Shown here: positions 1 to 64,000 of the stretch, in pieces
How the letters are laid out: every line of letters begins with the position of its first letter
Position numbering within the stretch: the stretch's first letter is position 1
Assembly: GCF_003325375.1 (NCBI RefSeq)
Contig: NZ_CP030862.1
Span: forward strand, 623,501 to 687,500
Direction: 5' to 3'
From: Streptomyces globosus
Lineage (GTDB): Bacteria; Actinomycetota; Actinomycetes; Streptomycetales; Streptomycetaceae
DNA length: 64,000 nucleotides
Notes under the pieces: generated by a model
What the model saw: the letters and a program-made list of their open reading frames with translations, nothing else
Told to the model about the DNA's origin: nothing
Databases searched by the model: none
Made by a program: the position numbers and the translations under genes

Positions 1-319
1 CGTCCCCCGCATCCAGGGCACCATCCCGCACCCGGTTCAGGGCGAGAAGGCTGCGGGCGTCGTCCTGCTGAAGCCTGCTTCCCCCGGTACCGGTGTTATC
101 GCCGGTGGCCCGGTGCGCGCCGTTCTGGAGTGCGCCGGCGTTCACGACATCCTGTCGAAGTCGCTCGGCTCCGACAACGCGATCAACATCGTGCACGCGA
201 CCGTGGCGGCCCTCAAGGGCCTGCAGCGTCCCGAGGAGATCGCGGCCCGCCGCGGTCTGCCGCTCGAGGACGTCGCCCCCGCGGCTCTTCTCCGTGCGCG
301 TGCTGGGGCGGGTGTCTGA
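1..319 (+). CDS. rpsE: 30S ribosomal protein S5, 3' part only
   Basis: Only the C-terminal part, about 105 codons read in frame from base 2, lies in the window; the start is upstream. The sequence is typical S5 domain 2: a KASPGTGV-like loop (here [13 protein letters not shown]), then VRAVLE, the [12 protein letters not shown] stretch and a short Ala/Arg tail. S5 sits at the 30S shoulder near the mRNA entry tunnel and contributes to decoding accuracy. The stop overlaps the rpmD start by one base (TGATG), which implies translational coupling in the spc operon. Confidence 0.97.
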
Positions 320-501
320 TGGCCCGCCTCAAGATCACGCAGACGAAGTCGTACATCGGCAGCAAGCAGAACCACCGCGACACCCTGCGTTCGCTCGGGC
401 TCAAGCGCCTGAACGACGTGGTCGTCAAGGAGGACCGCCCCGAGTTCCGCGGCATGGTGCACACCGTCCGCCACCTCGTGACGGTTGAGGAGGTTGACTG
501 A
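319..501 (+). CDS. rpmD: 50S ribosomal protein L30
   Basis: A 60-residue protein starting [14 protein letters not shown], with the family's [15 protein letters not shown] core and an HLVTVEEV end. This is the usual bacterial L30 length. L30 is a small late-assembly protein of the large subunit. The ATG overlaps the rpsE stop and rplO begins two bases after the L30 stop, so the three genes form one tight operon segment. This start is preferred to upstream in-frame starts because they would lie wholly within rpsE. Confidence 0.97.
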
Positions 502-503
502 TC

Positions 504-959
504 ATGGCTGAAAGCAGCCCGCTCAAGGCCCACAACCTCCGTCCCGCCCCGGGCGCCAAGACCGCCAAGACCCGCGTGGGTCGTGGTGAGGCGTCCAAGG
601 GTAAGACGGCAGGTCGTGGTACCAAGGGTACGAAGGCCCGCTACCAGGTTCCGCAGCGCTTCGAGGGTGGGCAGATGCCCCTCCACATGCGCCTGCCGAA
701 GCTGAAGGGCTTCAAGAACCCGTTCCGCACCGAGTTCCAGGTCGTGAACCTGGACAAGCTGGCCGCGCTCTACCCGCAGGGTGGCGAGGTCACGGTGGCC
801 GACCTGGTCGCCAAGGGTGCGGTTCGCAAGAACCAGCTCGTCAAGGTCCTGGGCCAGGGCGAGATCTCCGTGGCGCTGACGGTTTCGGTGGACGCCGTTT
901 CCGCCTCTGCCAAGGAGAAGATCGCCGCCGCCGGCGGCACCGTCACCGAGCTCGTCTGA
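504..959 (+). CDS. rplO: 50S ribosomal protein L15
   Basis: A 151-residue protein with the basic, glycine-rich N-terminal extension of L15 ([18 protein letters not shown], then GTKGTKAR) followed by the [18 protein letters not shown] segment and the globular C-terminal domain ending [12 protein letters not shown]15 binds 23S rRNA and is needed late in 50S assembly. It directly follows rpmD and is the last gene of the spc cluster before secY, from which it is separated by about 190 bases that contain a hairpin. Confidence 0.97.
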
Positions 960-993
960 TCCAGACGGCCACGTGACACAGAGCGAGTAAACC

Positions 994-1032
994 CGACCGG
1001 GGATGCCTCACATATGGGGCATCCCCGGTTGG
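994..1032 (+). terminator. hairpin between rplO and secY
   Basis: A perfect 12-bp stem has arms at 996-1007 and 1018-1029 around a 10-base loop and extends through a wobble and further GC pairs. No clear U-tract follows, as is usual in streptomycetes. It may end or attenuate spc operon transcription before secY, which could then have its own promoter in 1035-1148. Confidence 0.6.
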
Positions 1033-1148
1033 TCGTTCCACGGGGGGCGCAGTCGCCGGTAAGGTGGCCTGCACCTTTGCTTGTACGTATTCGTCGAACC
1101 TCAGACCGTCACCTCTGACGCAGTAGCGCGGGGGTCGCAGGAGGCACC

Positions 1149-2462
1149 GTGCTCACCGCGTTCGCCCGGGCGTTCAAGACGCCCGACCTGCGCAAGAAGC
1201 TGCTCTTCACGCTCGGCATCATCGTGCTGTTCCGGCTCGGGTCTCACATCCCGGTTCCCGGCGTGAGCTACAAGAACGTCCAGATCTGCGTCGACCAGGC
1301 CGGAAGCAGCAACGGCCTCTTCGGTCTCGTCAACATGTTCAGCGGCGGTGCGCTGCTGCAGATCACGGTCTTCGCGCTCGGGATCATGCCGTACATCACG
1401 GCGAGCATCATCCTGCAGCTGCTGACCGTGGTCATCCCGAAGCTGGAGACCCTGAAGAAGGAGGGCCAGGCCGGTACTGCCAAGATCACGCAGTACACGC
1501 GCTACCTGACGGTCGCCCTCGCCATCCTCCAGGGCACCGGCCTCGTCGCCACCGCCCGCACGGGCGCCCTCTTCCAGGGCTGCCCGGTCGCCGCGCAGAT
1601 CGTCCCGGACCGCTCCGTCTTCACGACCATCGTCATGGTGGTCACCATGACCGCGGGCACCTGCCTCGTCATGTGGCTCGGTGAGCTCATCACCGACCGC
1701 GGCATCGGCAACGGCATGTCCATCCTGATGTTCATCTCGATCGCCGCCGGCTTCATCGGTGCGCTGTGGCAGATCAAGCTCCAGGGCAAGATCGCCGACG
1801 GCTGGGTCGAGTTCGGCGTGGTGATCCTGGTGGGCCTCGCGATGGTGGCCCTGGTGGTCTTCGTCGAGCAGGCGCAGCGGCGCATCCCGGTCCAGTACGC
1901 GAAGCGCATGATCGGCCGGCGCGCGTACGGCGGCACCTCGACCTACATCCCGCTCAAGGTGAACCAGGCCGGTGTGATTCCGGTCATCTTCGCCTCGTCG
2001 CTGCTCTACATCCCGGCGCTGATCGTGCAGTTCAGCGGATCCACCGCAGACTGGGCGGTTTGGATCCAAAAGCACTTCGTCACGGGTGACCACCCGTACT
2101 ACATCGCCACCTACTTCCTCCTGATCGTCTTCTTCGCCTTCTTCTACGTGGCGATTTCGTTCAACCCCGAGGAAGTTGCAGACAACATGAAGAAGTATGG
2201 TGGGTTCATCCCGGGTATCCGCGCCGGTCGACCCACCGCCGAGTACCTGAGCTATGTGCTCAACCGGATCACCTGGCCGGGGTCGCTGTACCTGGGTCTG
2301 ATCGCTCTAGTGCCGACGATGGCGTTGGCCGGCTTCGGAGCGAACCAGAACTTCCCGTTCGGCGGGACGAGCATCCTCATCATCGTGGGTGTGGGTCTGG
2401 AAACCGTGAAGCAGATCGAGAGCCAGCTCCAGCAGCGCAATTACGAAGGGTTCCTCCGCTGA
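1149..2462 (+). CDS. secY: preprotein translocase subunit SecY
   Basis: A 437-residue polytopic protein starting at GTG. It has the SecY hallmarks: N-terminal [14 protein letters not shown] then [11 protein letters not shown], the [15 protein letters not shown] segment, the [12 protein letters not shown] loop, the cytosolic basic loop with [10 protein letters not shown], and [21 protein letters not shown] near the end. Ten transmembrane helices are expected and the hydrophobic segments fit. SecY forms the protein-conducting channel with SecE and SecG. Its stop overlaps the adk start (TGATG), the classic secY-adk coupling of Gram-positive bacteria. Confidence 0.98.
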
Positions 2463-3109
2463 TGCGTATCGTCCTCGTCGGACCGCCCGGTGCGGGCAAG
2501 GGAACGCAGGCCGCGTTCCTTGCGAAGAACCTGTCGATCCCGCACATCTCCACGGGCGACCTGTTCCGGGCCAACATCAGCCAGAACACCGAGCTGGGCC
2601 GCCGTGCCAAGGCGTTCATGGACGCCGGCGACCTCGTCCCCGACGAGATCACGATCGGCATGGCCAAGGACCGCATGGAGCAGCCGGACGCCGAGAAGGG
2701 CTTCCTCCTCGACGGCTTCCCGCGCAACGTCTCGCAGGCGGAGGCGCTGGACGTGATGCTCCAGGCCGCGGGGATGAAGCTGGACGCCGTCCTCGACCTG
2801 GAGGTCGAGGAGGACGAGGTGGTCAAGCGCATCGCCGGCCGCCGGATCTGCCGCAACGACTCGTCGCACGTCTTCCACGTCGTGTACGCGGCGCCGGAGA
2901 CCGAGGGCGTCTGCGACAAGTGCGGCGGCGAGCTGTACCAGCGCGACGACGACTCCGAGGCGACGGTCCGGACGCGGCTGGAGGTCTACCACACGCAGAC
3001 CGAGCCGATCATCGACTACTACAAGGCGCAGGGCCTGCTGGTGACCATCCCGGCCCTGGGCGAGGTCGCGGACGTCACGCAGCGCGCGATGGACGCCCTG
3101 AAGAAGTAG
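2462..3109 (+). CDS. adk: adenylate kinase
   Basis: A 215-residue cytoplasmic kinase (ATP + AMP = 2 ADP). The P-loop [11 protein letters not shown] lies at residues 7-17, the AMP-binding segment [10 protein letters not shown] follows, and DGFPRN is the Walker-B-like motif. The LID region is the long type. It carries GRRICR and a CDKC pair, so only three of the cysteines of a classic zinc LID are visible and metal binding is uncertain. Start codon overlap with secY indicates coupled translation. Confidence 0.98.
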
Positions 3110-3206
3110 TACCCCTGTGGTGCAGGTCGGCCGCGGTGTCCGGAGGACGCCGCGGCCGTACTGTTGAGTGAACCCGAAGCAGCAGATCCGAAGGTGGAAG
3201 TGCCCC

Positions 3207-4043
3207 ATGGTCCAGATCAAGACCCCCGAGCAGATCGCGAAGATGCGCGAGGCGGGGCTGGTCGTCGCCGCCATCCACGCGGCGACCCGTGAGGCGGCCG
3301 TGCCGGGCGCCACGACGCGGGATCTGGACATGGTCGCCCGCAAGGTGATCGCCGACGCCGGGGCGAAGTCGAACTTCCTCGGCTACGGCGGCTTCCCCGC
3401 CACGATCTGCACGTCGGTCAACGAGGTCGTCGTCCACGGCATCCCGGACGACAAGACGGTCCTCAAGGACGGCGACATCATCTCGATCGACGCCGGCGCG
3501 ATCGTCGACGGCTGGCACGGCGACGCGGCCTTCACGGCCTTCGTGGGCACCGGGCACGCCCCGGAGCTGGTCGAGCTCTCCCGGGTGACGGAGGAGTCGA
3601 TGTGGGCCGGCATCGCGGCGATGAAGAACGGCAACCGCCTGGTCGACATCTCCAAGGCCATCGAGGGCTACATCCGCCGTCAGCCCCGCCCGTCCAGCGG
3701 CAAGTACGGCATCATCGAGGACTACGGCGGCCACGGCATCGGCTCCGAGATGCACATGGACCCGCACCTGCTGAACTACGTCTCGCGCAAGCGGGGCAAG
3801 GGCGTCCGGCTGGTGCCGGGCCTGTGCCTGGCGATCGAGCCCATGGTGTCCCTGGGAACCGCCCGGACGGAGGTACTGGCCGACGACTGGACGGTGGTCA
3901 CCACGGACGGAACCTGGTCCTCGCACTGGGAGCACTCGGTGGCCCTGACGGAGGCCGGTCCGATCGTCCTGACCAGCCCGGACTGCGGCAAGGCGAAGCT
4001 GGCGGAGTACGGGGTCACCACGGCCCCGGACCCTCTCGGTTAA
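3207..4043 (+). CDS. map: type I methionine aminopeptidase
   Basis: A 278-residue enzyme that removes the initiator methionine from nascent proteins. The five metal ligands are visible: Asp in DAGAIVDGWHGD (two), His in GGHGIGSEMH, Glu in CLAIEPM and Glu in SSHWEHS. The family fold starts at IKTPEQIAKMREAG. The ATG at 3207 is chosen because AAGGTGGAAG lies just upstream and conserved homology begins there; an earlier in-frame GTG at 3168 would add 13 unrelated residues. It follows adk by 97 bases, as in many Gram-positive genomes. Confidence 0.97.
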   Translation: MVQIKTPEQIAKMREAGLVVAAIHAATREAAVPGATTRDLDMVARKVIADAGAKSNFLGYGGFPATICTSVNEVVVHGIPDDKTVLKDGDIISIDAGAIVDGWHGDAAFTAFVGTGHAPELVELSRVTEESMWAGIAAMKNGNRLVDISKAIEGYIRRQPRPSSGKYGIIEDYGGHGIGSEMHMDPHLLNYVSRKRGKGVRLVPGLCLAIEPMVSLGTARTEVLADDWTVVTTDGTWSSHWEHSVALTEAGPIVLTSPDCGKAKLAEYGVTTAPDPLG

Positions 4044-4048
4044 TGATC

Positions 4049-4103
4049 TAGACTCATGGGCAAACTTTCCGGATTCGTCTTTCTGGGTGCCCTGACGTAG
4101 ACT
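4049..4103 (+). promoter_or_regulatory. possible promoter region upstream of infA
   Basis: The map-infA gap contains two copies of TAGACT (4049-4054 and 4098-4103), a plausible -10 for the principal sigma factor, with the second about 68 bases upstream of the infA GTG. No good -35 is seen at 17-18 bases, so this is tentative. A promoter here would make infA-rpmJ-rpsM-rpsK-rpoA-rplQ a separate transcription unit. Confidence 0.3.
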
Positions 4104-4170
4104 GACTCGTCGGCTTGCGTGCATCTCCATGCCCGTGGCCGATCAAGGTAGCCGATTCGAAAGGCGAAGC

Positions 4171-4392
4171 GTGGCCAAGAAGCAAGGTGCCATCGAGATC
4201 GAGGGCACCGTGATCGAGTCCCTCCCGAACGCCATGTTCAAGGTGGAGCTCCAGAACGGTCACAAGGTCCTCGCGCACATCAGCGGCAAGATGCGCATGC
4301 ACTACATCCGCATCCTTCCTGATGACCGGGTCGTGGTGGAGCTCTCTCCGTACGACCTGACGCGTGGCCGGATCGTCTACCGATACAAGTAG
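4171..4392 (+). CDS. infA: translation initiation factor IF-1
   Basis: A 73-residue S1/OB-fold protein that binds the ribosomal A site during initiation. It starts at GTG ([13 protein letters not shown]), preceded by GAAAGGCGAAGC as a ribosome binding site, and includes [17 protein letters not shown] and the conserved RGRIVYRYK end. In-frame ATG 4129 would add 14 residues absent from the family and is rejected. rpmJ follows after 73 bases. Confidence 0.98.
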
Positions 4393-4465
4393 ATCTTGCT
4401 CTCACTCCTGCCTGGGCGATGGTCCCGGTGCGGGTGGTGGCACTGACCCGGAGAACCTCAGACAC

Positions 4466-4579
4466 ATGAAGGTCAAGCCGAGCGTCAAGAAGATCTGCGA
4501 CAAGTGCAAGGTGATCCGCCGTCACGGCCGGGTCATGGTCATCTGCGACAACCTGCGCCACAAGCAGCGCCAGGGCTGA
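4466..4579 (+). CDS. rpmJ: 50S ribosomal protein L36, zinc-binding form
   Basis: A 37-residue protein with [17 protein letters not shown] and then [13 protein letters not shown]. The CxxC, single C and H ligands of the zinc ribbon are all present, so this is the zinc-containing C+ paralogue. The zinc-free form is normally elsewhere and Zur-controlled in streptomycetes. It lies between infA and rpsM, the usual position. The 194-base gap to rpsM contains GC-rich inverted repeats (about 4690-4740) but no further gene. Confidence 0.97.
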
Positions 4580-4773
4580 CGCACGCCGACCGACCTGCAC
4601 TTCGCAGTTCTTCGCGCGACGTAAGAAAACGTACATACGCAGGACCCGCCCAGCCCGACAGGGCCGGCGATACCTCCGGCGGGGGCCGGGGACCCGGACG
4701 TACCACCGCCTTTCGGCGGTCGGCGGTCGGGAGCGGTTCTGCGGAAGACCCCCGAACACACAGGAGCCATTGA

Positions 4774-5154
4774 ATGGCACGCGTTTCCGGTGTCGACATC
4801 CCGCGCGAAAAGCGTGTGGAGATCGCACTCACCTACGTCTTCGGTATCGGGCGCACCCGGTCCAAGGAGATCCTCGCCGCGACCGGCGTGAACCCGAACA
4901 CCCGCGTTCGTGACCTGGCCGAAGAGGACCTCGTCAAGATCCGCGAGTACGTGGACGCCAACCTCCGTACCGAGGGTGACCTCCGCCGCGAGATCCAGGG
5001 CGACATCCGCCGCAAGATCGAGATCCAGTGCTACCAGGGCATCCGCCACCGTCGCGGCCTCCCGGTGCACGGTCAGCGCACCAGCACGAACGCGCGTACC
5101 CGCAAGGGCCCGCGTCGCGCGATCGCCGGCAAGAAGAAGCCGGGCAAGAAGTAG
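4774..5154 (+). CDS. rpsM: 30S ribosomal protein S13
   Basis: A 126-residue S13 starting [21 protein letters not shown], with [15 protein letters not shown] in the helix-turn region, [20 protein letters not shown] in the basic C-terminal segment and the lysine-rich tail KKKPGKK that reaches toward the decoding centre. AGGAGCC lies upstream of the ATG. It is the first gene of the alpha-operon equivalent. Confidence 0.98.
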
Positions 5155-5208
5155 TCCTGTTCAGCGGTCTTGCGCTGTAGGACCGACCACCTCCCGTAGG
5201 AGTTTGAC

Positions 5209-5613
5209 ATGCCCCCCAAGGGTCGTCAGGGCGCTGCCAAGAAGGTGCGCCGCAAGGAAAAGAAGAACGTCGCTCACGGGCACGCCCACATCAAGAGCAC
5301 GTTCAACAACACGATCGTCTCGATCACGGACCCCTCGGGCAACGTGATCTCCTGGGCCTCCGCCGGCCACGTCGGCTTCAAGGGCTCGCGCAAGTCCACC
5401 CCCTTCGCCGCGCAGATGGCCGCCGAGTCGGCCGCCCGCCGCGCGCAGGAGCACGGCATGCGCAAGGTCGACGTCTTCGTCAAGGGTCCCGGCTCCGGCC
5501 GTGAGACCGCGATCCGCTCCCTCCAGGCCACCGGCCTCGAGGTCGGCTCGATCCAGGACGTCACCCCCACCCCGCACAACGGCTGCCGTCCGCCGAAGCG
5601 CCGCCGCGTCTGA
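5209..5613 (+). CDS. rpsK: 30S ribosomal protein S11
   Basis: A 134-residue S11 with [20 protein letters not shown], the [15 protein letters not shown] stretch, [13 protein letters not shown] and the conserved end [18 protein letters not shown]11 forms part of the 30S platform near the Shine-Dalgarno helix. TAGGAG precedes the ATG. rpsM lies 54 bases upstream. The next gene is rpoA, with no rpsD between. Confidence 0.98.
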
Positions 5614-5644
5614 CGCAAGCGCGCCTGTGCGTCCTTGAGTGTCC

Positions 5645-5678
5645 GGGCGGTACGACCCCTTCGGGGGCCGTGCCGCCC
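5645..5678 (+). terminator. hairpin in the rpsK-rpoA gap
   Basis: A nine-base GGGCGGTAC/GTGCCGCCC stem (one wobble) encloses a second CCCC/GGGG stem with a TTC loop. It sits 30 bases after rpsK and 83 before rpoA and could partly terminate or stabilise the rpsM-rpsK message. Confidence 0.5.
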
Positions 5679-5760
5679 GTACCCTTGCTACACCGGCCGT
5701 CCTCCGGGACGGCACCCGTCGGGCGTCAAATAGTGGGCGTCCACGACTGAAGGAAAAGAC

Positions 5761-6783
5761 ATGCTTATCGCTCAGCGTCCCTCGCTGACCGAAGAGGTCG
5801 TCGACGAGTACCGCTCCCGGTTCGTGATCGAGCCCCTGGAGCCGGGCTTCGGCTACACCCTCGGCAACTCCCTGCGCCGTACCCTCCTGTCCTCGATCCC
5901 GGGTGCCGCTGTCACCAGCATCCGCATCGACGGCGTCCTGCACGAATTCACCACCGTGCCGGGCGTCAAGGAGGACGTGACCGACCTCATCCTCAACATC
6001 AAGCAGCTGGTCGTCTCCTCGGAGCACGACGAGCCCGTCGTGATGTACCTGCGCAAGCAGGGCCCCGGCCTGGTCACCGCCGCCGACATCGCGCCCCCGG
6101 CCGGTGTCGAGGTGCACAACCCGGACCTGGTCCTCGCCACCCTGAACGGCAAGGGCAAGCTGGAGATGGAGCTGACCGTCGAGCGCGGTCGCGGCTACGT
6201 CTCCGCCGTCCAGAACAAGCAGGTGGGCCAGGAGATCGGCCGCATCCCGGTCGACTCCATCTACAGCCCCGTGCTCAAGGTCACCTACAAGGTCGAGGCG
6301 ACCCGTGTCGAGCAGCGCACCGACTTCGACAAGCTGATCGTCGACGTCGAGACCAAGCAGGCCATGCGCCCGCGCGACGCCATGGCGTCCGCCGGCAAGA
6401 CCCTGGTCGAGCTGTTCGGCCTGGCCCGCGAGCTCAACATCGACGCCGAGGGCATCGACATGGGCCCGTCCCCCACGGACGCCGCCCTGGCCGCCGACCT
6501 GGCGCTGCCGATCGAGGAGCTGGAGCTCACGGTCCGCTCCTACAACTGCCTCAAGCGCGAGGGCATCCACTCCGTGGGTGAGCTCGTCGCCCGCTCCGAG
6601 GCCGACCTGCTCGACATCCGCAACTTCGGTGCGAAGTCGATCGACGAGGTCAAGGCGAAGCTCGCCGGCATGGGCCTGGCCCTGAAGGACAGCCCGCCCG
6701 GGTTCGACCCGACCGCCGCCGCCGACGCGTTCGGCGCGGACGACGACGCCGACGCCGGCTTCGTCGAGACCGAGCAGTACTGA
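5761..6783 (+). CDS. rpoA: RNA polymerase alpha subunit
   Basis: A 340-residue subunit that dimerises and nucleates RNA polymerase assembly. The N-terminal domain (about 1-230) carries [21 protein letters not shown] and [12 protein letters not shown]. The C-terminal domain (about 250-315) carries [28 protein letters not shown] and ends in a long acidic tail rich in Asp and Ala. AAGGAAAAGAC precedes the ATG. rplQ follows after 132 bases that hold two GC-rich hairpins (about 6787-6868). Confidence 0.99.
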
Positions 6784-6915
6784 TCTGCCGCCGCCGGCGG
6801 CCGGGGCCCCGCCCCGACCGCCGGCGGCACCACGAAGACTTCCCCGCGGCGGCCGCCGCGGGGGAACTGACACCGGTACCTGACACGGCCGGTGCAGATA
6901 CGAAGGAGTAACACC

Positions 6916-7392
6916 ATGCCGCGTCCCGCCAAGGGTGCCCGTCTGGGCGGCAGCGCCGCGCACGAGAAGCTTCTCCTCGCGAACCTCGCGAAGGCGCTCT
7001 TCGAGCACGGCCGCATCACGACGACCGAGGCCAAGGCCCGCCGCCTGCGCCCCGTCGCCGAGCGTCTGATCACCAAGGCGAAGAAGGGCGACATCCACAA
7101 CCGTCGCCTGGTCCTCCAGACGATCACGGACAAGAGCATCGTCCACACGCTCTTCACCGAGATCGCCCCGCGCTTCGAGAACCGCCCCGGTGGTTACACG
7201 CGCATCACCAAGATCGGCAACCGTCGCGGCGACAACGCCCCGATGGCGGTCATCGAGCTCGTCGAGGCCCTGACCGTGGCCCAGCAGGCCACCGGTGAGG
7301 CCGAGGCCGCCACCAAGCGTGCGGTCAAGGAGGCCGAGGCTGCGGAGGCCAAGGCCGCCGACGCCGACGCCGAGGAGACCAAGGAGGCCTGA
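6916..7392 (+). CDS. rplQ: 50S ribosomal protein L17
   Basis: A 158-residue protein. The first ~115 residues are canonical L17 ([39 protein letters not shown], then [20 protein letters not shown]). The last ~40 form an Ala/Glu/Lys extension common in actinobacterial L17. The ATG at 6916 is chosen because GAAGGAG lies just upstream; an in-frame upstream start would add eight unrelated residues. It is the last gene of the cluster and is followed by a strong terminator. Confidence 0.97.
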
Positions 7393-7425
7393 TCCCCCGG
7401 GATCCCTCCTGCCTGAACGGCTCCG

Positions 7426-7460
7426 AGCGGGCCCGCCCCCTTCCGGGGGGCGGGCCCGCT
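7426..7460 (+). terminator. strong terminator after rplQ
   Basis: A perfect 15-bp GC-rich stem, arms 7426-7440 and 7446-7460, has a 5-base TTCCG loop and is followed by TCTGC. It ends the alpha operon. Confidence 0.85.
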
Positions 7461-7500
7461 TCTGCATGTGTGTGAAGAGAAGCCTGAGAGGATCGGTCGC

Positions 7501-8352
7501 GTGAGTGACGAGGTGGAGCCCGGGCACGTCCGGGTACGGCTGGACCTGAGCTACGACGGGACGCAGTTCTCCGGCTGGGCGAAGCAGCGGACGCTGCGGA
7601 CCGTCCAGGGGGAGCTGGAGTCGGCCCTGCAGACCGTGATGCGGCTGCCCCGCCCGGTTGAGCTGACCGTGGCCGGGCGGACCGACGCGGGCGTGCACGC
7701 CCGCGGCCAGGTGGCCCAGTTCGACCTGGCCGCGGAGGTGTGGGCCGAGCACGGCGACAAGCTGCTGAGGCGCCTTGCGGGCCGCCTCCCGCACGACGTC
7801 CGCGTCTGGAGGGTCGCCGAGGCCCCCGCCGGGTTCAACGCCCGCTTCTCCGCCGTCTGGCGCCGCTACGCCTACCGCGTCGGGGACCACCAGGGCGGCG
7901 TCGACCCGCTGCGCCGCAGCCACGTCCTGTGGCACCCGTGGCCGCTGGACGTCGGCGCGATGAACGAGGCGTCCGCCGAGCTGCTCGGCGAGCACGACTT
8001 CGCGGCCTACTGCCGCCGGCGCGAGGGCGCCACCACCATCCGCACCCTCCAGCAGCTGTCCTGGGAGCGCGGCGCGGACGGCATCGTCACCGCCACGGTC
8101 CGGGCCGACGCCTTCTGCCACAACATGGTGCGCTCCCTGGTCGGCGCCCTGCTGCACGTCGGGGACGGGCACCGGCCCGCCGACTGGCCGGGCAGGATCC
8201 TGCGGGCCGGCGTACGGGACTCCTCCGTCCACGTGGTCAAGCCGCACGGGCTCACCCTGGAGGAGGTCGGCTACCCGGCCGACGAGCTGCTGGCCGCCCG
8301 CAGCCGCGAGGCCCGCAACATGCGCACCCTCCCCGGCGCCGGCTGCTGCTGA
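7501..8352 (+). CDS. truA: tRNA pseudouridine(38-40) synthase
   Basis: A 283-residue TruA, which isomerises uridines 38-40 in the anticodon stem-loop. The catalytic aspartate is in [17 protein letters not shown]. The N-terminal [16 protein letters not shown] and C-terminal [14 protein letters not shown] motifs are also characteristic. I chose the GTG at 7501 (GAGAGGATC upstream); an in-frame ATG at 7468 lies only eight bases after the terminator stem. truA commonly follows rplQ in actinobacteria. Confidence 0.93.
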
Positions 8353-8422
8353 GCGCCCCGTCCGCCGCCGCGGCGGCCCGCCTCCGTAATCCGTTTGGGC
8401 GGACCGCCCCGGGGCCGCGAGA

Positions 8423-10060
8423 ATGCCCCGCATGGGACACCTCGAAGCCGGCCACCTGGAGTACTACCTGCCCGACGGGCGGGTGCTGCTCCCCGACGTC
8501 TCCTTCCGGGTGGGGGAGGGGTCCGTCACCGCCCTCGTCGGGGCGAACGGGGCCGGCAAGACCACCCTGCTGAGGCTGCTCGCCGGCGAGCTCCAGCCGC
8601 ACGGCGGCTCCGTCACCGCCACCGGCGGCCTCGGGGTCATGCCGCAGTTCGTGGGGTCCGTACGGGACGAGACGACGGTGCGGGACCTGCTCGTGTCGGT
8701 GGCCCATCCGCAGATCCGGGAGGCCGCGCGGGCCGTCGACCGCGCCGAGCACCTGATCATGACGGTCGACGACGAGGCCGCGCAGATGGCCTACGCGCAG
8801 GCCCTCAGCGACTGGGCGGACGTCCAGGGGTACGAGGCGGAGACGCTGTGGGACGTGTGCACCACGGCCGCGCTGGGCGTCCCGTACGACAAGGCGCAGT
8901 TCCGCGAGGTGCGCACGCTCTCCGGCGGCGAGCAGAAGCGCCTGGTGCTGGAGGCCCTGCTGCGCGGGCCCGACGAGGTGCTGCTGCTCGACGAGCCGGA
9001 CAACTACCTCGACGTGCCCGGCAAGCGCTGGCTGGAGGAGCAGCTGCGGGCCACCCGCAAGACGGTGCTGTTCATCAGCCACGACCGGGAGCTGCTCTCC
9101 CGGGCCGCCCAGAAGATCATCGCGGTGGAGCCGGGCGTCGACGGCTCGGACGTGTGGGTGCACGGCGGCGGCTTCGACACCTTCCACGAGGCGCGCAAGG
9201 AGCGCTTCGCGCGCTTCGAGGAGCTGAAGCGGCGCTGGGAGGAGAAGCACGCGCAGCTGAAGAAGCTGGTGGTCACGCTGCGGCAGGCGGCCGCGGTCAG
9301 CCACGAGCTGGCCTCCCGGTACGCGGCCGCCCAGACGCGGCTGCGGAAGTTCGAGGAGGCCGGCCCGCCGCCGGAGCCGCCGCGGGAGCAGGAGATCCGG
9401 ATGCGGCTGAAGGGCGGGCGGACCGGTGTCCGCGCCCTGACCTGCAAGAACCTGGAGCTGACCGGCCTGATGAAGCCCTTCGACCTGGAGGTCTTCTACG
9501 GCGAGCGGGTCGCCGTCCTCGGTTCGAACGGCTCGGGCAAGTCCCACTTCCTGCGGCTGCTGGCGCGGGACCGGGAGCGGCCGGTCGCCCATACGGGTGA
9601 GTGGAAGCTGGGCGCCCGGGTGGTCCCCGGCCACTTCGCGCAGACCCACGCCCATCCCGAGCTGTACGGCCGCTCGCTGGTCGACATCCTGTGGACGGAG
9701 CACGCCAAGGACCGCGGCGGCGCCATGTCGGTGCTGCGCCGCTACGAGCTGGAGCGCCAGGGCGACCAGCCGTTCGAGAAGCTGTCGGGCGGGCAGCAGG
9801 CCCGCTTCCAGATCCTGCTGCTGGAGCTGGCGGGGACCACGGCGCTGCTGCTGGACGAGCCGACGGACAACCTCGACCTGGAGTCGGCGGAGGCGCTGCA
9901 GGACGGGCTGGAGTCGTACGAGGGCACCGTCCTGTGCGTCACCCACGACCGGTGGTTCGCGCGCACATTTGACCGCTTCCTGGTCTTCGGTTCGGACGGT
10001 GTGGTGCGGGAGACTCAGGAGCCCGTCTGGGACGAACGCAGGGTCGAACGGAAGCGCTAG
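8423..10060 (+). CDS. ABC-F family ATPase (two ATP-binding domains, no membrane domain)
   Basis: A 545-residue cytoplasmic protein with two tandem ABC domains. Domain 1 has Walker A GANGAGKTT (about 40-48), signature LSGGEQKRL and Walker B LLLLDEPDN. Domain 2 has GSNGSGKS (about 369-376), LSGGQQARF and LLLDEPTDN. A charged helical linker (about 255-320) fits the ABC-F inter-domain tool. ABC-F proteins act on ribosomes, as translation factors or in antibiotic resistance. No drug-resistance context is seen, so the specific role is open. ATG 8432 is an alternative start. Confidence 0.88.
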   Translation: MPRMGHLEAGHLEYYLPDGRVLLPDVSFRVGEGSVTALVGANGAGKTTLLRLLAGELQPHGGSVTATGGLGVMPQFVGSVRDETTVRDLLVSVAHPQIREAARAVDRAEHLIMTVDDEAAQMAYAQALSDWADVQGYEAETLWDVCTTAALGVPYDKAQFREVRTLSGGEQKRLVLEALLRGPDEVLLLDEPDNYLDVPGKRWLEEQLRATRKTVLFISHDRELLSRAAQKIIAVEPGVDGSDVWVHGGGFDTFHEARKERFARFEELKRRWEEKHAQLKKLVVTLRQAAAVSHELASRYAAAQTRLRKFEEAGPPPEPPREQEIRMRLKGGRTGVRALTCKNLELTGLMKPFDLEVFYGERVAVLGSNGSGKSHFLRLLARDRERPVAHTGEWKLGARVVPGHFAQTHAHPELYGRSLVDILWTEHAKDRGGAMSVLRRYELERQGDQPFEKLSGGQQARFQILLLELAGTTALLLDEPTDNLDLESAEALQDGLESYEGTVLCVTHDRWFARTFDRFLVFGSDGVVRETQEPVWDERRVERKR

Positions 10061-10097
10061 GGGCTGCCGCCCCGGGGCGCTCGGTGGGGGAGGCGTT

Positions 10098-11384
10098 GTG
10101 CGGCTGCGGCCTGGGACCTGGCTCAGGAATTGGGATGTCCGCGACCGGGCCGCGCGGCGCCGCGCGGCCCGCCGGCTGCTTCTGCCGGCCCCGGCGCCGT
10201 GGATCGCCGTCTGCGCGGCGGTGGTCGTCGGGATCGCCGTCTCGACGAGCCTGAGGGCGGGCTGGGGCTCGGACAACGCCTTCGTGGTGAAGGCCGCCGA
10301 CACGCTGCTGGCCGGGGGCTCCCCGTACGAGGACAAGCGGTTCCTGTACCTGCCGAGCGCGGTCCTCATGGCCGTGCCGGAGGCGCTGCTGCCGGTGCCG
10401 GTGCTGCGGTGGGTGCTCCCGATGGGGATGTCGGCGCTGCTGGCGGCCGGCTGGTGGGCCGCGCTGCGGCTGTTCTCGGTGCCGGCGCGCTCCCGGTTCG
10501 CGGTCGGCGGGTTCGCCCTGCTGGCGGTCGGTTTCCGGCCGTACGAGAACCTCGTGCTGATCGGCAACTGGACGGCGGTGTCGGCGGCCGCGCTGCCCGC
10601 GGCCCTGCTGCTCGCGCACCGGCGGTCCTGGACGGCCGCTGGGCTGGTGGTGGGGCTGGCGATCGCCTGCAAGCCGATGCTGGTGCCGCTGGGGCTGCTG
10701 TTCGTGCTGGCCCGGCGCTGGCGGGGGCTGGCGGTGGCGGTGCTGGTGCCGCTGGGCCTGTCGCTGGCGGGGGCGCTGCTGATGCCGAGCCCGTCGCTGT
10801 TCTTCACCAAGACGCTGCCGTTCCTGCTCCAGGGGCAGGACTCGTACGCGCTGCCCTGGGACGCCTCGCCGATCGCGGTGCTGCCCCGGCTGGGCGTGCC
10901 GGAGCCGGTGGCGGTGCTCCTCGCGGGGCTGGGGGCCGCGGGCGGCCTGTGGGCGGCCCGGTGCCGCTGGCGGCGGGAGGACGACCGGGACGGGGGCGAG
11001 CTGCGGCTCGCGGAGACGGCGTGCATGGTGATGCTCGCCGCATTCCTGGTCTCGCGGCCCTCCTTCGACCACTACCTGCTGGTGGTGGTTCCGCTGCTGC
11101 TGGCCTCGGCGGTGCGCGCGGGGTCGGCGCCGCGCTCGCCGTGGTTCTGGGCGGCGTTGTTCCCGCAGGCGGCGGGGGTGCCGTGGCCCTCGCAGCTGGA
11201 GGCGAAGCGGCGGGCGTTCAAGGACTGCTTCACGCTGTGTGTGCTGGCGGTGGCGCTGATGCGGCGGTGCCTGCGGCCGGCCCGGGTTAACCTGGTGGGC
11301 GTACGGATCGCAGGGACCCTTCCGGGGCCCGGAGCCAAGCGCACGGCGGAGCCCGCGGAGGCGGGGTCCAGGGCTGCGTTTTGA
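10098..11384 (+). CDS. polytopic membrane glycosyltransferase-like protein (GT87/DUF2029 type)
   Basis: A 428-residue membrane protein starting at GTG behind GGGGGAGG. It has about ten hydrophobic segments starting near residue 31. An early periplasmic loop with ADTLLAGGSPYEDKRFLYLP resembles the DxD-containing loop of polyprenyl-phosphate-mannose-dependent GT-C mannosyltransferases, although the acidic pair is less clear. GNWTAVSAAALPAALLL and a CKPMLVPLGLL segment fit the GT87 pattern. Substrate is unknown. It starts 37 bases after the ABC-F gene. Its stop lies inside the -35 of the rplM promoter. Confidence 0.7.
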   Translation: MRLRPGTWLRNWDVRDRAARRRAARRLLLPAPAPWIAVCAAVVVGIAVSTSLRAGWGSDNAFVVKAADTLLAGGSPYEDKRFLYLPSAVLMAVPEALLPVPVLRWVLPMGMSALLAAGWWAALRLFSVPARSRFAVGGFALLAVGFRPYENLVLIGNWTAVSAAALPAALLLAHRRSWTAAGLVVGLAIACKPMLVPLGLLFVLARRWRGLAVAVLVPLGLSLAGALLMPSPSLFFTKTLPFLLQGQDSYALPWDASPIAVLPRLGVPEPVAVLLAGLGAAGGLWAARCRWRREDDRDGGELRLAETACMVMLAAFLVSRPSFDHYLLVVVPLLLASAVRAGSAPRSPWFWAALFPQAAGVPWPSQLEAKRRAFKDCFTLCVLAVALMRRCLRPARVNLVGVRIAGTLPGPGAKRTAEPAEAGSRAAF

Positions 11385-11410
11385 CCCTTCCGGGGCACCG
11401 CGGGTATTCT
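11381..11410 (+). promoter_or_regulatory. principal-sigma-type promoter for rplM-rpsI
   Basis: TTGACC (11381-11386), 18 bases, then TATTCT (11405-11410) closely matches the HrdB-type consensus. It leaves a leader of roughly 205 bases before rplM. The -35 overlaps the stop codon of the preceding gene. Confidence 0.7.
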
Positions 11411-11488
11411 GCTGGTTCGTTATGCGTATTGGCTTGCTCATTCTCACGTGAAAGGGCCTTACGCCGGTCCACCGGGCCGATGACCAGC

Positions 11489-11520
11489 GGTGCACACGGG
11501 TTGCGTCCCCGTAGTGCACC
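11489..11520 (+). promoter_or_regulatory. structured leader element of rplM
   Basis: GGTGCAC/GTGCACC plus ACGGG/CCCGT form a 12-bp stem with one bulged A and a 7-base loop (11501-11507). It lies in the transcribed leader about 100 bases before the rplM GTG. Ribosomal-protein leaders are often autoregulatory; that role here is inference. Confidence 0.45.
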
Positions 11521-11622
11521 AGGGCTGTCGTGATCGTCCGTGGTGGCCTTGTCAGGACCCTTCCCTTCGGGCCGCGAGGCTCGGGGGAGAACCCATCACT
11601 GAAGAAGCGAAGGCATACGACC

Positions 11623-12066
11623 GTGCGTACGTACAGCCCCAAGCCCGGCGACATCTCGCGCCAGTGGCTCGTCATCGACGCCAAGGACGTTGTCCTCGGC
11701 CGTCTGGCGACCCAGGCCGCTGCCCTCCTGAAGGGCAAGCACAAGCCGACCTACGCCCCCCACATGGACATGGGCGACTTCGTCATCGTCATCAACGCCG
11801 ACAAGGTCCACCTGTCCGGCAACAAGGCGACCCAGAAGATGGCCTACCGCCACTCCGGCTTCCCGGGCGGTCTGCGCTCCGTGCGCTACGACGACCTGCT
11901 GGCGAACAACCCGGAGAAGGCCGTCGAGAAGGCCGTCAAGGGCATGCTCCCCAAGAACTCCCTGGGCCGTCAGATGCTCTCGAAGCTGAAGGTCTACTCG
12001 GGCGACCAGCACCCGCACGCTGCCCAGCAGCCGGTGCCGTTCGAGATCACCCAGGTCGCGCAGTAG
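11623..12066 (+). CDS. rplM: 50S ribosomal protein L13
   Basis: A 147-residue L13 starting at GTG ([19 protein letters not shown]). It has [19 protein letters not shown], the [16 protein letters not shown] core and [20 protein letters not shown]13 binds 23S rRNA early in assembly. In-frame ATG 11530 would add 31 residues absent from the family. rpsI follows after 42 bases in the universal rplM-rpsI pair. Confidence 0.97.
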
Positions 12067-12108
12067 TTCCGGCCACCCCCTAAGACGTAGAGAATTCTGA
12101 GGAGCATC

Positions 12109-12624
12109 GTGGCCGAGACCACCGCCGAGACCCCCGTCGACGAGTTCGAGGGCGTCGAGGAGTACACCACCGAGTCCGAGGTCGTCGCCGAGGGCGACTA
12201 CACCTCCGAGTCCCTTGCCGGCCGCTTCGGCGACCCGCAGCCGGCCGCCGGCCTGGGCCGCCGCAAGAACGCCATCGCCCGCGTCCGGATCGTTCCGGGC
12301 TCCGGCAAGTGGAAGATCAACGGTCGCACCCTTGAGGACTACTTCCCCAACAAGGTGCACCAGCAGGAAGTCAACGAGCCGTTCAAGCTGCTCGAGCTCG
12401 ACGGCCGCTACGACGTCATCGCCCGCATCGCGGGTGGCGGCGTCTCCGGCCAGGCCGGCGCCCTGCGCCTGGGTGTCGCCCGTGCGCTGAACGAGGCGGA
12501 CGTCGACAACAACCGCCCGGCGCTGAAGAAGGCCGGCTTCCTGTCCCGCGACGACCGTGCGGTCGAGCGCAAGAAGGCCGGTCTGAAGAAGGCCCGTAAG
12601 GCTCCGCAGTACAGCAAGCGCTAA
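12109..12624 (+). CDS. rpsI: 30S ribosomal protein S9
   Basis: A 171-residue S9 starting at GTG behind TGAGGAGC. Residues 1 to about 50 are an acidic Glu/Thr-rich extension typical of actinobacterial S9. The conserved domain starts at [14 protein letters not shown] and ends in the basic [12 protein letters not shown] tail that contacts the P-site tRNA. It is followed by a strong terminator. Confidence 0.97.
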
Positions 12625-12646
12625 TCTGCGCCTGCTGTTCAGCACC

Positions 12647-12685
12647 AACCGCCCCGGCAGCACTCTCCGTGCTGCCGGGGCGGTT
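12647..12685 (+). terminator. terminator after rpsI
   Basis: A perfect 17-bp stem with arms 12647-12663 and 12669-12685, a TCTCC loop, and CGTTTA following. It ends the rplM-rpsI unit. Confidence 0.88.
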
Positions 12686-12749
12686 CGTTTACCGCCACAA
12701 GCGGAATAACTAGCGGTCTCAAGCGAAGCGCGAACGTGGGAGGACAACT

Positions 12750-14108
12750 GTGGGACGACTCTTCGGGACGGACGGTGTACGCGGCGTCGCCAATGCGGAT
12801 CTGACGGCGGAGCTCGCGCTCGGCCTCTCCGTGGCGGCAGCCCACGTGCTGGGCGAGGCGGGCACCTTCGAGGGCCACCGCCCCACCGCGGTGGTCGGCC
12901 GCGACCCGCGGGCCTCCGGCGAGTTCCTGGAGGCGGCGGTCGTCGCCGGCCTCGCGAGCGCGGGCGTGGACGTCCTGCGCGTCGGTGTGCTGCCCACTCC
13001 GGCGGTGGCGTATCTCACCGGTGCGCTGGGTGCCGACCTCGGCGTGATGCTCTCCGCGAGCCACAACGCGATGCCCGACAACGGGATCAAGTTCTTCGCC
13101 CGCGGCGGCCACAAGCTCGCCGACGAGCTGGAGGACCGCATCGAGTCCGTCTACGAGGAGCACCGCACCGGCGCGCCCTGGGACCGGCCCACCGGTGCGG
13201 GCGTCGGCCGCGTGAGCGACTACGACGAGGGCTTCGACAAGTACGTCGCCCACCTCATCGGGGTGCTCCCCAACCGGCTGGACGGGCTGAAGATCGTCCT
13301 GGACGAGGCGCACGGCGCGGCCGCCCGCGTGTCGCCCGAGGCCTTCGCCCGGGCGGGCGCCGAGATCATCACGATCGGCGCCGAGCCGGACGGCCTGAAC
13401 ATCAACGACGGCTGCGGCTCCACCCACCTGGACCTGCTCAAGCAGGCCGTGGTCGAGCACGGGGCCGACCTGGGCATCGCCCACGACGGCGACGCGGACC
13501 GCTGCCTCGCGGTCGACGCCTCGGGCGCCGAGGTCGACGGGGACCAGATCCTCGCCGTCCTGGCGCTGGCCATGCGCGAGGCCGGCTCGCTGCGCGGCGA
13601 CACGGTCGTCGGCACGGTGATGTCGAACCTGGGCTTCAAGCTGGCCATGGAGGCCGAGGGCATCCGGGTCGTGCAGACCGGCGTCGGCGACCGGTACGTG
13701 CTGGAGGCGATGAAGGAGCACGGCTTCGCGCTGGGCGGCGAGCAGTCCGGCCACGTGATCATCCTGGACCACGCGACGACCGGCGACGGCACGCTGACCG
13801 GCCTCATGCTGGCGGCGCGGGTCGCGGCGACGGGCCGGCCGCTGGCCGAGCTGGCGGGCGTCATGCAGCGGCTGCCGCAGGTGCTCGTCAACGTCCGCGA
13901 CGTCGACCGGACCAGGGTCGCCACCTCCGGCGAGCTGGCCGCGGCCGTCGTGGACGCCGAGCGCGAGCTCGGCACCACGGGGCGGGTGCTGCTGCGCCCG
14001 TCGGGTACCGAGCCGGTGGTGCGCGTCATGGTGGAGGCCGCCGACCTGGAGCAGGCCCGCGCGGTCGCCGGGCGCCTGGCCGACGTGGTGAAGTCGGCCC
14101 TCGGCTAG
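12750..14108 (+). CDS. glmM: phosphoglucosamine mutase
   Basis: A 452-residue alpha-D-phosphohexomutase converting glucosamine-6-phosphate to glucosamine-1-phosphate for UDP-GlcNAc synthesis. The start region [13 protein letters not shown] is diagnostic. The phosphoserine loop [17 protein letters not shown], the magnesium loop DGDADRC, the sugar loop GEQSGH and the phosphate loop [11 protein letters not shown] are all intact. GTG start with GGGAGG upstream. glmS, the preceding step of the same pathway, is 2.3 kb downstream on the same strand. Confidence 0.97.
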
Positions 14109-14126
14109 AAAGTGCCTCAGGCGCGC

Positions 14127-14175
14127 GGTGGCGCGCCCGGCGGCCGGGTCATCCGGTACCGCCGGGCGCGCCACC
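14127..14175. terminator. bidirectional terminator between glmM and coaA
   Basis: A perfect 17-bp stem, arms 14127-14143 and 14159-14175, lies between convergent genes and could serve both. Confidence 0.8.
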
Positions 14176-14221
14176 GCCGTCTCCGGCCCCTGTCCCGGGG
14201 CGGCGGGGCCGCACCGCAGCC

Positions 14222-15265
14222 TCAGAGCTTGCGCAGGCTCAGCTTCTGCACCTTGTGGTCGGCCCCCTTGCGGACGACCAGCGTGGCGCGGCCGCGGGTC
14301 GGGGCGACGTTCTGCAGCAGGTTCGGCTTGTTGACCGTCCGCCACATCGTCTTCGCGTACTCCAGGGCCTCCTCCTCGGAGACCTGCGTGTACTTGCGGA
14401 AGTAGGACGAGGGGTCCTGGAAGGCAGTCGCGCGCAGCTTGCGGAAGCGGTTGAGGTACCAGCGCTCGATGTCCTCGGCGCGCGCGTCCACGTACACGCT
14501 GAAGTCGAAGTAGTCGGCGAGGCCCACCCTGGTCCGGCCGTCCTTGCCGGGAAGGGCCGGCTGGAGGACGTTCAGGCCCTCCACGATGAGGATGTCGGGG
14601 CGGCGGACGACGAGCCGCTCGCCGGGCACGATGTCGTAGATCAGGTGGGAGTACACCGGGGCGGTGACCTCGTCCTTGCCAGCCTTGATGTCGGCGACGA
14701 AGCGGGTCAGGGCCCGGCGGTCGTAGGACTCGGGGAAGCCTTTGCGGGAGGTGAGGCCGCGCCGCCGGAGCTCCTCCATCGGGTAGAGGAAGCCGTCGGT
14801 GGTGACGCGCTCGACGCGGGGGTGCTCGGGCCAGCGCGCCAGCAGGGCCTGGAGCAGGCGGGCCACGGTGGACTTGCCGACGGCGACGGAGCCGGCGACG
14901 CCTATGACGAACGGGGTGCCCTGCTGGCTGCCGTGGCCGTTGCCGCCGGCGTCGCCGAGGAAGGTGTTCAGCGCGCCGCGCAGGTTGCTGGTGGCGCCGA
15001 CGTACAGGTTGAGGAGGCGGGAGAGCGGCAGGTAGACGTCGCGGACCTCGTCCAGGTCGATGACGTCGCCGAGGCCGCGCAGCCGCTCGACCTCCTCGGC
15101 CGTCAGGGGCAGCGGCGTCCGCTCGCGCAGCGCGCTCCACTCGGCCCGGGTCAGGTCCACGTACGGGGAGGCCTCGGTCCGGCGCGGGGTGCGCTCGGGC
15201 CGGCCGGGGCGCTCCGTCCCGCAGTCCGGGTCCGGCGTGCTGCTTCGTGGCGGCGAAGTGATCAC
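14222..15265 (-). CDS. coaA: type I pantothenate kinase
   Basis: A 347-residue kinase catalysing the first step of coenzyme A synthesis. P-loop [12 protein letters not shown] (about 122-133), [19 protein letters not shown] and the [10 protein letters not shown] motif match prokaryotic type I enzymes. The first ~38 residues are a proline/arginine-rich variable extension. The start is a GTG with only a weak ribosome binding site, so the exact start is uncertain. It is transcribed toward glmM. Confidence 0.95.
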
Positions 15266-15504
15266 ACTCCATTGTCGGGGCTGGGGGCCGTGCGTGGGTG
15301 GTGGGGTCGGTCACGTGGCGCAGGGGCGGGTTTCGGTCTCACTGCTGTCACGATCACGCCGCAGGGCTTTATTCATGGCGGTGCTGTCGGAGCGGGCGCG
15401 TAGATTTCCGATCAAGAACGTTTCCGGGCGGGTTCTTCCACGGGGAGTGGCGCCGCGCCGGACCGTTCTCGTCGTTTCGCAACCGCTTCCGGGGGAGTTC
15501 CACC

Positions 15505-16275
15505 ATGCGCAGCACCTTCGTCCGTCGTTCTGTCATGACCGCGTCCGCCGTGTCCCTGGCGCTGCTCGCCACCGCGTGCGGCTCGTCCGACTCCAAGGGC
15601 GAGGCGAAGGCCGACGCCCCGGCCCCCGCCGCCTCCTCGGCGGCCCCGGCCGCGAAGGGCAAGACCGACGCCGAGATGGCTTCGGTGATCGTGAAGCAGG
15701 CCGACCTGCCCGACCACCTCATCAAGGAGGCCACGGGGGCGGAGGCCGCCCTCGGTGCCGCAGCCACCAGCGACAAGCCCGAGTGCCTGCCGCTGGTCAG
15801 GGCGCAGAGCCTCGCCCCGGTCGGGACGGCCACCGGCGCCGCCCGTACCAAGGTCGTCGCCAAGCCGAAGGAGCCGGCGGCGAACGCGAGCGCCGAGGAG
15901 AAGGTGAAGGCCGCGATGGACGCCCTCGGCGCCTCCGCCACGGCCGTGACCGTCGCCTCGTACGACGGCAAGGGGGCCGATGACGCCTTCGCCGCCCTGA
16001 AGGCCGCGGGCACGGCCTGCGCCGGCGGCTACACGGCCACCAGCGCCGGCGACACCGGCAAGATCAGCAAGGTGTCCGCGGGCACCCCGGTCACCGCGGG
16101 CGACGCCGCCCTGGCGTACACGGTCGAGAGCGACGCCGACGGCGAGAAGATCTCGACGCAGCTCGTCGTCGTCCGCAAGGGCAACACCCTGGCGACCTTC
16201 TCCGCGGTCAGCCTGAAGGGCACCGCCGAGCAGCCGAAGGCCGTCGTCGACGCGCAGGTCAAGAAGCTCGGCTGA
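15505..16275 (+). CDS. secreted lipoprotein of unknown function
   Basis: A 256-residue protein with a lipoprotein signal: MRSTFVRRS, a hydrophobic stretch, then LLATAC with Cys at about residue 23. The mature part is rich in Ala, Lys and Thr and includes two later cysteines (KPECLP and GTACAGG), which could pair outside the cell. ATG 15505 is chosen for GGGGGAG seven bases upstream; the long upstream extension of the frame looks non-coding. No recognised enzyme motif. It lies alone between divergent coaA and glmS. Confidence 0.8.
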   Translation: MRSTFVRRSVMTASAVSLALLATACGSSDSKGEAKADAPAPAASSAAPAAKGKTDAEMASVIVKQADLPDHLIKEATGAEAALGAAATSDKPECLPLVRAQSLAPVGTATGAARTKVVAKPKEPAANASAEEKVKAAMDALGASATAVTVASYDGKGADDAFAALKAAGTACAGGYTATSAGDTGKISKVSAGTPVTAGDAALAYTVESDADGEKISTQLVVVRKGNTLATFSAVSLKGTAEQPKAVVDAQVKKLG

Positions 16276-16299
16276 CCGAAGGCCCGTTCGAAGCACGTC

Positions 16300-16333
16300 A
16301 ACCCCGCTCCGGCGCGTTCGCCGCGGCGGGGTT
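16300..16333 (+). terminator. terminator after the lipoprotein gene
   Basis: An AACCCCGC/GCGGGGTT stem (16300-16307 with 16326-16333) has further internal GC pairing and is followed by CTCGTTT. Confidence 0.65.
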
Positions 16334-16387
16334 CTCGTTTCGGCCGGGTGCGGGACGGGGCGTCAACTCGGGCGTACGCTGCGCGCC

Positions 16388-18235
16388 ATGTGCGGAATCG
16401 TGGGTTACGTGGGAGCGCAGTCGGCGCTCGATGTGGTCATCGCCGGACTCAAGCGGCTGGAGTACCGCGGCTACGACTCGGCGGGCGTCGCCGTCGTCGC
16501 CGACGGGGAGCTCGCAGCGACGAAGAAGGCCGGGAAGCTCGTCAACCTGGAGAAGCAGCTCGTCTCCCATCCGCTGCCGCCCGGCTCCACCGGGCTCGGC
16601 CACACCCGGTGGGCGACGCACGGCGGCCCCACCGACGCCAACGCCCACCCGCACCTGGACAACACGGGCCGGGTCGCCGTCGTCCACAACGGCATCATCG
16701 AGAACTTCGCCGCGCTGCGCGCCGAACTCGAAGACCGCGGGCACCGGCTGGACTCCGAGACCGACACCGAGGTCACCGCGCACCTGCTGGCCGAGGAGTT
16801 CGACGCGGCCGGGGACCTCGCGGAGGCCATGCGCCGGGTGTGCCGGCGTCTGGAGGGCGCCTTCACGCTGGTCGCCGTGCACGCCGACGTGCCGGACACC
16901 GTCGTCGGCGCGCGCCGCAACTCCCCGCTCGTCGTCGGCGTCGGCGAGGGCGAGAACTTCCTCGCCTCCGACGTGGCCGCGTTCATCGCGCACACCCGCT
17001 CCGCGATCGAGCTGGGCCAGGACCAGGTCGTGGAGCTGCGCCGGGACGGCGTCACCGTCACCCGGTTCGACGGCTCGCCCGCCGACGTCCGCGCCTACCA
17101 CGTCGACTGGGACGCCTCGGCCGCCGAGAAGGGGGGCTACGACTACTTCATGCTCAAGGAGATCGCCGAGCAGCCCAAGGCCGTCGCCGACACCCTCCTC
17201 GGCCGCATCGACGCGAGCGGCTCCCTCACCCTCGACGAGGTGCGCATCCCCGCCTCCGTGCTCCGCGAGGTCGACAAGGTGGTGATCGTGGCCTGCGGCA
17301 CGGCCTACCACGCCGGACTCATCGCCAAGCTGGCCATCGAGCACTGGACGCGGATCCCCTGCGAGACGGAGCTGGCGAGCGAGTTCCGCTACCGCGACCC
17401 GATCCTGGACCAGCGGACGCTCGTCGTGGCCATCTCGCAGTCCGGGGAGACCATGGACACGCTGATGGCGCTGCGGCACGCGCGGGAGCAGGGCGCGAGG
17501 GTGCTCGCCATCTGCAACACCAACGGCTCGACGATCCCCCGCGAGTCGGACGCCGTGCTGTACACGCACGCCGGCCCGGAGGTGGCCGTCGCCTCGACCA
17601 AGGCGTTCCTGACCCAGCTGGTGGCCTGCTACCTGGTCGCGCTCTACCTGGGCCAGGTGCGCGGCACGAAGTGGGGCGACGAGGTCGGCGCGGTCGTCCG
17701 CGAACTGTCCGACATCGCCGGGGCGGTGGAGGCCGTCCTGGAGACCATGGAGCCGGTGCGGGCGCTGGCGCGGTCCCTCGCCGACAAGGACACCGTGCTG
17801 TTCCTCGGCCGGCACGTCGGCTACCCGGTGGCCCTGGAGGGCGCGCTGAAGCTGAAGGAGCTCGCGTACATGCACGCGGAGGGATTCGCGGCGGGCGAGC
17901 TCAAGCACGGCCCGATCGCGCTGATCGAGAAGGACCTGCCGGTGGTGGTGGTCGTGCCGTCGCCGCGGGGGCGCTCCGTCCTCCACGACAAGATCGTCTC
18001 GAACATCCAGGAGATCCGGGCGCGCGGCGCGCGGACCATCGTCATCGCCGAGGAGGGCGACGACGCGGTCGTCCCCTACGCCGACCACCTGGTCCGCATC
18101 CCGGCGACCCCGACGCTGCTCCAGCCGCTGGTGGCGACGGTGCCGCTCCAGGTGTTCGCGTGCGAACTGGCCACGGCGCGCGGCAACGAGGTGGACCAGC
18201 CGCGTAATCTCGCGAAGTCCGTGACCGTGGAGTAG
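16388..18235 (+). CDS. glmS: glutamine-fructose-6-phosphate aminotransferase
   Basis: A 615-residue enzyme making glucosamine-6-phosphate from fructose-6-phosphate and glutamine. Cys2 in MCGIVGYVG is the glutaminase nucleophile. HTRWATHGGPTDANAHPH and HNGIIENF complete the N-terminal domain. Two SIS sugar-isomerase domains follow, with SQSGETMDTL and STKAFLTQL, and the C-terminus ends PRNLAKSVTVE. No glmS ribozyme-like leader was recognised. acpS follows 24 bases later. Confidence 0.98.
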   Translation: MCGIVGYVGAQSALDVVIAGLKRLEYRGYDSAGVAVVADGELAATKKAGKLVNLEKQLVSHPLPPGSTGLGHTRWATHGGPTDANAHPHLDNTGRVAVVHNGIIENFAALRAELEDRGHRLDSETDTEVTAHLLAEEFDAAGDLAEAMRRVCRRLEGAFTLVAVHADVPDTVVGARRNSPLVVGVGEGENFLASDVAAFIAHTRSAIELGQDQVVELRRDGVTVTRFDGSPADVRAYHVDWDASAAEKGGYDYFMLKEIAEQPKAVADTLLGRIDASGSLTLDEVRIPASVLREVDKVVIVACGTAYHAGLIAKLAIEHWTRIPCETELASEFRYRDPILDQRTLVVAISQSGETMDTLMALRHAREQGARVLAICNTNGSTIPRESDAVLYTHAGPEVAVASTKAFLTQLVACYLVALYLGQVRGTKWGDEVGAVVRELSDIAGAVEAVLETMEPVRALARSLADKDTVLFLGRHVGYPVALEGALKLKELAYMHAEGFAAGELKHGPIALIEKDLPVVVVVPSPRGRSVLHDKIVSNIQEIRARGARTIVIAEEGDDAVVPYADHLVRIPATPTLLQPLVATVPLQVFACELATARGNEVDQPRNLAKSVTVE

Positions 18236-18259
18236 GAGAGAGAGCGGGGGGTCGCCGTC

Positions 18260-18628
18260 GTGATCATCGGCGTGGGGATCGACGTGGCGGAGATCGAGCG
18301 CTTCGGCGTGTCGATGGAGCGGACGCCGGGCATGGCCCAGCGGCTGTTCACCGAGTCGGAGCTGGTGCTGCCGAGCGGCGAGCGGCGCGGGATCGCCTCG
18401 CTCGCCGCCCGCTTCGCGGCGAAGGAGGCGCTCGCCAAGGCGCTCGGCGCGCCCGGCGGCATGCTGTGGACCGATGCGGAGGTGTACGTGGAGGAGACGG
18501 GGCAGCCGCGGGTGCGGGTGCGGGGCACCGTCGAGGCGCGGGCGGTGGAGCTGAACGTGAAGTCCTTCCACCTCTCGCTCAGCCACGACGCGGGCGTCGC
18601 CTCGGCCGTCGTCATCGCCGAGGGCTGA
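18260..18628 (+). CDS. acpS: holo-[acyl-carrier-protein] synthase
   Basis: A 122-residue phosphopantetheinyl transferase that activates acyl carrier protein with coenzyme A. The magnesium-binding [12 protein letters not shown] at the N-terminus and [13 protein letters not shown] in the middle carry the conserved Asp and Glu; [13 protein letters not shown] ends the fold. GTG start 24 bases after glmS, so probably co-transcribed. Confidence 0.95.
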
Positions 18629-18663
18629 CGGCTGCCGCGCCGCCGATCGGGCAGGCTGGGCCC

Positions 18664-20067
18664 ATGCGTACTGCTTACAGCGTGGAGAACGTGCGGGCCG
18701 CGGAGCGGGCGGCGATGGCGCGGCTGCCGGAGGGCGCCCTGATGCAGCGTGCGGCGGCCGGGCTGGCCGCCGCCTGCGCCGGCCTGCTGCCGAGGGTGTA
18801 CGGCGCCCGGGTCGTCCTGCTCGTCGGGCCGGGCGACAACGGCGGCGACGCCCTGTACGCGGGCGCCCGGCTCGCCCGGCGCGGCGCCGCCGTGACCGCG
18901 GTGCCCGCCGACCCCGGCCGCGTGCACCCGGGCGGGCTGGCGGCCCTGCGCGCCGCGGGCGGCCGGCTGTCCGCCGCGGTGCCCGACCGCGCGGACCTCG
19001 TCGTGGACGGCCTGCTCGGCATCGGCGGGCAGGGCGGGCTGCGCCCGGCCGCGGCGGCGCTGGCGGAGCGGATCCCGCCCGGTGCGCCCGTCGTGGCCGT
19101 GGACCTGCCCAGCGGGGTGGACGCGGACACCGGGGAGGTCGCCGGGGCGGCCGTACGGGCCGACACCACCGTCACGTTCGGGGCGTACAAGACGGGACTC
19201 CTCGTCGACCCCGGCGCAGCCCTGGCCGGCGAGGTGCGGCTGGTGGACATCGGCCTCGACCCCGCCGCGCTCGGCACCCCGGCCGCCGCCGCCCTGGAGG
19301 ACGCCGACCTCCCGACCCTCCTGCCGCGGCCCGGCGCGGCGAGCGACAAGTACAGCCGCGGCGTCGTCGGCGTCGTCGCCGGATCGGCGCAGTACCCGGG
19401 CGCGGCCGTCCTGGCCGTGGCGGGCGCGCTGCGCGGCGGCGCCGGAGCCGTGCGCTACGTCGGCCCGGCGCACGAGGAGGTGCTGGCCCGCTACCCGGAG
19501 ACGCTGGTCGGGCGCGGCCGGGTGCAGGCCTGGGTGGTCGGGCCCGGCCTCGGCGGCGACCGGGCCGCGGAGGCGGCGCAGGCGCTGGCCGAGCCGGTGC
19601 CGGTGCTGGTGGACGCGGACGGGCTGCGCGGCCTGGACCCGGCGGTGCTGCGCGCCCGCACCGCGCCGACCCTGCTGACGCCGCACGCGGGGGAGGCGGC
19701 CGCGCTGCTCGGCGTGCCGCGCGCGGACGTGGAGTCCGGGCGGCTCGCGGCCGTACGGGAGCTGGCCGGCCGGTTCGGGGCCGTGGTGCTGCTGAAGGGC
19801 TCGACGACGCTGGTGTGCGACGGCCGCGGGCCCGTCCGGGTGAACCCGACCGGAACGCCCTGGCTCGCCACGGCCGGCAGCGGCGACGTCCTGTCCGGCC
19901 TCGCCGGCTCCCTCCTCGCGGCCGGTCTGCCGGCCGCCGACGCGGCCTCCGCGGCGGCGTACCTGCACGGCCTGGCCGCCGGGCGCGCCGCGGCCGGCGC
20001 CCCGCTGCTCGCCCAGGAGGTGGCCGCGGCGCTGCCCGCGGCCTGGCGCGCGGTGCAGGGCTCCTGA
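18664..20067 (+). CDS. nnr: bifunctional NAD(P)HX epimerase/dehydratase
   Basis: A 467-residue fusion repairing hydrated NADH/NADPH. The N-terminal YjeF_N epimerase half (about 1-215) has VGPGDNGGDALYAGARL and VDLPSGVDADTGE. The C-terminal ADP-dependent dehydratase half (about 225-460) has a ribokinase-like fold with VGPGLGGD, LTPHAGEAAALLG and GSGDVLSGLAGSLLA. The ATG at 18664 lies 35 bases after acpS; upstream frame extension overlaps acpS and is rejected. Confidence 0.93.
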   Translation: MRTAYSVENVRAAERAAMARLPEGALMQRAAAGLAAACAGLLPRVYGARVVLLVGPGDNGGDALYAGARLARRGAAVTAVPADPGRVHPGGLAALRAAGGRLSAAVPDRADLVVDGLLGIGGQGGLRPAAAALAERIPPGAPVVAVDLPSGVDADTGEVAGAAVRADTTVTFGAYKTGLLVDPGAALAGEVRLVDIGLDPAALGTPAAAALEDADLPTLLPRPGAASDKYSRGVVGVVAGSAQYPGAAVLAVAGALRGGAGAVRYVGPAHEEVLARYPETLVGRGRVQAWVVGPGLGGDRAAEAAQALAEPVPVLVDADGLRGLDPAVLRARTAPTLLTPHAGEAAALLGVPRADVESGRLAAVRELAGRFGAVVLLKGSTTLVCDGRGPVRVNPTGTPWLATAGSGDVLSGLAGSLLAAGLPAADAASAAAYLHGLAAGRAAAGAPLLAQEVAAALPAAWRAVQGS

Positions 20068-20180
20068 CCCGCCGCGGGTGCCCGCGGGGCGGTCCGCCGC
20101 AGGTCCGGGCGGATCGACTGTGACAGGGCCGGTACACGCCCTGCGGTCGGCCCGGGACGGCCTCTGAGAGACTGGGGGCG

Positions 20181-21329
20181 ATGAACGAGACACCGACGCG
20201 CGTGTACGCCGAGATCGATCTGGACGCGGTACGGGAGAACGTGCGCGCCCTGCGCGCGCGGGCGCCCCGGGCCGCGCTCATGGCCGTGGTCAAGGCGGAC
20301 GCCTACGGGCACGGTGCCGTCCCCTGCGCCCGCGCCGCGCTGGAGGCCGGCGCGGCCTGGCTCGGCACGGCCACCCCGCAGGAGGCGCTCGCCCTGCGCG
20401 CCGCCGGGATCGGCGCGCCCCTGCTGTGCTGGCTGTGGACGCCGGGCGGCCCCTGGCGCGAGGCCGTCGAGGCCGGCATCGACGTGTCCGTCAGCGGGAT
20501 GTGGGCCCTGCGCGAGGTGCAGGAAGCCGCCCGGGCCGCGGGCCGCCCCGCCCGCATCCAGCTGAAGGCCGACACCGGGCTCGGCCGGGCGGGCTGCCAG
20601 CCCGCCGACTGGGCCGAGCTGGTCGGCGCGGCCGCGGCCGCCGAGGCCGCGGGCAGCGTGCGCGTCACCGGGATCTGGTCGCACTTCGCCTGCGCCGACG
20701 AGCCGGGGCACCCGTCGATCCCGCTCCAGCTCACCGCCTTCGGGGACATGCTCGCGTACGCCGAGAAGGAGGGCCTGGAGCCGGAGGTCCGGCACATCGC
20801 CAACTCCCCGGCGACGCTCACCCTCCCCGAGAGCCACTACGACCTGGTGCGCTGCGGGCTCGCCGTCTACGGGGTGTCGCCCGCGCCCGAGCTGGGCACC
20901 TCCGCGGAGCTGGGCCTGCGTCCGGCGATGTCGCTGAAGGCCTCCGTCGCCCTGGTCAAGACGGTGCCCGCCGGGCACGGCGTCAGCTACGGCCTCCACT
21001 ACACCACCGGCGCCGAGACCGACCTGGCGCTGATCCCTGCCGGGTACGCCGACGGCGTCCCCCGGCACGCCTCCGGCCGGGGCCCGGTCGCGGTCGGAGG
21101 AAGGATTCGCCACATCGCCGGCCGCGTCGCCATGGACCAGTTCGTCGTCGACCTCGGCCGCGACCACGGCCCCCGGCGCGTCCGTCCGGGCGACGAGGCC
21201 GTCCTCTTCGGCAGCGGCGCGCACGGCGAGCCCACCGCCGAGGACTGGGCGCAGGCGGCGGACACGATCGCCTACGAGATCGTCACCCGCATCGGAGCAC
21301 GCGTGCCCCGCGTCTACCGCAACGGCTGA
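20181..21329 (+). CDS. alr: alanine racemase
   Basis: A 382-residue PLP enzyme producing D-alanine for peptidoglycan. The PLP lysine is in MAVVKADAYGHG, and the N-terminus EIDLDAVRENVRAL is typical. IPAGYADGVPR and GRVAMDQFVVDLG carry the C-terminal beta-domain motifs. It follows nnr by 113 bases. The hydrolase gene begins 11 bases after its stop, suggesting an operon. Confidence 0.97.
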   Translation: MNETPTRVYAEIDLDAVRENVRALRARAPRAALMAVVKADAYGHGAVPCARAALEAGAAWLGTATPQEALALRAAGIGAPLLCWLWTPGGPWREAVEAGIDVSVSGMWALREVQEAARAAGRPARIQLKADTGLGRAGCQPADWAELVGAAAAAEAAGSVRVTGIWSHFACADEPGHPSIPLQLTAFGDMLAYAEKEGLEPEVRHIANSPATLTLPESHYDLVRCGLAVYGVSPAPELGTSAELGLRPAMSLKASVALVKTVPAGHGVSYGLHYTTGAETDLALIPAGYADGVPRHASGRGPVAVGGRIRHIAGRVAMDQFVVDLGRDHGPRRVRPGDEAVLFGSGAHGEPTAEDWAQAADTIAYEIVTRIGARVPRVYRNG

Positions 21330-21340
21330 GTGGGGACCGC

Positions 21341-22549
21341 GTGAGCGAGAACTGGCGCAGAGCCGGCTGGGCCGGGGCCGTCATCGGCGTGGTGGCCGCC
21401 GGTGCGGCGGCCGGCGTGGCCGTCGAACGGATCACGGTCGGGCGGGGCGTGCGCCGCAAGGCGCGCCTGGCGCTCGACGCCGCCGGCGACTACGGCTCCC
21501 TGCGCGGGACCGCGGGCGCCGCGTACGCGGAGGACGGCACCGAGCTGCACTACGAGGTGGAGGAGCCGGCCCAGGACGCCGAACGGGCCCGCCCGGGGCT
21601 GCGGCCCAGCACCGAGCCCGCCCCGACCGTCGTGTTCTGCCACGGATACTGCCTCGCCCAGGACTCCTGGCACTTCCAGCGCGCCGCCGTGCGCGGGACG
21701 GTCCGCGCCGTGTACTGGGACCAGCGCAGCCACGGCCGCAGCGCCCGCGGATTCGCCCAGGCCGACGGCGAGCCCGTCACCATCGACTGCCTCGGCCGCG
21801 ACCTGAAGGCCGTCATCGACGCCGCCGCCCCCGAGGGCCCGCTCATCCTGGTGGGGCACTCCATGGGCGGCATGACGATCATGGCGCTGGCCGACCAGTA
21901 CCCCGACCTGGTCCGCGACCGCGTCGTCGGCGTCGCCCTGGTCGGCACCTCCAGCGGCCGCCTCGGCGAGGTGACGTACGGGCTGCCCGCCGTCGGGCTC
22001 GGCGCGGTCCGGCGCATCCTGCCGCCCGTCCTGAAGGTGCTCGGATCCCAGGTCGAACTGGTGGAGCGGGGCCGCAGGGCCACCGCCGACCTCTTCGCCG
22101 GGATGGTCAAGCTGTACTCGTTCGGCGCGCCCCGCGAGGTGGACCCCGGGGTCGCGCGGTTCGCGGAGCGGCTCATCGAGCACACCCCCATCGACGTGGT
22201 CGCCGAGTTCTACCCGGCCTTCCAGGCCCACGACAAGACGGACGCCCTCCAGCGGTTCGGGGACATCCCGGTCACCGTCATCGCCGGCGACCACGACATG
22301 ATCACGCCCGCCGCGCACAGCCAGGCCATCAAGGACGCCCTGCCCGCCGCGGAGCTCGTCGTCCTGGAGCGGGCCGGGCACCTGATGATGCTGGAGTACC
22401 CGGAGACGGTGACAGGGCTGCTCCTGGAGCTGTTCGCCCGCACCGGAGCGGTGCCCGCAGCGGCTAACGTTGGCGGACATGGAAGACGTACCGCTGGAAG
22501 CCCCCCGCAGCCCGGTGCCGCAGCCGGGTCCGGGCCCGCAGGGACCTGA
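21341..22549 (+). CDS. alpha/beta hydrolase with N-terminal membrane anchor
   Basis: A 402-residue protein. Residues 8-28 are hydrophobic (WAGAVIGVVAAGAAAGVAV), then a variable linker. The hydrolase fold starts near TVVFCHGYCLAQDSW. The nucleophile elbow is GHSMGGM, the likely acid is in AGDHDMITP and the histidine in RAGHLMMLEYPE. The triad is therefore complete, but substrate is unknown. The last ~24 residues (Gly/Pro/Ala-rich) overlap tsaE in another frame, so the end of this protein is probably not structurally important. Confidence 0.85.
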   Translation: MSENWRRAGWAGAVIGVVAAGAAAGVAVERITVGRGVRRKARLALDAAGDYGSLRGTAGAAYAEDGTELHYEVEEPAQDAERARPGLRPSTEPAPTVVFCHGYCLAQDSWHFQRAAVRGTVRAVYWDQRSHGRSARGFAQADGEPVTIDCLGRDLKAVIDAAAPEGPLILVGHSMGGMTIMALADQYPDLVRDRVVGVALVGTSSGRLGEVTYGLPAVGLGAVRRILPPVLKVLGSQVELVERGRRATADLFAGMVKLYSFGAPREVDPGVARFAERLIEHTPIDVVAEFYPAFQAHDKTDALQRFGDIPVTVIAGDHDMITPAAHSQAIKDALPAAELVVLERAGHLMMLEYPETVTGLLLELFARTGAVPAAANVGGHGRRTAGSPPQPGAAAGSGPAGT

Positions 22550-23054
22550 GGCCGCGGCCCGGGCCCGCATCACCGTCGACTCGCCCGGGGCGATGCAGGC
22601 CCTCGGCCGGAGCATCGCCGGCCTGCTGCGCCCCGGCGACCTCGTGCTGCTGACCGGGGAGCTCGGCGCGGGCAAGACGACGCTGACGCGCGGGCTGGGC
22701 GAGGGGCTCGGCGTGCGGGGCGCGGTGACCTCGCCGACGTTCGTGATCGCCCGGGTGCACCCGCCGCTGGGGACCGGTCCGGCGCTGGTGCACGTGGACG
22801 CGTACCGGCTCGGCGGCGGGCTCGACGAGATGGAGGACCTGGACCTCGACGTGTCGCTGCCCGAGTCCGTGGTCGTCGTCGAGTGGGGCGACGGCAAGGT
22901 GGAGGAGCTCTCCGACGACCGGCTGCACGTGGTGATCGCGCGGGCCGTCGGGCACGAGGAGGTCCTCGACGACGTACGGGAGGTCACCGTGCACGGGGTC
23001 GGCGCCCGCTGGGCCGCGCCGGACGCGCTCGCCGGGCTGCGGGCCGCGGGCTGA
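22479..23054 (+). CDS. tsaE: tRNA t6A threonylcarbamoyltransferase complex ATPase
   Basis: A 191-residue P-loop protein of the TsaBDE complex that modifies A37 of ANN-decoding tRNAs. Walker A is GELGAGKTTLTRGLG, followed by TSPTFVIARVHPP, VHVDAYRLGG and a VVVVEWGD Walker B. ATG 22479 is preferred over TTG three codons earlier. The gene overlaps the hydrolase by 71 bases, an unusually long overlap. tsaB, rimI and tsaD lie 1.1 kb downstream. Confidence 0.93.
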   Translation: MEDVPLEAPRSPVPQPGPGPQGPEAAARARITVDSPGAMQALGRSIAGLLRPGDLVLLTGELGAGKTTLTRGLGEGLGVRGAVTSPTFVIARVHPPLGTGPALVHVDAYRLGGGLDEMEDLDLDVSLPESVVVVEWGDGKVEELSDDRLHVVIARAVGHEEVLDDVREVTVHGVGARWAAPDALAGLRAAG

Positions 23055-23159
23055 GGCGCGCGGGGCGGGACGGGCGGCTGCCGCCGGGGAAAACGTGCCG
23101 ACAACCTGTCGGGAAGATATTGCGCCGGATGAGGCACCCGTGGTGACATGGTACAGAGG

Positions 23160-23178
23160 GCAGGTTAGGCCTACCTAA
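23160..23178. promoter_or_regulatory. iron box (DtxR/IdeR/DmdR-type operator)
   Basis: This 19-base site matches the IdeR/DtxR consensus TWAGGTWAGSCTWACCTWA at 16 of 19 positions by eye (mismatches at positions 1, 2 and 12). It contains AGGTTAGG, a central CCT and ACCTAA. It lies 31 bases upstream of the ATG at 23210. DmdR-type repressors block such sites when iron is plentiful. Confidence 0.7.
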
Positions 23179-23209
23179 GTACGGCCGGCCCGGGGCCAGG
23201 AGGGCAGCC

Positions 23210-23416
23210 ATGTCGACAGGAGCAGCACCCCGCGACCACCGCCCGGCCGCCGTCCCCATGGGCACGCTCCTCGCCGCCTGCGCGGCGGCGACCGCCGTCT
23301 CCACGCCCCCCGCCCGCGAGCAGGCCCGGCCCGTACGCGACACCGCCGCCCCCGGCCGCGGCGCAGCGGCCCGCGGGCCGCTCGCGCAGCCCGGACCGGA
23401 ATCCGAGGCCGCCTGA
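23210..23416 (+). CDS. small putative iron-regulated lipoprotein or membrane peptide
   Basis: A 68-residue protein of unknown function. Support for it being real is an excellent AGGAGGG binding site seven bases before the ATG and a consensus iron box upstream. The N-terminus has a few charged residues (RDHR), a short hydrophobic run and a lipobox-like LLAAC with Cys24. The remainder is Ala/Pro/Arg-rich and probably disordered. The hydrophobic run is short for a signal peptide, so export is uncertain. It converges on the YkuD-like gene 56 bases away. Confidence 0.55.
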   Translation: MSTGAAPRDHRPAAVPMGTLLAACAAATAVSTPPAREQARPVRDTAAPGRGAAARGPLAQPGPESEAA

Positions 23417-23472
23417 CCCTCCGCTGCCGGGAAGCCGTCCTCCGAACGGGTGTATCCGCGCCCGGCGCCGGG

Positions 23473-24024
23473 TCAGGGAACGACGACGATCTTCGAGTTG
23501 ATCGTCGCGAACGCCCACATCGCGTCGCCGTCGGCCCGGCTCATGCGGATGCCGCCGGTCTTCTTCGCCGGGTCCGGCTGCGGCATCCCGCCGTCGGTGC
23601 GCGCGCTGAAGCCCACCACGACGCCGTCGGCGCTCGCGAAGCGCACCACGTGCTCGACGGGCACCCCGTCCGAGCCGGTCACCGCGCCCGAACGCGAACT
23701 CACCAGGTAGGTGCCGGTCTTCGGGTGGACCGTGCTCGGCATCACCGGGAACGTCCGGGGCTCCCGGCCGTCCTCGCCGACCAGCCACACCCGCTTCTGG
23801 CCCAGCGAGTACACGACCCGCACACCGGTGCCGGAGTCCGCCGGCACGGCCGCCGGCTTCTCCGGGCCCGGCGCCGGAGCGGCCGCCGCGGCGGAGGGCG
23901 CCGCCTGCGGGGTCTGCGCGGGAGCCGCGGGCGCGGTCGCGGAGGCCTGGTAGCCGAGGAAGCCGACCGCGGCCAGCGCCGCGACGGTGAGCCCGGCCAC
24001 GATTCCCGAGCTTCTGCTTGCCAC
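23473..24024 (-). CDS. YkuD-like protein without catalytic residues (degenerate L,D-transpeptidase)
   Basis: A 183-residue exported or membrane-anchored protein starting at GTG behind GGTGGAG. Residues 7-25 are a hydrophobic signal/anchor, 26-65 an Ala/Pro linker, 68-183 a globular domain. That domain has the YkuD pattern (VYSLGQKRVWLVGEDG, FPVMPSTVHPKTGTYLVSS), but where active enzymes have SHGCIR it reads TGGIRM (156-161), with neither His nor Cys. It is therefore probably not an active cross-linker. It is transcribed opposite to its tsa neighbours. Confidence 0.75.
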   Translation of the reverse strand: MASRSSGIVAGLTVAALAAVGFLGYQASATAPAAPAQTPQAAPSAAAAAPAPGPEKPAAVPADSGTGVRVVYSLGQKRVWLVGEDGREPRTFPVMPSTVHPKTGTYLVSSRSGAVTGSDGVPVEHVVRFASADGVVVGFSARTDGGMPQPDPAKKTGGIRMSRADGDAMWAFATINSKIVVVP

Positions 24025-24180
24025 CTTGCTCCACCTCTCCGTGCTTCCCCTGGCCGGCCGCCGCCGGCGGGCACGCCCCCCGGCCCCCGGTCCCGGCCGA
24101 TGCCTGGGTCGAAGGTAGCAGCCGGGGTGCCCGGCGACCGGCCGCAAGGGCCGGGGCCCGGGGAGTCGTAGGCTGTTCGC

Positions 24181-24843
24181 GTGCTCTTGCTCGCCGTAGA
24201 TACCGCCACGCCCGCCGTCACCGTCGCCCTCCACGACGGCCGCGAGACCGTCGCCGAGTCCCACCAGGTCGACGCCCGCCGCCACGGGGAGCTGCTGCTC
24301 CCCTCCGTGGACCGCGTCCTCGCCGAGGCGGGGCTGAAGCTCGACGCCCTCACCGGCATCGTCGTCGGGGTCGGCCCGGGCCCCTACACCGGGCTGCGCG
24401 TGGGCCTGGCCACCGCCACCACCTTCGCCGCCGTCCTCGGCATCCCCGTCCACGGGCTGTGCACCCTCGACGGGCTCGCGTACGCCGCGGGGGCCGCCGG
24501 CATCGAGGGCCCCTTCACCGTCGCCACCGACGCACGGCGCAAGGAGGTCTACTGGGCGCGCTACGAGGACCCCCTCACCCGGGTCGGCGAGCCCGCCGTG
24601 GACCGCCCGGCCGACATCGCCGAGCAGGTCGCCGGGCTGCCCGCCGTCGGCCAGGGCGCCCGCCTGTACCCGCAGGTCTTCACCGACGCCCGCGACCCCG
24701 AGCACCAGAGCGCCGCCGCGCTGGCCGCACTGGCCGCGCACCGGCTGGAGGCCGGCCTGGACTTCCTGCCGCCGGTCCCGCTGTACCTGCGCCGGCCCGA
24801 CGCCCAGGTGCCCAAGAACTACAAGGTGGTCACCCCGCAGTGA
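24181..24843 (+). CDS. tsaB: t6A complex subunit TsaB
   Basis: A 220-residue ASKHA-fold protein that is the non-catalytic partner of TsaD. The N-terminus LLLAVDTATPAVTVAL is typical, as are GVGPGPYTGLRVGLATA and ATDARRKEVYWARYE. GTG start. The stop overlaps the rimI start (GTGA), so tsaB-rimI-tsaD and the next small gene form one translationally coupled operon. Confidence 0.95.
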   Translation: MLLLAVDTATPAVTVALHDGRETVAESHQVDARRHGELLLPSVDRVLAEAGLKLDALTGIVVGVGPGPYTGLRVGLATATTFAAVLGIPVHGLCTLDGLAYAAGAAGIEGPFTVATDARRKEVYWARYEDPLTRVGEPAVDRPADIAEQVAGLPAVGQGARLYPQVFTDARDPEHQSAAALAALAAHRLEAGLDFLPPVPLYLRRPDAQVPKNYKVVTPQ

Positions 24844-25403
24844 CCGCCCGCCCGTCGCCCGGCCCCCCACTCCCGGCGCCGCCGCACGCCGGCGCCGCCG
24901 CCCTGCGCCCGATGCGCTGGTGGGACATCGGGCCCGTGCTCGAACTGGAGCAGGACCTCTTCCCCGAGGACGCCTGGTCGGCCGGCATGTTCTGGTCCGA
25001 GCTCGCCCACTCCCGCGGCCCGCGCGCCACCCGCCACTACGTGGTCGCGGAGGACGCGGCGGGCCGCCTCGTCGGCTACGCCGGGCTCGCCGCCGCAGGC
25101 GACCTGGCCGACGTCCAGACCATCGCGGCCGCCCGCGACCAGTGGGGGACCGGGCTCGGCGCCCGGCTGCTCACCGACCTGCTGCGCGCCGCGACCGCGT
25201 TCGAGTGCGCCGAGGTGCTGCTGGAGGTGCGGGTGGACAACACCCGCGCGCAGAAGCTCTACGAGCGCTTCGGCTTCGAGCCGATCGGCTTCCGCAGGGG
25301 CTACTACCAGCCCGGCAATGTCGACGCGCTCGTGATGCGCCTTTCCGATCCCGCACACTCCGTCCCCGCGGACGGACCCGTACAAGGTGAGACCCATGGC
25401 TGA
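24840..25403 (+). CDS. rimI: ribosomal-protein-alanine N-acetyltransferase-like (GNAT)
   Basis: A 187-residue GNAT protein. The RimI signature [20 protein letters not shown], the acetyl-CoA loop [11 protein letters not shown] and the C-terminal [15 protein letters not shown] then [16 protein letters not shown] are present. The GTG overlapping the tsaB stop is chosen; an ATG at 24912 would remove 24 variable residues. RimI acetylates the N-terminal alanine of S18 in other bacteria. The last eight bases overlap tsaD. Confidence 0.9.
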
Positions 25404-26532
25404 CGAACCGCTCGTCCTCGGCATCGAGACCTCCTGCGACGAGACCGGCGTCGGCATCGTCCGCGGCACCACCCTGCTGGCCGACGCCGTCGCCTCCAGC
25501 GTCGACGAGCACGCCCGCTTCGGCGGGGTCGTGCCCGAAGTGGCCTCCCGCGCGCACCTGGAGGCGATGGTCCCGACCATCGAGCGCGCCCTGGAGGAGG
25601 CCGGGGTCAGCGCCCGCGACCTCGACGGGATCGCCGTCACCGCCGGGCCCGGCCTGGCCGGTGCGCTGCTCGTCGGCGTGTCCGCCGCGAAGGCGTACGC
25701 GTACGCCCTCGGCAAGCCGCTGTACGGGGTGAACCACCTGGCCTCGCACATCTGCGTCGACCAGCTGGAGCACGGGCCGCTGCCCGAGCCGACGATGGCG
25801 CTGCTGGTGTCCGGCGGGCACTCCTCGCTGCTGCTCGCCCCGGACATCACCTCCGACGTGCGGCCGCTCGGTTCGACCATCGACGACGCCGCCGGCGAGG
25901 CGTTCGACAAGATCGCGCGGGTGCTGCAGCTCGGCTTCCCCGGCGGGCCCGTCATCGACCGGCTCGCGAAGGAGGGCGACCCGAAGGCGATCAACTTCCC
26001 GCGCGGGCTGACCGGGTCGCGCGACCCCGCGTACGACTTCTCCTTCTCCGGGCTGAAGACGGCCGTGGCCCGCTGGATCGAGGCGAAGCGGAACGCGGGC
26101 GAGGAGGTGCCGGTGCGGGACGTGGCGGCGTCCTTCCAGGAGGCCGTGGTGGACGTCCTCACGCGCAAGGCGATCCGCGCCTGCAAGGACGAGGGCGTCG
26201 ACCACCTGATGATCGGCGGCGGCGTCGCCGCGAACTCCCGGCTGCGGGCGCTGGCGCAGGAGCGCTGCGACGACGCGGGCATCGTCCTGCGCGTGCCGCG
26301 GCCCAAGCTGTGCACCGACAACGGCGCCATGGTCGCGGCCCTGGGCGCGGAGATGGTCCGGCGGAACCGGCCGGCCTCGGACTGGGACCTGTCCGCGGAC
26401 TCCTCGCTGCCGGTGACGGACCCGCACGTGCCGGGCACCGCGGGGGAGGAGCACGGCCACGGCCACGGGCACGGGCATGCGCACGACCACGACCACGTGC
26501 ACGAGCTGAGCAAGGACAACCTGTACTCGTGA
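25396..26532 (+). CDS. tsaD: tRNA t6A threonylcarbamoyltransferase TsaD with histidine-rich tail
   Basis: A 378-residue enzyme that transfers threonylcarbamoyl to A37. [14 protein letters not shown], the metal-binding HLEAM and VNHLASH histidines, [11 protein letters not shown] and [12 protein letters not shown] are intact. ATG 25396 is preferred to GTG 25387. Beyond the normal fold (about residue 340) comes a tail of alternating Gly/His, Asp/His and Ala/His containing about ten histidines (26450-26505), which could bind Zn, Ni or Co. The stop overlaps the next gene (GTGA). Confidence 0.95.
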
Positions 26533-26804
26533 GCACCGTCGCGCTGATGTGGGAGGCCCGGGCCGCCGAGGGCCGCGGGCCGGAGCTGCTGGCCTGGGCC
26601 CGCGCACAGGCCCCGGAGGGGGAGCCGCTGCGGCGGGAGGTGTTCCGCGCGCCGCAGGACCGGGTGCTGGTCGTCACCTGGTGGGAGGCCGAGGACGGCC
26701 TGTCCGCCGTCCTGCCCGAACTCCCGGCCCCGCCCGCCGGCCTGGCCGCCCGCCCGGTCCACCGCTGGCGCTTCGAGTCGGTCGAGGCGTCGCCCGCCCG
26801 CTGA
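26529..26804 (+). CDS. small hypothetical protein coupled to tsaD
   Basis: A 91-residue acidic protein with no recognised family motif. Pattern [16 protein letters not shown], then [18 protein letters not shown] and a C-terminal [11 protein letters not shown] suggests a small alpha/beta ferredoxin-like fold of the dimeric barrel type, but this is only an impression. Start overlaps the tsaD stop by four bases, so it is translated with the t6A operon. Its stop is 16 bases from the end of the convergent methyltransferase gene. Confidence 0.75.
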
Positions 26805-26820
26805 CCGGGCGGGCGGGCCC

Positions 26821-28032
26821 TCACACAGCGGCGGCGGGCGCCCCGATCAGCATTGACGGGGCGCCCGCGACGCGGGTGAGGAAGACCGTCGCCGCGCTCG
26901 GCCCCTGCGGCTTGACCTTCCGGCGGAGTTCCTCCGGTTCGATGGCCGAGCCGCGCTTCTTCACCGTCAGGGTGCCGACGCCGCGCTCCCGCAGCAGGGC
27001 CTTCAGGGTCTTCAGGCCGAACGGCAGCACGTCGGTGATCTCGTACGCGGTCGCGTACGGCGTCGCGCGCAGCTCGTCCGCGGTGACGTAGGCGATCGTC
27101 GGGTCGATGAGCCGGCCCCCGAGCCGGCCGGCGACCTCGGCGACGAGGTGCGAGCGGATGACGGCGCCGTCGGGCTCGTAGAGGTACCGGCCCACGGGCC
27201 CGACCGGGGGTGGCGGCAGCGGTCCGGCGGCGTGCAGGGAACGCGGCCCGGGCAGCAGGGTGGCGCGTACGGCGGGGCCGGCGCCGGGCGCGGCGCCCGC
27301 GGCCCCTTCGGCCGCCGTGCCGAACCACAGCACGGCCTCCTTCACGTCGCCGTGGTCGGAGATCCACTCGGCCTCGGCCCCCGCGGGGACGGCCTCGTGC
27401 GGGATTCCGGGGGCGATCTTGACGGCGCCGCAGGGGGCCGCGGCGGCCGCCCGGGCCGCCCAGGACAGCGGCGGCGAGTAGGCCTCCGGGTCGAAGACCC
27501 GGCCGCGGCCGCCGCGCCGGGCGGGGTCGACGAACACGGCGTCGTACCCGGAGGTGTCGACGGCCGCGACGTCCTCCTCGCGGACCTCGACCAGGTCGGC
27601 CAGGCCCAGCGCCGCGGCGTTGGCGCGGGCGACGGCCGCGGTCAGCGGGTCGCGGTCCACCGCCAGGACCCGGATGCCCCGCCGGGCCAGGGCCAGGGCG
27701 TCGCCGCCGATGCCGCAGCACAGGTCGGCGACGCTGCGCACGCCGAGGGCGGCGAGCCGGCCGGCGCGGTACGCGGCCACGGAGGCGCGGGTCGCCATCT
27801 CGGCGCCGCCGGGCGTGAAGTACATCCGGAAGGCGTCCTCCGCACCGAACTTCGCCACCGCGCGCTGCCGCAGCCGGGCCTGTCCGAGCGCGGCGGAGAC
27901 GAGCGGGGCGGGGTGGTCGCGGCGCAGCCGGGTGGCGACGGCGAGCTCCTTGCCCGGGTCGTAGTCGCGGAGGGAGTCCAGGAGGGTGCGGCCCTCGGGG
28001 GTCAGGAGGGCGGCGAAGTCTTCGGGGGTCAC
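26821..28032 (-). CDS. class I SAM-dependent methyltransferase with THUMP-like C-terminal domain
   Basis: A 403-residue protein. Residues ~95-200 hold the SAM-binding fold (VADLCCGIGGDALALA, VLAVDRDPLTAAVA, DAVFVDPARR). The C-terminal ~100 residues match the THUMP-like domain associated with such enzymes (YEITDVLPFGLKTLKALL, GVGTLTVKKRGSAIEPEEL). A nucleic-acid target, probably RNA, is plausible. The GTG start has GACAAT six bases upstream and no clear ribosome binding site, which hints at a leaderless message. Confidence 0.85.
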   Translation of the reverse strand: MTPEDFAALLTPEGRTLLDSLRDYDPGKELAVATRLRRDHPAPLVSAALGQARLRQRAVAKFGAEDAFRMYFTPGGAEMATRASVAAYRAGRLAALGVRSVADLCCGIGGDALALARRGIRVLAVDRDPLTAAVARANAAALGLADLVEVREEDVAAVDTSGYDAVFVDPARRGGRGRVFDPEAYSPPLSWAARAAAAAPCGAVKIAPGIPHEAVPAGAEAEWISDHGDVKEAVLWFGTAAEGAAGAAPGAGPAVRATLLPGPRSLHAAGPLPPPPVGPVGRYLYEPDGAVIRSHLVAEVAGRLGGRLIDPTIAYVTADELRATPYATAYEITDVLPFGLKTLKALLRERGVGTLTVKKRGSAIEPEELRRKVKPQGPSAATVFLTRVAGAPSMLIGAPAAAV

Positions 28033-28133
28033 CCGTTCATTGTCGGCCAGTGTGGGCCAGTCGGTTGAAGACCGCCCTCCGCTCCGCGGTGTCGGCGGGG
28101 CGGCGCGCGGGTGCGGTGCCAGGATGCGCTGCT

Positions 28134-29087
28134 ATGCAGCTAGTACGACAAAAGGAACATAAGGCGCTTCATGGTCGCCGGTCGTCGGCCGGCCCCCTCG
28201 GCGGGCGGGCCGGTGTCGCGGCCGCCGCCCTGCTCGTCGCCGCCCTCGGCACGGCGTGCGGCTCCTCGAAGGACTCCGGCGCACCCGCCCCCGCCAAGTC
28301 CGGCAAGGGCGCCGAGGCGCCGGGCGCGGCCGGCGCGGCCGGCACCTACGCCGAGAAGCAGAAGGCCGCCCGGCTGGCGGTCGTCGCCGCGGCGAAGAAG
28401 TGGAAGCTCGACAAGCCGCCCCTCGTGGCCCCTCCGGCCCCCGAGGAGAAGCCGGAGATCACCACCCGCGACGGCTTCGAGGTCGACGGCCACGACGAAC
28501 TCCCCCCGGTCTTCACCACCGTTCCGACCGAGGACAAGGTCGTCTTCCTGACGATCGACGACGGCGCGGAGAAGGACCCCGAGTTCCTGAGGATGATGCA
28601 GGAGCTGAAGATCCCGTACACGGCGTTCGTCAGCGACTACCTCATCCGCGACAACTACCCGTACTTCAAGGCCATGCAGGCCGCGGGCGTCACCCTGAAC
28701 AACCACACCCTCAACCACCGGTACATGCCCGCGCTCTCCTACGAGAAGCAGCGCGAGGAGATCTGCGGCCAGCAGGACACCATCCAGAAGACCTTCGGCA
28801 AGCGCCCGACGCTCTTCCGGCCGCCGTACGGCAACTACAACGAGGACACCCTGCGCGCGGCAAAGTCCTGCGGCATCAAGGCCGTTCCGCTGTGGAACGC
28901 CGAAGGCTTCCCGAACCGGATGGACTACCGTGAATGGGACCGCGACCTGCATCCCGGAGATATCATCCTCACGCATTTCCGGGGGAGCGAGGACTGGAAG
29001 GGCACCATGCCCGACATGATCCGCCACGTCATGAAGACCGTCACGGACAAGGGTTACGCCGTGGCCCGCTTGGAGGACTACCTGTGA
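28134..29087 (+). CDS. NodB-type polysaccharide deacetylase lipoprotein, first copy
   Basis: A 317-residue exported protein. A basic N-terminus, a hydrophobic run and GTACGSS (Cys near residue 42) form a lipoprotein signal. The NodB domain (about 135-315) has motif 1 VVFLTIDDGAE, motif 2 NNHTLNH, motif 3 FRPPYGNYN and the late LTHFRG. These provide the metal-binding Asp-His-His and the catalytic base, so it is probably active on peptidoglycan or another GlcNAc polymer. The stop overlaps the next gene (GTGA), which is a diverged copy of it. Confidence 0.88.
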   Translation: MQLVRQKEHKALHGRRSSAGPLGGRAGVAAAALLVAALGTACGSSKDSGAPAPAKSGKGAEAPGAAGAAGTYAEKQKAARLAVVAAAKKWKLDKPPLVAPPAPEEKPEITTRDGFEVDGHDELPPVFTTVPTEDKVVFLTIDDGAEKDPEFLRMMQELKIPYTAFVSDYLIRDNYPYFKAMQAAGVTLNNHTLNHRYMPALSYEKQREEICGQQDTIQKTFGKRPTLFRPPYGNYNEDTLRAAKSCGIKAVPLWNAEGFPNRMDYREWDRDLHPGDIILTHFRGSEDWKGTMPDMIRHVMKTVTDKGYAVARLEDYL

Positions 29088-29971
29088 AGGACGCGCGCCG
29101 GCTGACGGCTGCCACACTCGCTGCCGGCGCGCTGGCGCTGTCCCTGGCGGGATGCGGGAACAGCGTGGACCCGATCGAGCGGCTGGGCCGCAACACCGCC
29201 CGGTCCGAGTCCTCCGCCCCGGCCGGGGACCAGGGGGCCGGGCCGGGCGCCTCCTCCCCGTCGGCCTCCGCGGCCGACGGCCAGGCGTACCGCAAGTGGG
29301 GGCTCGCCGCGCCCCTGGAGTACGCCCCCAAGCCGGCGCAGAAGCCGGCCCTGCCGCCCGGCGCGCCCGGGAAGGCGCAGGTCGTGGACCGAATACCCCT
29401 GCCCCCGGGCGAGAAGACCGTCTTCCTCACCTTCGACGACGGCGCCGAGAAGGACCCCGAGTTCCTGAAGATGGCGGCCGACCTCAGGCTGCCGATCAGC
29501 ATGTTCCTCACGGACAGCGCCGCCTCGTCCGACTACGGGCACTTCGAGAAGCTCCGCGACAACGGCTCGGGCAGCACCGTGAACAACCACACGCTGACGC
29601 ACCCGAACCTGCGGACCCTGCCCTTCGCCGCGCAGAAGAAGGAGATATGCGGTCAGCAGGAACGCCTGGAGAAGCGTTTCGGCACCAAGCCGCCCCTCTT
29701 CCGCCCGCCCTATGGCAACTACAACGACGACACGCTGAGGGCCGCCGCCGAGTGCGGCATCTCGCAGGTCGTGCTGTGGCGGGCGTCGATGCAGATCAAG
29801 GACTTCCAGTACGCCGAGGGCTCCGGCCTCAAACCCGGCGACATCGTCCTCGCCCACTTCCGCGGCCCCGCCGAGCTCAAGGGCGCCACCGAGGTCCAGA
29901 TGACCGCGAACATGCTGCGGAGCATCCAGGAGCAGGGCTTCCGCATAGGCCGTCTGGAGGACTACCTCTGA
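29084..29971 (+). CDS. NodB-type polysaccharide deacetylase lipoprotein, second copy
   Basis: A 295-residue paralogue of the preceding gene. Lipoprotein signal ending LSLAGC, Pro/Ala linker, then the NodB domain with VFLTFDDGAEKDPEF, NNHTLTH, RPPYGNYN and LAHFRG. The final GRLEDYL matches the ARLEDYL end of the first copy, so the pair arose by tandem duplication. GTG start coupled to the upstream stop. FtsW/RodA-type gene converges from the other side 124 bases away. Confidence 0.88.
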   Translation: MKDARRLTAATLAAGALALSLAGCGNSVDPIERLGRNTARSESSAPAGDQGAGPGASSPSASAADGQAYRKWGLAAPLEYAPKPAQKPALPPGAPGKAQVVDRIPLPPGEKTVFLTFDDGAEKDPEFLKMAADLRLPISMFLTDSAASSDYGHFEKLRDNGSGSTVNNHTLTHPNLRTLPFAAQKKEICGQQERLEKRFGTKPPLFRPPYGNYNDDTLRAAAECGISQVVLWRASMQIKDFQYAEGSGLKPGDIVLAHFRGPAELKGATEVQMTANMLRSIQEQGFRIGRLEDYL

Positions 29972-30095
29972 GGCCCTGACGGTCCCGGCCCGCACGGCCC
30001 CTGCGGCTCCCCGGCCTGCGGCCCGGTGCGGACGGCCGCCCGGACCCGGTGCGGGCGGAAGAGGCCCGGGATCCCCGCGCCTCCGGGCTGCCGGG

Positions 30096-31511
30096 TCAGC
30101 GGCCCGGCACCGCCGGGGCCGGGCGCGCGTACGCCGGCGCGGCGGACGGCGCCGGGGCGCGCCGGTCGGCCTCGCGCAGCCGCTCCGCGCTGTCGCTGAT
30201 CCGCAGCAGCAGCGCGACCATGATCCAGTTGGCCAGCAGCGACGAGCCGCCCTTCGCCAGGAACGGCAGCGCCTTGCCGGTCAGCGGGATCAGCCCGGTC
30301 ACACCCCCCGCCACGACGAACACCTGGAGCGCCAGCGCCGCCGACAGGCCCACCGCCAGCAGCTTGCCGAACGGGTCGCGGGCGCCGAGCGCCATCCGCA
30401 GCCCCCGCTGCACGAGGAGGGCGTACAGCAGCAGGACGGCCATGACGCCCGCGAGGCCGAGCTCCTCGCCGACGGTGGTGAGGATGAAGTCGCTGCGGCC
30501 GGCGAACTTGATCAGCTCGGGGTGGCCGAGGCCCAGCCCCGTCCCCGACATGCCGCCGCTGCCGAAGCCGAACAGTGCCTGCGCCGCCTGGTCCGAGGTC
30601 ACGCCCGGCGGCCGCTGCTCCCGGTAGTACGACAGCGGGTCCAGCCAGGCCGCCACCCGCGCCTTGACGTGCGGCTCGGCCGAGCCGACCGCGAAGGCGC
30701 CGCCCGCGGCCATGACCAGGCCGCACACGATCCATCCGGTGCGCTCGGTGGCCACGTACAGCATGACCACGAAGACGCCGAAGAAGATCAGCGAGGTCCC
30801 GAGGTCGCGCTCGAAGACCAGGACGAGCAGCGAGAGGACCCACACCGTGGCGATCGGGCCGAGCTGCCGCATCGGCGGCAGCTGCATGCCGAGGAACCGG
30901 CGGCCCGTCAGCGCCAGCGATTCCCGGTGGACCACCAGGTAGCCCGCGAAGAACACCGCGATCATGATCTTCACGAACTCGCCGGGCTGCACCGACAGCC
31001 CGCCGACGACGATCCACCGCTTGGCGCCGTACGTGTCCGCCGGGGAGAAGGCCGGCGCGGCCAGCAGCACCAGCGCCGCCGCCATGGTGAGGTAGATGAA
31101 CCGCTGGAGCCGGCGGTGGTCGCGCAGCAGGGCCAGTACCAGCAGGCAGGCCGCCACCCCGACGACCGTCCACACGAGCTGGCCGGGCGCGTACGCGTCG
31201 CCCCCGTACTGCTCGATGTACGCGTGGTCGAGCCGGTGCAGCAGCACCAGCCCGAGCCCGGTCAGCAGCAGGGCCAGGGGCAGGACGAGCGGATCGGCGT
31301 ACGCCGCGAACCGGCGCACGCCCAGGTGGGCGGCGAGGGCGAGCAGGCTCATGCTGGCCGCGAAGTCGGCCAGGCTCGCCGGGAGTACGCCGTTCAGCGC
31401 GAGGCCGGCGCTCGCGTGGCCGAGGACGGTGATGCCGACGGTGAGAGCGAGCAGCAGGGCCTCGGTGCGCCGGCGCGCGCCCGCCGGCGTGAGGGGCTTC
31501 AGGCCCCGCAC
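30096..31511 (-). CDS. SEDS-family protein (FtsW/RodA/SpoVE type)
   Basis: A 471-residue polytopic protein of the SEDS peptidoglycan glycosyltransferase family. Characteristic motifs are GAKRWIVVGGLSVQPGEFVKI, VFERDLGTSLIFFGVF, then FAGRSDFILTTVGEELGL and PFLAKGGSSLLANW. About ten transmembrane segments are visible. GTG 31511 is chosen because longer readings cross the groES control region; no strong ribosome binding site is seen, so this start is uncertain. No partner class B penicillin-binding protein is adjacent. Confidence 0.87.
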   Translation of the reverse strand: MRGLKPLTPAGARRRTEALLLALTVGITVLGHASAGLALNGVLPASLADFAASMSLLALAAHLGVRRFAAYADPLVLPLALLLTGLGLVLLHRLDHAYIEQYGGDAYAPGQLVWTVVGVAACLLVLALLRDHRRLQRFIYLTMAAALVLLAAPAFSPADTYGAKRWIVVGGLSVQPGEFVKIMIAVFFAGYLVVHRESLALTGRRFLGMQLPPMRQLGPIATVWVLSLLVLVFERDLGTSLIFFGVFVVMLYVATERTGWIVCGLVMAAGGAFAVGSAEPHVKARVAAWLDPLSYYREQRPPGVTSDQAAQALFGFGSGGMSGTGLGLGHPELIKFAGRSDFILTTVGEELGLAGVMAVLLLYALLVQRGLRMALGARDPFGKLLAVGLSAALALQVFVVAGGVTGLIPLTGKALPFLAKGGSSLLANWIMVALLLRISDSAERLREADRRAPAPSAAPAYARPAPAVPGR

Positions 31512-31672
31512 GGCGCGCCGGGGCCGGCCGGAGTGATCTCGTCCGCATTCGGGCGCTTTATCTTCATATCTTCTACGACGTCCCCGGCCGCCCAGGGGTT
31601 GCCCCGAACCGCTGCGAGGAGGCGCGGTATTCGGCCCAGGAGTGGCCGGAAGGTGTACGACGGCGGAGCGTG

Positions 31673-31699
31673 TTGGCACTCCGCTTGACCGAGTGCTAA
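31673..31699. promoter_or_regulatory. CIRCE operator 1 (HrcA site)
   Basis: TTGGCACTC-N9-GAGTGCTAA differs from the CIRCE consensus by one base. Its spacer contains the -35 of the groES promoter. Confidence 0.92.
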
Positions 31700-31714
31700 T
31701 CGCCGGAATAGTCT
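31685..31714 (+). promoter_or_regulatory. groES promoter
   Basis: TTGACC (31685-31690), an 18-base spacer and TAGTCT (31709-31714) match the principal sigma consensus. The promoter is interleaved with CIRCE 1 and followed by CIRCE 2, explaining heat-shock control through HrcA. The rest of the 334-base gap 31512-31845 holds a leader of about 125 bases and, toward the SEDS gene, nothing else recognised. Confidence 0.85.
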
Positions 31715-31719
31715 CGCAC

Positions 31720-31746
31720 CTGGCACTCGCCCCCGGTGAGTGCCAA
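31720..31746. promoter_or_regulatory. CIRCE operator 2 (HrcA site)
   Basis: CTGGCACTC-N9-GAGTGCCAA is a second CIRCE inverted repeat just downstream of the -10, placed to block transcription initiation. Confidence 0.9.
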
Positions 31747-31845
31747 CACAGCGACGGGCAGGTCCGGCACCCGCGACGACGGATCCACCTGGTCGCCACC
31801 TCAGACAGTTAACCCCGTGAGATCTCCGAAGGGGGAGGTCGGATC

Positions 31846-32154
31846 GTGACGACCGCCAGCTCCAAGGTTGCCATCAAGCCGCTTGAGGACCGCATCGTGG
31901 TCCAGCCGCTCGACGCCGAGCAGACCACGGCCTCCGGCCTGGTCATCCCGGACACCGCGAAGGAGAAGCCCCAGGAGGGCGTCGTCCTCGCCGTGGGCCC
32001 GGGCCGCTTCGAGGACGGCCAGCGCCTGCCGCTGGACGTCTCCGTCGGCGACGTCGTGCTGTACAGCAAGTACGGCGGCACCGAGGTGAAGTACAGCGGC
32101 GAGGAGTACCTCGTCCTCTCGGCTCGCGACGTGCTCGCGATCATCGAGAAGTAG
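31846..32154 (+). CDS. groES: co-chaperonin GroES
   Basis: A 102-residue GroES starting at GTG behind GGGGGAGG. It has [17 protein letters not shown], the mobile loop around [19 protein letters not shown], and [15 protein letters not shown] then [14 protein letters not shown]. It caps GroEL rings. It is expressed from the CIRCE-controlled promoter with groEL 113 bases downstream. Confidence 0.98.
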
Positions 32155-32182
32155 TTCACTTCTCCCAGCACTGCTTTGAGCT

Positions 32183-32225
32183 GCGCCCCTGGTCACCCCG
32201 CTGATTGCCGGGCGGCGAGGGGCGC
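32183..32225 (+). terminator. hairpin between groES and groEL
   Basis: An eight-base perfect GCGCCCCT/AGGGGCGC stem encloses a GC-rich interior. It may be an attenuator or RNA processing site giving unequal groES and groEL levels. Confidence 0.5.
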
Positions 32226-32258
32226 GGTTCTTTGAACCCTAGTTTTCGAGAGGGCTGA

Positions 32259-33899
<1,641 letters not shown>

Positions 33900-33934
33900 T
33901 CCCGCGGGGGTGTGAGCCCCCGGCCGGACACCGG

Positions 33935-33986
33935 GCGACGGCCCCGGCCGCCACCGCCGCAAGGCGGGAGCGGCCGGGGCCGTCGC
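33935..33986 (+). terminator. terminator after groEL
   Basis: A 16-bp stem, arms 33935-33950 and 33971-33986, has an internal CCGCC/GGCGG. It lies between convergent genes and may act on both strands. Confidence 0.85.
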
Positions 33987-34014
33987 CGTATCCGCTGCCG
34001 TCAGCCCCGCGCCG

Positions 34015-34707
34015 TCAGCCCCGCGCTCCGATCTGCCGCATCAGGCCCATGGCGTCGTAGTGCCACCAGCCCTCCGCGATCATCCCGTCCCGGCACCGGA
34101 AGACCGTCGTCCCGGTCATGGTGCAGGTCCTCCCGGTCGGGGCGGCCCCCATGAAGGCGCCCTTGTGGCGGCCGGTCCAGGTCCACAGCGTGGTGACGAT
34201 GTCGTCCTGCGCCGTCTGCGCCTCGCGCGCGAAGTCGAAGTCGAAGGCGGTGCGCCACATCGACACGTCCTCGACGACCGCCTCGCGCCCGGTGCGGCCG
34301 GCCGGGCCCATGACGTCGTGGTGGCGGTAGTCCGCCGCGAACACCTCGGCGACGGCGCCCAGATCGCCCTTGACGGCGATTTCGTCGAACACCCGGTCGG
34401 CCAGCAGGGCGCCCGGATGGTCGTCCCGGACGACGTCCAGGTTGGTGAACCGCGGCATCCCGTCGCAGAGGGCCACCATCTCCCGGAACATCCGGTCCGT
34501 CTCCGGGAGGTGAGAGTTCCTCATGGCCTCTTCGTACGAGGGGAATTCGACGACGTCCACGTAGTGCGTCTCCGCCTCCCGGTCCCTGCCGATCAGGCTG
34601 TGGGTCACCGTCCGCCTGCCGTTGGACTGCTCCAGGTACCGGTCGAAGAGCACGCCCACGGCCTCGGGTCTGCTTGTTTCGTAATCAACTATCTGTACGA
34701 ATGTCAT
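34015..34707 (-). CDS. two-domain protein: N-terminal monooxygenase-like barrel, C-terminal SnoaL-like domain
   Basis: A 230-residue cytoplasmic protein. Residues 1-95 (TFVQIVDYETSRPEAV, THYVDVVEFPSYEEAM) resemble a dimeric alpha/beta-barrel domain of the antibiotic-biosynthesis monooxygenase type. Residues ~105-228 resemble a SnoaL/NTF2 ester-cyclase domain (FAADYRHHDVMG, RTGREAVVEDV, GRHKGAFMGAAPTG, MIAEGWWHYDAMGLMRQIGA). The order of domains suggests an accessory enzyme for small aromatic or polyketide-like substrates. No biosynthetic cluster is nearby. Confidence 0.72.
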   Translation of the reverse strand: MTFVQIVDYETSRPEAVGVLFDRYLEQSNGRRTVTHSLIGRDREAETHYVDVVEFPSYEEAMRNSHLPETDRMFREMVALCDGMPRFTNLDVVRDDHPGALLADRVFDEIAVKGDLGAVAEVFAADYRHHDVMGPAGRTGREAVVEDVSMWRTAFDFDFAREAQTAQDDIVTTLWTWTGRHKGAFMGAAPTGRTCTMTGTTVFRCRDGMIAEGWWHYDAMGLMRQIGARG

Positions 34708-34757
34708 GGCATCTCCCGGGCTGGGTCGAATATCCCCATCTTAGGAAGAAAGGCCCT

Positions 34758-35531
34758 CTACCGGGGCCCGTACTTGCGCCCCGTCCGGGAGGAGAGCCCG
34801 CCCAGCAGCCCGCGCGGAGTCAGCTTCACCACGCCCATCAGCGCCTTGTACCGCGGATCCGGGATGGAGACGGTCCGGCCGCGGGCCAGGTCGTCGAGGG
34901 CGGCGGCCACCAGCTTGTCCGCGTCCAGCCACATCCAGCCGGGGATGTTGTCCGTCCCCATGCCCGCCCGCTGGTGGAACTCCGTCCGCACGAACCCCGG
35001 GCACAGCGCCATCATCCGCACCCCGGACCCCGCCAGGTCGCGCGCCGCCCCCTGGGTGAACTGCACGACCCAGGCCTTGCTCGCCCCGTACGTGCCCCGC
35101 GGCACGAACGCCGCCACCGAGGCCACGTTCACGATGCCGCCCCGCCCGCGCTCGCGCATGGACCCGGCCGCCGCCGAGGAGAGCCGCAGCACCGCCTCGA
35201 CGTGGACCTTCAGCATGGTCAGCTCGTCGGCCATGGAGACTTCGAGGTAGCGGCCCTTGTTGCCGAACCCCGCGTTGTTGACCAGCAGGTCCACGGGATG
35301 GGTGCGGTCGCCGAGGCGCTCCTCGACCGCCGCGATGCCCTCCTCCGTCGACAGGTCCGCGGTCAGCACCTCGGCCTCGATGCCGTGCCGGTCGTGCAGC
35401 TCGGTGGCCTGCTCGTGCAGGCGCGCGGTGTCCCGGGCCACCAGGACGAGGTTGTGGCCCCGGGAGGCCAGCCTGCGGGCGAAGGCGGCGCCGATGCCCG
35501 CCGTGGAACCAGTGATCAGCGCAGTCGTCAT
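34758..35531 (-). CDS. short-chain dehydrogenase/reductase
   Basis: A 257-residue classical SDR. The cofactor loop is TGSTAGIGAAFARRLA and the LVNNAGFGNKGRY motif is present. Catalytic Ser and Tyr-x-x-x-Lys appear as VASVAAF and YGASKAW. An Arg in the first turn and the lack of an acidic residue after beta-2 (VLVARDTARL) suggest NADPH preference. Substrate unknown. It is 45 bases downstream of the MOSC gene on the same strand. Confidence 0.88.
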   Translation of the reverse strand: MTTALITGSTAGIGAAFARRLASRGHNLVLVARDTARLHEQATELHDRHGIEAEVLTADLSTEEGIAAVEERLGDRTHPVDLLVNNAGFGNKGRYLEVSMADELTMLKVHVEAVLRLSSAAAGSMRERGRGGIVNVASVAAFVPRGTYGASKAWVVQFTQGAARDLAGSGVRMMALCPGFVRTEFHQRAGMGTDNIPGWMWLDADKLVAAALDDLARGRTVSIPDPRYKALMGVVKLTPRGLLGGLSSRTGRKYGPR

Positions 35532-35576
35532 GACCGCAACCTAGCCCGTCGCCGCCCCGCCCCCCGGGCGGCCCCG

Positions 35577-36257
35577 CTACTTCGCGGGCACCGTCGCCTG
35601 CCTGCGCAGGTACGCCTGCACCTTCTCGTGGGCCTTCGGCTCCATCGCCGCCCCCGCCGCCAGCGTGCGCGGCAGCAGCTCCCGCTCCGTGGTGAAGGCC
35701 CGGAACCACAGCCCCACCGTGACGTCGTGGTCCGGCCGGCCGACGACCTCGATCGGGTCGCCGGGCGAGATCCGCCCCTCCCGGACGACACGCAGGTACG
35801 CCCCCGGCCGCACGGCCCCGGTGAACCGCTTCACCCAGGCCCGCTCGCCCAGCACCCCCTGGAAGGTCCGGCACGGGATGCGGGCCGAGGCGACCTCCAG
35901 GACGGCCTCCGCGCCGACCCGCCACCGCTCGCCGACCAGGGCGCCGGTCAGGTCGATCCCCGCGGTGGTGAGGTTCTCGCCGAAGATCCCGCCGGGCAGC
36001 TCGCGCGCCAGCTCGGCCTCCCACCAGTCGAGGTCCTCGCGGGCGTACGCGTAGACGGCCTGGTGGTCCCCGCCGTGGTGGCGCAGGTCCCCGATGCCGT
36101 CCCCCTCGACGCCGCTGCCGCCGACCCCGCGTGGGCCGGGCGCGGCGACGCGCACGGGGCCGGCGACCGGCCGCTTGCCGATGCCGGTCAGCCCGCTCGG
36201 GGAGTCGGTGTGTTCGGAGGGGGCCGCGCGGCCGACGTTCACGGAGATCACATGCAT
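35577..36257 (-). CDS. MOSC domain protein (YiiM-like)
   Basis: A 226-residue protein of the molybdenum-cofactor sulfurase C-terminal family. SVNVGRAAPSE, GIGKRPVAGPVRV, YAREDLDWWEAELARELPGG, FGENLTTAG and the cysteine-containing ARIPCRTF are YiiM-type motifs. Such proteins reduce N-hydroxylated compounds with a molybdenum cofactor. ATG 36257 is chosen; ATG 36266 would add three residues. The divergent LysR gene begins 89 bases away and could regulate it. Confidence 0.85.
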   Translation of the reverse strand: MHVISVNVGRAAPSEHTDSPSGLTGIGKRPVAGPVRVAAPGPRGVGGSGVEGDGIGDLRHHGGDHQAVYAYAREDLDWWEAELARELPGGIFGENLTTAGIDLTGALVGERWRVGAEAVLEVASARIPCRTFQGVLGERAWVKRFTGAVRPGAYLRVVREGRISPGDPIEVVGRPDHDVTVGLWFRAFTTERELLPRTLAAGAAMEPKAHEKVQAYLRRQATVPAK

Positions 36258-36346
36258 GGGCGCCATGGGGGACACGCTAACCCAGCGCCCCCAAGCCCGG
36301 TCTCCCTTGTGTGCGTCACCGTCAAAGCCGGGCTTATGCTCGAAGG

Positions 36347-37279
36347 GTGATCGAGGCACGTCATCTCCGGATCCTGCGCGCCGTCGCCGGGACCGGCTCC
36401 TTCTCCGCGGCCGCCCGCGAACTCGGGTGCACGCAGCCCGCCGTCTCCCAGCAGATGAAGGCGCTGGAGCAGTCGGCCGGCACGCCGCTGCTCGTCCGTG
36501 CCGGCCGCGAGATGCGCCTCACGCAGGCCGGCGAGGCCCTCGTACGGCACGCCGCGGGGATCCTCGCCGGTCTGACGGCCGCGGAGGAGGAGGTCGCCGC
36601 CATCGCCGGGCTGCGCGCCGGCCGGGTCCGGCTCGTCTCCTTCCCCAGCGGCAGCTCCACCCTGGTGCCGACGGCGCTGGCGGCGATGCGCGCCGAGCAC
36701 CCGGGCACGCGGATCTCGCTGGTCGAGGCGGAGCCGCCGCGCTCGGTGGAGATGCTGCGCGACGGCGACTGCGACGTGGCCCTGGCCTTCCGCTACGCCG
36801 GCTCCGACCCGGCCGGCCCGCATGCCGGCGGCGCCGGGGCGCCGACTGCCGAGGGGTGGGAGGACCTGGTCGTGCGGCCCCTGCTGACGGACCGCCTCGT
36901 CGGGCTGGTGCCCGAGGGCCACCGGCTGGCCGGCTCGGCCGGGGTCCGCATGGCGGAACTCGCGGACGAGCCGTGGATCGCGGGCTGTCCGCGCTGCCGC
37001 CGCCACCTGGTCGAGGTGTGCGAGGACGCGGGCTTCACCCCGCGCATCGACTTCGCCACCGACGACTACCCGGCCGTCGCCGGCCTGGTCGGGGCGGGGC
37101 TCGGCGTCGCGGTGCTGCCGGAGCTCGCGGTGGAGTCCGTCCGCGCCAAGGGCGTGGGCACCGTGGCCGTCGAGCCCCCCGTCGAGCGCGAGATCGTGGC
37201 GCTGACGCTGCCCGACCTGGCCCGGGTGCCGGCCGTCGCCGCCACCCTCGCCGAGCTGGAGCGGGCCGCGGCGCGCTGA
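36347..37279 (+). CDS. LysR-family transcriptional regulator
   Basis: A 310-residue regulator. The N-terminal helix-turn-helix is IEARHLRILRAVAGTGSFS then AARELGCTQPAVSQQMKALE. The C-terminal effector domain includes VRLVSFPSGSSTLVPTAL and GLVGAGLGVAVLPELAV. TATGCT at 36335-36340 ends six bases before the GTG, so the transcript may be leaderless. Divergence from the MOSC gene suggests that gene as a target, as is usual for LysR regulators. Confidence 0.88.
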   Translation: MIEARHLRILRAVAGTGSFSAAARELGCTQPAVSQQMKALEQSAGTPLLVRAGREMRLTQAGEALVRHAAGILAGLTAAEEEVAAIAGLRAGRVRLVSFPSGSSTLVPTALAAMRAEHPGTRISLVEAEPPRSVEMLRDGDCDVALAFRYAGSDPAGPHAGGAGAPTAEGWEDLVVRPLLTDRLVGLVPEGHRLAGSAGVRMAELADEPWIAGCPRCRRHLVEVCEDAGFTPRIDFATDDYPAVAGLVGAGLGVAVLPELAVESVRAKGVGTVAVEPPVEREIVALTLPDLARVPAVAATLAELERAAAR

Positions 37280-37353
37280 GCCCCGCCGCGAGCGGCGGGC
37301 AGCGCCCGCAGCGGGCTGGTGAAACGTTCCTTCTTCGCTGCGCCGGACCCGGC

Positions 37354-37680
37354 TCAGTCCGGTGTGATCCGTCCGATCGTGCTCGACGCGGGGATCAGCC
37401 GATGGCGGGCACGCCCCATCAGCTCCTCGCGCTCGTCCTCCGTGAGGCCGCCCCACACCCCGTAGGGCTCGCGGACGGCCAGCGCGTGCGCGGCGCATTC
37501 CGAACGCACCGGGCATCGCATGCAGACCTCTTTAGCCGAGGCCTCGCGCGCACTCCTGGCCGCGCCCCGCTCGCCCTCCGGGTGGAAGAAGAGGGAGCTG
37601 TCGACCCCTCGGCAGGCGGCCAGCAGCTGCCAGTCCCAGAGGTCGGCGTTCGGTCCGGGAAGGCGGGAGAAATCTGCCAT
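37354..37680 (-). CDS. whiD: WhiB-family iron-sulfur regulator WhiD
   Basis: A 108-residue Wbl protein. The four cluster-binding cysteines are at 23, 53, 56 and 62 (AACRG, EVCMRCPVRSEC), exactly the WhiD spacing; VWGGLTEDERE is the Wbl beta-turn. WhiD carries a [4Fe-4S] cluster, binds the principal sigma factor and is needed for late sporulation. ATG 37680 is chosen over an upstream in-frame start because MADFSRLPGPNADLWDW is the conserved N-terminus. It is divergent from bldM, as in other streptomycetes. Confidence 0.93.
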   Translation of the reverse strand: MADFSRLPGPNADLWDWQLLAACRGVDSSLFFHPEGERGAARSAREASAKEVCMRCPVRSECAAHALAVREPYGVWGGLTEDEREELMGRARHRLIPASSTIGRITPD

Positions 37681-38072
37681 GGGTAGTCCTCGTTGGTGCC
37701 GGTACTGAGACGGATACGGTCCGAGCCACCACACCTACTGTCCTAGTAGATGTAAATATGACTCATTGGGAATCTAGCCTCAGACACAGGCGAAACGGAA
37801 GGAAAGCCGCCAAATAGGGCATAGCTCCAGATGGAGGACAGATGGAGGGCAGGTGGCGAGTGGCGCCGCCGATGTGATCGCGTCCTCACGTAGAGTGCCG
37901 AAGGTGTCCGTCCGACCCGTAACTCTTTCGAGTGACCATCGTTGAGAGAGCGAAGGCGGTTGAACCAATGACCTCCCGGACAGGTGTCCGAGAGCATCGA
38001 CCGCACAGGTGACGATACGTACCAAGCCTGGAGGCTCAAGGTGACGCGCATCAGCAGCTCCGGAGGGCGGTC
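37681..38072. other. divergent control region between whiD and bldM
   Basis: These 392 bases carry no convincing gene. They must hold the promoters of both developmental genes. An AT-richer island (37740-37800) lies on the whiD side and an ECF-type promoter candidate on the bldM side. Confidence 0.7.
37918..37943 (+). promoter_or_regulatory. candidate sigma-BldN-type promoter of bldM
   Basis: CGTAAC (37918-37923), 16 bases, then CGTT (37940-37943) has the form expected for ECF sigma BldN, which is known to transcribe bldM in Streptomyces. It would give a leader of about 120 bases. Confidence 0.5.
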
Positions 38073-38684
38073 ATGACTTCCGTCCTCGTCTGCGACGACT
38101 CCCCGCTTGCCCGAGAGGCGCTCCGTCGCGCGGTTGCCACCGTGCCCGGCGTCGAGCGCGTGACGACGGCTGCCAACGGCGAGGAAGTCCTCCGCCGCTG
38201 GGGCGCCGACCGCTCCGACCTCATTCTCATGGACGTACGGATGCCCGGGCTCGGCGGTGTGGAGACGGTGCGCCGGCTGCTCTCGGCCGATCCGGGCGCC
38301 CGCATCATCATGCTCACCGTCGCCGAGGACCTCGACGGCGTGGCCCTGGCCGTCGCCGCCGGCGCCCGCGGCTACCTGCACAAGGACGCCTCGCGCGCCG
38401 AACTGCGGGCCACGGTCACCCAGGCCCTGGCCGACCCGACCTGGCGGCTGGCCCCGCGCCGGCTCCGCTCCGCCGAGATGGGCGCCGCGCCCACCCTCAC
38501 CGCGCGCGAGATCCAGGTCCTGGAGGGCATGAGCCACGGCCGGTCCAACGCGGAGATCGGGCGCGAGCTCTTCCTCTCCGAGGACACGGTCAAGACGCAC
38601 GCCCGCCGGCTGTTCAAGAAGCTGGGCGCCTCGGACCGGGCACACGCCGTGGCGCTCGGGTTCCGCTGGGGCCTCGTCCGCTGA
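38073..38684 (+). CDS. bldM: atypical response regulator BldM
   Basis: A 203-residue FixJ/NarL-type regulator. The receiver domain (TSVLVCDDSPLAREALRRAV, LILMDVRMPGLGG, YLHKDASRAEL) is followed by a LuxR-type helix-turn-helix (LTAREIQVLEGMSHGRSNAEI, LSEDTVKTHARRLFKKLGA). Length and position match BldM, which works without normal phosphorylation as a homodimer or as a heterodimer with WhiI to control aerial growth and sporulation genes. GGAGGGCGGTC precedes the ATG. Confidence 0.94.
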   Translation: MTSVLVCDDSPLAREALRRAVATVPGVERVTTAANGEEVLRRWGADRSDLILMDVRMPGLGGVETVRRLLSADPGARIIMLTVAEDLDGVALAVAAGARGYLHKDASRAELRATVTQALADPTWRLAPRRLRSAEMGAAPTLTAREIQVLEGMSHGRSNAEIGRELFLSEDTVKTHARRLFKKLGASDRAHAVALGFRWGLVR

Positions 38685-38990
38685 CCGCGCCCCCGCAGGC
38701 CGGACGCTGAGCCGGTCCCGTCCGCCACGGCGGACGGGGCGGCGCGCCCGGCGCGCCCCGCCCGCCCACGGCGCCGCCGCCGGGCCCCGGACCGCCGCCG
38801 GCCCCGGGCCGTCCGCCGCCCCGCTCCCCGCCCTGCCGCCCGGCCCCACCCCCGTGCGTGGCCGGGGATTGGCGGGGCACGATCCGGGGGACGTGTCGCT
38901 TCGTGCGCGATGCCGCATGCTTGAGTGTGTGGCGCATTTTCTGGGATGGGGCCTCGGAAAGCATTCGGGCGAGCGGGAGGGGAGCGTGCA
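38685..38990. other. bldM-sigD intergenic region
   Basis: About 306 bases with no gene. It opens with a terminator-like stem (38717-38738), then a strongly C-rich stretch on the + strand (38750-38870), then a more balanced segment (38890-38975) that should contain the sigD promoter. No clear -35/-10 pair was recognised. Confidence 0.6.
38717..38738 (+). terminator. terminator-like hairpin after bldM
   Basis: CCCGTCCGC pairs with GCGGACGGG around a CACG loop, 32 bases after the bldM stop. Confidence 0.65.
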
Positions 38991-39713
38991 GTGACGAGTC
39001 CAGGCGCACCCGCTCATAACGCTTCGGCGCACAACACGGGCCGCGATGCCGCGAACACTCCGGCGCCAAGGCACCATGGATTGATGCGCGACGACGAGGC
39101 CATGGGCTCCCCCGCGGCCACAGGGCCCACCGGAGCTGCCAGGGGCGGCGGCGCCGGGGCGGTCAGCGACCTCGTCCGGCGCGCCGTGGACGGTGACGAG
39201 CAGGCCACCCACGACCTGCTCGCCTTCGTGCACCCGCTGGCCATCCGCTACTGCCGCACCCGGCTCTCCCGGCTCCCGGGTGACGCCCGCCACTTCGTCG
39301 AGGACCTGGCGCAGGAGGTCTGCGTCGCCGTCCTGATGGCGCTCCCGCGCTACCGCGACACCGGCCGGCCCTTCGAGGCGTTCGTCTTCGCGATCGCCGC
39401 GCACAAGGTCGCCGACCTCCAGCGGGCCGCCATGCGCCACCCCGGCAGCACGGCCGTCCCGTCGGACGAGATGCCCGAGCGGCCGGACGACTCCCTCGGC
39501 CCGGAGGAGCGGGCGCTGCTCAGCAGCGACGCCGCCTGGGCCCGCAAACTGCTCGCCAACCTGCCGGAGACGCAGCGCGAGCTCCTCGTGCTGCGCGTCG
39601 CCGTCGGCCTGACCGCCGAGGAGACCGGCCAGATGCTCGGCATGTCCCCCGGCGCCGTCCGGGTGGCCCAGCACCGGGCGCTCAGCCGGCTGCGGGCCCT
39701 GGCCGAGCAGTAG
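38991..39713 (+). CDS. sigD: sigma-70 family (ECF-type) RNA polymerase sigma factor
   Basis: A 240-residue sigma factor. Region 2 spans about 62-135 ([50 protein letters not shown]) and region 4 about 185-238 ([37 protein letters not shown]). GTG 38991 has GGGAGGGG upstream; ATG 39084 is an alternative that removes a disordered N-terminus. Its place between whiD/bldM and guaB matches mycobacterial sigD and the streptomycete ECF gene at this locus (also studied as shbA, though I am unsure of that equivalence). Confidence 0.88.
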
Positions 39714-39770
39714 CGGCCGGGCCGCCGGCGGCGGATTCCCGGGCGGGCCCGGCCGCATGCCGCTCCCTAG

Positions 39771-41381
<1,611 letters not shown>

Positions 41382-41390
41382 CAGCCGCCA

Positions 41391-41422
41391 CGGGGGCGGG
41401 TCCGGGAACGGGCCCGCCCCCG
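41391..41422 (+). terminator. hairpin between guaB and guaB3
   Basis: A ten-base CGGGGGCGGG/CCCGCCCCCG stem (41391-41400 with 41413-41422) with extra flanking pairs, ten bases after the guaB stop. guaB3 is 91 bases further on. Confidence 0.65.
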
Positions 41423-41512
41423 CGGCATGCGTCCGCACAGCGGTCGCCGGGACGCGCGCGCCCGCCCTTCGGGGATACTGGACGGGCAGACCCAGAGGAA
41501 AGGCCACCACAC

Positions 41513-42637
41513 GTGACTGAGATCGAGATCGGGCGCGGCAAGCGCGGCCGCAGGGCGTACGCGTTCGACGACATCGCCATCGTCCCGAGCCGGCGGACGC
41601 GGGACCCGAAGGAGGTCTCCATCGCCTGGCAGATCGACGCATACCGCTTCGAGCTCCCGTTCCTGGCTGCCCCGATGGACTCCGTCGTCTCCCCGCAGAC
41701 CGCGATCCGCATCGGCGAGCTCGGCGGCCTCGGCGTCCTGAACCTCGAAGGCCTGTGGACCCGCCACGAGGACCCGCAGCCGCTGCTCGACGAGATCGCC
41801 GAGCTGCCGGAGGAGGCCGCGACCCGCCGCCTGCAGGAGATCTACGCGGCCCCGATCCAGGCCGACCTGATCGGTCAGCGCATCAAGGAGGTCCGCGACT
41901 CCGGCGTCGTCACCGCCGCCGCGCTCTCCCCGCAGCGCACCGCCCAGTTCTCCAAGGCCGTCGTCGACGCGGGCGTCGACATCTTCGTCATCCGCGGGAC
42001 GACGGTCTCCGCGGAGCACGTCTCCGGCGCCGCCGAGCCGCTGAACCTGAAGCAGTTCATCTACGAGCTCGACGTCCCGGTCATCGTCGGCGGCTGCGCC
42101 ACCTACACGGCGGCCCTGCACCTGATGCGCACCGGCGCGGCCGGCGTCCTCGTCGGCTTCGGCGGCGGCGCCGCGCACACCACCCGCAACGTGCTGGGCA
42201 TCCAGGTCCCGATGGCCACGGCCGTCGCGGACGTGGCCGCCGCCCGCCGCGACTACATGGACGAGTCCGGCGGCCGCTACGTGCACGTCATCGCCGACGG
42301 CGGCGTGGGCTGGTCCGGCGACCTGCCCAAGGCCATCGCCTGCGGCGCCGACGCCGTGATGATGGGCTCCCCGCTGGCCCGCGCCACCGACGCGCCCGGC
42401 CGCGGCCACCACTGGGGCATGGAGGCCGTCCACGAGGACGTGCCGCGCGGCAAGAAGGTCCACCTGGGCACCGTCGGCACCACCGAGGAGATCCTCACCG
42501 GCCCGTCGCACACCCCGGACGGCTCCATGAACCTCTTCGGCGCGCTGCGCCGCTCGATGGCCACCACCGGCTACAGCGAGCTGAAGGAGTTCCAGCGCGT
42601 CGAGGTCACCGTCGCGGACAGCCACCACCACGGCTGA
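41513..42637 (+). CDS. guaB3: GuaB3 family IMP dehydrogenase-related protein
   Basis: A 374-residue TIM-barrel protein without CBS domains. The family N-terminus EIEIGRGKRGRRAYAFDDIAI and GGRYVHVIADGGVGWSGD then KAIACGADAVMMGSPLA are characteristic. The loop equivalent to the IMPDH catalytic GSICTTR reads GGAAHTTRNV, so the nucleophilic cysteine is missing at that place. Similar substitutions are found in mycobacterial GuaB3. Its reaction is therefore uncertain. GTG start behind AGAGGAAAGG. Confidence 0.92.
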   Translation: MTEIEIGRGKRGRRAYAFDDIAIVPSRRTRDPKEVSIAWQIDAYRFELPFLAAPMDSVVSPQTAIRIGELGGLGVLNLEGLWTRHEDPQPLLDEIAELPEEAATRRLQEIYAAPIQADLIGQRIKEVRDSGVVTAAALSPQRTAQFSKAVVDAGVDIFVIRGTTVSAEHVSGAAEPLNLKQFIYELDVPVIVGGCATYTAALHLMRTGAAGVLVGFGGGAAHTTRNVLGIQVPMATAVADVAAARRDYMDESGGRYVHVIADGGVGWSGDLPKAIACGADAVMMGSPLARATDAPGRGHHWGMEAVHEDVPRGKKVHLGTVGTTEEILTGPSHTPDGSMNLFGALRRSMATTGYSELKEFQRVEVTVADSHHHG

Positions 42638-42668
42638 CCGGCCCCGCGGCCGTACGCACGCACGCCAT

Positions 42669-42713
42669 GCCGGAAGGGCCGGCTCCCCGCGACGGGGGGC
42701 CGGCCCTTCCGGC
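42669..42713. terminator. bidirectional terminator after guaB3
   Basis: A perfect 15-bp stem with arms 42669-42683 and 42699-42713, centred between convergent genes. Confidence 0.85.
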
Positions 42714-42721
42714 GTACCCGG

Positions 42722-43951
42722 TCAGAGCCGGTGGGCGGCGCCGGCCGGGCTCGCCCCGCGCGTGTCCAGGAGCAGCTGCGCCTTGACCGCCAGGCCCTGG
42801 AGGTCGTAGGTGCGGTGGTGCTGGAGGAGGATCGTCAGGTCGGCGGTGGCGGCGGCCTCGTAGAGGGACTCGGCGCGGGGGACCGGCTGGTCGCGGACCC
42901 GCCAGCCGGCGACGTACGGGTCGTGGTAGCTGATCAGCGCGCCGAGGTCGAGGAGGCGGCTGGCGATCTCCGGGGCCGGGGAGCCCTCCTGGTCCGCAAG
43001 GTCCGGCTTGTAGGTGACGCCGAGGAGCAGGATGCGGGCCCCGCGGGCGGACTTGCCGTGCTCGTTCAGCAGGGTGGCGCAGCGCTGGATGACGTACTGG
43101 GGCATCCGCCCGTTGATCTCCTGGGCGAGGCCGACCATGCGCAGGGGGTGGCCGGGGGTGCGTGTGGTGTGGGGGAGGTAGTTGGGGTCGAGGGGGACGC
43201 TGTGGCCGCCGACGCCGGGGCCGGGGCGGAAGGCCTGGAAGCCGTACGGCTTGGTCTCGGCGCAGCGGATGACGTCCCACAGGTCGACGCCGAGGTCGTG
43301 GCAGAGGACGGCCATCTCGTTCATCAGCGCGATGTTCACGTGCCGGTAGTTGGTTTCCAGGAGCTGGACGGTCTCGGCCTCGCGCAGCCCGCGGGCGCGG
43401 ACGACCTTCTCGGCGATGCGGGCGTAGAAGGCGTGGGCGGACTCGGTGCAGGCGGGGGTGAGGCCGCCGATGACCTTGGGCGTGTTGGCGATGGTGTGGG
43501 TGCGGTTGCCGGGGTCGTGGCGGCTGGGGGAGTACGCCAGGTGGAAGTCGCGGCCGGCGCGCAGGCCCGAGCCGGACTCCAGGATCGGGCGCAGGTACTC
43601 CTCGGTGGTCCCCGGGTGGGCCGCGGACTCCAGGATCACGGTGGTGTGGGGGCGCAGCCGGGCGGCCAGGGCCCGGCCCGCCTCGCCGACGGCGCCGAGG
43701 TCGAGGGCGCGGTCGGCGCCGAGCTGGGTGGGGGCGCAGATGACGGCGGTGCGGACCCGGCCGAGGTCGGCGGGGTTGGCGGTGACCCGGAAGCCGGCGG
43801 CCGACATGCGGCGGACCTCGGCGGCGGTGAGAGTGGAACCGGTGGCCGGGCCGATGTCGTAGCCGACGGTCTCGATCCCTGCTGCGACGGCGGCCTGGGC
43901 CAGTGGGAGGCCGAGGTGGCCGAGTCCGATGACGGCGAGGTCTGCGGGCAT
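42722..43951 (-). CDS. nucleotide-sugar dehydrogenase-like protein lacking catalytic residues
   Basis: A 409-residue protein of the UDP-glucose/UDP-ManNAc dehydrogenase family. The NAD-binding motif is IGLGHLGLPLA (8-18), and ALMNEMAVLCHDLGVD and GVTYKPDLADQEGSP are conserved family segments. Key residues differ: the catalytic cysteine of GGHC is serine (GGHS, Ser251), YSPER is YSPSR, and the usual lysine before LLE is glutamine (TVQLLE). The start at 43951 has GGGAAGG upstream; 43978 is an alternative. The frame is intact, so this is a maintained protein rather than a pseudogene. Confidence 0.8.
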   Translation of the reverse strand: MPADLAVIGLGHLGLPLAQAAVAAGIETVGYDIGPATGSTLTAAEVRRMSAAGFRVTANPADLGRVRTAVICAPTQLGADRALDLGAVGEAGRALAARLRPHTTVILESAAHPGTTEEYLRPILESGSGLRAGRDFHLAYSPSRHDPGNRTHTIANTPKVIGGLTPACTESAHAFYARIAEKVVRARGLREAETVQLLETNYRHVNIALMNEMAVLCHDLGVDLWDVIRCAETKPYGFQAFRPGPGVGGHSVPLDPNYLPHTTRTPGHPLRMVGLAQEINGRMPQYVIQRCATLLNEHGKSARGARILLLGVTYKPDLADQEGSPAPEIASRLLDLGALISYHDPYVAGWRVRDQPVPRAESLYEAAATADLTILLQHHRTYDLQGLAVKAQLLLDTRGASPAGAAHRL

Positions 43952-44213
43952 GGGGTGGTGCCGTCCCTTCCCTGGCATGCATGGAGAGGCTGGGTGCGCA
44001 AGTCCTGTGGATCCCGGGGGCCTCCGATGAGCTGGCGCGATGTCAGACTAGGCGTATATATGACCGATCTGTCGTATTACGGGGTGATGGTCTCCGTTGT
44101 GTTGTCCACAGGCGGTGGCTGATGCGGGAGTGCCGGGTCAGAATCGAGGGCGGGGGACGTGAGCGGGACCGCCCGCGCCGAGCCGGCGCGGCCCGCACCG
44201 ACGGGAGGCAGCC

Positions 44214-45920
44214 GTGAGGACAGCGACACTGGGGCCGGCGCAGCGCGCCGACGCCCTCGCCCGGATGGCCGAGCGGGAACTTGACGTGCTCGTGGTGGGC
44301 GCCGGCGTGGTCGGCGCGGGCACCGTGCTGGACGCCGCGACCAGGGGCCTGCGGACCGGGATCGTCGAGGCGCGGGACTGGGCGTCCGGGACGTCCAGCC
44401 GGTCCAGCAAGCTGATCCACGGCGGCCTGCGCTACCTGGAGATGCTCGACTTCGCCCTCGTGCGCGAGGCGCTGAAGGAGCGCGGCCTGCTGCTGGAGCG
44501 GCTCGCCCCGCACCTCGTCCGGCCCGTGCCCTTCCTCTACCCGCTCCGGCACAAGGGCTGGGAGCGCCTCTACGCCGGCTCCGGCGTCGCCCTGTACGAC
44601 GCGATGTCCGTCTCCAGCGGGCACGGCCGCGGCCTGCCCGTGCACCGGCACCTCTCCCGCCGGCGCGCCCTGCGGGTGGCCCCGGCCCTGCGCAAGGACG
44701 CCCTCGTGGGCGCCCTGCAGTACTACGACGCCCAGATGGACGACGCCCGGTACGTCACCAACCTGGTGCGGACGGCCGCGGTGTACGGGGCGCACTGCGC
44801 CAACCGGGCGAGGGTCGTCGGCTTCCTGCGCGAGGGCGAGCGGGTCGTCGGCGCGCGCGTGCAGGACGTGGAGGGCGGGCGGGAGTACGAGGTCCGCGCC
44901 CGCCAGGTGGTCAACGCGACGGGGGTGTGGACGGACGACACGCAGGTGCTGATCGCGGAGCGCGGCCAGTTCCACGTCCGGGCGTCGAAGGGCGTCCACC
45001 TCGTCGTGCCGAAGGACCGGATCAACTCGACCACCGGGCTGATCCTGCGGACGGAGAAGTCGGTCCTGTTCGTCATCCCGTGGGGCCGGCACTGGATCGT
45101 GGGCACCACCGACACCGACTGGGACCTGGACAAGGCGCACCCTGCGGCGTCCAGCGCGGACATCGACTACCTGCTGGAGCGTGTCAACTCGGTCCTGGCC
45201 GTCCCCCTCACGAGGGATGACGTGGAAGGCGTGTACGCGGGCCTGCGGCCCCTGCTGGCGGGCGAGTCGGACGCGACGAGCAAGCTGTCCCGCGAGCACA
45301 CCGTGGCGCACCCGGTGCCGGGGCTGGTCGTCGTGGCGGGCGGCAAGTACACGACGTACCGGGTGATGGCGAAGGACGCGGTGGACGAGGCGGTGCACGG
45401 CCTCGACCAGCGGGTCGCCGACTGCGTCACCGAGGACGTGCCGCTGGTGGGCGCGGAGGGGTACAGGGCCCTGTGGAACGGCCGGGCCGCCATCGCCGCC
45501 CGGTCCGGGCTCCATGTGGTGCGGGTGGAGCACCTGTTGAACCGGTACGGGTCGATGGTGGACGAGCTGCTGGACCTGATCGCGGCCGACCCCTCGCTCG
45601 GCGAGCCGCTCGGCGGGGCGGAGGACTACCTGCGGGCGGAGGTGGTCTACGCGGCCTCGCACGAAGGGGCCCGCCACCTCGACGACGTGATGACCCGCCG
45701 GACGCGGATCTCGATCGAGACGTTCGACCGGGGGACCCGCTCGGCGCGGGAGTGCGCCGAGCTGATGGCCCCGGTGCTGGGGTGGGACGAGCAGCAGATC
45801 GAGAAGGAAGTGGAGCACTACGAGAAGAGGGTGCAGGCGGAGCGCGAATCGCAGCGCCAGCCGGACGACCAGACGGCGGATGCCGCCAGGCTGGGCGCGC
45901 CCGACATCGTTCCGTTGTAA
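44214..45920 (+). CDS. glpD: aerobic glycerol-3-phosphate dehydrogenase
   Basis: A 568-residue FAD enzyme oxidising glycerol-3-phosphate to dihydroxyacetone phosphate at the membrane. FAD-binding DVLVVGAGVVGAGTVLDAA, the SSRSSKLIHGGLRYLE signature and the late VAGGKYTTYRVMAKDA motif are present, followed by the C-terminal GlpD cap domain. GTG start behind GGGAGG. No glpF or glpK adjoins it. The 262-base gap upstream holds a TATATA-containing region (44051-44057) that could serve this gene or the divergent dehydrogenase-like gene. Confidence 0.96.
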   Translation: MRTATLGPAQRADALARMAERELDVLVVGAGVVGAGTVLDAATRGLRTGIVEARDWASGTSSRSSKLIHGGLRYLEMLDFALVREALKERGLLLERLAPHLVRPVPFLYPLRHKGWERLYAGSGVALYDAMSVSSGHGRGLPVHRHLSRRRALRVAPALRKDALVGALQYYDAQMDDARYVTNLVRTAAVYGAHCANRARVVGFLREGERVVGARVQDVEGGREYEVRARQVVNATGVWTDDTQVLIAERGQFHVRASKGVHLVVPKDRINSTTGLILRTEKSVLFVIPWGRHWIVGTTDTDWDLDKAHPAASSADIDYLLERVNSVLAVPLTRDDVEGVYAGLRPLLAGESDATSKLSREHTVAHPVPGLVVVAGGKYTTYRVMAKDAVDEAVHGLDQRVADCVTEDVPLVGAEGYRALWNGRAAIAARSGLHVVRVEHLLNRYGSMVDELLDLIAADPSLGEPLGGAEDYLRAEVVYAASHEGARHLDDVMTRRTRISIETFDRGTRSARECAELMAPVLGWDEQQIEKEVEHYEKRVQAERESQRQPDDQTADAARLGAPDIVPL

Positions 45921-45950
45921 GTCCGCGATCCGGAGGGGGGAACCGCGGAC
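45921..45950 (+). terminator. hairpin after glpD
   Basis: GTCCGCG/CGCGGAC stem (45921-45927 with 45944-45950) begins immediately after the glpD stop. Confidence 0.5.
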
Positions 45951-46096
45951 CCGGGGCTCCCGTCCGTTGCGGAGTGAGGAACAATAAGGGTTCTGCCGGG
46001 GCGGGTTATCGCGCGGGTTCTCCCGGGGCGGGCCGCCGGGCACTCCGGCGGGCGCCGGGGCAGCCGGAGCAGGCGGCACGATCGCAGAGGGGACGC

Positions 46097-49069
46097 ATGT
46101 CGAAGCCGGAGCACACCGATTCGCCTGCGGCGGAGCAGGGCCGGGCGAAGCCCGTGTCGGGCGAGCCGAAGCCGTCTGTGAAGGCCGTCCCGCCTGCGCG
46201 GACGCCGGCGGCTGAGGCCGGGCCGGGCGCTGCGGAGCCGAAGGCCGCCGGTGCGGCCGCCGCCGGGCCCCAGGACACCGGGCAGTCCGGATCCGCCTCC
46301 CCGAAGCCCGACCTCGGGAAGCCGAAGGCCGCCCCTGCGGCTGCCCCCGCGCCGGAGGACGGCGGGGCGGCCGGATCCGCCTCCCCGAACCCGAAGGCCG
46401 CCGGTGCGGCTGCCGCCCGTGCCGCGGCGAATCCGCCCGGGGGCACGCCGGCTGACGCCGCGTCCGCTGCCGCCGGCCGTCCGGAGCCCGCCACCCGCAA
46501 GCCCTCCCTCGCGAAGCCCCGCCCCGCCACCGCAACCGGTTCCGCTTCCGCGCACCCGAAGACCGCGAAGCCCGCCAACCCGAAGGCCGGCGCCGCCCCG
46601 GCCGCATCCGCTTCCGCCGCACCGCAGAACCCGCAGCCGCGCCCGGTGCAGAGCAGCGCTGCCGCGTCTGATTCCGCTTCGGCTGACCTCAAGGATGCGA
46701 AGCCGGCTGCGCCCCTGGCAGGCGCAGCCGCGAACAGTTCCGCTGCGGTCGCTTCGGAGGACGCGAAACCGAGCCTGGCGAAGGGCGCTGCTGCCGGCGG
46801 TGGTTCCGCTTCGGAGCGGTCCGAGGGTGCCAAGCCCGGCCCGTCCGAGGGTGCTGCTGCCGCGCCGGATTCCGCTTCGGCCGGTGCGGCCAGTGCGAAG
46901 CCGGACCTCGCCAAGGGCGGCGCGGCGGCGACCGCATCCGGTTCGACGGAGCCGGAGGATGCGAAGCCGGGCCTTGCGAAGGACGCGGCTGCGGCGGCCG
47001 GTTCCGCTTCGGCCCGGGGCGAGGAGGCGAAGCCGAAGGCCGGGGCGCAGGCCGACGCCGTCCGCACGACGTCCGGGAACCCCATCATCGACAAGGCCGA
47101 CGCCGTCGCCGCCGCCGTGAAGGCCGCGGCCGTCAAGGCCGCCGACGACAGCGGCCGCGAGGGCCGGCTCCTCGCCGGCCGCTACCGGCTCGGCGAGGTG
47201 CTCGGCAAGGGCGGCATGGGCACCGTCTGGCGCGCCGAGGACGAGACCCTCGGCCGCACCGTCGCCGTCAAGGAGCTCCGCTTCGGCAACGGCGTCGACG
47301 AGGACGAGAAGCGCCGCCTCATCACCCGCACCCTCCGCGAGGCCAAGGCCATCGCCCGGATCCGCAGCGGCGGCGCCGTCACCGTCTTCGACGTCGTCGA
47401 CGAGGACGGCCGTCCGTGGATCGTCATGGAGCTCATCGAGGGCCCCTCCCTCGCCGAGTTCATACGGGAACAGGGCCCGCTGACGCCGCGCCGGGCCGCC
47501 GAGGTCGGCCTCGCGGTGCTCGAAGTGCTGCGTGCCGCCCACGGCCAGGGCATCCTGCACCGCGACGTGAAGCCGTCCAACGTGCTCATCGCCGCCAACG
47601 GCCGCGTCGTCCTCACCGACTTCGGCATCGCGCAGGTCGAGGGCGACCCGTCCATCACCTCCACCGGCATGCTCGTCGGCGCACCCTCGTACATCTCGCC
47701 CGAGCGCGCCCGCGGCCAGAAGCCGGGCCCGCCGGCCGACATGTGGTCGCTCGGCGGCCTGCTCTACGCCGCCGTCGAGGGGGTGCCCCCCTACGACAAG
47801 GGGTCCGCGCTCGCCACGCTCACCGCCGTCATGACCGAGCCGGTGGAGCCGCCGAAGAACGCCGGCCCGCTGACCGAGGTCATCTACGGCCTGCTGGTCA
47901 AGGACCCGGCCCGGCGCCTCGACGAGGAGCGCGCCCGGGTCATGCTGACCGCCGTGGTCAACATGCCGGAGCCGGAGGCCGTCGAGGTCCTGGCCCCGGC
48001 CGTGGAGGAGACCCGGCAGATCTCCCTGACCGCGGCGAAGGAGGCCGCGGCCAAGGCCGCCGCCGACAAGGCCGCCGAGAAGGCGGAGAAGAAGGAGCGC
48101 GAGCGCCGCGAGAAGGAGCAGCGCGAGCGCGCCCGCGCCGCGCTGAAGGCGGCCCGCAAGGCCGCCGCGGCCACCGCCGCCACGGCGGCGGCCGCGACCG
48201 CCGCCGAGCCGCCCGCCTCCGGCGGCGCGCGCACCGGCCCCGTCGCGGCGCCGCTGACGGACGTCATGTCGCGCCGCACCATCGGGCTGGCCATCGTCGG
48301 CGTGGTGGTCGCGCTGGCCGCGATCGGGTCGCTGATCGTGTACGCGTTCAGCGGCGGCGACTCCAAGGAGCAGGGCAAGGGCGCCCCGGGGCCGACGGCC
48401 TCCGGCAAGCCGAGCCCGGGCCCCTCCGGCAAGACCGGCGACGCCGGCTCCACCGGGGGTGGGGCGGGCGGCAGCAGCCCGTCGGCCCAGGGGCAGACGC
48501 CGAGCGGGCAGGAGAGCCCCGGCCAGGCGCAGGGGCAGGGGCAGGGGCAGGGCCAGGCGTCCGCGCAGGGCCAGGGCCAGGGCTCCGACCCGGGCGGTCC
48601 CGCGGCCGGGCTCCCCGCCGGCTTCGCCACGGTGACGGACCTCGGCTTCCGCTTCTCCATGGCGATGCCGCAGGACTTCCGCCACACGGACACCGCCGGT
48701 GACAACTCCGGCGCCATATACAGCCGCGACGGCGGCTTCCCGCGCATCCAGGTCGACTTCACCAGCCGCCCCGGCGAGGACGCGCGCGCCGCCTGGGCGG
48801 CGCTCGCCCCGGCCGTCGCCCGCAGCAGCAAGGGCTACCGGACGATCCGCATCGACGCGGTCGGCTACCGCGACTACCCCACCGTCGCCGACTGGGAGTT
48901 CGAGCGGGAGCAGCAGGGCATCAAGGTCCGCGTGCTCGACCGCGGCTTCAAGGTGGACGCCGCACGCGGCTACGCCATCATGATCAGCTGCGCGGCGGAC
49001 CAGTGGGACGGCCCGGAGTGCCGGCAGCTGCGCGACACGGCCTTCGCGACGTTCCAGCCCCTGGGCTGA
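46097..49069 (+). CDS. membrane Ser/Thr protein kinase with long Ala/Lys/Pro N-terminal region
   Basis: A 990-residue protein. Residues 1 to ~335 are low-complexity Ala/Pro/Lys/Ser with repeating units. The kinase domain (about 358-620) is intact: GKGGMGTV P-loop, AVKEL lysine, HRDVKPSNVL (His488), DFGIA (Asp508), YISPERARG and DMWSLGGLLY. A basic helical linker (about 655-700, KKERERREKEQRERARAALK) precedes one transmembrane helix (about 728-755), a Gly/Gln/Pro linker and an external domain of about 150 residues with cysteines near the end. ATG follows AGAGGGG. Ligand and substrates are unknown. Confidence 0.9.
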   Translation: MSKPEHTDSPAAEQGRAKPVSGEPKPSVKAVPPARTPAAEAGPGAAEPKAAGAAAAGPQDTGQSGSASPKPDLGKPKAAPAAAPAPEDGGAAGSASPNPKAAGAAAARAAANPPGGTPADAASAAAGRPEPATRKPSLAKPRPATATGSASAHPKTAKPANPKAGAAPAASASAAPQNPQPRPVQSSAAASDSASADLKDAKPAAPLAGAAANSSAAVASEDAKPSLAKGAAAGGGSASERSEGAKPGPSEGAAAAPDSASAGAASAKPDLAKGGAAATASGSTEPEDAKPGLAKDAAAAAGSASARGEEAKPKAGAQADAVRTTSGNPIIDKADAVAAAVKAAAVKAADDSGREGRLLAGRYRLGEVLGKGGMGTVWRAEDETLGRTVAVKELRFGNGVDEDEKRRLITRTLREAKAIARIRSGGAVTVFDVVDEDGRPWIVMELIEGPSLAEFIREQGPLTPRRAAEVGLAVLEVLRAAHGQGILHRDVKPSNVLIAANGRVVLTDFGIAQVEGDPSITSTGMLVGAPSYISPERARGQKPGPPADMWSLGGLLYAAVEGVPPYDKGSALATLTAVMTEPVEPPKNAGPLTEVIYGLLVKDPARRLDEERARVMLTAVVNMPEPEAVEVLAPAVEETRQISLTAAKEAAAKAAADKAAEKAEKKERERREKEQRERARAALKAARKAAAATAATAAAATAAEPPASGGARTGPVAAPLTDVMSRRTIGLAIVGVVVALAAIGSLIVYAFSGGDSKEQGKGAPGPTASGKPSPGPSGKTGDAGSTGGGAGGSSPSAQGQTPSGQESPGQAQGQGQGQGQASAQGQGQGSDPGGPAAGLPAGFATVTDLGFRFSMAMPQDFRHTDTAGDNSGAIYSRDGGFPRIQVDFTSRPGEDARAAWAALAPAVARSSKGYRTIRIDAVGYRDYPTVADWEFEREQQGIKVRVLDRGFKVDAARGYAIMISCAADQWDGPECRQLRDTAFATFQPLG
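46240..47045 (+). repeat. degenerate Ala/Ser/Lys-Pro repeat region within the first kinase gene
   Basis: The encoded segment repeats a loose unit of about 25-30 residues made of an SAS or SASA core, an acidic or basic spacer, AKP, then Lys/Gly and an alanine run. It occurs roughly eight times (units such as EDAKPSLAKGAAA and EDAKPGLAKDAAA). The DNA repeats are diverged but share GATTCCGCTTCGG-like blocks. Confidence 0.6.
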
Positions 49070-49162
49070 CAAGCCTTCCCGGGTCCGGGACGCGGGAGCC
49101 CCCGGCGACGTATCGTGTCAGCGGGGGCCGCAGGGAGACGGCCCCGGCTCGGGGGAGGCGCA

Positions 49163-52100
49163 GTGGAGGACTACGCGGGGCGGATCCTGGTCGGCCGCTA
49201 CCGTCTGCCGCTGCCGCCGTCGGACGAGTACGAGCCGGCCGAGACCCGTGCCTTCGACACCCGGAGCGGGCAGGAAGTCCTGGTCCGGCAGGTGCCGTTA
49301 CCCGAGATCGTGGACGCCGAGCTGGTCGACGGCGAGGCCGCCGGGTACGCCGCGGAGGCGCCCCGGCCCCCGTACCCCTCCGGCCCCGGGCGGCGCCCGG
49401 CGGGCGAACTCCCCGCCGTGCGGCGGGCGATCGCGGCGGCGCAGGCGGCGGCGTCCGTACCCGACCATCCGCGGCTGGACCAGGTCTTCGACGTGTTCGC
49501 CGAAGGCGGCTCACTGTGGATAGTGAGCGAGCTGGTGCCCGCCCGGCCGCTGGCCGCGCTCCTCGCGGAGGAGCCGCTGACGCCGTACCGGGCCGCCGAG
49601 GTGGCCTCCGACGTGCTGACGGCCCTGCGTGTGCTGCACGCGCACGGCTGGACGCACCGCAACATCACGGTGCGGACCGTGCTGATATGCGACGACGGGC
49701 GCGTCGTGCTGACCGGCCTCGCGGCCGGCGCCGCGGAGGACGCGCTGTGCGGGTACGACCCGGTCCCGCCCGAGGACGACGACCCGCCCGCGGAGGACGC
49801 CTGGGGCGCCCCGCCCGCCCCCGCTGCGCCCCCGTACGCCCCCCTGATCGCCCCCGGCTACGAAACGGCCCCCCGCCCCGCGGACCCCACGTCCCCGAAC
49901 CCCCAGCTCCCGCCCGGCTACGCCCCGTCGGCCGGGCCCGCCCCGGGACACACCGGCCGCGCCGTCCCCGAGCGGCCGCTGCCGCCCGGCATCGACCCGC
50001 CGGCCGACCCCGGTCCCGCGGCGGGACCCCGGTACGCGGACCACGTCGCCCCGGGGCCGCCGCTGCCGTCCGGCGGCGGCCCGTCGGCCCCGCCCGGTCC
50101 GGGGACCACCGGCCGCGCCGTCCCGGAGCCGCCGGGGCTGTCCGGCCGGGACGCGCAGGGCCTGCCCGGGGCCGTGGTGGGGCCGCGGTACGCGGACCAC
50201 ATCGTGCCCGGGCGGGACGCGCACGGCGCCGGCCTGCTGGGCGGCGGTGCGGCGGGGGAGGGCGGCCTGCTGCCCGGCGGCGCCGCGGACCGTGCGCCGC
50301 TCGTAGCCCCCGGATACGAGACCGGGCCGCGTGGCGGAGCCGCGGAGGCCGGTGCGTCCCGAGCCGTTGCCGCCCACGGGCCGGGGCCGGAGTCCGCGAC
50401 CGCGCGGGTCCCCGCGGAGGCGGCGCCCGGCTCCGCCCCGGAGCGGCGGCCGATCGGGTCGAAGCTGCCGCAGGGGTACGCGTACCCGTACGGCGGCCCC
50501 AAGGCCCCGGAGACCCCGGAGGCGGCGGAGGCGGCGGAGGCCGGAGAGGCCGGGGACGCCGCGCCGCCCTCGGAGGCGCCCTCCGCCCCGCCCGCACCCC
50601 CGGCCCCCGCCCCGGCCCCGGCGCCGCCCGGCCGGTCCGGCGGTGGTCCCGCGGATGACGGCCCGCATGCCGGAGCGGATGTGCCCTGGCACGGCGCGAC
50701 CCCGCGCCGGCAGGCCGCCCTGCCGCCCGGCCTGCCCCAGGGCTACCGGCACGCCGACGACGACACCGCCCCCCTCCACGCCCCCGGCCTTCCCGCGCCC
50801 GCCGGCGGCCCGGCCGGACCGGCCCCGGCCCGCCGGCCCGACGCCCCCGGCGGGGACTCCCGCCCCCTGGCCGCGCCCGCCGGCGGTCCCGCCGGGCCGA
50901 TCCCGGCGCGCCTCCCCCACGCCCCCGCCGGCCCGGCCGGGCCGGTCCCGGCGGGCCTGCACAACGCCCCCGTCCGCCCGGGCGGCACCGCCGCCCCCGC
51001 CACGGCGGGAGCCCCCCGCGGGGAGCGCCCCGGCCCCCGGGCCGCGTATGGCGGCGGTCCGGTCGGGGCCGTCCCGGCGCGGCTGCCCGGCGCCCGCGCC
51101 GGAGCCCCCGCCGCCCCCGGCGGCCGCCCCGGGGGAGGCGACCCTGCCGCGGCCGAAGGCGCCGGCGGAGGCCGGCCCGCGCCGGGGGCCGCCGCGCGCG
51201 GGCCGCGGACCGGGCTCGACGCCGAGCGGGCGCGGCAGACGCGGATGGCCGTCGTCGGGGCCGTCACCGAGCGGTGGGCCCCGGAACAGGCCCGTACCGT
51301 CGCCGGACCCTGGCAGATCGCGGCGCCCGTCGGCCCGGCCACCGACCTGTGGGCGCTCGGCGCGCTGCTCTACCGGGCCGTCCAGGGGCACCCCCCGTAC
51401 CCGGAGGACAGCGCCGCCGAGCTCGTCGAGATGGTCTGCTCCGAACCGCCCGCCTTCGCGGAGGAGTGCGGCCCGCTGCGGCCGGTCGTGGAGTCCCTGC
51501 TGCGCCAGGACCCCACCGAGCGCCCCGACTTCGAGGAGCTGCGCGGCTGGCTGCGCTCCCTCGTGCGGTCGGCGCCCGAGCCCGACGCGGCGCCCGGCGC
51601 GCTCCCGCCCGCCGAGCCGGACCCGGCCCGCCTGCCCGCCGTGCGCCGGCGCGGCGACCTGCACGGCCGGCACCGCAACCCGGCGCCCCGGCGCGGCCCC
51701 CGCCGCCTCGGGCGGGTCCTGCTGGCCGGGGTCCTCGCCCTCACCGCCGGGGCCGTGGCGTACGCGGTGCTGTTCCTGCCGCGGGCAGGCGAGGGGCAGG
51801 ACCGGGACGCCGCCTCGCAGACGCCGGTGGCGAAAACGGAGACGCCGTCCCCGCAGGCCCCGCGCTCCCCGGCGCCCTCCGCCACGCCCGGGCCCTCGCA
51901 GCCCGCGCCGCAGGCCCCGGCGTCCGCGCCGCCCGGCTACACCGTCCAACAGGACCCGGAGCACTTCGAGATCGCCGTCCCGCAGGGCTGGGAGCGCCGC
52001 GGCATGAACGAGGCGGGCCAGGTCCGCTACACCGACGGCCAGTACGTCCTGATCGTCGTCCCGGGCCGGGACAAGGTCGAGGGCAGCCCCGACCCGGCCA

Positions 52101-52378
52101 CCTACCAGAAGGACAAGGAGCCGGAGCTCGCCCCGTACCGGTCCTCGACGTGGGCCAGCGGCGGCGACGTGAAGACCACCAAGGTGGGTCAGCAGCTGCG
52201 GGCGACCGGCCGGTACACGTGGATCGACGGCACCGGCCGCAGCGTCGTCGCGCGCAACTTCGTCGTCGCGCTCGGCGGCAGCTACCACGTCGTCATGGTG
52301 ATGGGCCCGCAGGACGGCGAAGGCAAGGTGACCGAGGTCTTCGAGAAGGCGACCGGAAGTTACAAATCGGGCGGATGA
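49163..52378 (+). CDS. membrane pseudokinase with a ~490-residue proline-rich insertion
   Basis: A 1071-residue protein starting at GTG behind GGGGGAGG. Residues ~1-190 read like a kinase N-lobe and start of C-lobe, but the glycine loop is absent, the VAIK lysine region reads VLVRQV, HRD is HRN (HGWTHRNITVRTVL) and DFG is TGL. Residues ~196-687 are Pro/Ala/Gly-rich. The kinase C-lobe then resumes (RWAPEQA, DLWALGALLYRAVQG, LLRQDPTERPDFEEL). One transmembrane helix (about 848-873) and an external domain (about 910-1071) follow. Catalysis is very unlikely; a scaffold or signal-binding role is inferred. Confidence 0.85.
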   Translation: MEDYAGRILVGRYRLPLPPSDEYEPAETRAFDTRSGQEVLVRQVPLPEIVDAELVDGEAAGYAAEAPRPPYPSGPGRRPAGELPAVRRAIAAAQAAASVPDHPRLDQVFDVFAEGGSLWIVSELVPARPLAALLAEEPLTPYRAAEVASDVLTALRVLHAHGWTHRNITVRTVLICDDGRVVLTGLAAGAAEDALCGYDPVPPEDDDPPAEDAWGAPPAPAAPPYAPLIAPGYETAPRPADPTSPNPQLPPGYAPSAGPAPGHTGRAVPERPLPPGIDPPADPGPAAGPRYADHVAPGPPLPSGGGPSAPPGPGTTGRAVPEPPGLSGRDAQGLPGAVVGPRYADHIVPGRDAHGAGLLGGGAAGEGGLLPGGAADRAPLVAPGYETGPRGGAAEAGASRAVAAHGPGPESATARVPAEAAPGSAPERRPIGSKLPQGYAYPYGGPKAPETPEAAEAAEAGEAGDAAPPSEAPSAPPAPPAPAPAPAPPGRSGGGPADDGPHAGADVPWHGATPRRQAALPPGLPQGYRHADDDTAPLHAPGLPAPAGGPAGPAPARRPDAPGGDSRPLAAPAGGPAGPIPARLPHAPAGPAGPVPAGLHNAPVRPGGTAAPATAGAPRGERPGPRAAYGGGPVGAVPARLPGARAGAPAAPGGRPGGGDPAAAEGAGGGRPAPGAAARGPRTGLDAERARQTRMAVVGAVTERWAPEQARTVAGPWQIAAPVGPATDLWALGALLYRAVQGHPPYPEDSAAELVEMVCSEPPAFAEECGPLRPVVESLLRQDPTERPDFEELRGWLRSLVRSAPEPDAAPGALPPAEPDPARLPAVRRRGDLHGRHRNPAPRRGPRRLGRVLLAGVLALTAGAVAYAVLFLPRAGEGQDRDAASQTPVAKTETPSPQAPRSPAPSATPGPSQPAPQAPASAPPGYTVQQDPEHFEIAVPQGWERRGMNEAGQVRYTDGQYVLIVVPGRDKVEGSPDPATYQKDKEPELAPYRSSTWASGGDVKTTKVGQQLRATGRYTWIDGTGRSVVARNFVVALGGSYHVVMVMGPQDGEGKVTEVFEKATGSYKSGG
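49755..51225 (+). repeat. proline-rich low-complexity insertion within the pseudokinase gene
   Basis: This encodes about 490 residues of Pro/Ala/Gly with recurring short phrases such as APGYET, LPPGY, RYADHV, PQGYAYPYGGP, PAGGPAG and PARLP. It sits exactly where the kinase activation segment should be. Confidence 0.7.
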
Positions 52379-52502
52379 GAGGCTTCTGACGGCAAATCAG
52401 TACGGCAATTGCGTCACAGTGCTGCCGGAACCGCGCCCTCCGTGTACCGGCGGCCCCGTGCGCTTCGTAATCTGGCCCGAAGTGCACAGAGTGGCGGGGA
52501 TC

Positions 52503-54128
52503 GTGGAACAGCAGACAGGTGCGGGCGCAGTGCTCGCCGGCCGGTACCGGCTCGTGGAGCCCATCGGCAGCGGCGGCATGGGCAAGGTGTGGCGCGCCCA
52601 CGACGACCTCCTGAGCAGGACCGTCGCCGTCAAGGAGCTGACGGCCGGGCTGTACGTCGCCCAGGCGGACCGGGACGTCCTGCACGCCCGGACGCAGAAG
52701 GAGGCCCGCGCGGCCGCCCGCATCCAGCACCCGGCCGTCGTCACCGTCCACGACGTCTTCGAGCACGACGACCGGCCGTGGATCGTCATGGAGTACGTCG
52801 ACGGCCCGTCCCTCGCCGAGGCGGCCAAGGCGGCCGGCCGGATCGAGCCCCGCGAGGCCGCCCGGATCGGGCTGCACGTCCTCGGCGCGCTGCGCGCCGC
52901 GCACGCGGTCGGCGTGCTGCACCGGGACGTCAAGCCCGGCAACGTGCTGCTCGCCAGGGACGGGCGGGTGCTGCTCACGGACTTCGGGATCGCCGCGATC
53001 GAGGGCGACTCCTCCATCACCCGCACGGGCGAGATCGTCGGCTCCATCGACTACCTGGCCCCGGAGCGCGTCACGGGCGGCACCCCGGACCCGGCGTCCG
53101 ACCTGTGGTCGCTCGGGGCGACCCTCTACACGGCGGTCGAGGCCCGCTCGCCGTTCCGCCGCACCTCGCCGATCTCCAGCCTGCAGGCCGTCGTCAACGA
53201 CGAGCCGCCCGCGCTGCGCCAGTCCGGTCCGCTGGGGCCCGTCATCACCGCGCTGCTGCGCAAGGACCCCGAGGAGCGGCCCTCCGCGCAGGAGACGGAG
53301 CGGATGCTGCTGGAGGTGATGGAGGGCCGCGAGCCGAGGGCGGCGCAGGCGTACGTGCCGACGCGCGCGGTGAGCCCGCAGGAGCTGTCCGGGGCGCGGG
53401 AGGCCGAACCGGAGGCCCCCGCGGCGAGCGGCGCGGGAGGGACGGCCGCCCTGCCGGCCGGTCCGGCGGAGCCGGCCGAGAGGCCCCGCTCCAGCGCCGG
53501 CCGGGTCAGGCGGGCCGCGGCGGTGGCGCTGGTGGCGGCGCTGGTCGGCGGCGGCGCGGTCTTCGGGCTGCTGAAGTACACCGGCGACGGGGTCGGCGGC
53601 GACGGCGCCGACCGCAACGCGAGTGCCCCCGACCGGCAGGGCGGCGCCGGGGACAAGGACGCCAAGGACGCCTCCCCGCCCGCGGGCTGGAAGGAGGTCA
53701 CCGACCCGGAGGGCTTCACCCTGTGGGTGCCGGACGGCTGGAAGCGGCAGATGGACGGCAACCAGATCGACTACACACCGGACAACGGCAGGCACTTCAT
53801 CCGCATCGCCGTCGACCCCACGCCCGACTACGACACCGCGTACGCGCACGTGCTCGACCTGGAGAAGCAGGTCAGCCGGCGCACCGACTACAAGCGGCAG
53901 CGGCTGAACCAGAACACCTTCCGCGACACCACCCGCGCGGCGCTGTGGGAGTTCACCTGGACCGAGAAGGGCGTCCACGCCGGACCGCGCCGCGCCATCG
54001 AGCAGATGTACATCGCCCCGGACGGCACCGAGTACGCGGTGTACATGTCGGGCCCGACGTCCACCTGGGAGACGACCCGGGCGCAGTTCGACACCGTGCT
54101 CAAGGGCTGGGCGCCGCCCGCCGGCTGA
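52503..54128 (+). CDS. membrane Ser/Thr protein kinase, third gene of the cluster
   Basis: A 541-residue kinase. The kinase domain (about 14-275) is complete: GSGGMGKV, AVKEL, HRDVKPGNVLL (His ~140), TDFGIA, SIDYLAPERVTGG and DLWSLGATLY. One transmembrane helix follows (about 336-357), then a Asp/Gly/Lys-rich linker and a ~145-residue external domain beginning PAGWKEVTDPEGFTLWVP that resembles the ends of the two preceding proteins. GTG 52503 is chosen where kinase homology begins; GTG 52491 is possible. TAATCT (52468-52473) could be its -10. Confidence 0.9.
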   Translation: MEQQTGAGAVLAGRYRLVEPIGSGGMGKVWRAHDDLLSRTVAVKELTAGLYVAQADRDVLHARTQKEARAAARIQHPAVVTVHDVFEHDDRPWIVMEYVDGPSLAEAAKAAGRIEPREAARIGLHVLGALRAAHAVGVLHRDVKPGNVLLARDGRVLLTDFGIAAIEGDSSITRTGEIVGSIDYLAPERVTGGTPDPASDLWSLGATLYTAVEARSPFRRTSPISSLQAVVNDEPPALRQSGPLGPVITALLRKDPEERPSAQETERMLLEVMEGREPRAAQAYVPTRAVSPQELSGAREAEPEAPAASGAGGTAALPAGPAEPAERPRSSAGRVRRAAAVALVAALVGGGAVFGLLKYTGDGVGGDGADRNASAPDRQGGAGDKDAKDASPPAGWKEVTDPEGFTLWVPDGWKRQMDGNQIDYTPDNGRHFIRIAVDPTPDYDTAYAHVLDLEKQVSRRTDYKRQRLNQNTFRDTTRAALWEFTWTEKGVHAGPRRAIEQMYIAPDGTEYAVYMSGPTSTWETTRAQFDTVLKGWAPPAG

Positions 54129-54167
54129 GGCCGCTGCCGCCCCGCCGGCCGCGGGCGCGGCCATCCT

Positions 54168-54183
54168 GCCAGTGATCGCTGGC
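54168..54183. promoter_or_regulatory. inverted repeat upstream of the aldehyde dehydrogenase gene
   Basis: GCCAG-N6-CTGGC, nearly palindromic through its GATC centre, lies 65 bases before the ATG in a comparatively AT-rich patch (54175-54200). It is a candidate operator; no matching regulator is adjacent. Confidence 0.35.
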
Positions 54184-54248
54184 GGATATGGCAAAATCCG
54201 GTTACCGACGGGTACCCAAAGGGGTCCGGGCGCAATACGCTCACCGCC

Positions 54249-55877
54249 ATGACGGACTCGCCGGCCACCGCCCTCCTCCGCCCTGCCCCGCAGCCCACCA
54301 ACCCGGTCGCCCCGGCCCCCGCCGGCGCGCGCACCGCCGCGGACGTGGTGACCCCCGACCTGGTCGCCCGCCTCACCCGCGGCGTCATCGGGTCCGGGCG
54401 GACCGCGAACCACACGCCGTTCACCGGGGCCAAGCTCGCCGACCTCCCCGAGGCCACCCCGGCCGAGGTCGCCGAGGCGTTCGCGCGGGCCCGTACCGCC
54501 CAGGCCGCCTGGGCCGCCGTGCCCGTACGCCGCCGCGCCGCCGTCCTGCTCCGCTTCCACGACCTGGTCCTCGCCCGCCAGGCCGAGGTCCTCGACCTGA
54601 TCCAGCTGGAGACCGGCAAGGCCCGGCTGCACGCCCACGAGGAGGTCCAGGCCGTCGCCGTCGCCGCCCGCCACTACGGCCGCAAGGCGCCCGCCTACCT
54701 GCGGCCGCGCAGCCACACCGGCGCGATGCCGACCCTCACCAAGGTCACCGAGCTGCGCCAGCCGCGCGGCGTGGTCGGCCAGATCGCCCCCTGGAACTAC
54801 CCCCTCGAACTCTCCGTCGGCGACGCCCTGCCCGCCTTCGCCTCCGGCAACGCCGTCGTCATGAAGCCCGACACCGAGACCGCGCTGACCGCCCTGTGGG
54901 CACGCGACGTGCTCGTCGAGGCAGGGCTGCCCCCCGAGATCTTCCAGGTCGTCCTCGGCGAGGGCCCCGTCGTCGGCCCCGAGGTGGTCCGGCACGCCGA
55001 CTACGTCTCCTTCACCGGCTCCACCCGCACCGGCCGCGAGGTCGCGCAGGGCGCCGCCGCCCGCCTCGTCGGCGTCTCCCTCGAACTCGGCGGCAAGAAC
55101 GCCATGCTCGTCCTCCACGACGCCGACGTCGAGAAGGCCGCCGCCGGCGCCGTCCGCGCCTGCTTCTCCTCCGCCGGCCAGCTGTGCATCTCCATCGAGC
55201 GGCTCTACGTCCACGCCTCCATAGCCGACGAGTTCCTCGCCCGGTTCGCCGCCCGCACCAAGGCCATGCGCCTGGGCAGCTCCCTCGCCTACGGCGCGGA
55301 CATGGGCTCGCTGGTCGGCGAGCGCCAGCTGGAGACCGTCCGCCGGCACGTCGACGAGGCCGTCGCCAAGGGCGCCACCCTCGTCGCCGGCGGCACCGCC
55401 CGCCCCGACATCGGCCCGCTGTTCTACGAGCCGACCATCCTCGACGGCGTGGAGGCGCCGATGGCCGTCTGCGGCGAGGAGACCTTCGGCCCGGTCGTCT
55501 CCGTCTACCGCTTCACCGACGAGGACGAGGCCGTCGCCCAGGCCAACGCCACCCCCTACGGCCTCAACTCCAGCGTGTGGACGAAGGACGCCCGCCGCGG
55601 CCGCGCCGTCGCCGCCCGCCTGCGCACCGGCACCGTCAACATCAACGAGGGCTACGCCCCGGCCTACGGCAGCGTCCGGGCCCCCATGGGCGGCATGAAG
55701 GACTCCGGCCTCGGCCGCCGGCACGGCTCCGAGGGCATCCTCAAGTACACCGAGGCGCAGACGGTCGCCCACCAGCGGCTGCTGCCGATGGCGCCCTCGC
55801 TCGGCATGGACGACGAGGCGTACGCGGCGTTCATGACGCGCAGCCTCCGGCTGATGAAGGCCCTCCGCCTCCGCTAG
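54249..55877 (+). CDS. gabD: succinate-semialdehyde dehydrogenase-like (NAD(P)+) aldehyde dehydrogenase
   Basis: A 542-residue ALDH. The first ~35 residues are variable. GQIAPWNYPLELSVGDALPA, FTGSTRTGREVAQ, catalytic Glu in LELGGKNAM and catalytic Cys in SSAGQLCIS are intact, and EETFGPVVSVYRF is conserved. Overall pattern is that of the actinobacterial GabD2-type enzyme, converting succinate semialdehyde to succinate, but related aldehydes cannot be excluded. The GMC oxidoreductase gene follows 64 bases later. Confidence 0.85.
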   Translation: MTDSPATALLRPAPQPTNPVAPAPAGARTAADVVTPDLVARLTRGVIGSGRTANHTPFTGAKLADLPEATPAEVAEAFARARTAQAAWAAVPVRRRAAVLLRFHDLVLARQAEVLDLIQLETGKARLHAHEEVQAVAVAARHYGRKAPAYLRPRSHTGAMPTLTKVTELRQPRGVVGQIAPWNYPLELSVGDALPAFASGNAVVMKPDTETALTALWARDVLVEAGLPPEIFQVVLGEGPVVGPEVVRHADYVSFTGSTRTGREVAQGAAARLVGVSLELGGKNAMLVLHDADVEKAAAGAVRACFSSAGQLCISIERLYVHASIADEFLARFAARTKAMRLGSSLAYGADMGSLVGERQLETVRRHVDEAVAKGATLVAGGTARPDIGPLFYEPTILDGVEAPMAVCGEETFGPVVSVYRFTDEDEAVAQANATPYGLNSSVWTKDARRGRAVAARLRTGTVNINEGYAPAYGSVRAPMGGMKDSGLGRRHGSEGILKYTEAQTVAHQRLLPMAPSLGMDDEAYAAFMTRSLRLMKALRLR

Positions 55878-55941
55878 TGCCGCGGCCGCCCCGACCCGCC
55901 CCGCCCCCGCCCCGTCCCGCGGCCGCCAAGGAGGCGCCCCA

Positions 55942-57744
55942 GTGTCAGAGCCGTACGACTACGACGTCATCGTCATCGGATCCGGCTTCGGAGGCTCCGT
56001 CTCGGCGCTGCGCCTGGCCGAGAAGGGCTACCGGGTCGGCGTCCTGGAGGCGGGGCGCCGCTTCACCCGCGAGACCCTCCCGCGCAACAGCTGGGACCTG
56101 CGGGGCTACCTGTGGGCGCCGGCGCTCGGCCTGTACGGCATCCAGCGGATCCACCTCCTCGGCAACGTGATGGTGCTGGCCGGGGCCGGCGTCGGCGGCG
56201 GCTCCCTCAACTACGCCAACACCCTGTACGTGCCGCCCACCGCCTTCTTCGAGGACCGGCAGTGGGCGCACATCACGGACTGGCGCGAGGAGCTGGCCCC
56301 GTACTACGAGCAGGCCAAGCGGATGCTCGGGGTGCGGCTCAACCCGACGACGACCGCCTCCGACGTCCACCTGAAGGCCGTCGCCGAGAAGATGGGCGTC
56401 GGGGACACCTTCCACATGGCGCCGGTCGGCGTCTTCTTCGGCGACGGCGCCGACGCCGGCGGCACCGCCGCGGCCCGGCCCGGCCAGGAGGTCCCCGACC
56501 CGTACTTCGGCGGGGCCGGCCCCGCACGCCGGGCCTGCACCGAGTGCGGCGAGTGCATGACCGGCTGCCGGCACGGCGCGAAGAACACCCTCACCGAGAA
56601 CTACCTCCACCTCGCCGAGCGCGCCGGCGCCGTCATCCACCCCATGACGACCGTCACCGCCGTCGCCGAGCACCCGGACGGCGGCCACCGCGTCCGCACC
56701 GTCCCCACCGACGCCCGCCGCCGCGGCACCTCCCGGGAGCTGCGCGCCCGGTACGTGGTCGTCGCCGCCGGCACGTACGGCACCCAGACCCTGCTGCACC
56801 GGATGAAGGACACCGGGCTGCTCCCGCGGATCTCCGACCGCCTCGGCGAACTGACCCGCACCAACTCCGAGGGGCTCGTCGGCGCGCAGACCGACGACCG
56901 CCGCTACCGCAGGCGCCACGGCCCCGGCCGGCGCGCCGACTTCACCCGCGGCGTCGCCATCACCTCCTCCGTCCACCCGGACGCGGACACCCACATCGAG
57001 CCCGTCCGCTACGGCCGCGGCTCGAACGCGATGGGCTTCCTGACCGTGCTCCAGGTGCCCTACGGCCCGCACCGCGTGCGCGGCTGGCTCGCCCGGACCG
57101 CGAAGCACCCGGTGCAGCTGCTGCGCTCGCTCTCCAACCGGCGCTGGTCGGAGCGGACCATCATCGGGCTGGTCATGCAGTCCGTCGACAACTCGCTGAC
57201 GACGTACCGCAAGCCCCGCGGACTCGGCAGGGGCCTGCTCACGGCCCGCCAGGGGCACGGCGCCCCCAACCCGGTGCAGATCGAGGCGGCCACCCGGGCC
57301 GCCTCCCTGCTCGCCGAGGAGATAGGCGGCTTCGCCGGCAGCAACGTCGGCGAGCTCATGGGCACGCCGCTGACGGCGCACTTCCTCGGCGGCTGCCCGA
57401 TCGGCGCCACCGCCGAGGAGGGCGTCGTCGACCCGTACCACCGGCTGTACGGGCACCCGGGCATCCTCGTCGTGGACGGCGCGGCTGTCTCCGCGAACCT
57501 CGGGGTGAACCCCTCGCTGACGATCACGGCGCAGGCCGAGCGGGCGATGGCGTACTGGCCGAACAAGGGCGAGCCGGACGCCCGCCCCGAGCAGGGCGCG
57601 GCGTACGTGCGGCTCGCGCCGGTGGAGCCGGTCCGCCCGGCCGTGCCCGAGGAGGCCTTCGGCGCGCTGCGGCTGCCGCTCCTCCCGGTGCCCGGGGTCC
57701 CGCCGCGCCGCCCCGGGGCGGCGGCCGAGCTGCGGGCCGACTGA
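55942..57744 (+). CDS. GMC-type FAD oxidoreductase (cholesterol-oxidase-like)
   Basis: A 600-residue flavoprotein starting at GTG behind AAGGAGG. FAD motif VIVIGSGFGGSVSALRLAEKG, GAGVGGGSLNYANTLY and C-terminal VDGAAVSANLGVNPSLTI are GMC hallmarks. A cysteine-rich insert, ACTECGECMTGCRHGAKN, has four closely spaced cysteines found in one branch of the family and could bind a metal or cluster. Probably oxidises an alcohol; its partner may be the upstream aldehyde dehydrogenase. No Tat signal is visible. Confidence 0.87.
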   Translation: MSEPYDYDVIVIGSGFGGSVSALRLAEKGYRVGVLEAGRRFTRETLPRNSWDLRGYLWAPALGLYGIQRIHLLGNVMVLAGAGVGGGSLNYANTLYVPPTAFFEDRQWAHITDWREELAPYYEQAKRMLGVRLNPTTTASDVHLKAVAEKMGVGDTFHMAPVGVFFGDGADAGGTAAARPGQEVPDPYFGGAGPARRACTECGECMTGCRHGAKNTLTENYLHLAERAGAVIHPMTTVTAVAEHPDGGHRVRTVPTDARRRGTSRELRARYVVVAAGTYGTQTLLHRMKDTGLLPRISDRLGELTRTNSEGLVGAQTDDRRYRRRHGPGRRADFTRGVAITSSVHPDADTHIEPVRYGRGSNAMGFLTVLQVPYGPHRVRGWLARTAKHPVQLLRSLSNRRWSERTIIGLVMQSVDNSLTTYRKPRGLGRGLLTARQGHGAPNPVQIEAATRAASLLAEEIGGFAGSNVGELMGTPLTAHFLGGCPIGATAEEGVVDPYHRLYGHPGILVVDGAAVSANLGVNPSLTITAQAERAMAYWPNKGEPDARPEQGAAYVRLAPVEPVRPAVPEEAFGALRLPLLPVPGVPPRRPGAAAELRAD

Positions 57745-57746
57745 TA

Positions 57747-57791
57747 CGCGGCGGGTACCGCGCTCCCCCTCCGAGCGCGGTACCCGCCGCG
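57747..57791 (+). terminator. terminator after the GMC oxidoreductase gene
   Basis: A perfect 18-bp stem with arms 57747-57764 and 57774-57791 and a 9-base pyrimidine-rich loop begins two bases after the stop codon. Confidence 0.85.
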
Positions 57792-57875
57792 GTACCTAGG
57801 TGACAGGCGCTCGCCCCCGAAGGTTGTACCCGCGGGGCGCCGGCATGCGTGTGTGCTCGGTCACACGGTGAAGCC

Positions 57876-57933
57876 GGGGTGCGAGGGGCCGGCGGGGCGG
57901 GTGGGGCGGGCGGGGGAGGGGGCGGGGGAAGGG
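57876..57933 (+). other. G-run tract with G-quadruplex potential
   Basis: Ten runs of three to five G in 58 bases, mostly separated by one or two bases, on the + strand. The denser half (57894-57933) easily meets the G3+N1-7 pattern twice over. Confidence 0.6.
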
Positions 57934-57946
57934 CGCGGGTACGCGA

Positions 57947-57980
57947 ACGGCCGGCCCGGGGCGTCCCCCGGGCCGGCCGT
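57947..57980. terminator. second hairpin in the convergent gap
   Basis: A perfect 15-bp stem with arms 57947-57961 and 57966-57980 and a CGTC loop. It may terminate transcription from the chorismate mutase side. Confidence 0.6.
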
Positions 57981-58197
57981 CGTCGGTGTGACCGGCCTGC
58001 TGTCCCCTGCCGTCCGGTCACGCGAAGGAGCGAGGTCCCACGACGCACGTCCCACGGGTCGTACGCCTCATCGCTCCGGCGGAGCCACGCGTGGTGCTGG
58101 ACCCGCGCCTGGCTGACGCGGCCACCCACACCAACGAAGGTCCGCCGGGCCGGTCACGGGCCGGACGGGTGACGAACAGGCGGCTGGAGGGGCCGCC

Positions 58198-58500
58198 TCA
58201 GACCCGGCCGCGGCACAGCTCCAGCAGCGTCATGGCGAGGGCGGTGCCGGGCTTGCCGAGGGCGTCGCTCCAGTGCGACAGCACCTCCATCTCCCGCGAC
58301 AGGTGCACGCGGCGGCCGCCGGAGGCGATCCGGGCCTCCTGGATGACGGTCGAGACGGCCATCCGCTCCTGGATCAGGCCGATGATCCGGTCGTCGATGG
58401 CGTCGATGCGGTCGCGGGACGCCGCGATCAGCTGCTCGGGGTCCGCGTCCGCGGCGGAGGCGGCGGGGGACACGGCGGTGGCGGTGGCGGTGGCGGTCAT
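58198..58500 (-). CDS. chorismate mutase (AroQ type)
   Basis: A 100-residue all-helical AroQ protein converting chorismate to prephenate on the way to Phe and Tyr. SRDRIDAIDDRIIGLIQERMAV contains the first-helix Arg and the Asp/Arg pairs, and VIQEARIASGGRRVHLSREMEVL the second-helix residues. The first ~20 residues are an Ala/Thr tail. AGGAGAC precedes the ATG. It is preceded by a short reading frame with Phe and Tyr codons and a terminator-like stem, suggesting attenuation. Confidence 0.92.
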   Translation of the reverse strand: MTATATATAVSPAASAADADPEQLIAASRDRIDAIDDRIIGLIQERMAVSTVIQEARIASGGRRVHLSREMEVLSHWSDALGKPGTALAMTLLELCRGRV

Positions 58501-58545
58501 GGCGGGGGTCTCCTGTCGGTAGGGGCCCGCAGGACCGTGGAAACG

Positions 58546-58583
58546 CCGCAGCGCCCGGGTCCTGCCGGACCGGGGCGCTGCGG
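58546..58583 (-). terminator. attenuator-like hairpin before chorismate mutase
   Basis: An 11-bp stem (58546-58556 with 58573-58583), a one-base mismatch, then an inner 5-bp stem (58558-58562 with 58567-58571) around a TGCC loop. On the minus strand the stem is followed by CGTTTCC. It lies 24 bases after the leader-peptide stop and 45 before the mutase ATG. Confidence 0.65.
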
Positions 58584-58607
58584 GAAGTCAGGTGCTCTGC
58601 GCGAGCA

Positions 58608-58676
58608 TCACGAGGACCCATGGCTGCCGGACCGTCCGGTGCCATAGGTAAAGAGGAAGCTCAGCTGCCTGCGCAC
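58608..58676 (-). CDS. putative Phe/Tyr leader peptide of chorismate mutase
   Basis: A 22-codon reading frame on the minus strand, GTG start, peptide VRRQLSFLFTYGTGRSGSHG then SS. Within five codons it has Phe, Leu, Phe, Thr, Tyr, the end products made through chorismate mutase. It has no ribosome binding site, but AATAAT lies seven bases upstream, consistent with leaderless translation. The frame is followed by a terminator-like stem. This is the architecture of ribosome-mediated attenuation, though not proven. Confidence 0.55.
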   Translation of the reverse strand: MRRQLSFLFTYGTGRSGSHGSS

Positions 58677-58683
58677 GAACCGG

Positions 58684-58713
58684 ATTATTGCCGCGCCGGC
58701 CGCCCGGGGCCAA
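58684..58713 (-). promoter_or_regulatory. promoter of the chorismate mutase leader
   Basis: On the minus strand TTGGCC (58713-58708), an 18-base spacer and AATAAT (58689-58684) form a reasonable principal-sigma promoter. The start point would fall on or beside the leader-peptide GTG at 58676. Confidence 0.55.
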
Positions 58714-58757
58714 ACCGGTTCGGATGGTGAGACGAAAACGGCCCGCGCGTCCCCCGT

Positions 58758-58763
58758 TAGAAT
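58758..58763 (+). promoter_or_regulatory. -10 element of guaA
   Basis: TAGAAT, 39 bases before the guaA GTG, is a good -10. The -35 about 18 bases upstream (GAAAAC region) is weak. Confidence 0.45.
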
Positions 58764-58802
58764 TGACAAAACAGCCCCCTCTTCCGCCGGAAGGCCGCCC
58801 CC

Positions 58803-60395
58803 GTGCCAGAAGCACCCTCCGCCGCCCACGACAGCGCCCCGGACACGGTTCTCGTCGTCGACTTCGGCGCCCAGTACGCCCAGCTCATCGCCCGCCGCGT
58901 CCGCGAGGCACGGGTCTACAGCGAGATCGTCCCGAGCACGATGCCCGTGGCCGAGATGCTGGCCAAGGACCCCAAGGCGATCATCCTGTCCGGCGGCCCG
59001 TCCTCGGTGTACGAGGAGGGCGCCCCGCAGCTGGACCGCTCGCTCTTCGAGGCCGGCGTCCCCGTCTTCGGCATGTGCTACGGCTTCCAGCTGATGGCGA
59101 CCGCCCTCGGCGGCACCGTCGACAACACCGGCGCCCGCGAGTACGGCCGCACCCCGCTGAGCGTCAGCAAGACCGGCTCGACCCTCTTCGAGGGCACTCC
59201 CGCAGAGCAGTCGGTGTGGATGTCCCACGGCGACGCCTGCTCCGCCGCCCCCGCGGGCTTCACCGTCACCGCCTCGACCGACGTCGTGCCCGTCGCCGCG
59301 TTCGAGAACGACGAGAAGAAGCTGTACGGCGTGCAGTACCACCCCGAGGTGATGCACTCCACGCACGGCCAGCAGGTCCTGGAGCACTTCCTCTACCGCG
59401 GCGCCGGCCTCAAGCCCACCTGGACCACCGGCAACATCGTCGAGGAGCAGGTCGCGGCCATCAAGGCGCAGGTCGGCGACAAGCGCGCCATCTGCGGCCT
59501 CTCCGGCGGCGTGGACTCCGCGGTCGCCGCGGCCCTCGTCCAGAAGGCCATCGGCTCCCAGCTGACCTGCGTGTACGTCGACCACGGCCTGATGCGCAAG
59601 GGCGAGACCGAGCAGGTCGAGAAGGACTTCGTCGCCGCGACCGGCGTCCAGCTGAAGGTCGTCGACGCGCAGGAGCGCTTCCTCGCGGCCCTCGCCGGCG
59701 TCTCCGACCCCGAGACCAAGCGGAAGATCATCGGCCGCGAGTTCATCCGGGTCTTCGAGCAGGCGCAGGCCGAGATCATCGCCGAGGCCGAGGGCGGCCC
59801 CGAGGTGGCCTTCCTCGTCCAGGGCACCCTCTACCCGGACGTCGTGGAGTCCGGCGGCGGCACCGGCACCGCCAACATCAAGTCCCACCACAACGTGGGC
59901 GGCCTCCCCGACGACATCGAGTTCCAGCTCGTCGAGCCGCTGCGCCAGCTGTTCAAGGACGAGGTCCGCATGGTCGGCCAGGAGCTCGGCCTGCCCGACG
60001 AGATCGTCCACCGCCAGCCCTTCCCCGGCCCCGGCCTCGGCATCCGCATCGTCGGCGAGGTCACCAGGGACCGCCTGGACCTGCTCCGCGAGGCCGACGC
60101 CATCGCCCGCGAGGAGCTCACCGCCGCCGGCCTCGACCGCGAGATCTGGCAGTGCCCCGTCGTGCTCCTGGCGGACGTCCGCAGCGTCGGCGTCCAGGGC
60201 GACGGCCGCACCTACGGCCACCCGATCGTGCTGCGCCCCGTCTCCTCCGAGGACGCCATGACCGCGGACTGGACGCGCATGCCGTACGAGGTGCTCGCCC
60301 GGATCTCCACCCGCATCACCAACGAGGTCAAGGACGTCAACCGCGTCGTCCTGGACTGCACCAGCAAGCCGCCGGGCACCATCGAGTGGGAGTGA
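58803..60395 (+). CDS. guaA: GMP synthase (glutamine-hydrolysing)
   Basis: A 530-residue enzyme making GMP from XMP. The class I glutaminase half has [28 protein letters not shown], nucleophile Cys in FGMCYGFQL and the YHPEVMHS His/Glu. The ATP-pyrophosphatase half has the [12 protein letters not shown] loop, and the C-terminal dimerisation domain ends [11 protein letters not shown] start. It completes the GMP pathway begun by guaB upstream. Confidence 0.98.
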
Positions 60396-60426
60396 TCCCG
60401 CCGCCGGCCCCGCGCCGCACGTGAGA

Positions 60427-60462
60427 CGGAGCCGCCGCCCCCGCCCGGGGCCGGCGGCTCCG
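60427..60462 (+). terminator. terminator after guaA
   Basis: An 11-bp CGGAGCCGCCG/CGGCGGCTCCG stem (60427-60437 with 60452-60462) followed by CCGTTTCG. Confidence 0.75.
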
Positions 60463-60579
60463 CCGTTTCGCCGGCATCCGCCCGCGCCCGCCGCCCTGCC
60501 CCTGGCCACTTGCGGGCCGCGCGGGTACCGTGCGCGCGCCGGCCCCGCGGCCGGCCGACGCCGACCGAGGAGGGCCGCG

Positions 60580-61347
60580 ATGCCGGACCAGCCCCCACCC
60601 GTGCCCGTGGACCGGCTCCGCTTCGAGATGCCGCCCGTCCACGACGAACCCGACCGGGAGCGCGCCCACCGCAAGGAGCGGCTCGCCGGGGCGCTGCGCC
60701 TGCTCGCGCGGCTCGGCTTCGAGGAGGACCCGGCCGCGCTGGCCACCGCCCGCGACCCCGAGCACCCGGACTGCCTGTGGGTGAACCCCTTCGGGAGGGC
60801 GGCGACCGCCCTCACCGCCGGGGACCTGCTCCTCGTCGACGCCGACGGGCGCGTCCTGGAGGGCGGGCGCCGCGTCAACGGGCTCTCCTTCGCCCTCCAC
60901 GCAGCCGTCCACCGGGCCCGGCCCGACGCGGTCGCCGTGGTCCGCGCGCACGGCCCGTACGGCAGGGCGCTCGCCGCGCTCGGGCAGCTGATCGCCCCCC
61001 TCACCCAGGAGGCCTGCGCCTTCTACCAGGACCACGCCCTCGTCGACGAGTACACCCGCGGCGCCGCCGATCCCGCCGAGTGCGCCCGCATCGCCCGCGC
61101 GCTCGGCCCGTACAAGGCGCTCGTCCTGCGCAACCACGGGGTGCTCACCGTCGGCACCACCGTGGACGCCGCCGCCTGGTGGACCGTCGCCGCCGAGCGG
61201 GCCGCCCGCGTCCAGCTCACCGCCCGCGCCGCCGGCCGCCCCGCGCCCATCGGACACCGCAGCGCCCTCGCCGCGCGCGACCGGTTCGGCACCGACCTCG
61301 CCGCCTGGGCCGCCTACCAGCCGCTGCGGGAGTCCGCCGCGCCCTGA
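60580..61347 (+). CDS. class II aldolase/adducin family protein
   Basis: A 255-residue protein behind GAGGAGGG. The fold has LWVNPFG, the LLLVDADGRVLEG segment, HAAVHRARPDAVAVVRAHG with the metal-binding histidines, and LRNHGVLTVG with the third. The catalytic glutamate region is ACAFYQDHALV. The substrate (sugar phosphate or other carbonyl compound) cannot be told. It is a single gene between guaA and a membrane-protein gene. Confidence 0.87.
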   Translation: MPDQPPPVPVDRLRFEMPPVHDEPDRERAHRKERLAGALRLLARLGFEEDPAALATARDPEHPDCLWVNPFGRAATALTAGDLLLVDADGRVLEGGRRVNGLSFALHAAVHRARPDAVAVVRAHGPYGRALAALGQLIAPLTQEACAFYQDHALVDEYTRGAADPAECARIARALGPYKALVLRNHGVLTVGTTVDAAAWWTVAAERAARVQLTARAAGRPAPIGHRSALAARDRFGTDLAAWAAYQPLRESAAP

Positions 61348-61408
61348 CACCCGTACGCCGCCCGGGTGACGTCAACATCATGAACGGACAATCACCTGCT
61401 CTGACATC

Positions 61409-61445
61409 GTGCGCAATCCGGAGCACTGCCGCAGTGGTGCACAAT
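61409..61445. promoter_or_regulatory. compound repeat upstream of the membrane-protein gene
   Basis: GTGCGCAAT (61409-61417) and GTGCACAAT (61437-61445) are near-identical direct repeats. They flank a perfect CACTGC-C-GCAGTG inverted repeat (61424-61436). The group lies 41 bases before the GTG start and may be an operator. Confidence 0.4.
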
Positions 61446-61485
61446 TCGCTGGCATCGCACCGTAGTTCAGAGAGGCGGCAGGCAC

Positions 61486-62751
61486 GTGGCTGTCCAACAG
61501 ATCTCCCGAAGCACCCACGGCGGCGCATGCACCTGCGACGACTGCCCGCACGGCGCGCAGGAGGGGCACCGCCGCGCGGTCGCGGCGTTCCTGGAGAAGC
61601 GGGACGCGTTCGCCGCAGGCCACGGACTGCCCGCCGCGGTCGCCCGGTCCGCCGGCGCGTCCCGGCAGTGGGTCTCCGACGAACTCGCCCTCTCCGCCCG
61701 CACGGCCGCCGACCGGGGCCGCGAGGCGGGCAGCTCCTGGCTGCACGTCTTCTCCCGGCGGGCCGTCCTCGCCGTGTGGATCGCCGCCGGGATCCTCCTC
61801 GTCGTCCAGGTCGGCACCGCCCTCGGCACCGGCTGGTCGCCCGCGCGCACCGCCGCCCTCCTCGCGGCGGCCTTCCTCGCCGGGCTGCTCACCCTCGCCG
61901 CCCGCGCCCAGCCGGTGCGCGGCGGGCTGCTGGCCCCGCTGGTCGGCGAGGACAACCGGCTGTCCACCTCGAAGGCCGTACCCGCGGCCTGGCTGCTGCT
62001 GACCGCGTTCGCCGGGCTGCTGCCCGCGCTGCGGCTGGCCGCCTCCGCGCCCGGCCCGGAGCGGCAGGCGCTGTACGAGGGCCTCGGGCTGGTGCGGACG
62101 CTGCCGCTGCTGTCGATCGTCGCGCTGACCTCGGCGGTGGCGGTGCTGGTGCGCCGCGTCGTCGCCGTGCGGATCCTCGGCCAGCGGCTGCAGAAGCTGC
62201 CCGCGGACCGGCCGCGCGGCGCCGACCTGCTCACGGACGACGCCGGCCGGGGCAGCCTGCCCGACGCCCAGTACGTCCTGGTCTCGACGGTGGTGCTGGC
62301 GTACGCGGCCGTGTCGCTGGCCCGGTTCCCGGACCGGCTGCCGCGGCTGCCGTGGGCGCTGGCCCTGCTCGTCGCCCTGTCGGCGGCGGTGTACCTGGCC
62401 GCGAAGTCCGCGGAGGTGACCCGGCCGCTCGTGCTGTCCGTGGTCCGCAGACGCGAGCCCGGAGACCTGGACGCGGCCGTCCGGCCCGGCGACGACATCG
62501 AGATCCGCGGGGTGGGCTTCGTCCCGCCCGGGGCGCAGACCCCGGAGATGCTGGCCCGGCTGGTGGTCCGGATCGGGGCGGTCCACGTGCACGTGCCGCT
62601 GGTTCCGGTGGCGGGCGGGTTCGCGAACCCGTCGGACACGGCCCTGACGGTGCCGGTCCCGGCCGAAGTGGAACCGGGCCGGGTCGAGGTGCAGGTGGTC
62701 ACGGCCGCCGGGGTGGAATCCAACCGCTGCACCATCGACGTCGCCGAGTGA
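61486..62751 (+). CDS. polytopic membrane protein of unknown function
   Basis: A 421-residue protein. The N-terminus has a cysteine motif (CTCDDCPHG) and a soluble helical segment to about residue 85. About six hydrophobic helices follow between 90 and 310 (for example AVLAVWIAAGILLVVQVG and LPWALALLVALSAAVYLAA). The C-terminal ~110 residues form a soluble beta-rich domain (IEIRGVGFVPPGAQTPEML, then VEVQVVTAAGVESNRCTIDV) reminiscent of an IPT/TIG fold. DoxX gene follows 19 bases later, so the two are probably co-transcribed. Confidence 0.78.
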   Translation: MAVQQISRSTHGGACTCDDCPHGAQEGHRRAVAAFLEKRDAFAAGHGLPAAVARSAGASRQWVSDELALSARTAADRGREAGSSWLHVFSRRAVLAVWIAAGILLVVQVGTALGTGWSPARTAALLAAAFLAGLLTLAARAQPVRGGLLAPLVGEDNRLSTSKAVPAAWLLLTAFAGLLPALRLAASAPGPERQALYEGLGLVRTLPLLSIVALTSAVAVLVRRVVAVRILGQRLQKLPADRPRGADLLTDDAGRGSLPDAQYVLVSTVVLAYAAVSLARFPDRLPRLPWALALLVALSAAVYLAAKSAEVTRPLVLSVVRRREPGDLDAAVRPGDDIEIRGVGFVPPGAQTPEMLARLVVRIGAVHVHVPLVPVAGGFANPSDTALTVPVPAEVEPGRVEVQVVTAAGVESNRCTIDVAE

Positions 62752-62770
62752 AGCGGGTAGACATGGGGGC

Positions 62771-63361
62771 GTGACCCGAACAGACGACCCCGCCGCGTAC
62801 GGGGACCACGAGCCGGGCGAGGCCGCCGACCGGGCCCCCGCCGCCCACCGCGGCGCCCCCGCCCCCGGACTGCGGGACCGGGCCGCCCGGTACGCGCTGC
62901 TGCCGCTGCGGATCTTCCTCGGCGCGACCTTCGTCTACGCGGGCCTGGACAAGCTGACCGACCCCGCCTTCCTGTCCGCCTCCGGCACCGGCTCCATCGG
63001 CGAGCTGATGCGCGGGGTGCGCGACACCTCCGCCGTCCCGGCGCTGGTGGACCTGGCCCTGCGCTCGCCCGTCGCCTTCGCCCTGGCCATCGCCGTCGGC
63101 GAGATCCTGGTGGGCCTCGGTGTCCTCGCCGGCCTCCTGACCCGCCTCGCGGCCCTCGGCGGCCTGCTGATCTCGCTCAGCCTGTGGCTCACGGTGTCCT
63201 GGCAGGTCGCCCCGTACTACTACGGAAACGATCTCGCCTACCTGATGGCGTGGACGCCGCTGGTGCTCGCCGGGGCGCCCTACTGGTCGGCGGACTCGCT
63301 GATCCGGTCCGCCCGGTCCGGGGGGCCGGCCAGACTGCGGCGGTCGCGGCGCACCGCGTAG
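62771..63361 (+). CDS. DoxX family membrane protein
   Basis: A 196-residue protein with a ~35-residue hydrophilic N-terminus and four transmembrane helices. PLRIFLGATFVYAGLDKLTDPAF is the DoxX entry motif and AIAVGEILVGLGVLAGLLTRLAAL then APYYYGNDLAYLMAWTPLVLAG complete the pattern. DoxX proteins are linked to redox and thiol stress or quinone chemistry. The 3' end overlaps the antisense small membrane-protein gene by 82 bases. Confidence 0.85.
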   Translation: MTRTDDPAAYGDHEPGEAADRAPAAHRGAPAPGLRDRAARYALLPLRIFLGATFVYAGLDKLTDPAFLSASGTGSIGELMRGVRDTSAVPALVDLALRSPVAFALAIAVGEILVGLGVLAGLLTRLAALGGLLISLSLWLTVSWQVAPYYYGNDLAYLMAWTPLVLAGAPYWSADSLIRSARSGGPARLRRSRRTA

Positions 63362-63531
63362 GCCACCAGCCCCACCAGCGCGGCCAGCGTCAGGCCGCCG
63401 GCCGCCATCGGGACCACCAGGAACCACGGGGTGTCGATCTCGCCCGCCGCGTCGAGCAGGTAGAGCGCGCCCGCCGCGGTCAGGACGAGGCCGGCCAGGA
63501 ACCGGCCCGGCTGGAACTCATGACGTCGCAC
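63280..63531 (-). CDS. small two-helix membrane protein
   Basis: An 83-residue protein starting at GTG with AGGTGGAGG upstream. Two hydrophobic helices (FLAGLVLTAAGALYLLDAAG and VVPMAAGGLTLAALVGLVAY) precede a charged cytoplasmic tail. It overlaps the end of the upstream PspC-type gene by 14 bases, so is translationally coupled with it and probably works with it in the membrane. Its 3' end is antisense to the DoxX gene. Confidence 0.72.
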   Translation of the reverse strand: MRRHEFQPGRFLAGLVLTAAGALYLLDAAGEIDTPWFLVVPMAAGGLTLAALVGLVAYAVRRDRRSLAGPPDRADRISESADQ

Positions 63532-64000
63532 GGGCCACCTCCACCTGTCCCACACCCGCTTCGAGGTGCAGCTCCACCGTTCCGCCGGCCTCCGTGCCGT
63601 CGGCCGGCGCCACCGTCTCCCGCCGGGTCTCGCCCTCGCCCCGGATGCGCACGTACGAGCGGGTGTCGTCCGGCATCCGGATGTCGCCCAGCCGTACGGA
63701 GGCCTCCGCGCGGGCGGTGACCTCGCGGGGCACGATCACCTTCAGCAGCCCGGCGTCGATGCCGGCGCGCACGGTCAGCGTGCTGCCCTCCGGCACGTCG
63801 AGCCGGCTGAGGTCCAGGGTGGCGATGCCGGTGCCGGACTCGTACACCGGCTGCACGTCGGCCACCGCCGCGGGCCGCCAGCGCACGTCCCGCCAGTCGG
63901 TGCCGATCTCCGCGGGCAGCGCCGCCGACGCCGCCAGCAGCCCGGCCGTGGCCAGGGCCAGCAGGATCGTCCCGAAGCCCGTACGGCCGCGGAACGAGCT
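63518..64000 (-). CDS. PspC-type membrane protein, C-terminal part
   Basis: Partial: the gene starts beyond the window. The visible 160 residues begin in a linker (RGRTGFG), have one transmembrane helix (TILLALATAGLLAASAALP) and then a beta-helical domain (TLDLSRLDVPEGSTLTV, AGLLKVIVPREV, VRLGDIRM) like the DUF4097/LiaF-type C-terminus of actinobacterial PspC proteins, which sense or respond to envelope stress. Assignment rests on the C-terminal half only. Confidence 0.7.
   Translation of the reverse strand, partial: SSFRGRTGFGTILLALATAGLLAASAALPAEIGTDWRDVRWRPAAVADVQPVYESGTGIATLDLSRLDVPEGSTLTVRAGIDAGLLKVIVPREVTARAEASVRLGDIRMPDDTRSYVRIRGEGETRRETVAPADGTEAGGTVELHLEAGVGQVEVARATS

Follow-up and report, generated by a model that had tools for sequence, protein, structure and literature searches.

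A predicted pseudokinase is the constant neighbour of the PkaH kinase in the Streptomyces spore-wall kinase cluster and carries a putative PsbP/Mog1-like external domain

What could a kinase whose catalytic motifs have gone be doing between two intact membrane kinases? The question is raised by three consecutive plus-strand genes (kinase, pseudokinase, kinase) at 46097-54128 of the window, a 64,000-nucleotide stretch of Streptomyces globosus DNA; all features below lie on the plus strand and are given in window coordinates. With the chosen start codons the genes are separated by 93 and 124 bp, and they stand between two conserved neighbours recognised by Pfam and synteny, a glpD-type glycerol-3-phosphate dehydrogenase on the left (44214..45920; DAO and DAO_C) and an SSADH-like aldehyde dehydrogenase on the right (54249..55877; Aldedh). 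A promoter scan of the region yielded no usable promoter signals.

The accessible sections of Ladwig et al. (2015, PMC4416010) describe five consecutive eSTPK genes of S. coelicolor, SCO4775-4779 (pkaH, SCO4776, pkaD, pkaI and pkaJ), as a regulator of the spore wall. According to that text, deletion of the cluster results in dead, vancomycin-sensitive spores, and an extra copy of SCO4776 upsets the spore envelope, as do extra copies of the kinases. SCO4776 is handled there as a kinase, with no mention in those sections of a pseudokinase nature or of a shared external domain. Phosphorylation of MreC has been reported for PkaI and PkaH (PMC9739823). In S. coelicolor pkaH, the unnamed gene and pkaD come first, which is the order of the window, and the published intergenic distances are 93-173 bp (PMC4416010). 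Unlike that cluster, the window has the SSADH gene directly after pkaD and no pkaI- or pkaJ-like genes downstream, and these are missing from its whole clade. Judged by gene order, the trio is the predicted S. globosus counterpart of the spore-wall eSTPK cluster known from Streptomyces, pkaH-SCO4776-pkaD(-pkaI-pkaJ); orthology to the S. coelicolor proteins was inferred from this order and from presence in 100/104 Streptomyces genomes.

A sequence-only reading of this DNA had described two intact PknB-like kinases flanking a degenerate one, and both Pfam and the motifs bore this out. The first gene (46097..49069), found in the order glpD-pkaH-pseudokinase in every flanked locus, encodes a PkaH-type membrane Ser/Thr kinase of 990 aa as read; its start codon is uncertain and its N-terminus, of about 350 aa, is rich in Ala, Pro and Lys. 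The kinase domain (47183..47923, residues 363-609; Pfam PF00069 Pkinase, E=9.9e-42) is predicted to be active, with intact VAVKE, HRDVKPSN and DFG motifs. The third gene (52503..54128) encodes a PkaD-type membrane Ser/Thr kinase, for which the GTG start at 52503 is more likely and a start at 52419 also possible. Its kinase domain (52545..53297; PF00069, E=9.5e-47), also predicted to be active, has its motifs intact. The single transmembrane helix proposed for each protein was recovered too, since hydropathy gave one strongly hydrophobic 19-residue segment, and no more, in each of the three (48281..48337 in PkaH, residues 729-747, hydropathy 2.71; 51716..51778 in the pseudokinase; 53517..53573 in PkaD).

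The middle gene (49163..52378; GTG start, 1071 aa) is orthologous by position to SCO4776, and the Pfam Pkinase match of its product is partial only (E=5.6e-13). VAVK has become VLVR, HRDxKxxN has become HRNITVRT and DFG has become GLA, and the glycine loop is lost. These changes are shared by the orthologues. R42 (49286..49288), which replaces the beta-3 ATP-binding lysine, is Arg in 121 of the 123 distinct orthologues (119 by motif pattern and 2 by eye) and has residue number 42 in 65 of the 69 that were counted. At HRNITVRT (49655..49678) the catalytic Asp is replaced by Asn in 123/123 distinct orthologues (HRN in 122, HGN in one), and the Asn of DxKxxN is replaced as well. In the LTGLAAG stretch (49709..49729), which stands in place of the DFG region, the DFG Asp is Gly in 123/123, a change that appears in the alignment as a substitution, with no clear deletion. 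The claim that all kinase motifs are lost goes too far, since the APE motif (TERWAPEQ, 51266..51289) and the C-lobe that follows it are intact and highly conserved. From these residues we conclude that the middle protein is a predicted catalytically dead pseudokinase of the ActPs2 type, all catalytic residues being missing.

Bacterial pseudokinases are described as experimentally little explored, and ActPs2 is a recently described actinobacterial family of them (O'Boyle et al. 2025, PMC12599244). The accessible part of that description and the window pseudokinase have in common R42 for the beta-3 Lys, HRN, an eroded DFG, an insert separating beta 3 from alpha C, a long activation-loop insert, a C-terminal transmembrane region and an actinobacterial origin (PMC12599244); the assignment was made by these published features and not by the family's own profile. 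In the window the activation segment contains a Pro/Ala/Gly-rich low-complexity insert of about 495 residues (49730..51214), and an insert of about 250 aa is reported for about 90% of the ActPs2 members (PMC12599244). The spacing from the catalytic loop to APE is 81-643 in the pseudokinase orthologues (median 336), whereas active kinases from this locus have about 29-30. This insert had gone unremarked in the sequence-only reading. Note that the ActPs2 description, in the part accessible, says nothing of a gene neighbourhood, of an external domain or of a phenotype, and a text search did not bring up Streptomyces (PMC12599244).

All three proteins end in an external domain (48617..49066 in PkaH, 51938..52375 in the pseudokinase and 53682..54125 in PkaD), and a resemblance of pattern among these C-termini had been noticed. 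An HMM-HMM comparison of orthologue profiles put this resemblance beyond chance: over 134-143 columns for the three pairs, hhalign gave 98.0% for PkaH-PkaD (E 1.9e-13), 96.0% for pseudokinase-PkaD (E 4.8e-9) and 86.2% for PkaH-pseudokinase (E 4.9e-6), compared to at most 10% for the controls (unrelated neighbour domains and reversed profiles). Modelled by AlphaFold, the PkaH domain (pLDDT 96.7) and the pseudokinase domain (pLDDT 95.4) have an identical order of strands and helices and a common PDB fold match. In Foldseek the two models matched CyanoP (2xb3) at TM 0.73-0.78, the upper value being that of the pseudokinase; PsbP was a further match of both, together with Mog1p (1eq6) and LpqN (6e5d) for PkaH and DcrB (6e8a) for the pseudokinase. 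Identity to the matched solved structures is about 7-18%. PkaD was placed by profile: Pfam PsbP matches 18/33 of its orthologues (best E 5.9e-6), and its external-domain profile found 2xb3 in the PDB at E 0.0029. Searching the PDB by sequence with the external-domain profiles of PkaH and the pseudokinase gave weak, scattered matches only. CdtA also came up with the PkaD profile, at E about 0.8-1, and these matches were taken as chance. These results agree with the expectation of one fold, and the external domain of all three is predicted to have a PsbP/Mog1/LpqN-like fold. A Pfam search of the full-length proteins leaves the domain unnamed; PsbP emerged from the orthologue-by-orthologue scan and from folding. 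The fold is common to PsbP, CyanoP, Mog1p, LpqN and DcrB, but in the trio it forms the outer part of membrane kinases and is no photosystem subunit or lipoprotein. In the open-access literature we found no paper on PsbP/Mog1 domains of Streptomyces kinases.

Duplication, also proposed at the outset, is supported by the common descent of the external domains, and a local origin by two observations. Among the STPKs of this genome the domain occurs only on these three proteins, and in a tree that includes 25 of them the cluster kinases and two other kinases of the genome form one group (support 100/99). The long stem of the pseudokinase (2.25) makes its position in the tree uncertain. Of the 25 STPKs by which this genome is represented there, none lies in a clade of extra cluster kinases.

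Which part of the cluster is constant? Conservation of the trio order in relatives had been set beforehand as a test, and it was followed in 59 fetched loci in which the pseudokinase motif was found. The pair stood and the trio did not: the pseudokinase has pkaH directly upstream in 59/59, while a PkaD type follows it in 38/59. In the other 21 the pseudokinase is followed by the aldehyde dehydrogenase gene (8), by another kinase (3) or, within the sequence fetched, by no other gene of the cluster (10). After PkaD there are 0 to 3 additional kinases. In an independent named set, pkaH is upstream in 71/71 loci having an upstream gene. The pseudokinase gene is single-copy in 100/104 Streptomyces genomes, the 4 misses being assemblies of 580-910 contigs, and it is absent from 15 genomes that belong to other genera in the order. 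What stays invariant throughout the genus is PkaH plus the pseudokinase; PkaD and further kinases are additions. The pseudokinase external domain is present in 60/60 loci examined. In three genomes (L144, L146, L148) the PkaH external domain is gone, with no remnant in any frame, and PkaD is likewise not seen there, but the pseudokinase keeps its own.

Since the middle member is kept in essentially every genome beside the first kinase, we suggest that the dead kinase is a regulatory partner. In support of a function, dN/dS over 1711 genome pairs is 0.11 for its C-lobe and 0.18 for its N-lobe, compared to 0.18 and 0.23 for the PkaH and PkaD kinase domains; values as low as those of active kinase domains indicate strong purifying selection and not decay. 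The reading that we favour, and that we consider about equally likely to be right or wrong, is that the dead kinase acts as an allosteric or scaffold co-receptor of PkaH. The fast-evolving external domain of the pseudokinase would bind an envelope-derived ligand or a partner protein, while its conserved kinase domain would dock on that of PkaH, and also on that of PkaD where present. Through its C-lobe and the long flexible insert it would switch or scaffold PkaH, and so may set the phosphorylation of proteins that synthesise the spore wall, for example MreC and PBP2. A stronger version is possible but rather doubtful: PkaH and ActPs2 would form a heteromeric receptor with the dead kinase as its obligate subunit for sensing and activation, the PsbP-fold domain would sense the state of the envelope, the pseudokinase domain and its insert would turn on PkaH, and further kinases would be interchangeable outputs. 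The 'overbalanced phosphorylation' from extra SCO4776 would then be an effect of stoichiometry and not of catalysis.

Alternatively, the proteins could be independent receptors, tandem duplicates each with its own signal and only incidentally adjacent, the pseudokinase scaffolding elsewhere (for example, the Mre/PBP2 machinery) without regulating PkaH. The accessible text on S. coelicolor, in which the five cluster genes are reported to be transcribed separately with differing profiles (PMC4416010), is consistent with this, as are the fast divergence of the external domains and the variable cluster size. A mirror-tree comparison of distance matrices at first favoured PkaH-pseudokinase (partial r 0.43-0.75), but unrelated neighbours also reached 0.5-0.56 and specificity was lost within subclades, and the comparison was set aside as evidence. 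Nevertheless, the PkaH-pseudokinase adjacency is invariant where the rest of the cluster varies, and the pseudokinase remains beside PkaH even without a third kinase, so we regard independence as unlikely. Still less probable is a negative regulator or decoy, in competition over ligand or substrate with the active kinases and with a damping effect on phosphorylation. The common external fold would permit competition, and the reported second copy of SCO4776 causes an envelope defect like that from upsetting the kinases (PMC4416010); however, extra active-kinase copies give an equal phenotype, so that its direction is uninformative, and a decoy would require the external domain alone, but conservation is as high in the dead kinase domain as in live ones.

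Another proposal is that ATP binding persists in the pseudokinase, by way of R42 and the HRNxTxR Arg, and that its function is an unusual one, catalytic or nucleotide-gated. In a reported AlphaFold3 model of an ActPs2 protein, ATP is held by R42 and R177 (accessible part of PMC12599244). Besides the conserved beta-3 Arg, the HRNxTxR Arg is retained in 123/123 orthologues; it is residue 177 in some, its position varying from 158 to 178 with the beta 3-alpha C insert present in the window and the orthologues. We find this improbable in view of the replacements at every one of four sites: the catalytic Asp, the DFG Asp, the glycine loop and the Asn of DxKxxN. The proposed three-component receptor, an obligate trimer of two kinases and one pseudokinase, fits the homologous external domains and the trio order of the window and the 38 loci but is not supported as a functional unit by the 21/59 without PkaD directly after the pseudokinase and by others with four to six kinases, and we think it very improbable.

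These findings place ActPs2 in a genetically tractable setting, as a gene that is single-copy in nearly every Streptomyces genome and always beside PkaH, within a cluster whose spore-wall phenotype has been published. If the co-receptor reading is true, the 2015 overexpression result for SCO4776 needs another interpretation, the sensor fold of the cluster kinases has a name, and bacterial cell-wall control gains a testable model in which a co-receptor is catalytically dead. Pfam detected no PASTA domain in the trio, and membership of the PASTA kinases was rejected. As occurs with these PknB-type kinases, the architecture combines a cytosolic Hanks kinase, one transmembrane helix, an external sensor region and a role at the cell wall; unlike them, the trio has a predicted external PsbP-fold domain and is partnered by a pseudokinase gene.

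Between a glpD-type gene on the left (44214-45920) and an aldehyde dehydrogenase gene on the right (ssadh, 54249-55877), the 7.5 Mb genome carries on its + strand a PkaH-type kinase gene (46097-49069), a pseudokinase gene with a GTG start (49163-52378) and a PkaD-type kinase gene (52503-54128, a start at 52419 being less likely). Both kinases have complete Hanks motifs, each of the three proteins has one hydrophobic membrane segment, and the intergenic gaps are 93 and 124 bp. According to Ladwig et al. (2015, PMC4416010), S. coelicolor has a run of SCO4775 (pkaH), SCO4776, SCO4777 (pkaD), SCO4778 (pkaI) and SCO4779 (pkaJ), which are transcribed separately and lie 93-173 bp apart. Order and gap sizes of its first three genes fit our trio, which we assign to pkaH-SCO4776-pkaD by gene order and near-universal conservation rather than by alignment to the S. 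coelicolor sequences. In the window's clade, pkaI/pkaJ-like genes are missing from the stretch that separates pkaD from the aldehyde dehydrogenase gene, and in the kinase tree none of this genome's STPKs falls in the clades of such extra kinases. The same paper reports that PkaI phosphorylates MreC and PBP2, that cluster deletion produces aberrant, vancomycin-sensitive spores, and that adding a copy of any one member disturbs sporulation, extra pkaI being exempt from the vancomycin effect and, in the paper's wording, from aberrant spores. MreC is encoded in the window genome. Note that the PkaH N-terminus (46236-47144) is rich in Ala, Pro and Lys over a long stretch, whose DNA contains imperfect repeats of ~84 and ~66 bp; since PkaH open frames range from <500 to >1500 residues between genomes, its start codon is uncertain.

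In the middle protein VAVK has become VLVR, HRDxKxxN has become HRNITVRT and DFG has become GLA, while APE and the C-lobe are kept. Its activation segment contains an insert of ~495 Pro/Ala/Gly-rich residues. Within the insert, imperfect repeats of 156, 72 and 45 bp (49879-50212 and 50874-50985) and the recurring peptide pieces APGYET and RYADH suggest growth through internal duplication. The pseudokinase family ActPs2, as defined by O'Boyle et al. (2025, PMC12599244), has Arg at the beta-3 Lys, HRN, a damaged DFG, inserts at two sites (beta 3-alpha C and activation loop) and a C-terminal transmembrane region, with R42 and R177 as its named residues; the window protein shares every one of these motif, insert and transmembrane features. 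Of 69 orthologues counted, 65 have the beta-3 Arg at residue 42, and the conserved Arg of HRNxTxR lies mostly at 158-178 and at 177 in several. All 123 distinct orthologues carry Asn for the catalytic Asp and Gly for the DFG Asp, and 121 carry Arg at the beta-3 position (119 identified by pattern, 2 by eye). Judged from these sequences, the middle protein is a conserved pseudokinase of the ActPs2 type. One orthologue (loci L034 and L166) has HGN in place of HRN and likewise lacks the catalytic Asp, so that a kinase which was already dead has lost one more motif residue.

The window genome is placed in one genus together with Streptomyces-like relatives, and its close named relatives are all Streptomyces except for one unclassified record. 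Within this genus, 100/104 genomes carry a single copy of the pseudokinase gene, the four without a match being assemblies in 580-910 contigs, and no match was found in 15 genomes from other genera of the order. The dead domain is constrained to the same degree as the active kinases: dN/dS is 0.11-0.18 for the pseudokinase domain vs 0.18 and 0.23 for the active kinase domains, and all three external domains evolve rapidly (0.53-0.69). The ratios serve for comparison only, because synonymous positions have diverged strongly in genes of this GC content. Distribution, motif conservation and dN/dS therefore rule out a decaying gene or a sequencing artefact.

The sequence-only reading had rightly pointed to a similar motif pattern in these external domains, and profile-profile alignment, with one profile per protein built from orthologues, now establishes their homology. 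PkaH vs PkaD (98.0%, E 1.9e-13), pseudokinase vs PkaD (96.0%, E 4.8e-9) and PkaH vs pseudokinase (86.2%, E 4.9e-6) aligned end to end; three unrelated neighbour regions and reversed profiles gave <=10%. Among ORFs around 30 of the genome's kinase loci, trio included, the profiles convincingly matched only trio proteins, and when the PkaD profile was run against the whole genome it picked up no domains besides those of PkaD and the pseudokinase. The pseudokinase and PkaH domains, modelled with AlphaFold2 (mean pLDDT 95.4 and 96.7), have much the same element order, and their top structural matches are CyanoP 2xb3 (TM 0.78 and 0.73, respectively), plant PsbP and DcrB, with Mog1p and LpqN as further matches of the PkaH domain. 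Both modelled domains thus have the PsbP/Mog1 fold. The PkaD domain is of the same fold, because Pfam PsbP is found in 18/33 orthologues (best E 5.9e-6), PDB 2xb3 is matched (E 0.0029) and the profiles align.

The same reading had proposed the trio as a unit, possibly a three-component receptor, and here the neighbourhoods disagree. In 80 named loci picked by similarity to the window, every pseudokinase gene with an upstream flank is preceded by pkaH. Against similarity bias, we sampled 60 pseudokinase-bearing genomes, 20 among the most divergent and 40 from the rest, and counted the 59 loci where the motif was found, the 60th being L166 with its HGN. A PkaH-type kinase lies directly upstream in 59/59, but PkaD directly downstream in only 38/59; otherwise the aldehyde dehydrogenase gene follows straight (8/59), another kinase follows (3/59), or the fetched stretch holds no further cluster gene (10/59). 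The conserved core is the PkaH-pseudokinase pair, not the trio. The pseudokinase external domain is kept in 60/60 loci. In three divergent genomes (loci L144, L146 and L148), PkaH ends shortly past the membrane helix, with no remnant of its external domain in any frame, and the neighbouring pseudokinase retains its own, so that these genomes offer a natural experiment as to which of the two is the sensor. Distance-matrix co-evolution also seemed to single the pair out, but its negative controls failed and we rejected it as support.

Because the pairing is invariant, the dead kinase domain constrained and the external domain never lost, the reading that best fits our results is a non-catalytic co-receptor regulating PkaH, in a pathway known to target spore-wall proteins. 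Gene content, motifs, constraint, fold and pairing come directly from the analysis; to these the proposal would add physical contact between PkaH and the pseudokinase, ligand sensing by the external domain, a direction of regulation and a role in the window species. The spore-wall kinase locus and the ActPs2 family were already known separately. In the open-access literature consulted, we did not find it stated that the cluster's unnamed middle gene encodes an ActPs2 protein, that pseudokinase and kinase neighbours have a PsbP-fold external domain in common, or that the PkaH-pseudokinase pair is a conserved core. If the co-receptor reading is true, what has been published for an additional copy of SCO4776 would be an effect of stoichiometry, since the SCO4776 protein should not phosphorylate anything.

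Finally, the kinase tree placed the cluster kinases and two other kinases of the window genome in one supported group, with the pseudokinase on a long stem, which makes its own exact place uncertain. The nearest relatives of the cluster kinases, two kinases elsewhere in the genome, L090 (G000:C1:4957050-4958228, G000 being the window's own genome) and L104 (C1:3104372), have no PsbP-type domain. Up to three additional kinases follow PkaD. Those between pkaD and ssadh (loci L041-L086 and L158-L197) show several further external-domain types, of which X1 is clearly related to the PkaD domain and X2 and X3 are not detectably so (hhalign), and several have none; their sensors seem to be swapped or quickly diverging.

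Follow-up and report, generated by a model that had tools for sequence, protein, structure and literature searches.

The short leader that precedes a chorismate mutase gene of Streptomyces globosus very probably acts as a transcription attenuator of the ribosome-mediated kind known from trp and pheA, sensing the supply of Phe and Tyr, the two amino acids to which chorismate mutase directs chorismate. The parts of this system, namely a leader-peptide frame with conserved control codons, two hairpins (1:2 and 3:4) and the link to the same gene, can be read from the sequence and its comparison among relatives, while a third, antiterminating pairing (2:3) is supported by statistics. From these parts, we infer a leaderless start, termination ahead of the gene and a response to Phe and Tyr. 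A Phe/Tyr attenuator had been proposed in the initial annotation of this DNA, and the in-frame conservation of the codons, compensatory changes in the terminator stem and an antiterminator that tracks the terminator across genera all lend support to that sequence-based reading. The coordinates of the features are collected in Table 1.

Table 1. The chorismate mutase leader and its surroundings. Positions refer to the window, i.e. the whole 64,000-nucleotide stretch of S. globosus DNA that was analyzed.
Feature	Position	Strand	Details
Promoter	58684-58713	-	-35-like TTGGCC 58713-58708, 18 nt spacer, -10 AATAAT 58689-58684
Leader-peptide ORF, probably leaderless	58608-58676	-	VRRQLSFLFTYGTGRSGSHGSS, 22 codons plus TGA (58608), GTG start 58676; position and frame conserved
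Control codons	58644-58658	-	TTC-CTC-TTT-ACC-TAT (Phe7, Phe9, Tyr11); most conserved part of the region
Hairpin 1:2	58616-58649	-	ACCUAUGGC with GCCAUGGGU, inner CCGGA/UCCGG; -21.2 kcal/mol, z -4.2
Segment 2 (antiterminator 2:3, pairs with terminator 5′ arm)	58627-58639	-	read from the sequence
Terminator-like hairpin 3:4	58539-58583	-	58583-58567 with 58562-58546, loop GGCA, tail CGUUUCC 58545-58539
Shine-Dalgarno AGGAG of chorismate mutase gene	58510-58514	-	read from the sequence; outside the terminator
Chorismate mutase gene	58198-58500	-	100 aa; PF01817, PRK07857; homologous to M. tuberculosis Rv0948c
guaA (GMP synthase), divergent gene	58803-60395

Promoter, leader peptide and control codons

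TTGGCC-N18-AATAAT is the only promoter-like match in 2.3 kb (shuffled sequences gave 0.0). The promoter noted earlier is present, but its two halves differ in standing: 108 of 109 Streptomyces loci keep the -10 box at 6-7 nt from the start codon, whereas the -35 box matches weakly and lies in a region as variable as the flank. Majority-base conservation is 0.57 upstream of -45, compared with 0.95 over codons 7-11 and 0.90 in the terminator. In the window, 7 nt separate the -10 box from the GTG start codon, and in S. lividans transcription starts on average 6.3 nt after the -10 hexamer (PMC8079986). This agreement in spacing makes it likely that the leader mRNA is leaderless, starting at or very near GTG 58676. 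Across the 109 Streptomyces loci, the leader starts with ATG (102) or GTG (7).

The 22-codon frame with Phe-Leu-Phe-Thr-Tyr, also described in the initial annotation, carries its aromatic residues at F7, F9 and Y11, and its frame is conserved. The number of codons ahead of TTT-ACC-TAT is 8, 9 or 10 in Streptomyces leaders, so that the length varies by whole codons only. In the C-terminal part of the peptide, the frame or stop is shifted at four loci (L023, L033, L055 and L069) whose nucleotide sequence remains similar there, which suggests that this part is kept as RNA.

The choice of codons at the control site is nearly fixed. TTT serves as the last Phe codon in 161 of 164 leaders from the family, and TAT encodes the Tyr in 163; TTC accounts for 178 of the 181 other Phe codons in these leaders. 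These control codons are rare in six genes of the window (TTT 1/57, TAT 0/56). As UUU falls outside the stem of hairpin 1:2 and UAU lies partly inside it, the use of UUU may reflect slow decoding, to which RNA pairing may be added in the case of UAU. Two family members (L140 and L143) have the leader Tyr codon replaced (FSHG, FTQG) and retain the hairpins; this loss of Tyr counts against the attenuator reading.

Hairpins, proposed antiterminator and probable output

Hairpin 1:2, which was absent from the initial annotation, begins at the Thr10-Tyr11 codons and thereby overlaps the control codons. In a 34-sequence family alignment, 94.4% of its cells are paired and the sequence is near-invariant, meaning that the hairpin is conserved rather than covarying. 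The long GC-rich stem that had been noted before the chorismate mutase gene corresponds to the terminator-like hairpin 3:4 (58583-58546), which has 16 bp with one C-C mismatch (-36.5 kcal/mol, z -6.2) and ends 45 nt ahead of the ATG. In the same alignment, 6 of its 14 pairs show changes on both sides. Taken jointly, helices 1:2 and 3:4 hold 31 double-change cells against 6.8 in shuffled controls (0/500), nearly all of them in the terminator. The leader as a whole also folds better than all 200 of its shuffles (z -5.0).

For the antiterminator, the window offers two options: CCGGAC (58639-58634) with GUCCGG (58570-58565), or CGGUCCGG (58634-58627) with CCGGUCCG (58573-58566), an 8 nt pairing with one U-U mismatch. 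A point against the attenuator is that the 2:3 pairing of Streptomyces, that of the window included, uses a shifted register and is shortened or carries a mismatch. The window pairing is weaker than those of relatives, for example GGUCCGG/CCGGACC (L116), GAGCCCGG/CCGGGCUC (L153), GGACUCCGG/CCGGAGUCC (L234) and GGGAGUCCGG/CCGGGCUCCC (L233). Within the family alignment, the excess of pairing is modest (84.5% paired versus 82.2% shuffled, 9/500). Comparison for an alternative antiterminator pairing, as proposed in the initial annotation, gives a clearer signal when terminators are swapped between loci, a test that only partly removes shared ancestry: across 34 lineage representatives the 2:3 duplex reaches -18.95 kcal/mol versus -17.44 (sd 0.36) with swapped terminators (0/5000), and in 21 genera 3.19 of the 4 positions beyond the shared CCGG core are paired versus 2.64 when swapped (p 0.0003). 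Segment 2 thus tracks the terminator across genera. An extended pairing of codons 1-6 with the region after the stop codon in Streptomyces also exceeds permuted controls (-17.8 versus -16.7 kcal/mol, 0/5000) but, drawn from related sequences, counts as a side observation only.

Together, these parts suggest the following course of events. A leaderless mRNA that starts at or very near GTG 58676 would be translated immediately. With ample Phe-tRNA and Tyr-tRNA, the ribosome would reach the stop codon and cover segment 2; without a ribosome, hairpin 1:2 would hold it. In either case, terminator 3:4 would form and RNA polymerase would stop near 58540. A shortage of Phe-tRNA or Tyr-tRNA, by contrast, would make the ribosome wait at UUU or UAU, directly on segment 1, so that segment 2 would be free to base-pair with the terminator's 5′ arm. 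This would block terminator 3:4, resulting in transcription of the chorismate mutase gene.

The same leader and the same stalling could instead act on translation of the chorismate mutase mRNA, or on Rho-dependent rather than intrinsic termination. We consider this unlikely, even if it is the strongest of the alternatives. In its favor, the U-run is short, with at least three U within the first 10 nt past the stem in 136 of 164 leaders, and the mycobacterial-like (L164) and family f18 (L162) loci have no clear U-tract after the stem. Mycobacterial polycysteine leaderless ORFs have, moreover, been cited as cysteine-responsive attenuators (Canestrari 2020, listed among the references of PMC9094748). 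On the other hand, the Shine-Dalgarno sequence in the window (58514-58510) lies outside the stem, ~30 nt past it, and Streptomycetaceae retain a stem of 14-17 bp together with a U-run, which argues for intrinsic termination. The output step may nevertheless differ in the mycobacterial-like and f18 loci, given the missing U-tract and given that the hairpin following the Phe/Tyr leader ORF is deleted or altered in two mycobacterial-like loci (L205 and L210). Automatic terminator picking failed at some loci of both groups, so that support for the output step is weak there. The two loci with a lost or altered hairpin could be naturally occurring variants in which chorismate mutase is controlled differently. 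In f18 loci (L159-L170 and L223-L242), the leader peptides are longer, at about 27-55 codons, and carry their aromatic codons close to the end (..FYG(G/D)RxRSPLxR); the output may be translational.

Distribution across Actinomycetes and the putatively regulated enzyme

The leader is found at 109 of the 110 Streptomyces loci with this chorismate mutase (the exception being a locus cut by a contig end), across Streptomycetaceae and in order-level relatives. In other Actinomycetes, the same gene is preceded at 50 of 60 loci by a leaderless ORF that contains an aromatic pair (F-x-Y-G or F-Y-G in most cases), compared with 1% in simulated sequence. Lack of conservation of the peptide or stem in relatives would, according to the initial annotation, have refuted its proposal; peptide and stem are instead kept, in frame and beside the same gene, well outside Streptomyces. 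The gene encodes an enzyme of the Rv0948c (AroQ-delta-like) type (PRK07857, 118.8 bits; TIGR01808 over the cut-off; 2qbv, 9.6e-13), and a locus whose enzyme is close to M. tuberculosis Rv0948c (L164) carries the leader VLDKRRFFYGYRSAVPVV.

An RNA model (R1) built from the 34-sequence family alignment (A1) matches 291 of 293 Streptomycetales genomes, some of these matches being weak and possibly terminator-only. In the two genomes without a match (G338 and G362), the sole chorismate mutase is a distant one (E about 1e-6), so that they appear to have lost the Rv0948c-type enzyme along with the leader. Such a distant enzyme (again E about 1e-6), common throughout the class, is likewise all that G254 and G247 carry, two further genomes of the family without the Rv0948c type. 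In the S. globosus genome, the leader is the only full-length strong match to R1; as candidates for further copies, the remaining matches were rejected as terminator fragments or weak.

The recurrence of an F-x-Y-G core across the class could also point to an arrest peptide, in which the nascent chain would respond to a small molecule rather than to charged tRNA, in the way TnaC responds to tryptophan. This is very improbable: the residues flanking the core vary freely, the C-terminus changes frame while the RNA is retained, Gly is absent in L156 and L158/L231, which suits a constraint on RNA rather than on peptide, and the bias for UUU and UAU is a feature of codons. That the stem, strong as it is, serves as a constitutive terminator or belongs to a short non-coding RNA ahead of the gene, the ORF being passive, is scarcely credible, as the aromatic codons stay in frame at a fixed place across the class and leader and gene are lost together.

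Returning to the attenuator, we tentatively suggest, at somewhat less than even odds, that Phe/Tyr attenuation of AroQ-delta chorismate mutase is ancient and extends through the whole class Actinomycetes, mycobacteria included, with the near-obligate, rare UUU and UAU codons sharpening the stalling. For Rv0948c, a complex with DAHP synthase is established, and in Actinomycetes its type of chorismate mutase is a partner of that enzyme. If the suggestion is true, the attenuator would, through a complex of this kind, set entry into the whole aromatic pathway in addition to the Phe/Tyr branch. A conserved attenuator would offer a direct handle on engineering the aromatic compounds from which antibiotics are made and, in mycobacteria, a regulator open to testing.

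Comparison with known systems

Covariance models of Rfam (amino-acid leader, T-box and riboswitch families) gave no match at the leader itself, within window positions 54000-64000 or at five related loci, with E-values up to 1 considered. In a 2005 survey of Actinobacteria (PMC1262725), no phenylalanine or tyrosine gene or operon was reported to have a conserved RNA regulatory structure, and a list of eight leaders in S. lividans includes none for Phe/Tyr or chorismate mutase (PMC8079986). A search of openly licensed papers yielded no earlier description of this leader, which may nevertheless have been reported elsewhere. No Phe/Tyr leader was found near the DAHP synthase genes of S. globosus, nor ahead of the matched genes at DAHP synthase and prephenate dehydratase loci. 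At a prephenate dehydratase locus (L194, +2771), a short ORF, MLGFTPFPGMAGFYRARSGRRLPATGTEFSIRCN, contains five aromatic residues and follows a hexamer similar to a -10 box; it is positioned past the start of the matched gene and is probably due to chance. A further leaderless ORF, MYAHSCRSWWWTAPGGPLLARTH, adjoins the type II DAHP synthase gene of S. globosus on the opposite strand (L191, +2954, near C1:5326422); as it resembles the known Streptomyces trpL1 peptide, it serves as a positive control for the scan for leaderless ORFs.

With the Streptomyces leaders trpL1-trpE and trpL2-trpS (PMC8079986, PMC1262725), the chorismate mutase leader shares a leaderless peptide, GC-rich hairpins and, for trpL1, a biosynthetic target, but those leaders carry Trp codons instead of Phe and Tyr codons. 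The initial annotation had noted known aromatic attenuators in actinobacteria for trp genes, a remark that is incomplete. In C. glutamicum, the aroR leader (Phe-Tyr-Phe) precedes aroF, a DAHP synthase gene, and is reported to respond to Phe limitation (Neshat et al. 2014, as described in PMC4046766 and PMC11802643). As an actinobacterial leader with aromatic codons before a gene of aromatic biosynthesis, aroR-aroF is the closest known system in logic; compared by description only, it differs in controlling DAHP synthase, whereas the S. globosus leader precedes chorismate mutase. In E. coli pheL-pheA (Zurawski 1978, as cited in PMC11802643), Phe codons precede a chorismate mutase function and the logic of terminator and antiterminator is the one proposed here. 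The E. coli chorismate mutase, however, is fused to prephenate dehydratase and belongs to a different phylum and protein family, and the S. globosus leader departs from pheL by its predicted leaderless translation, its combination of Phe and Tyr codons and a control site made of the rare UUU and UAU.
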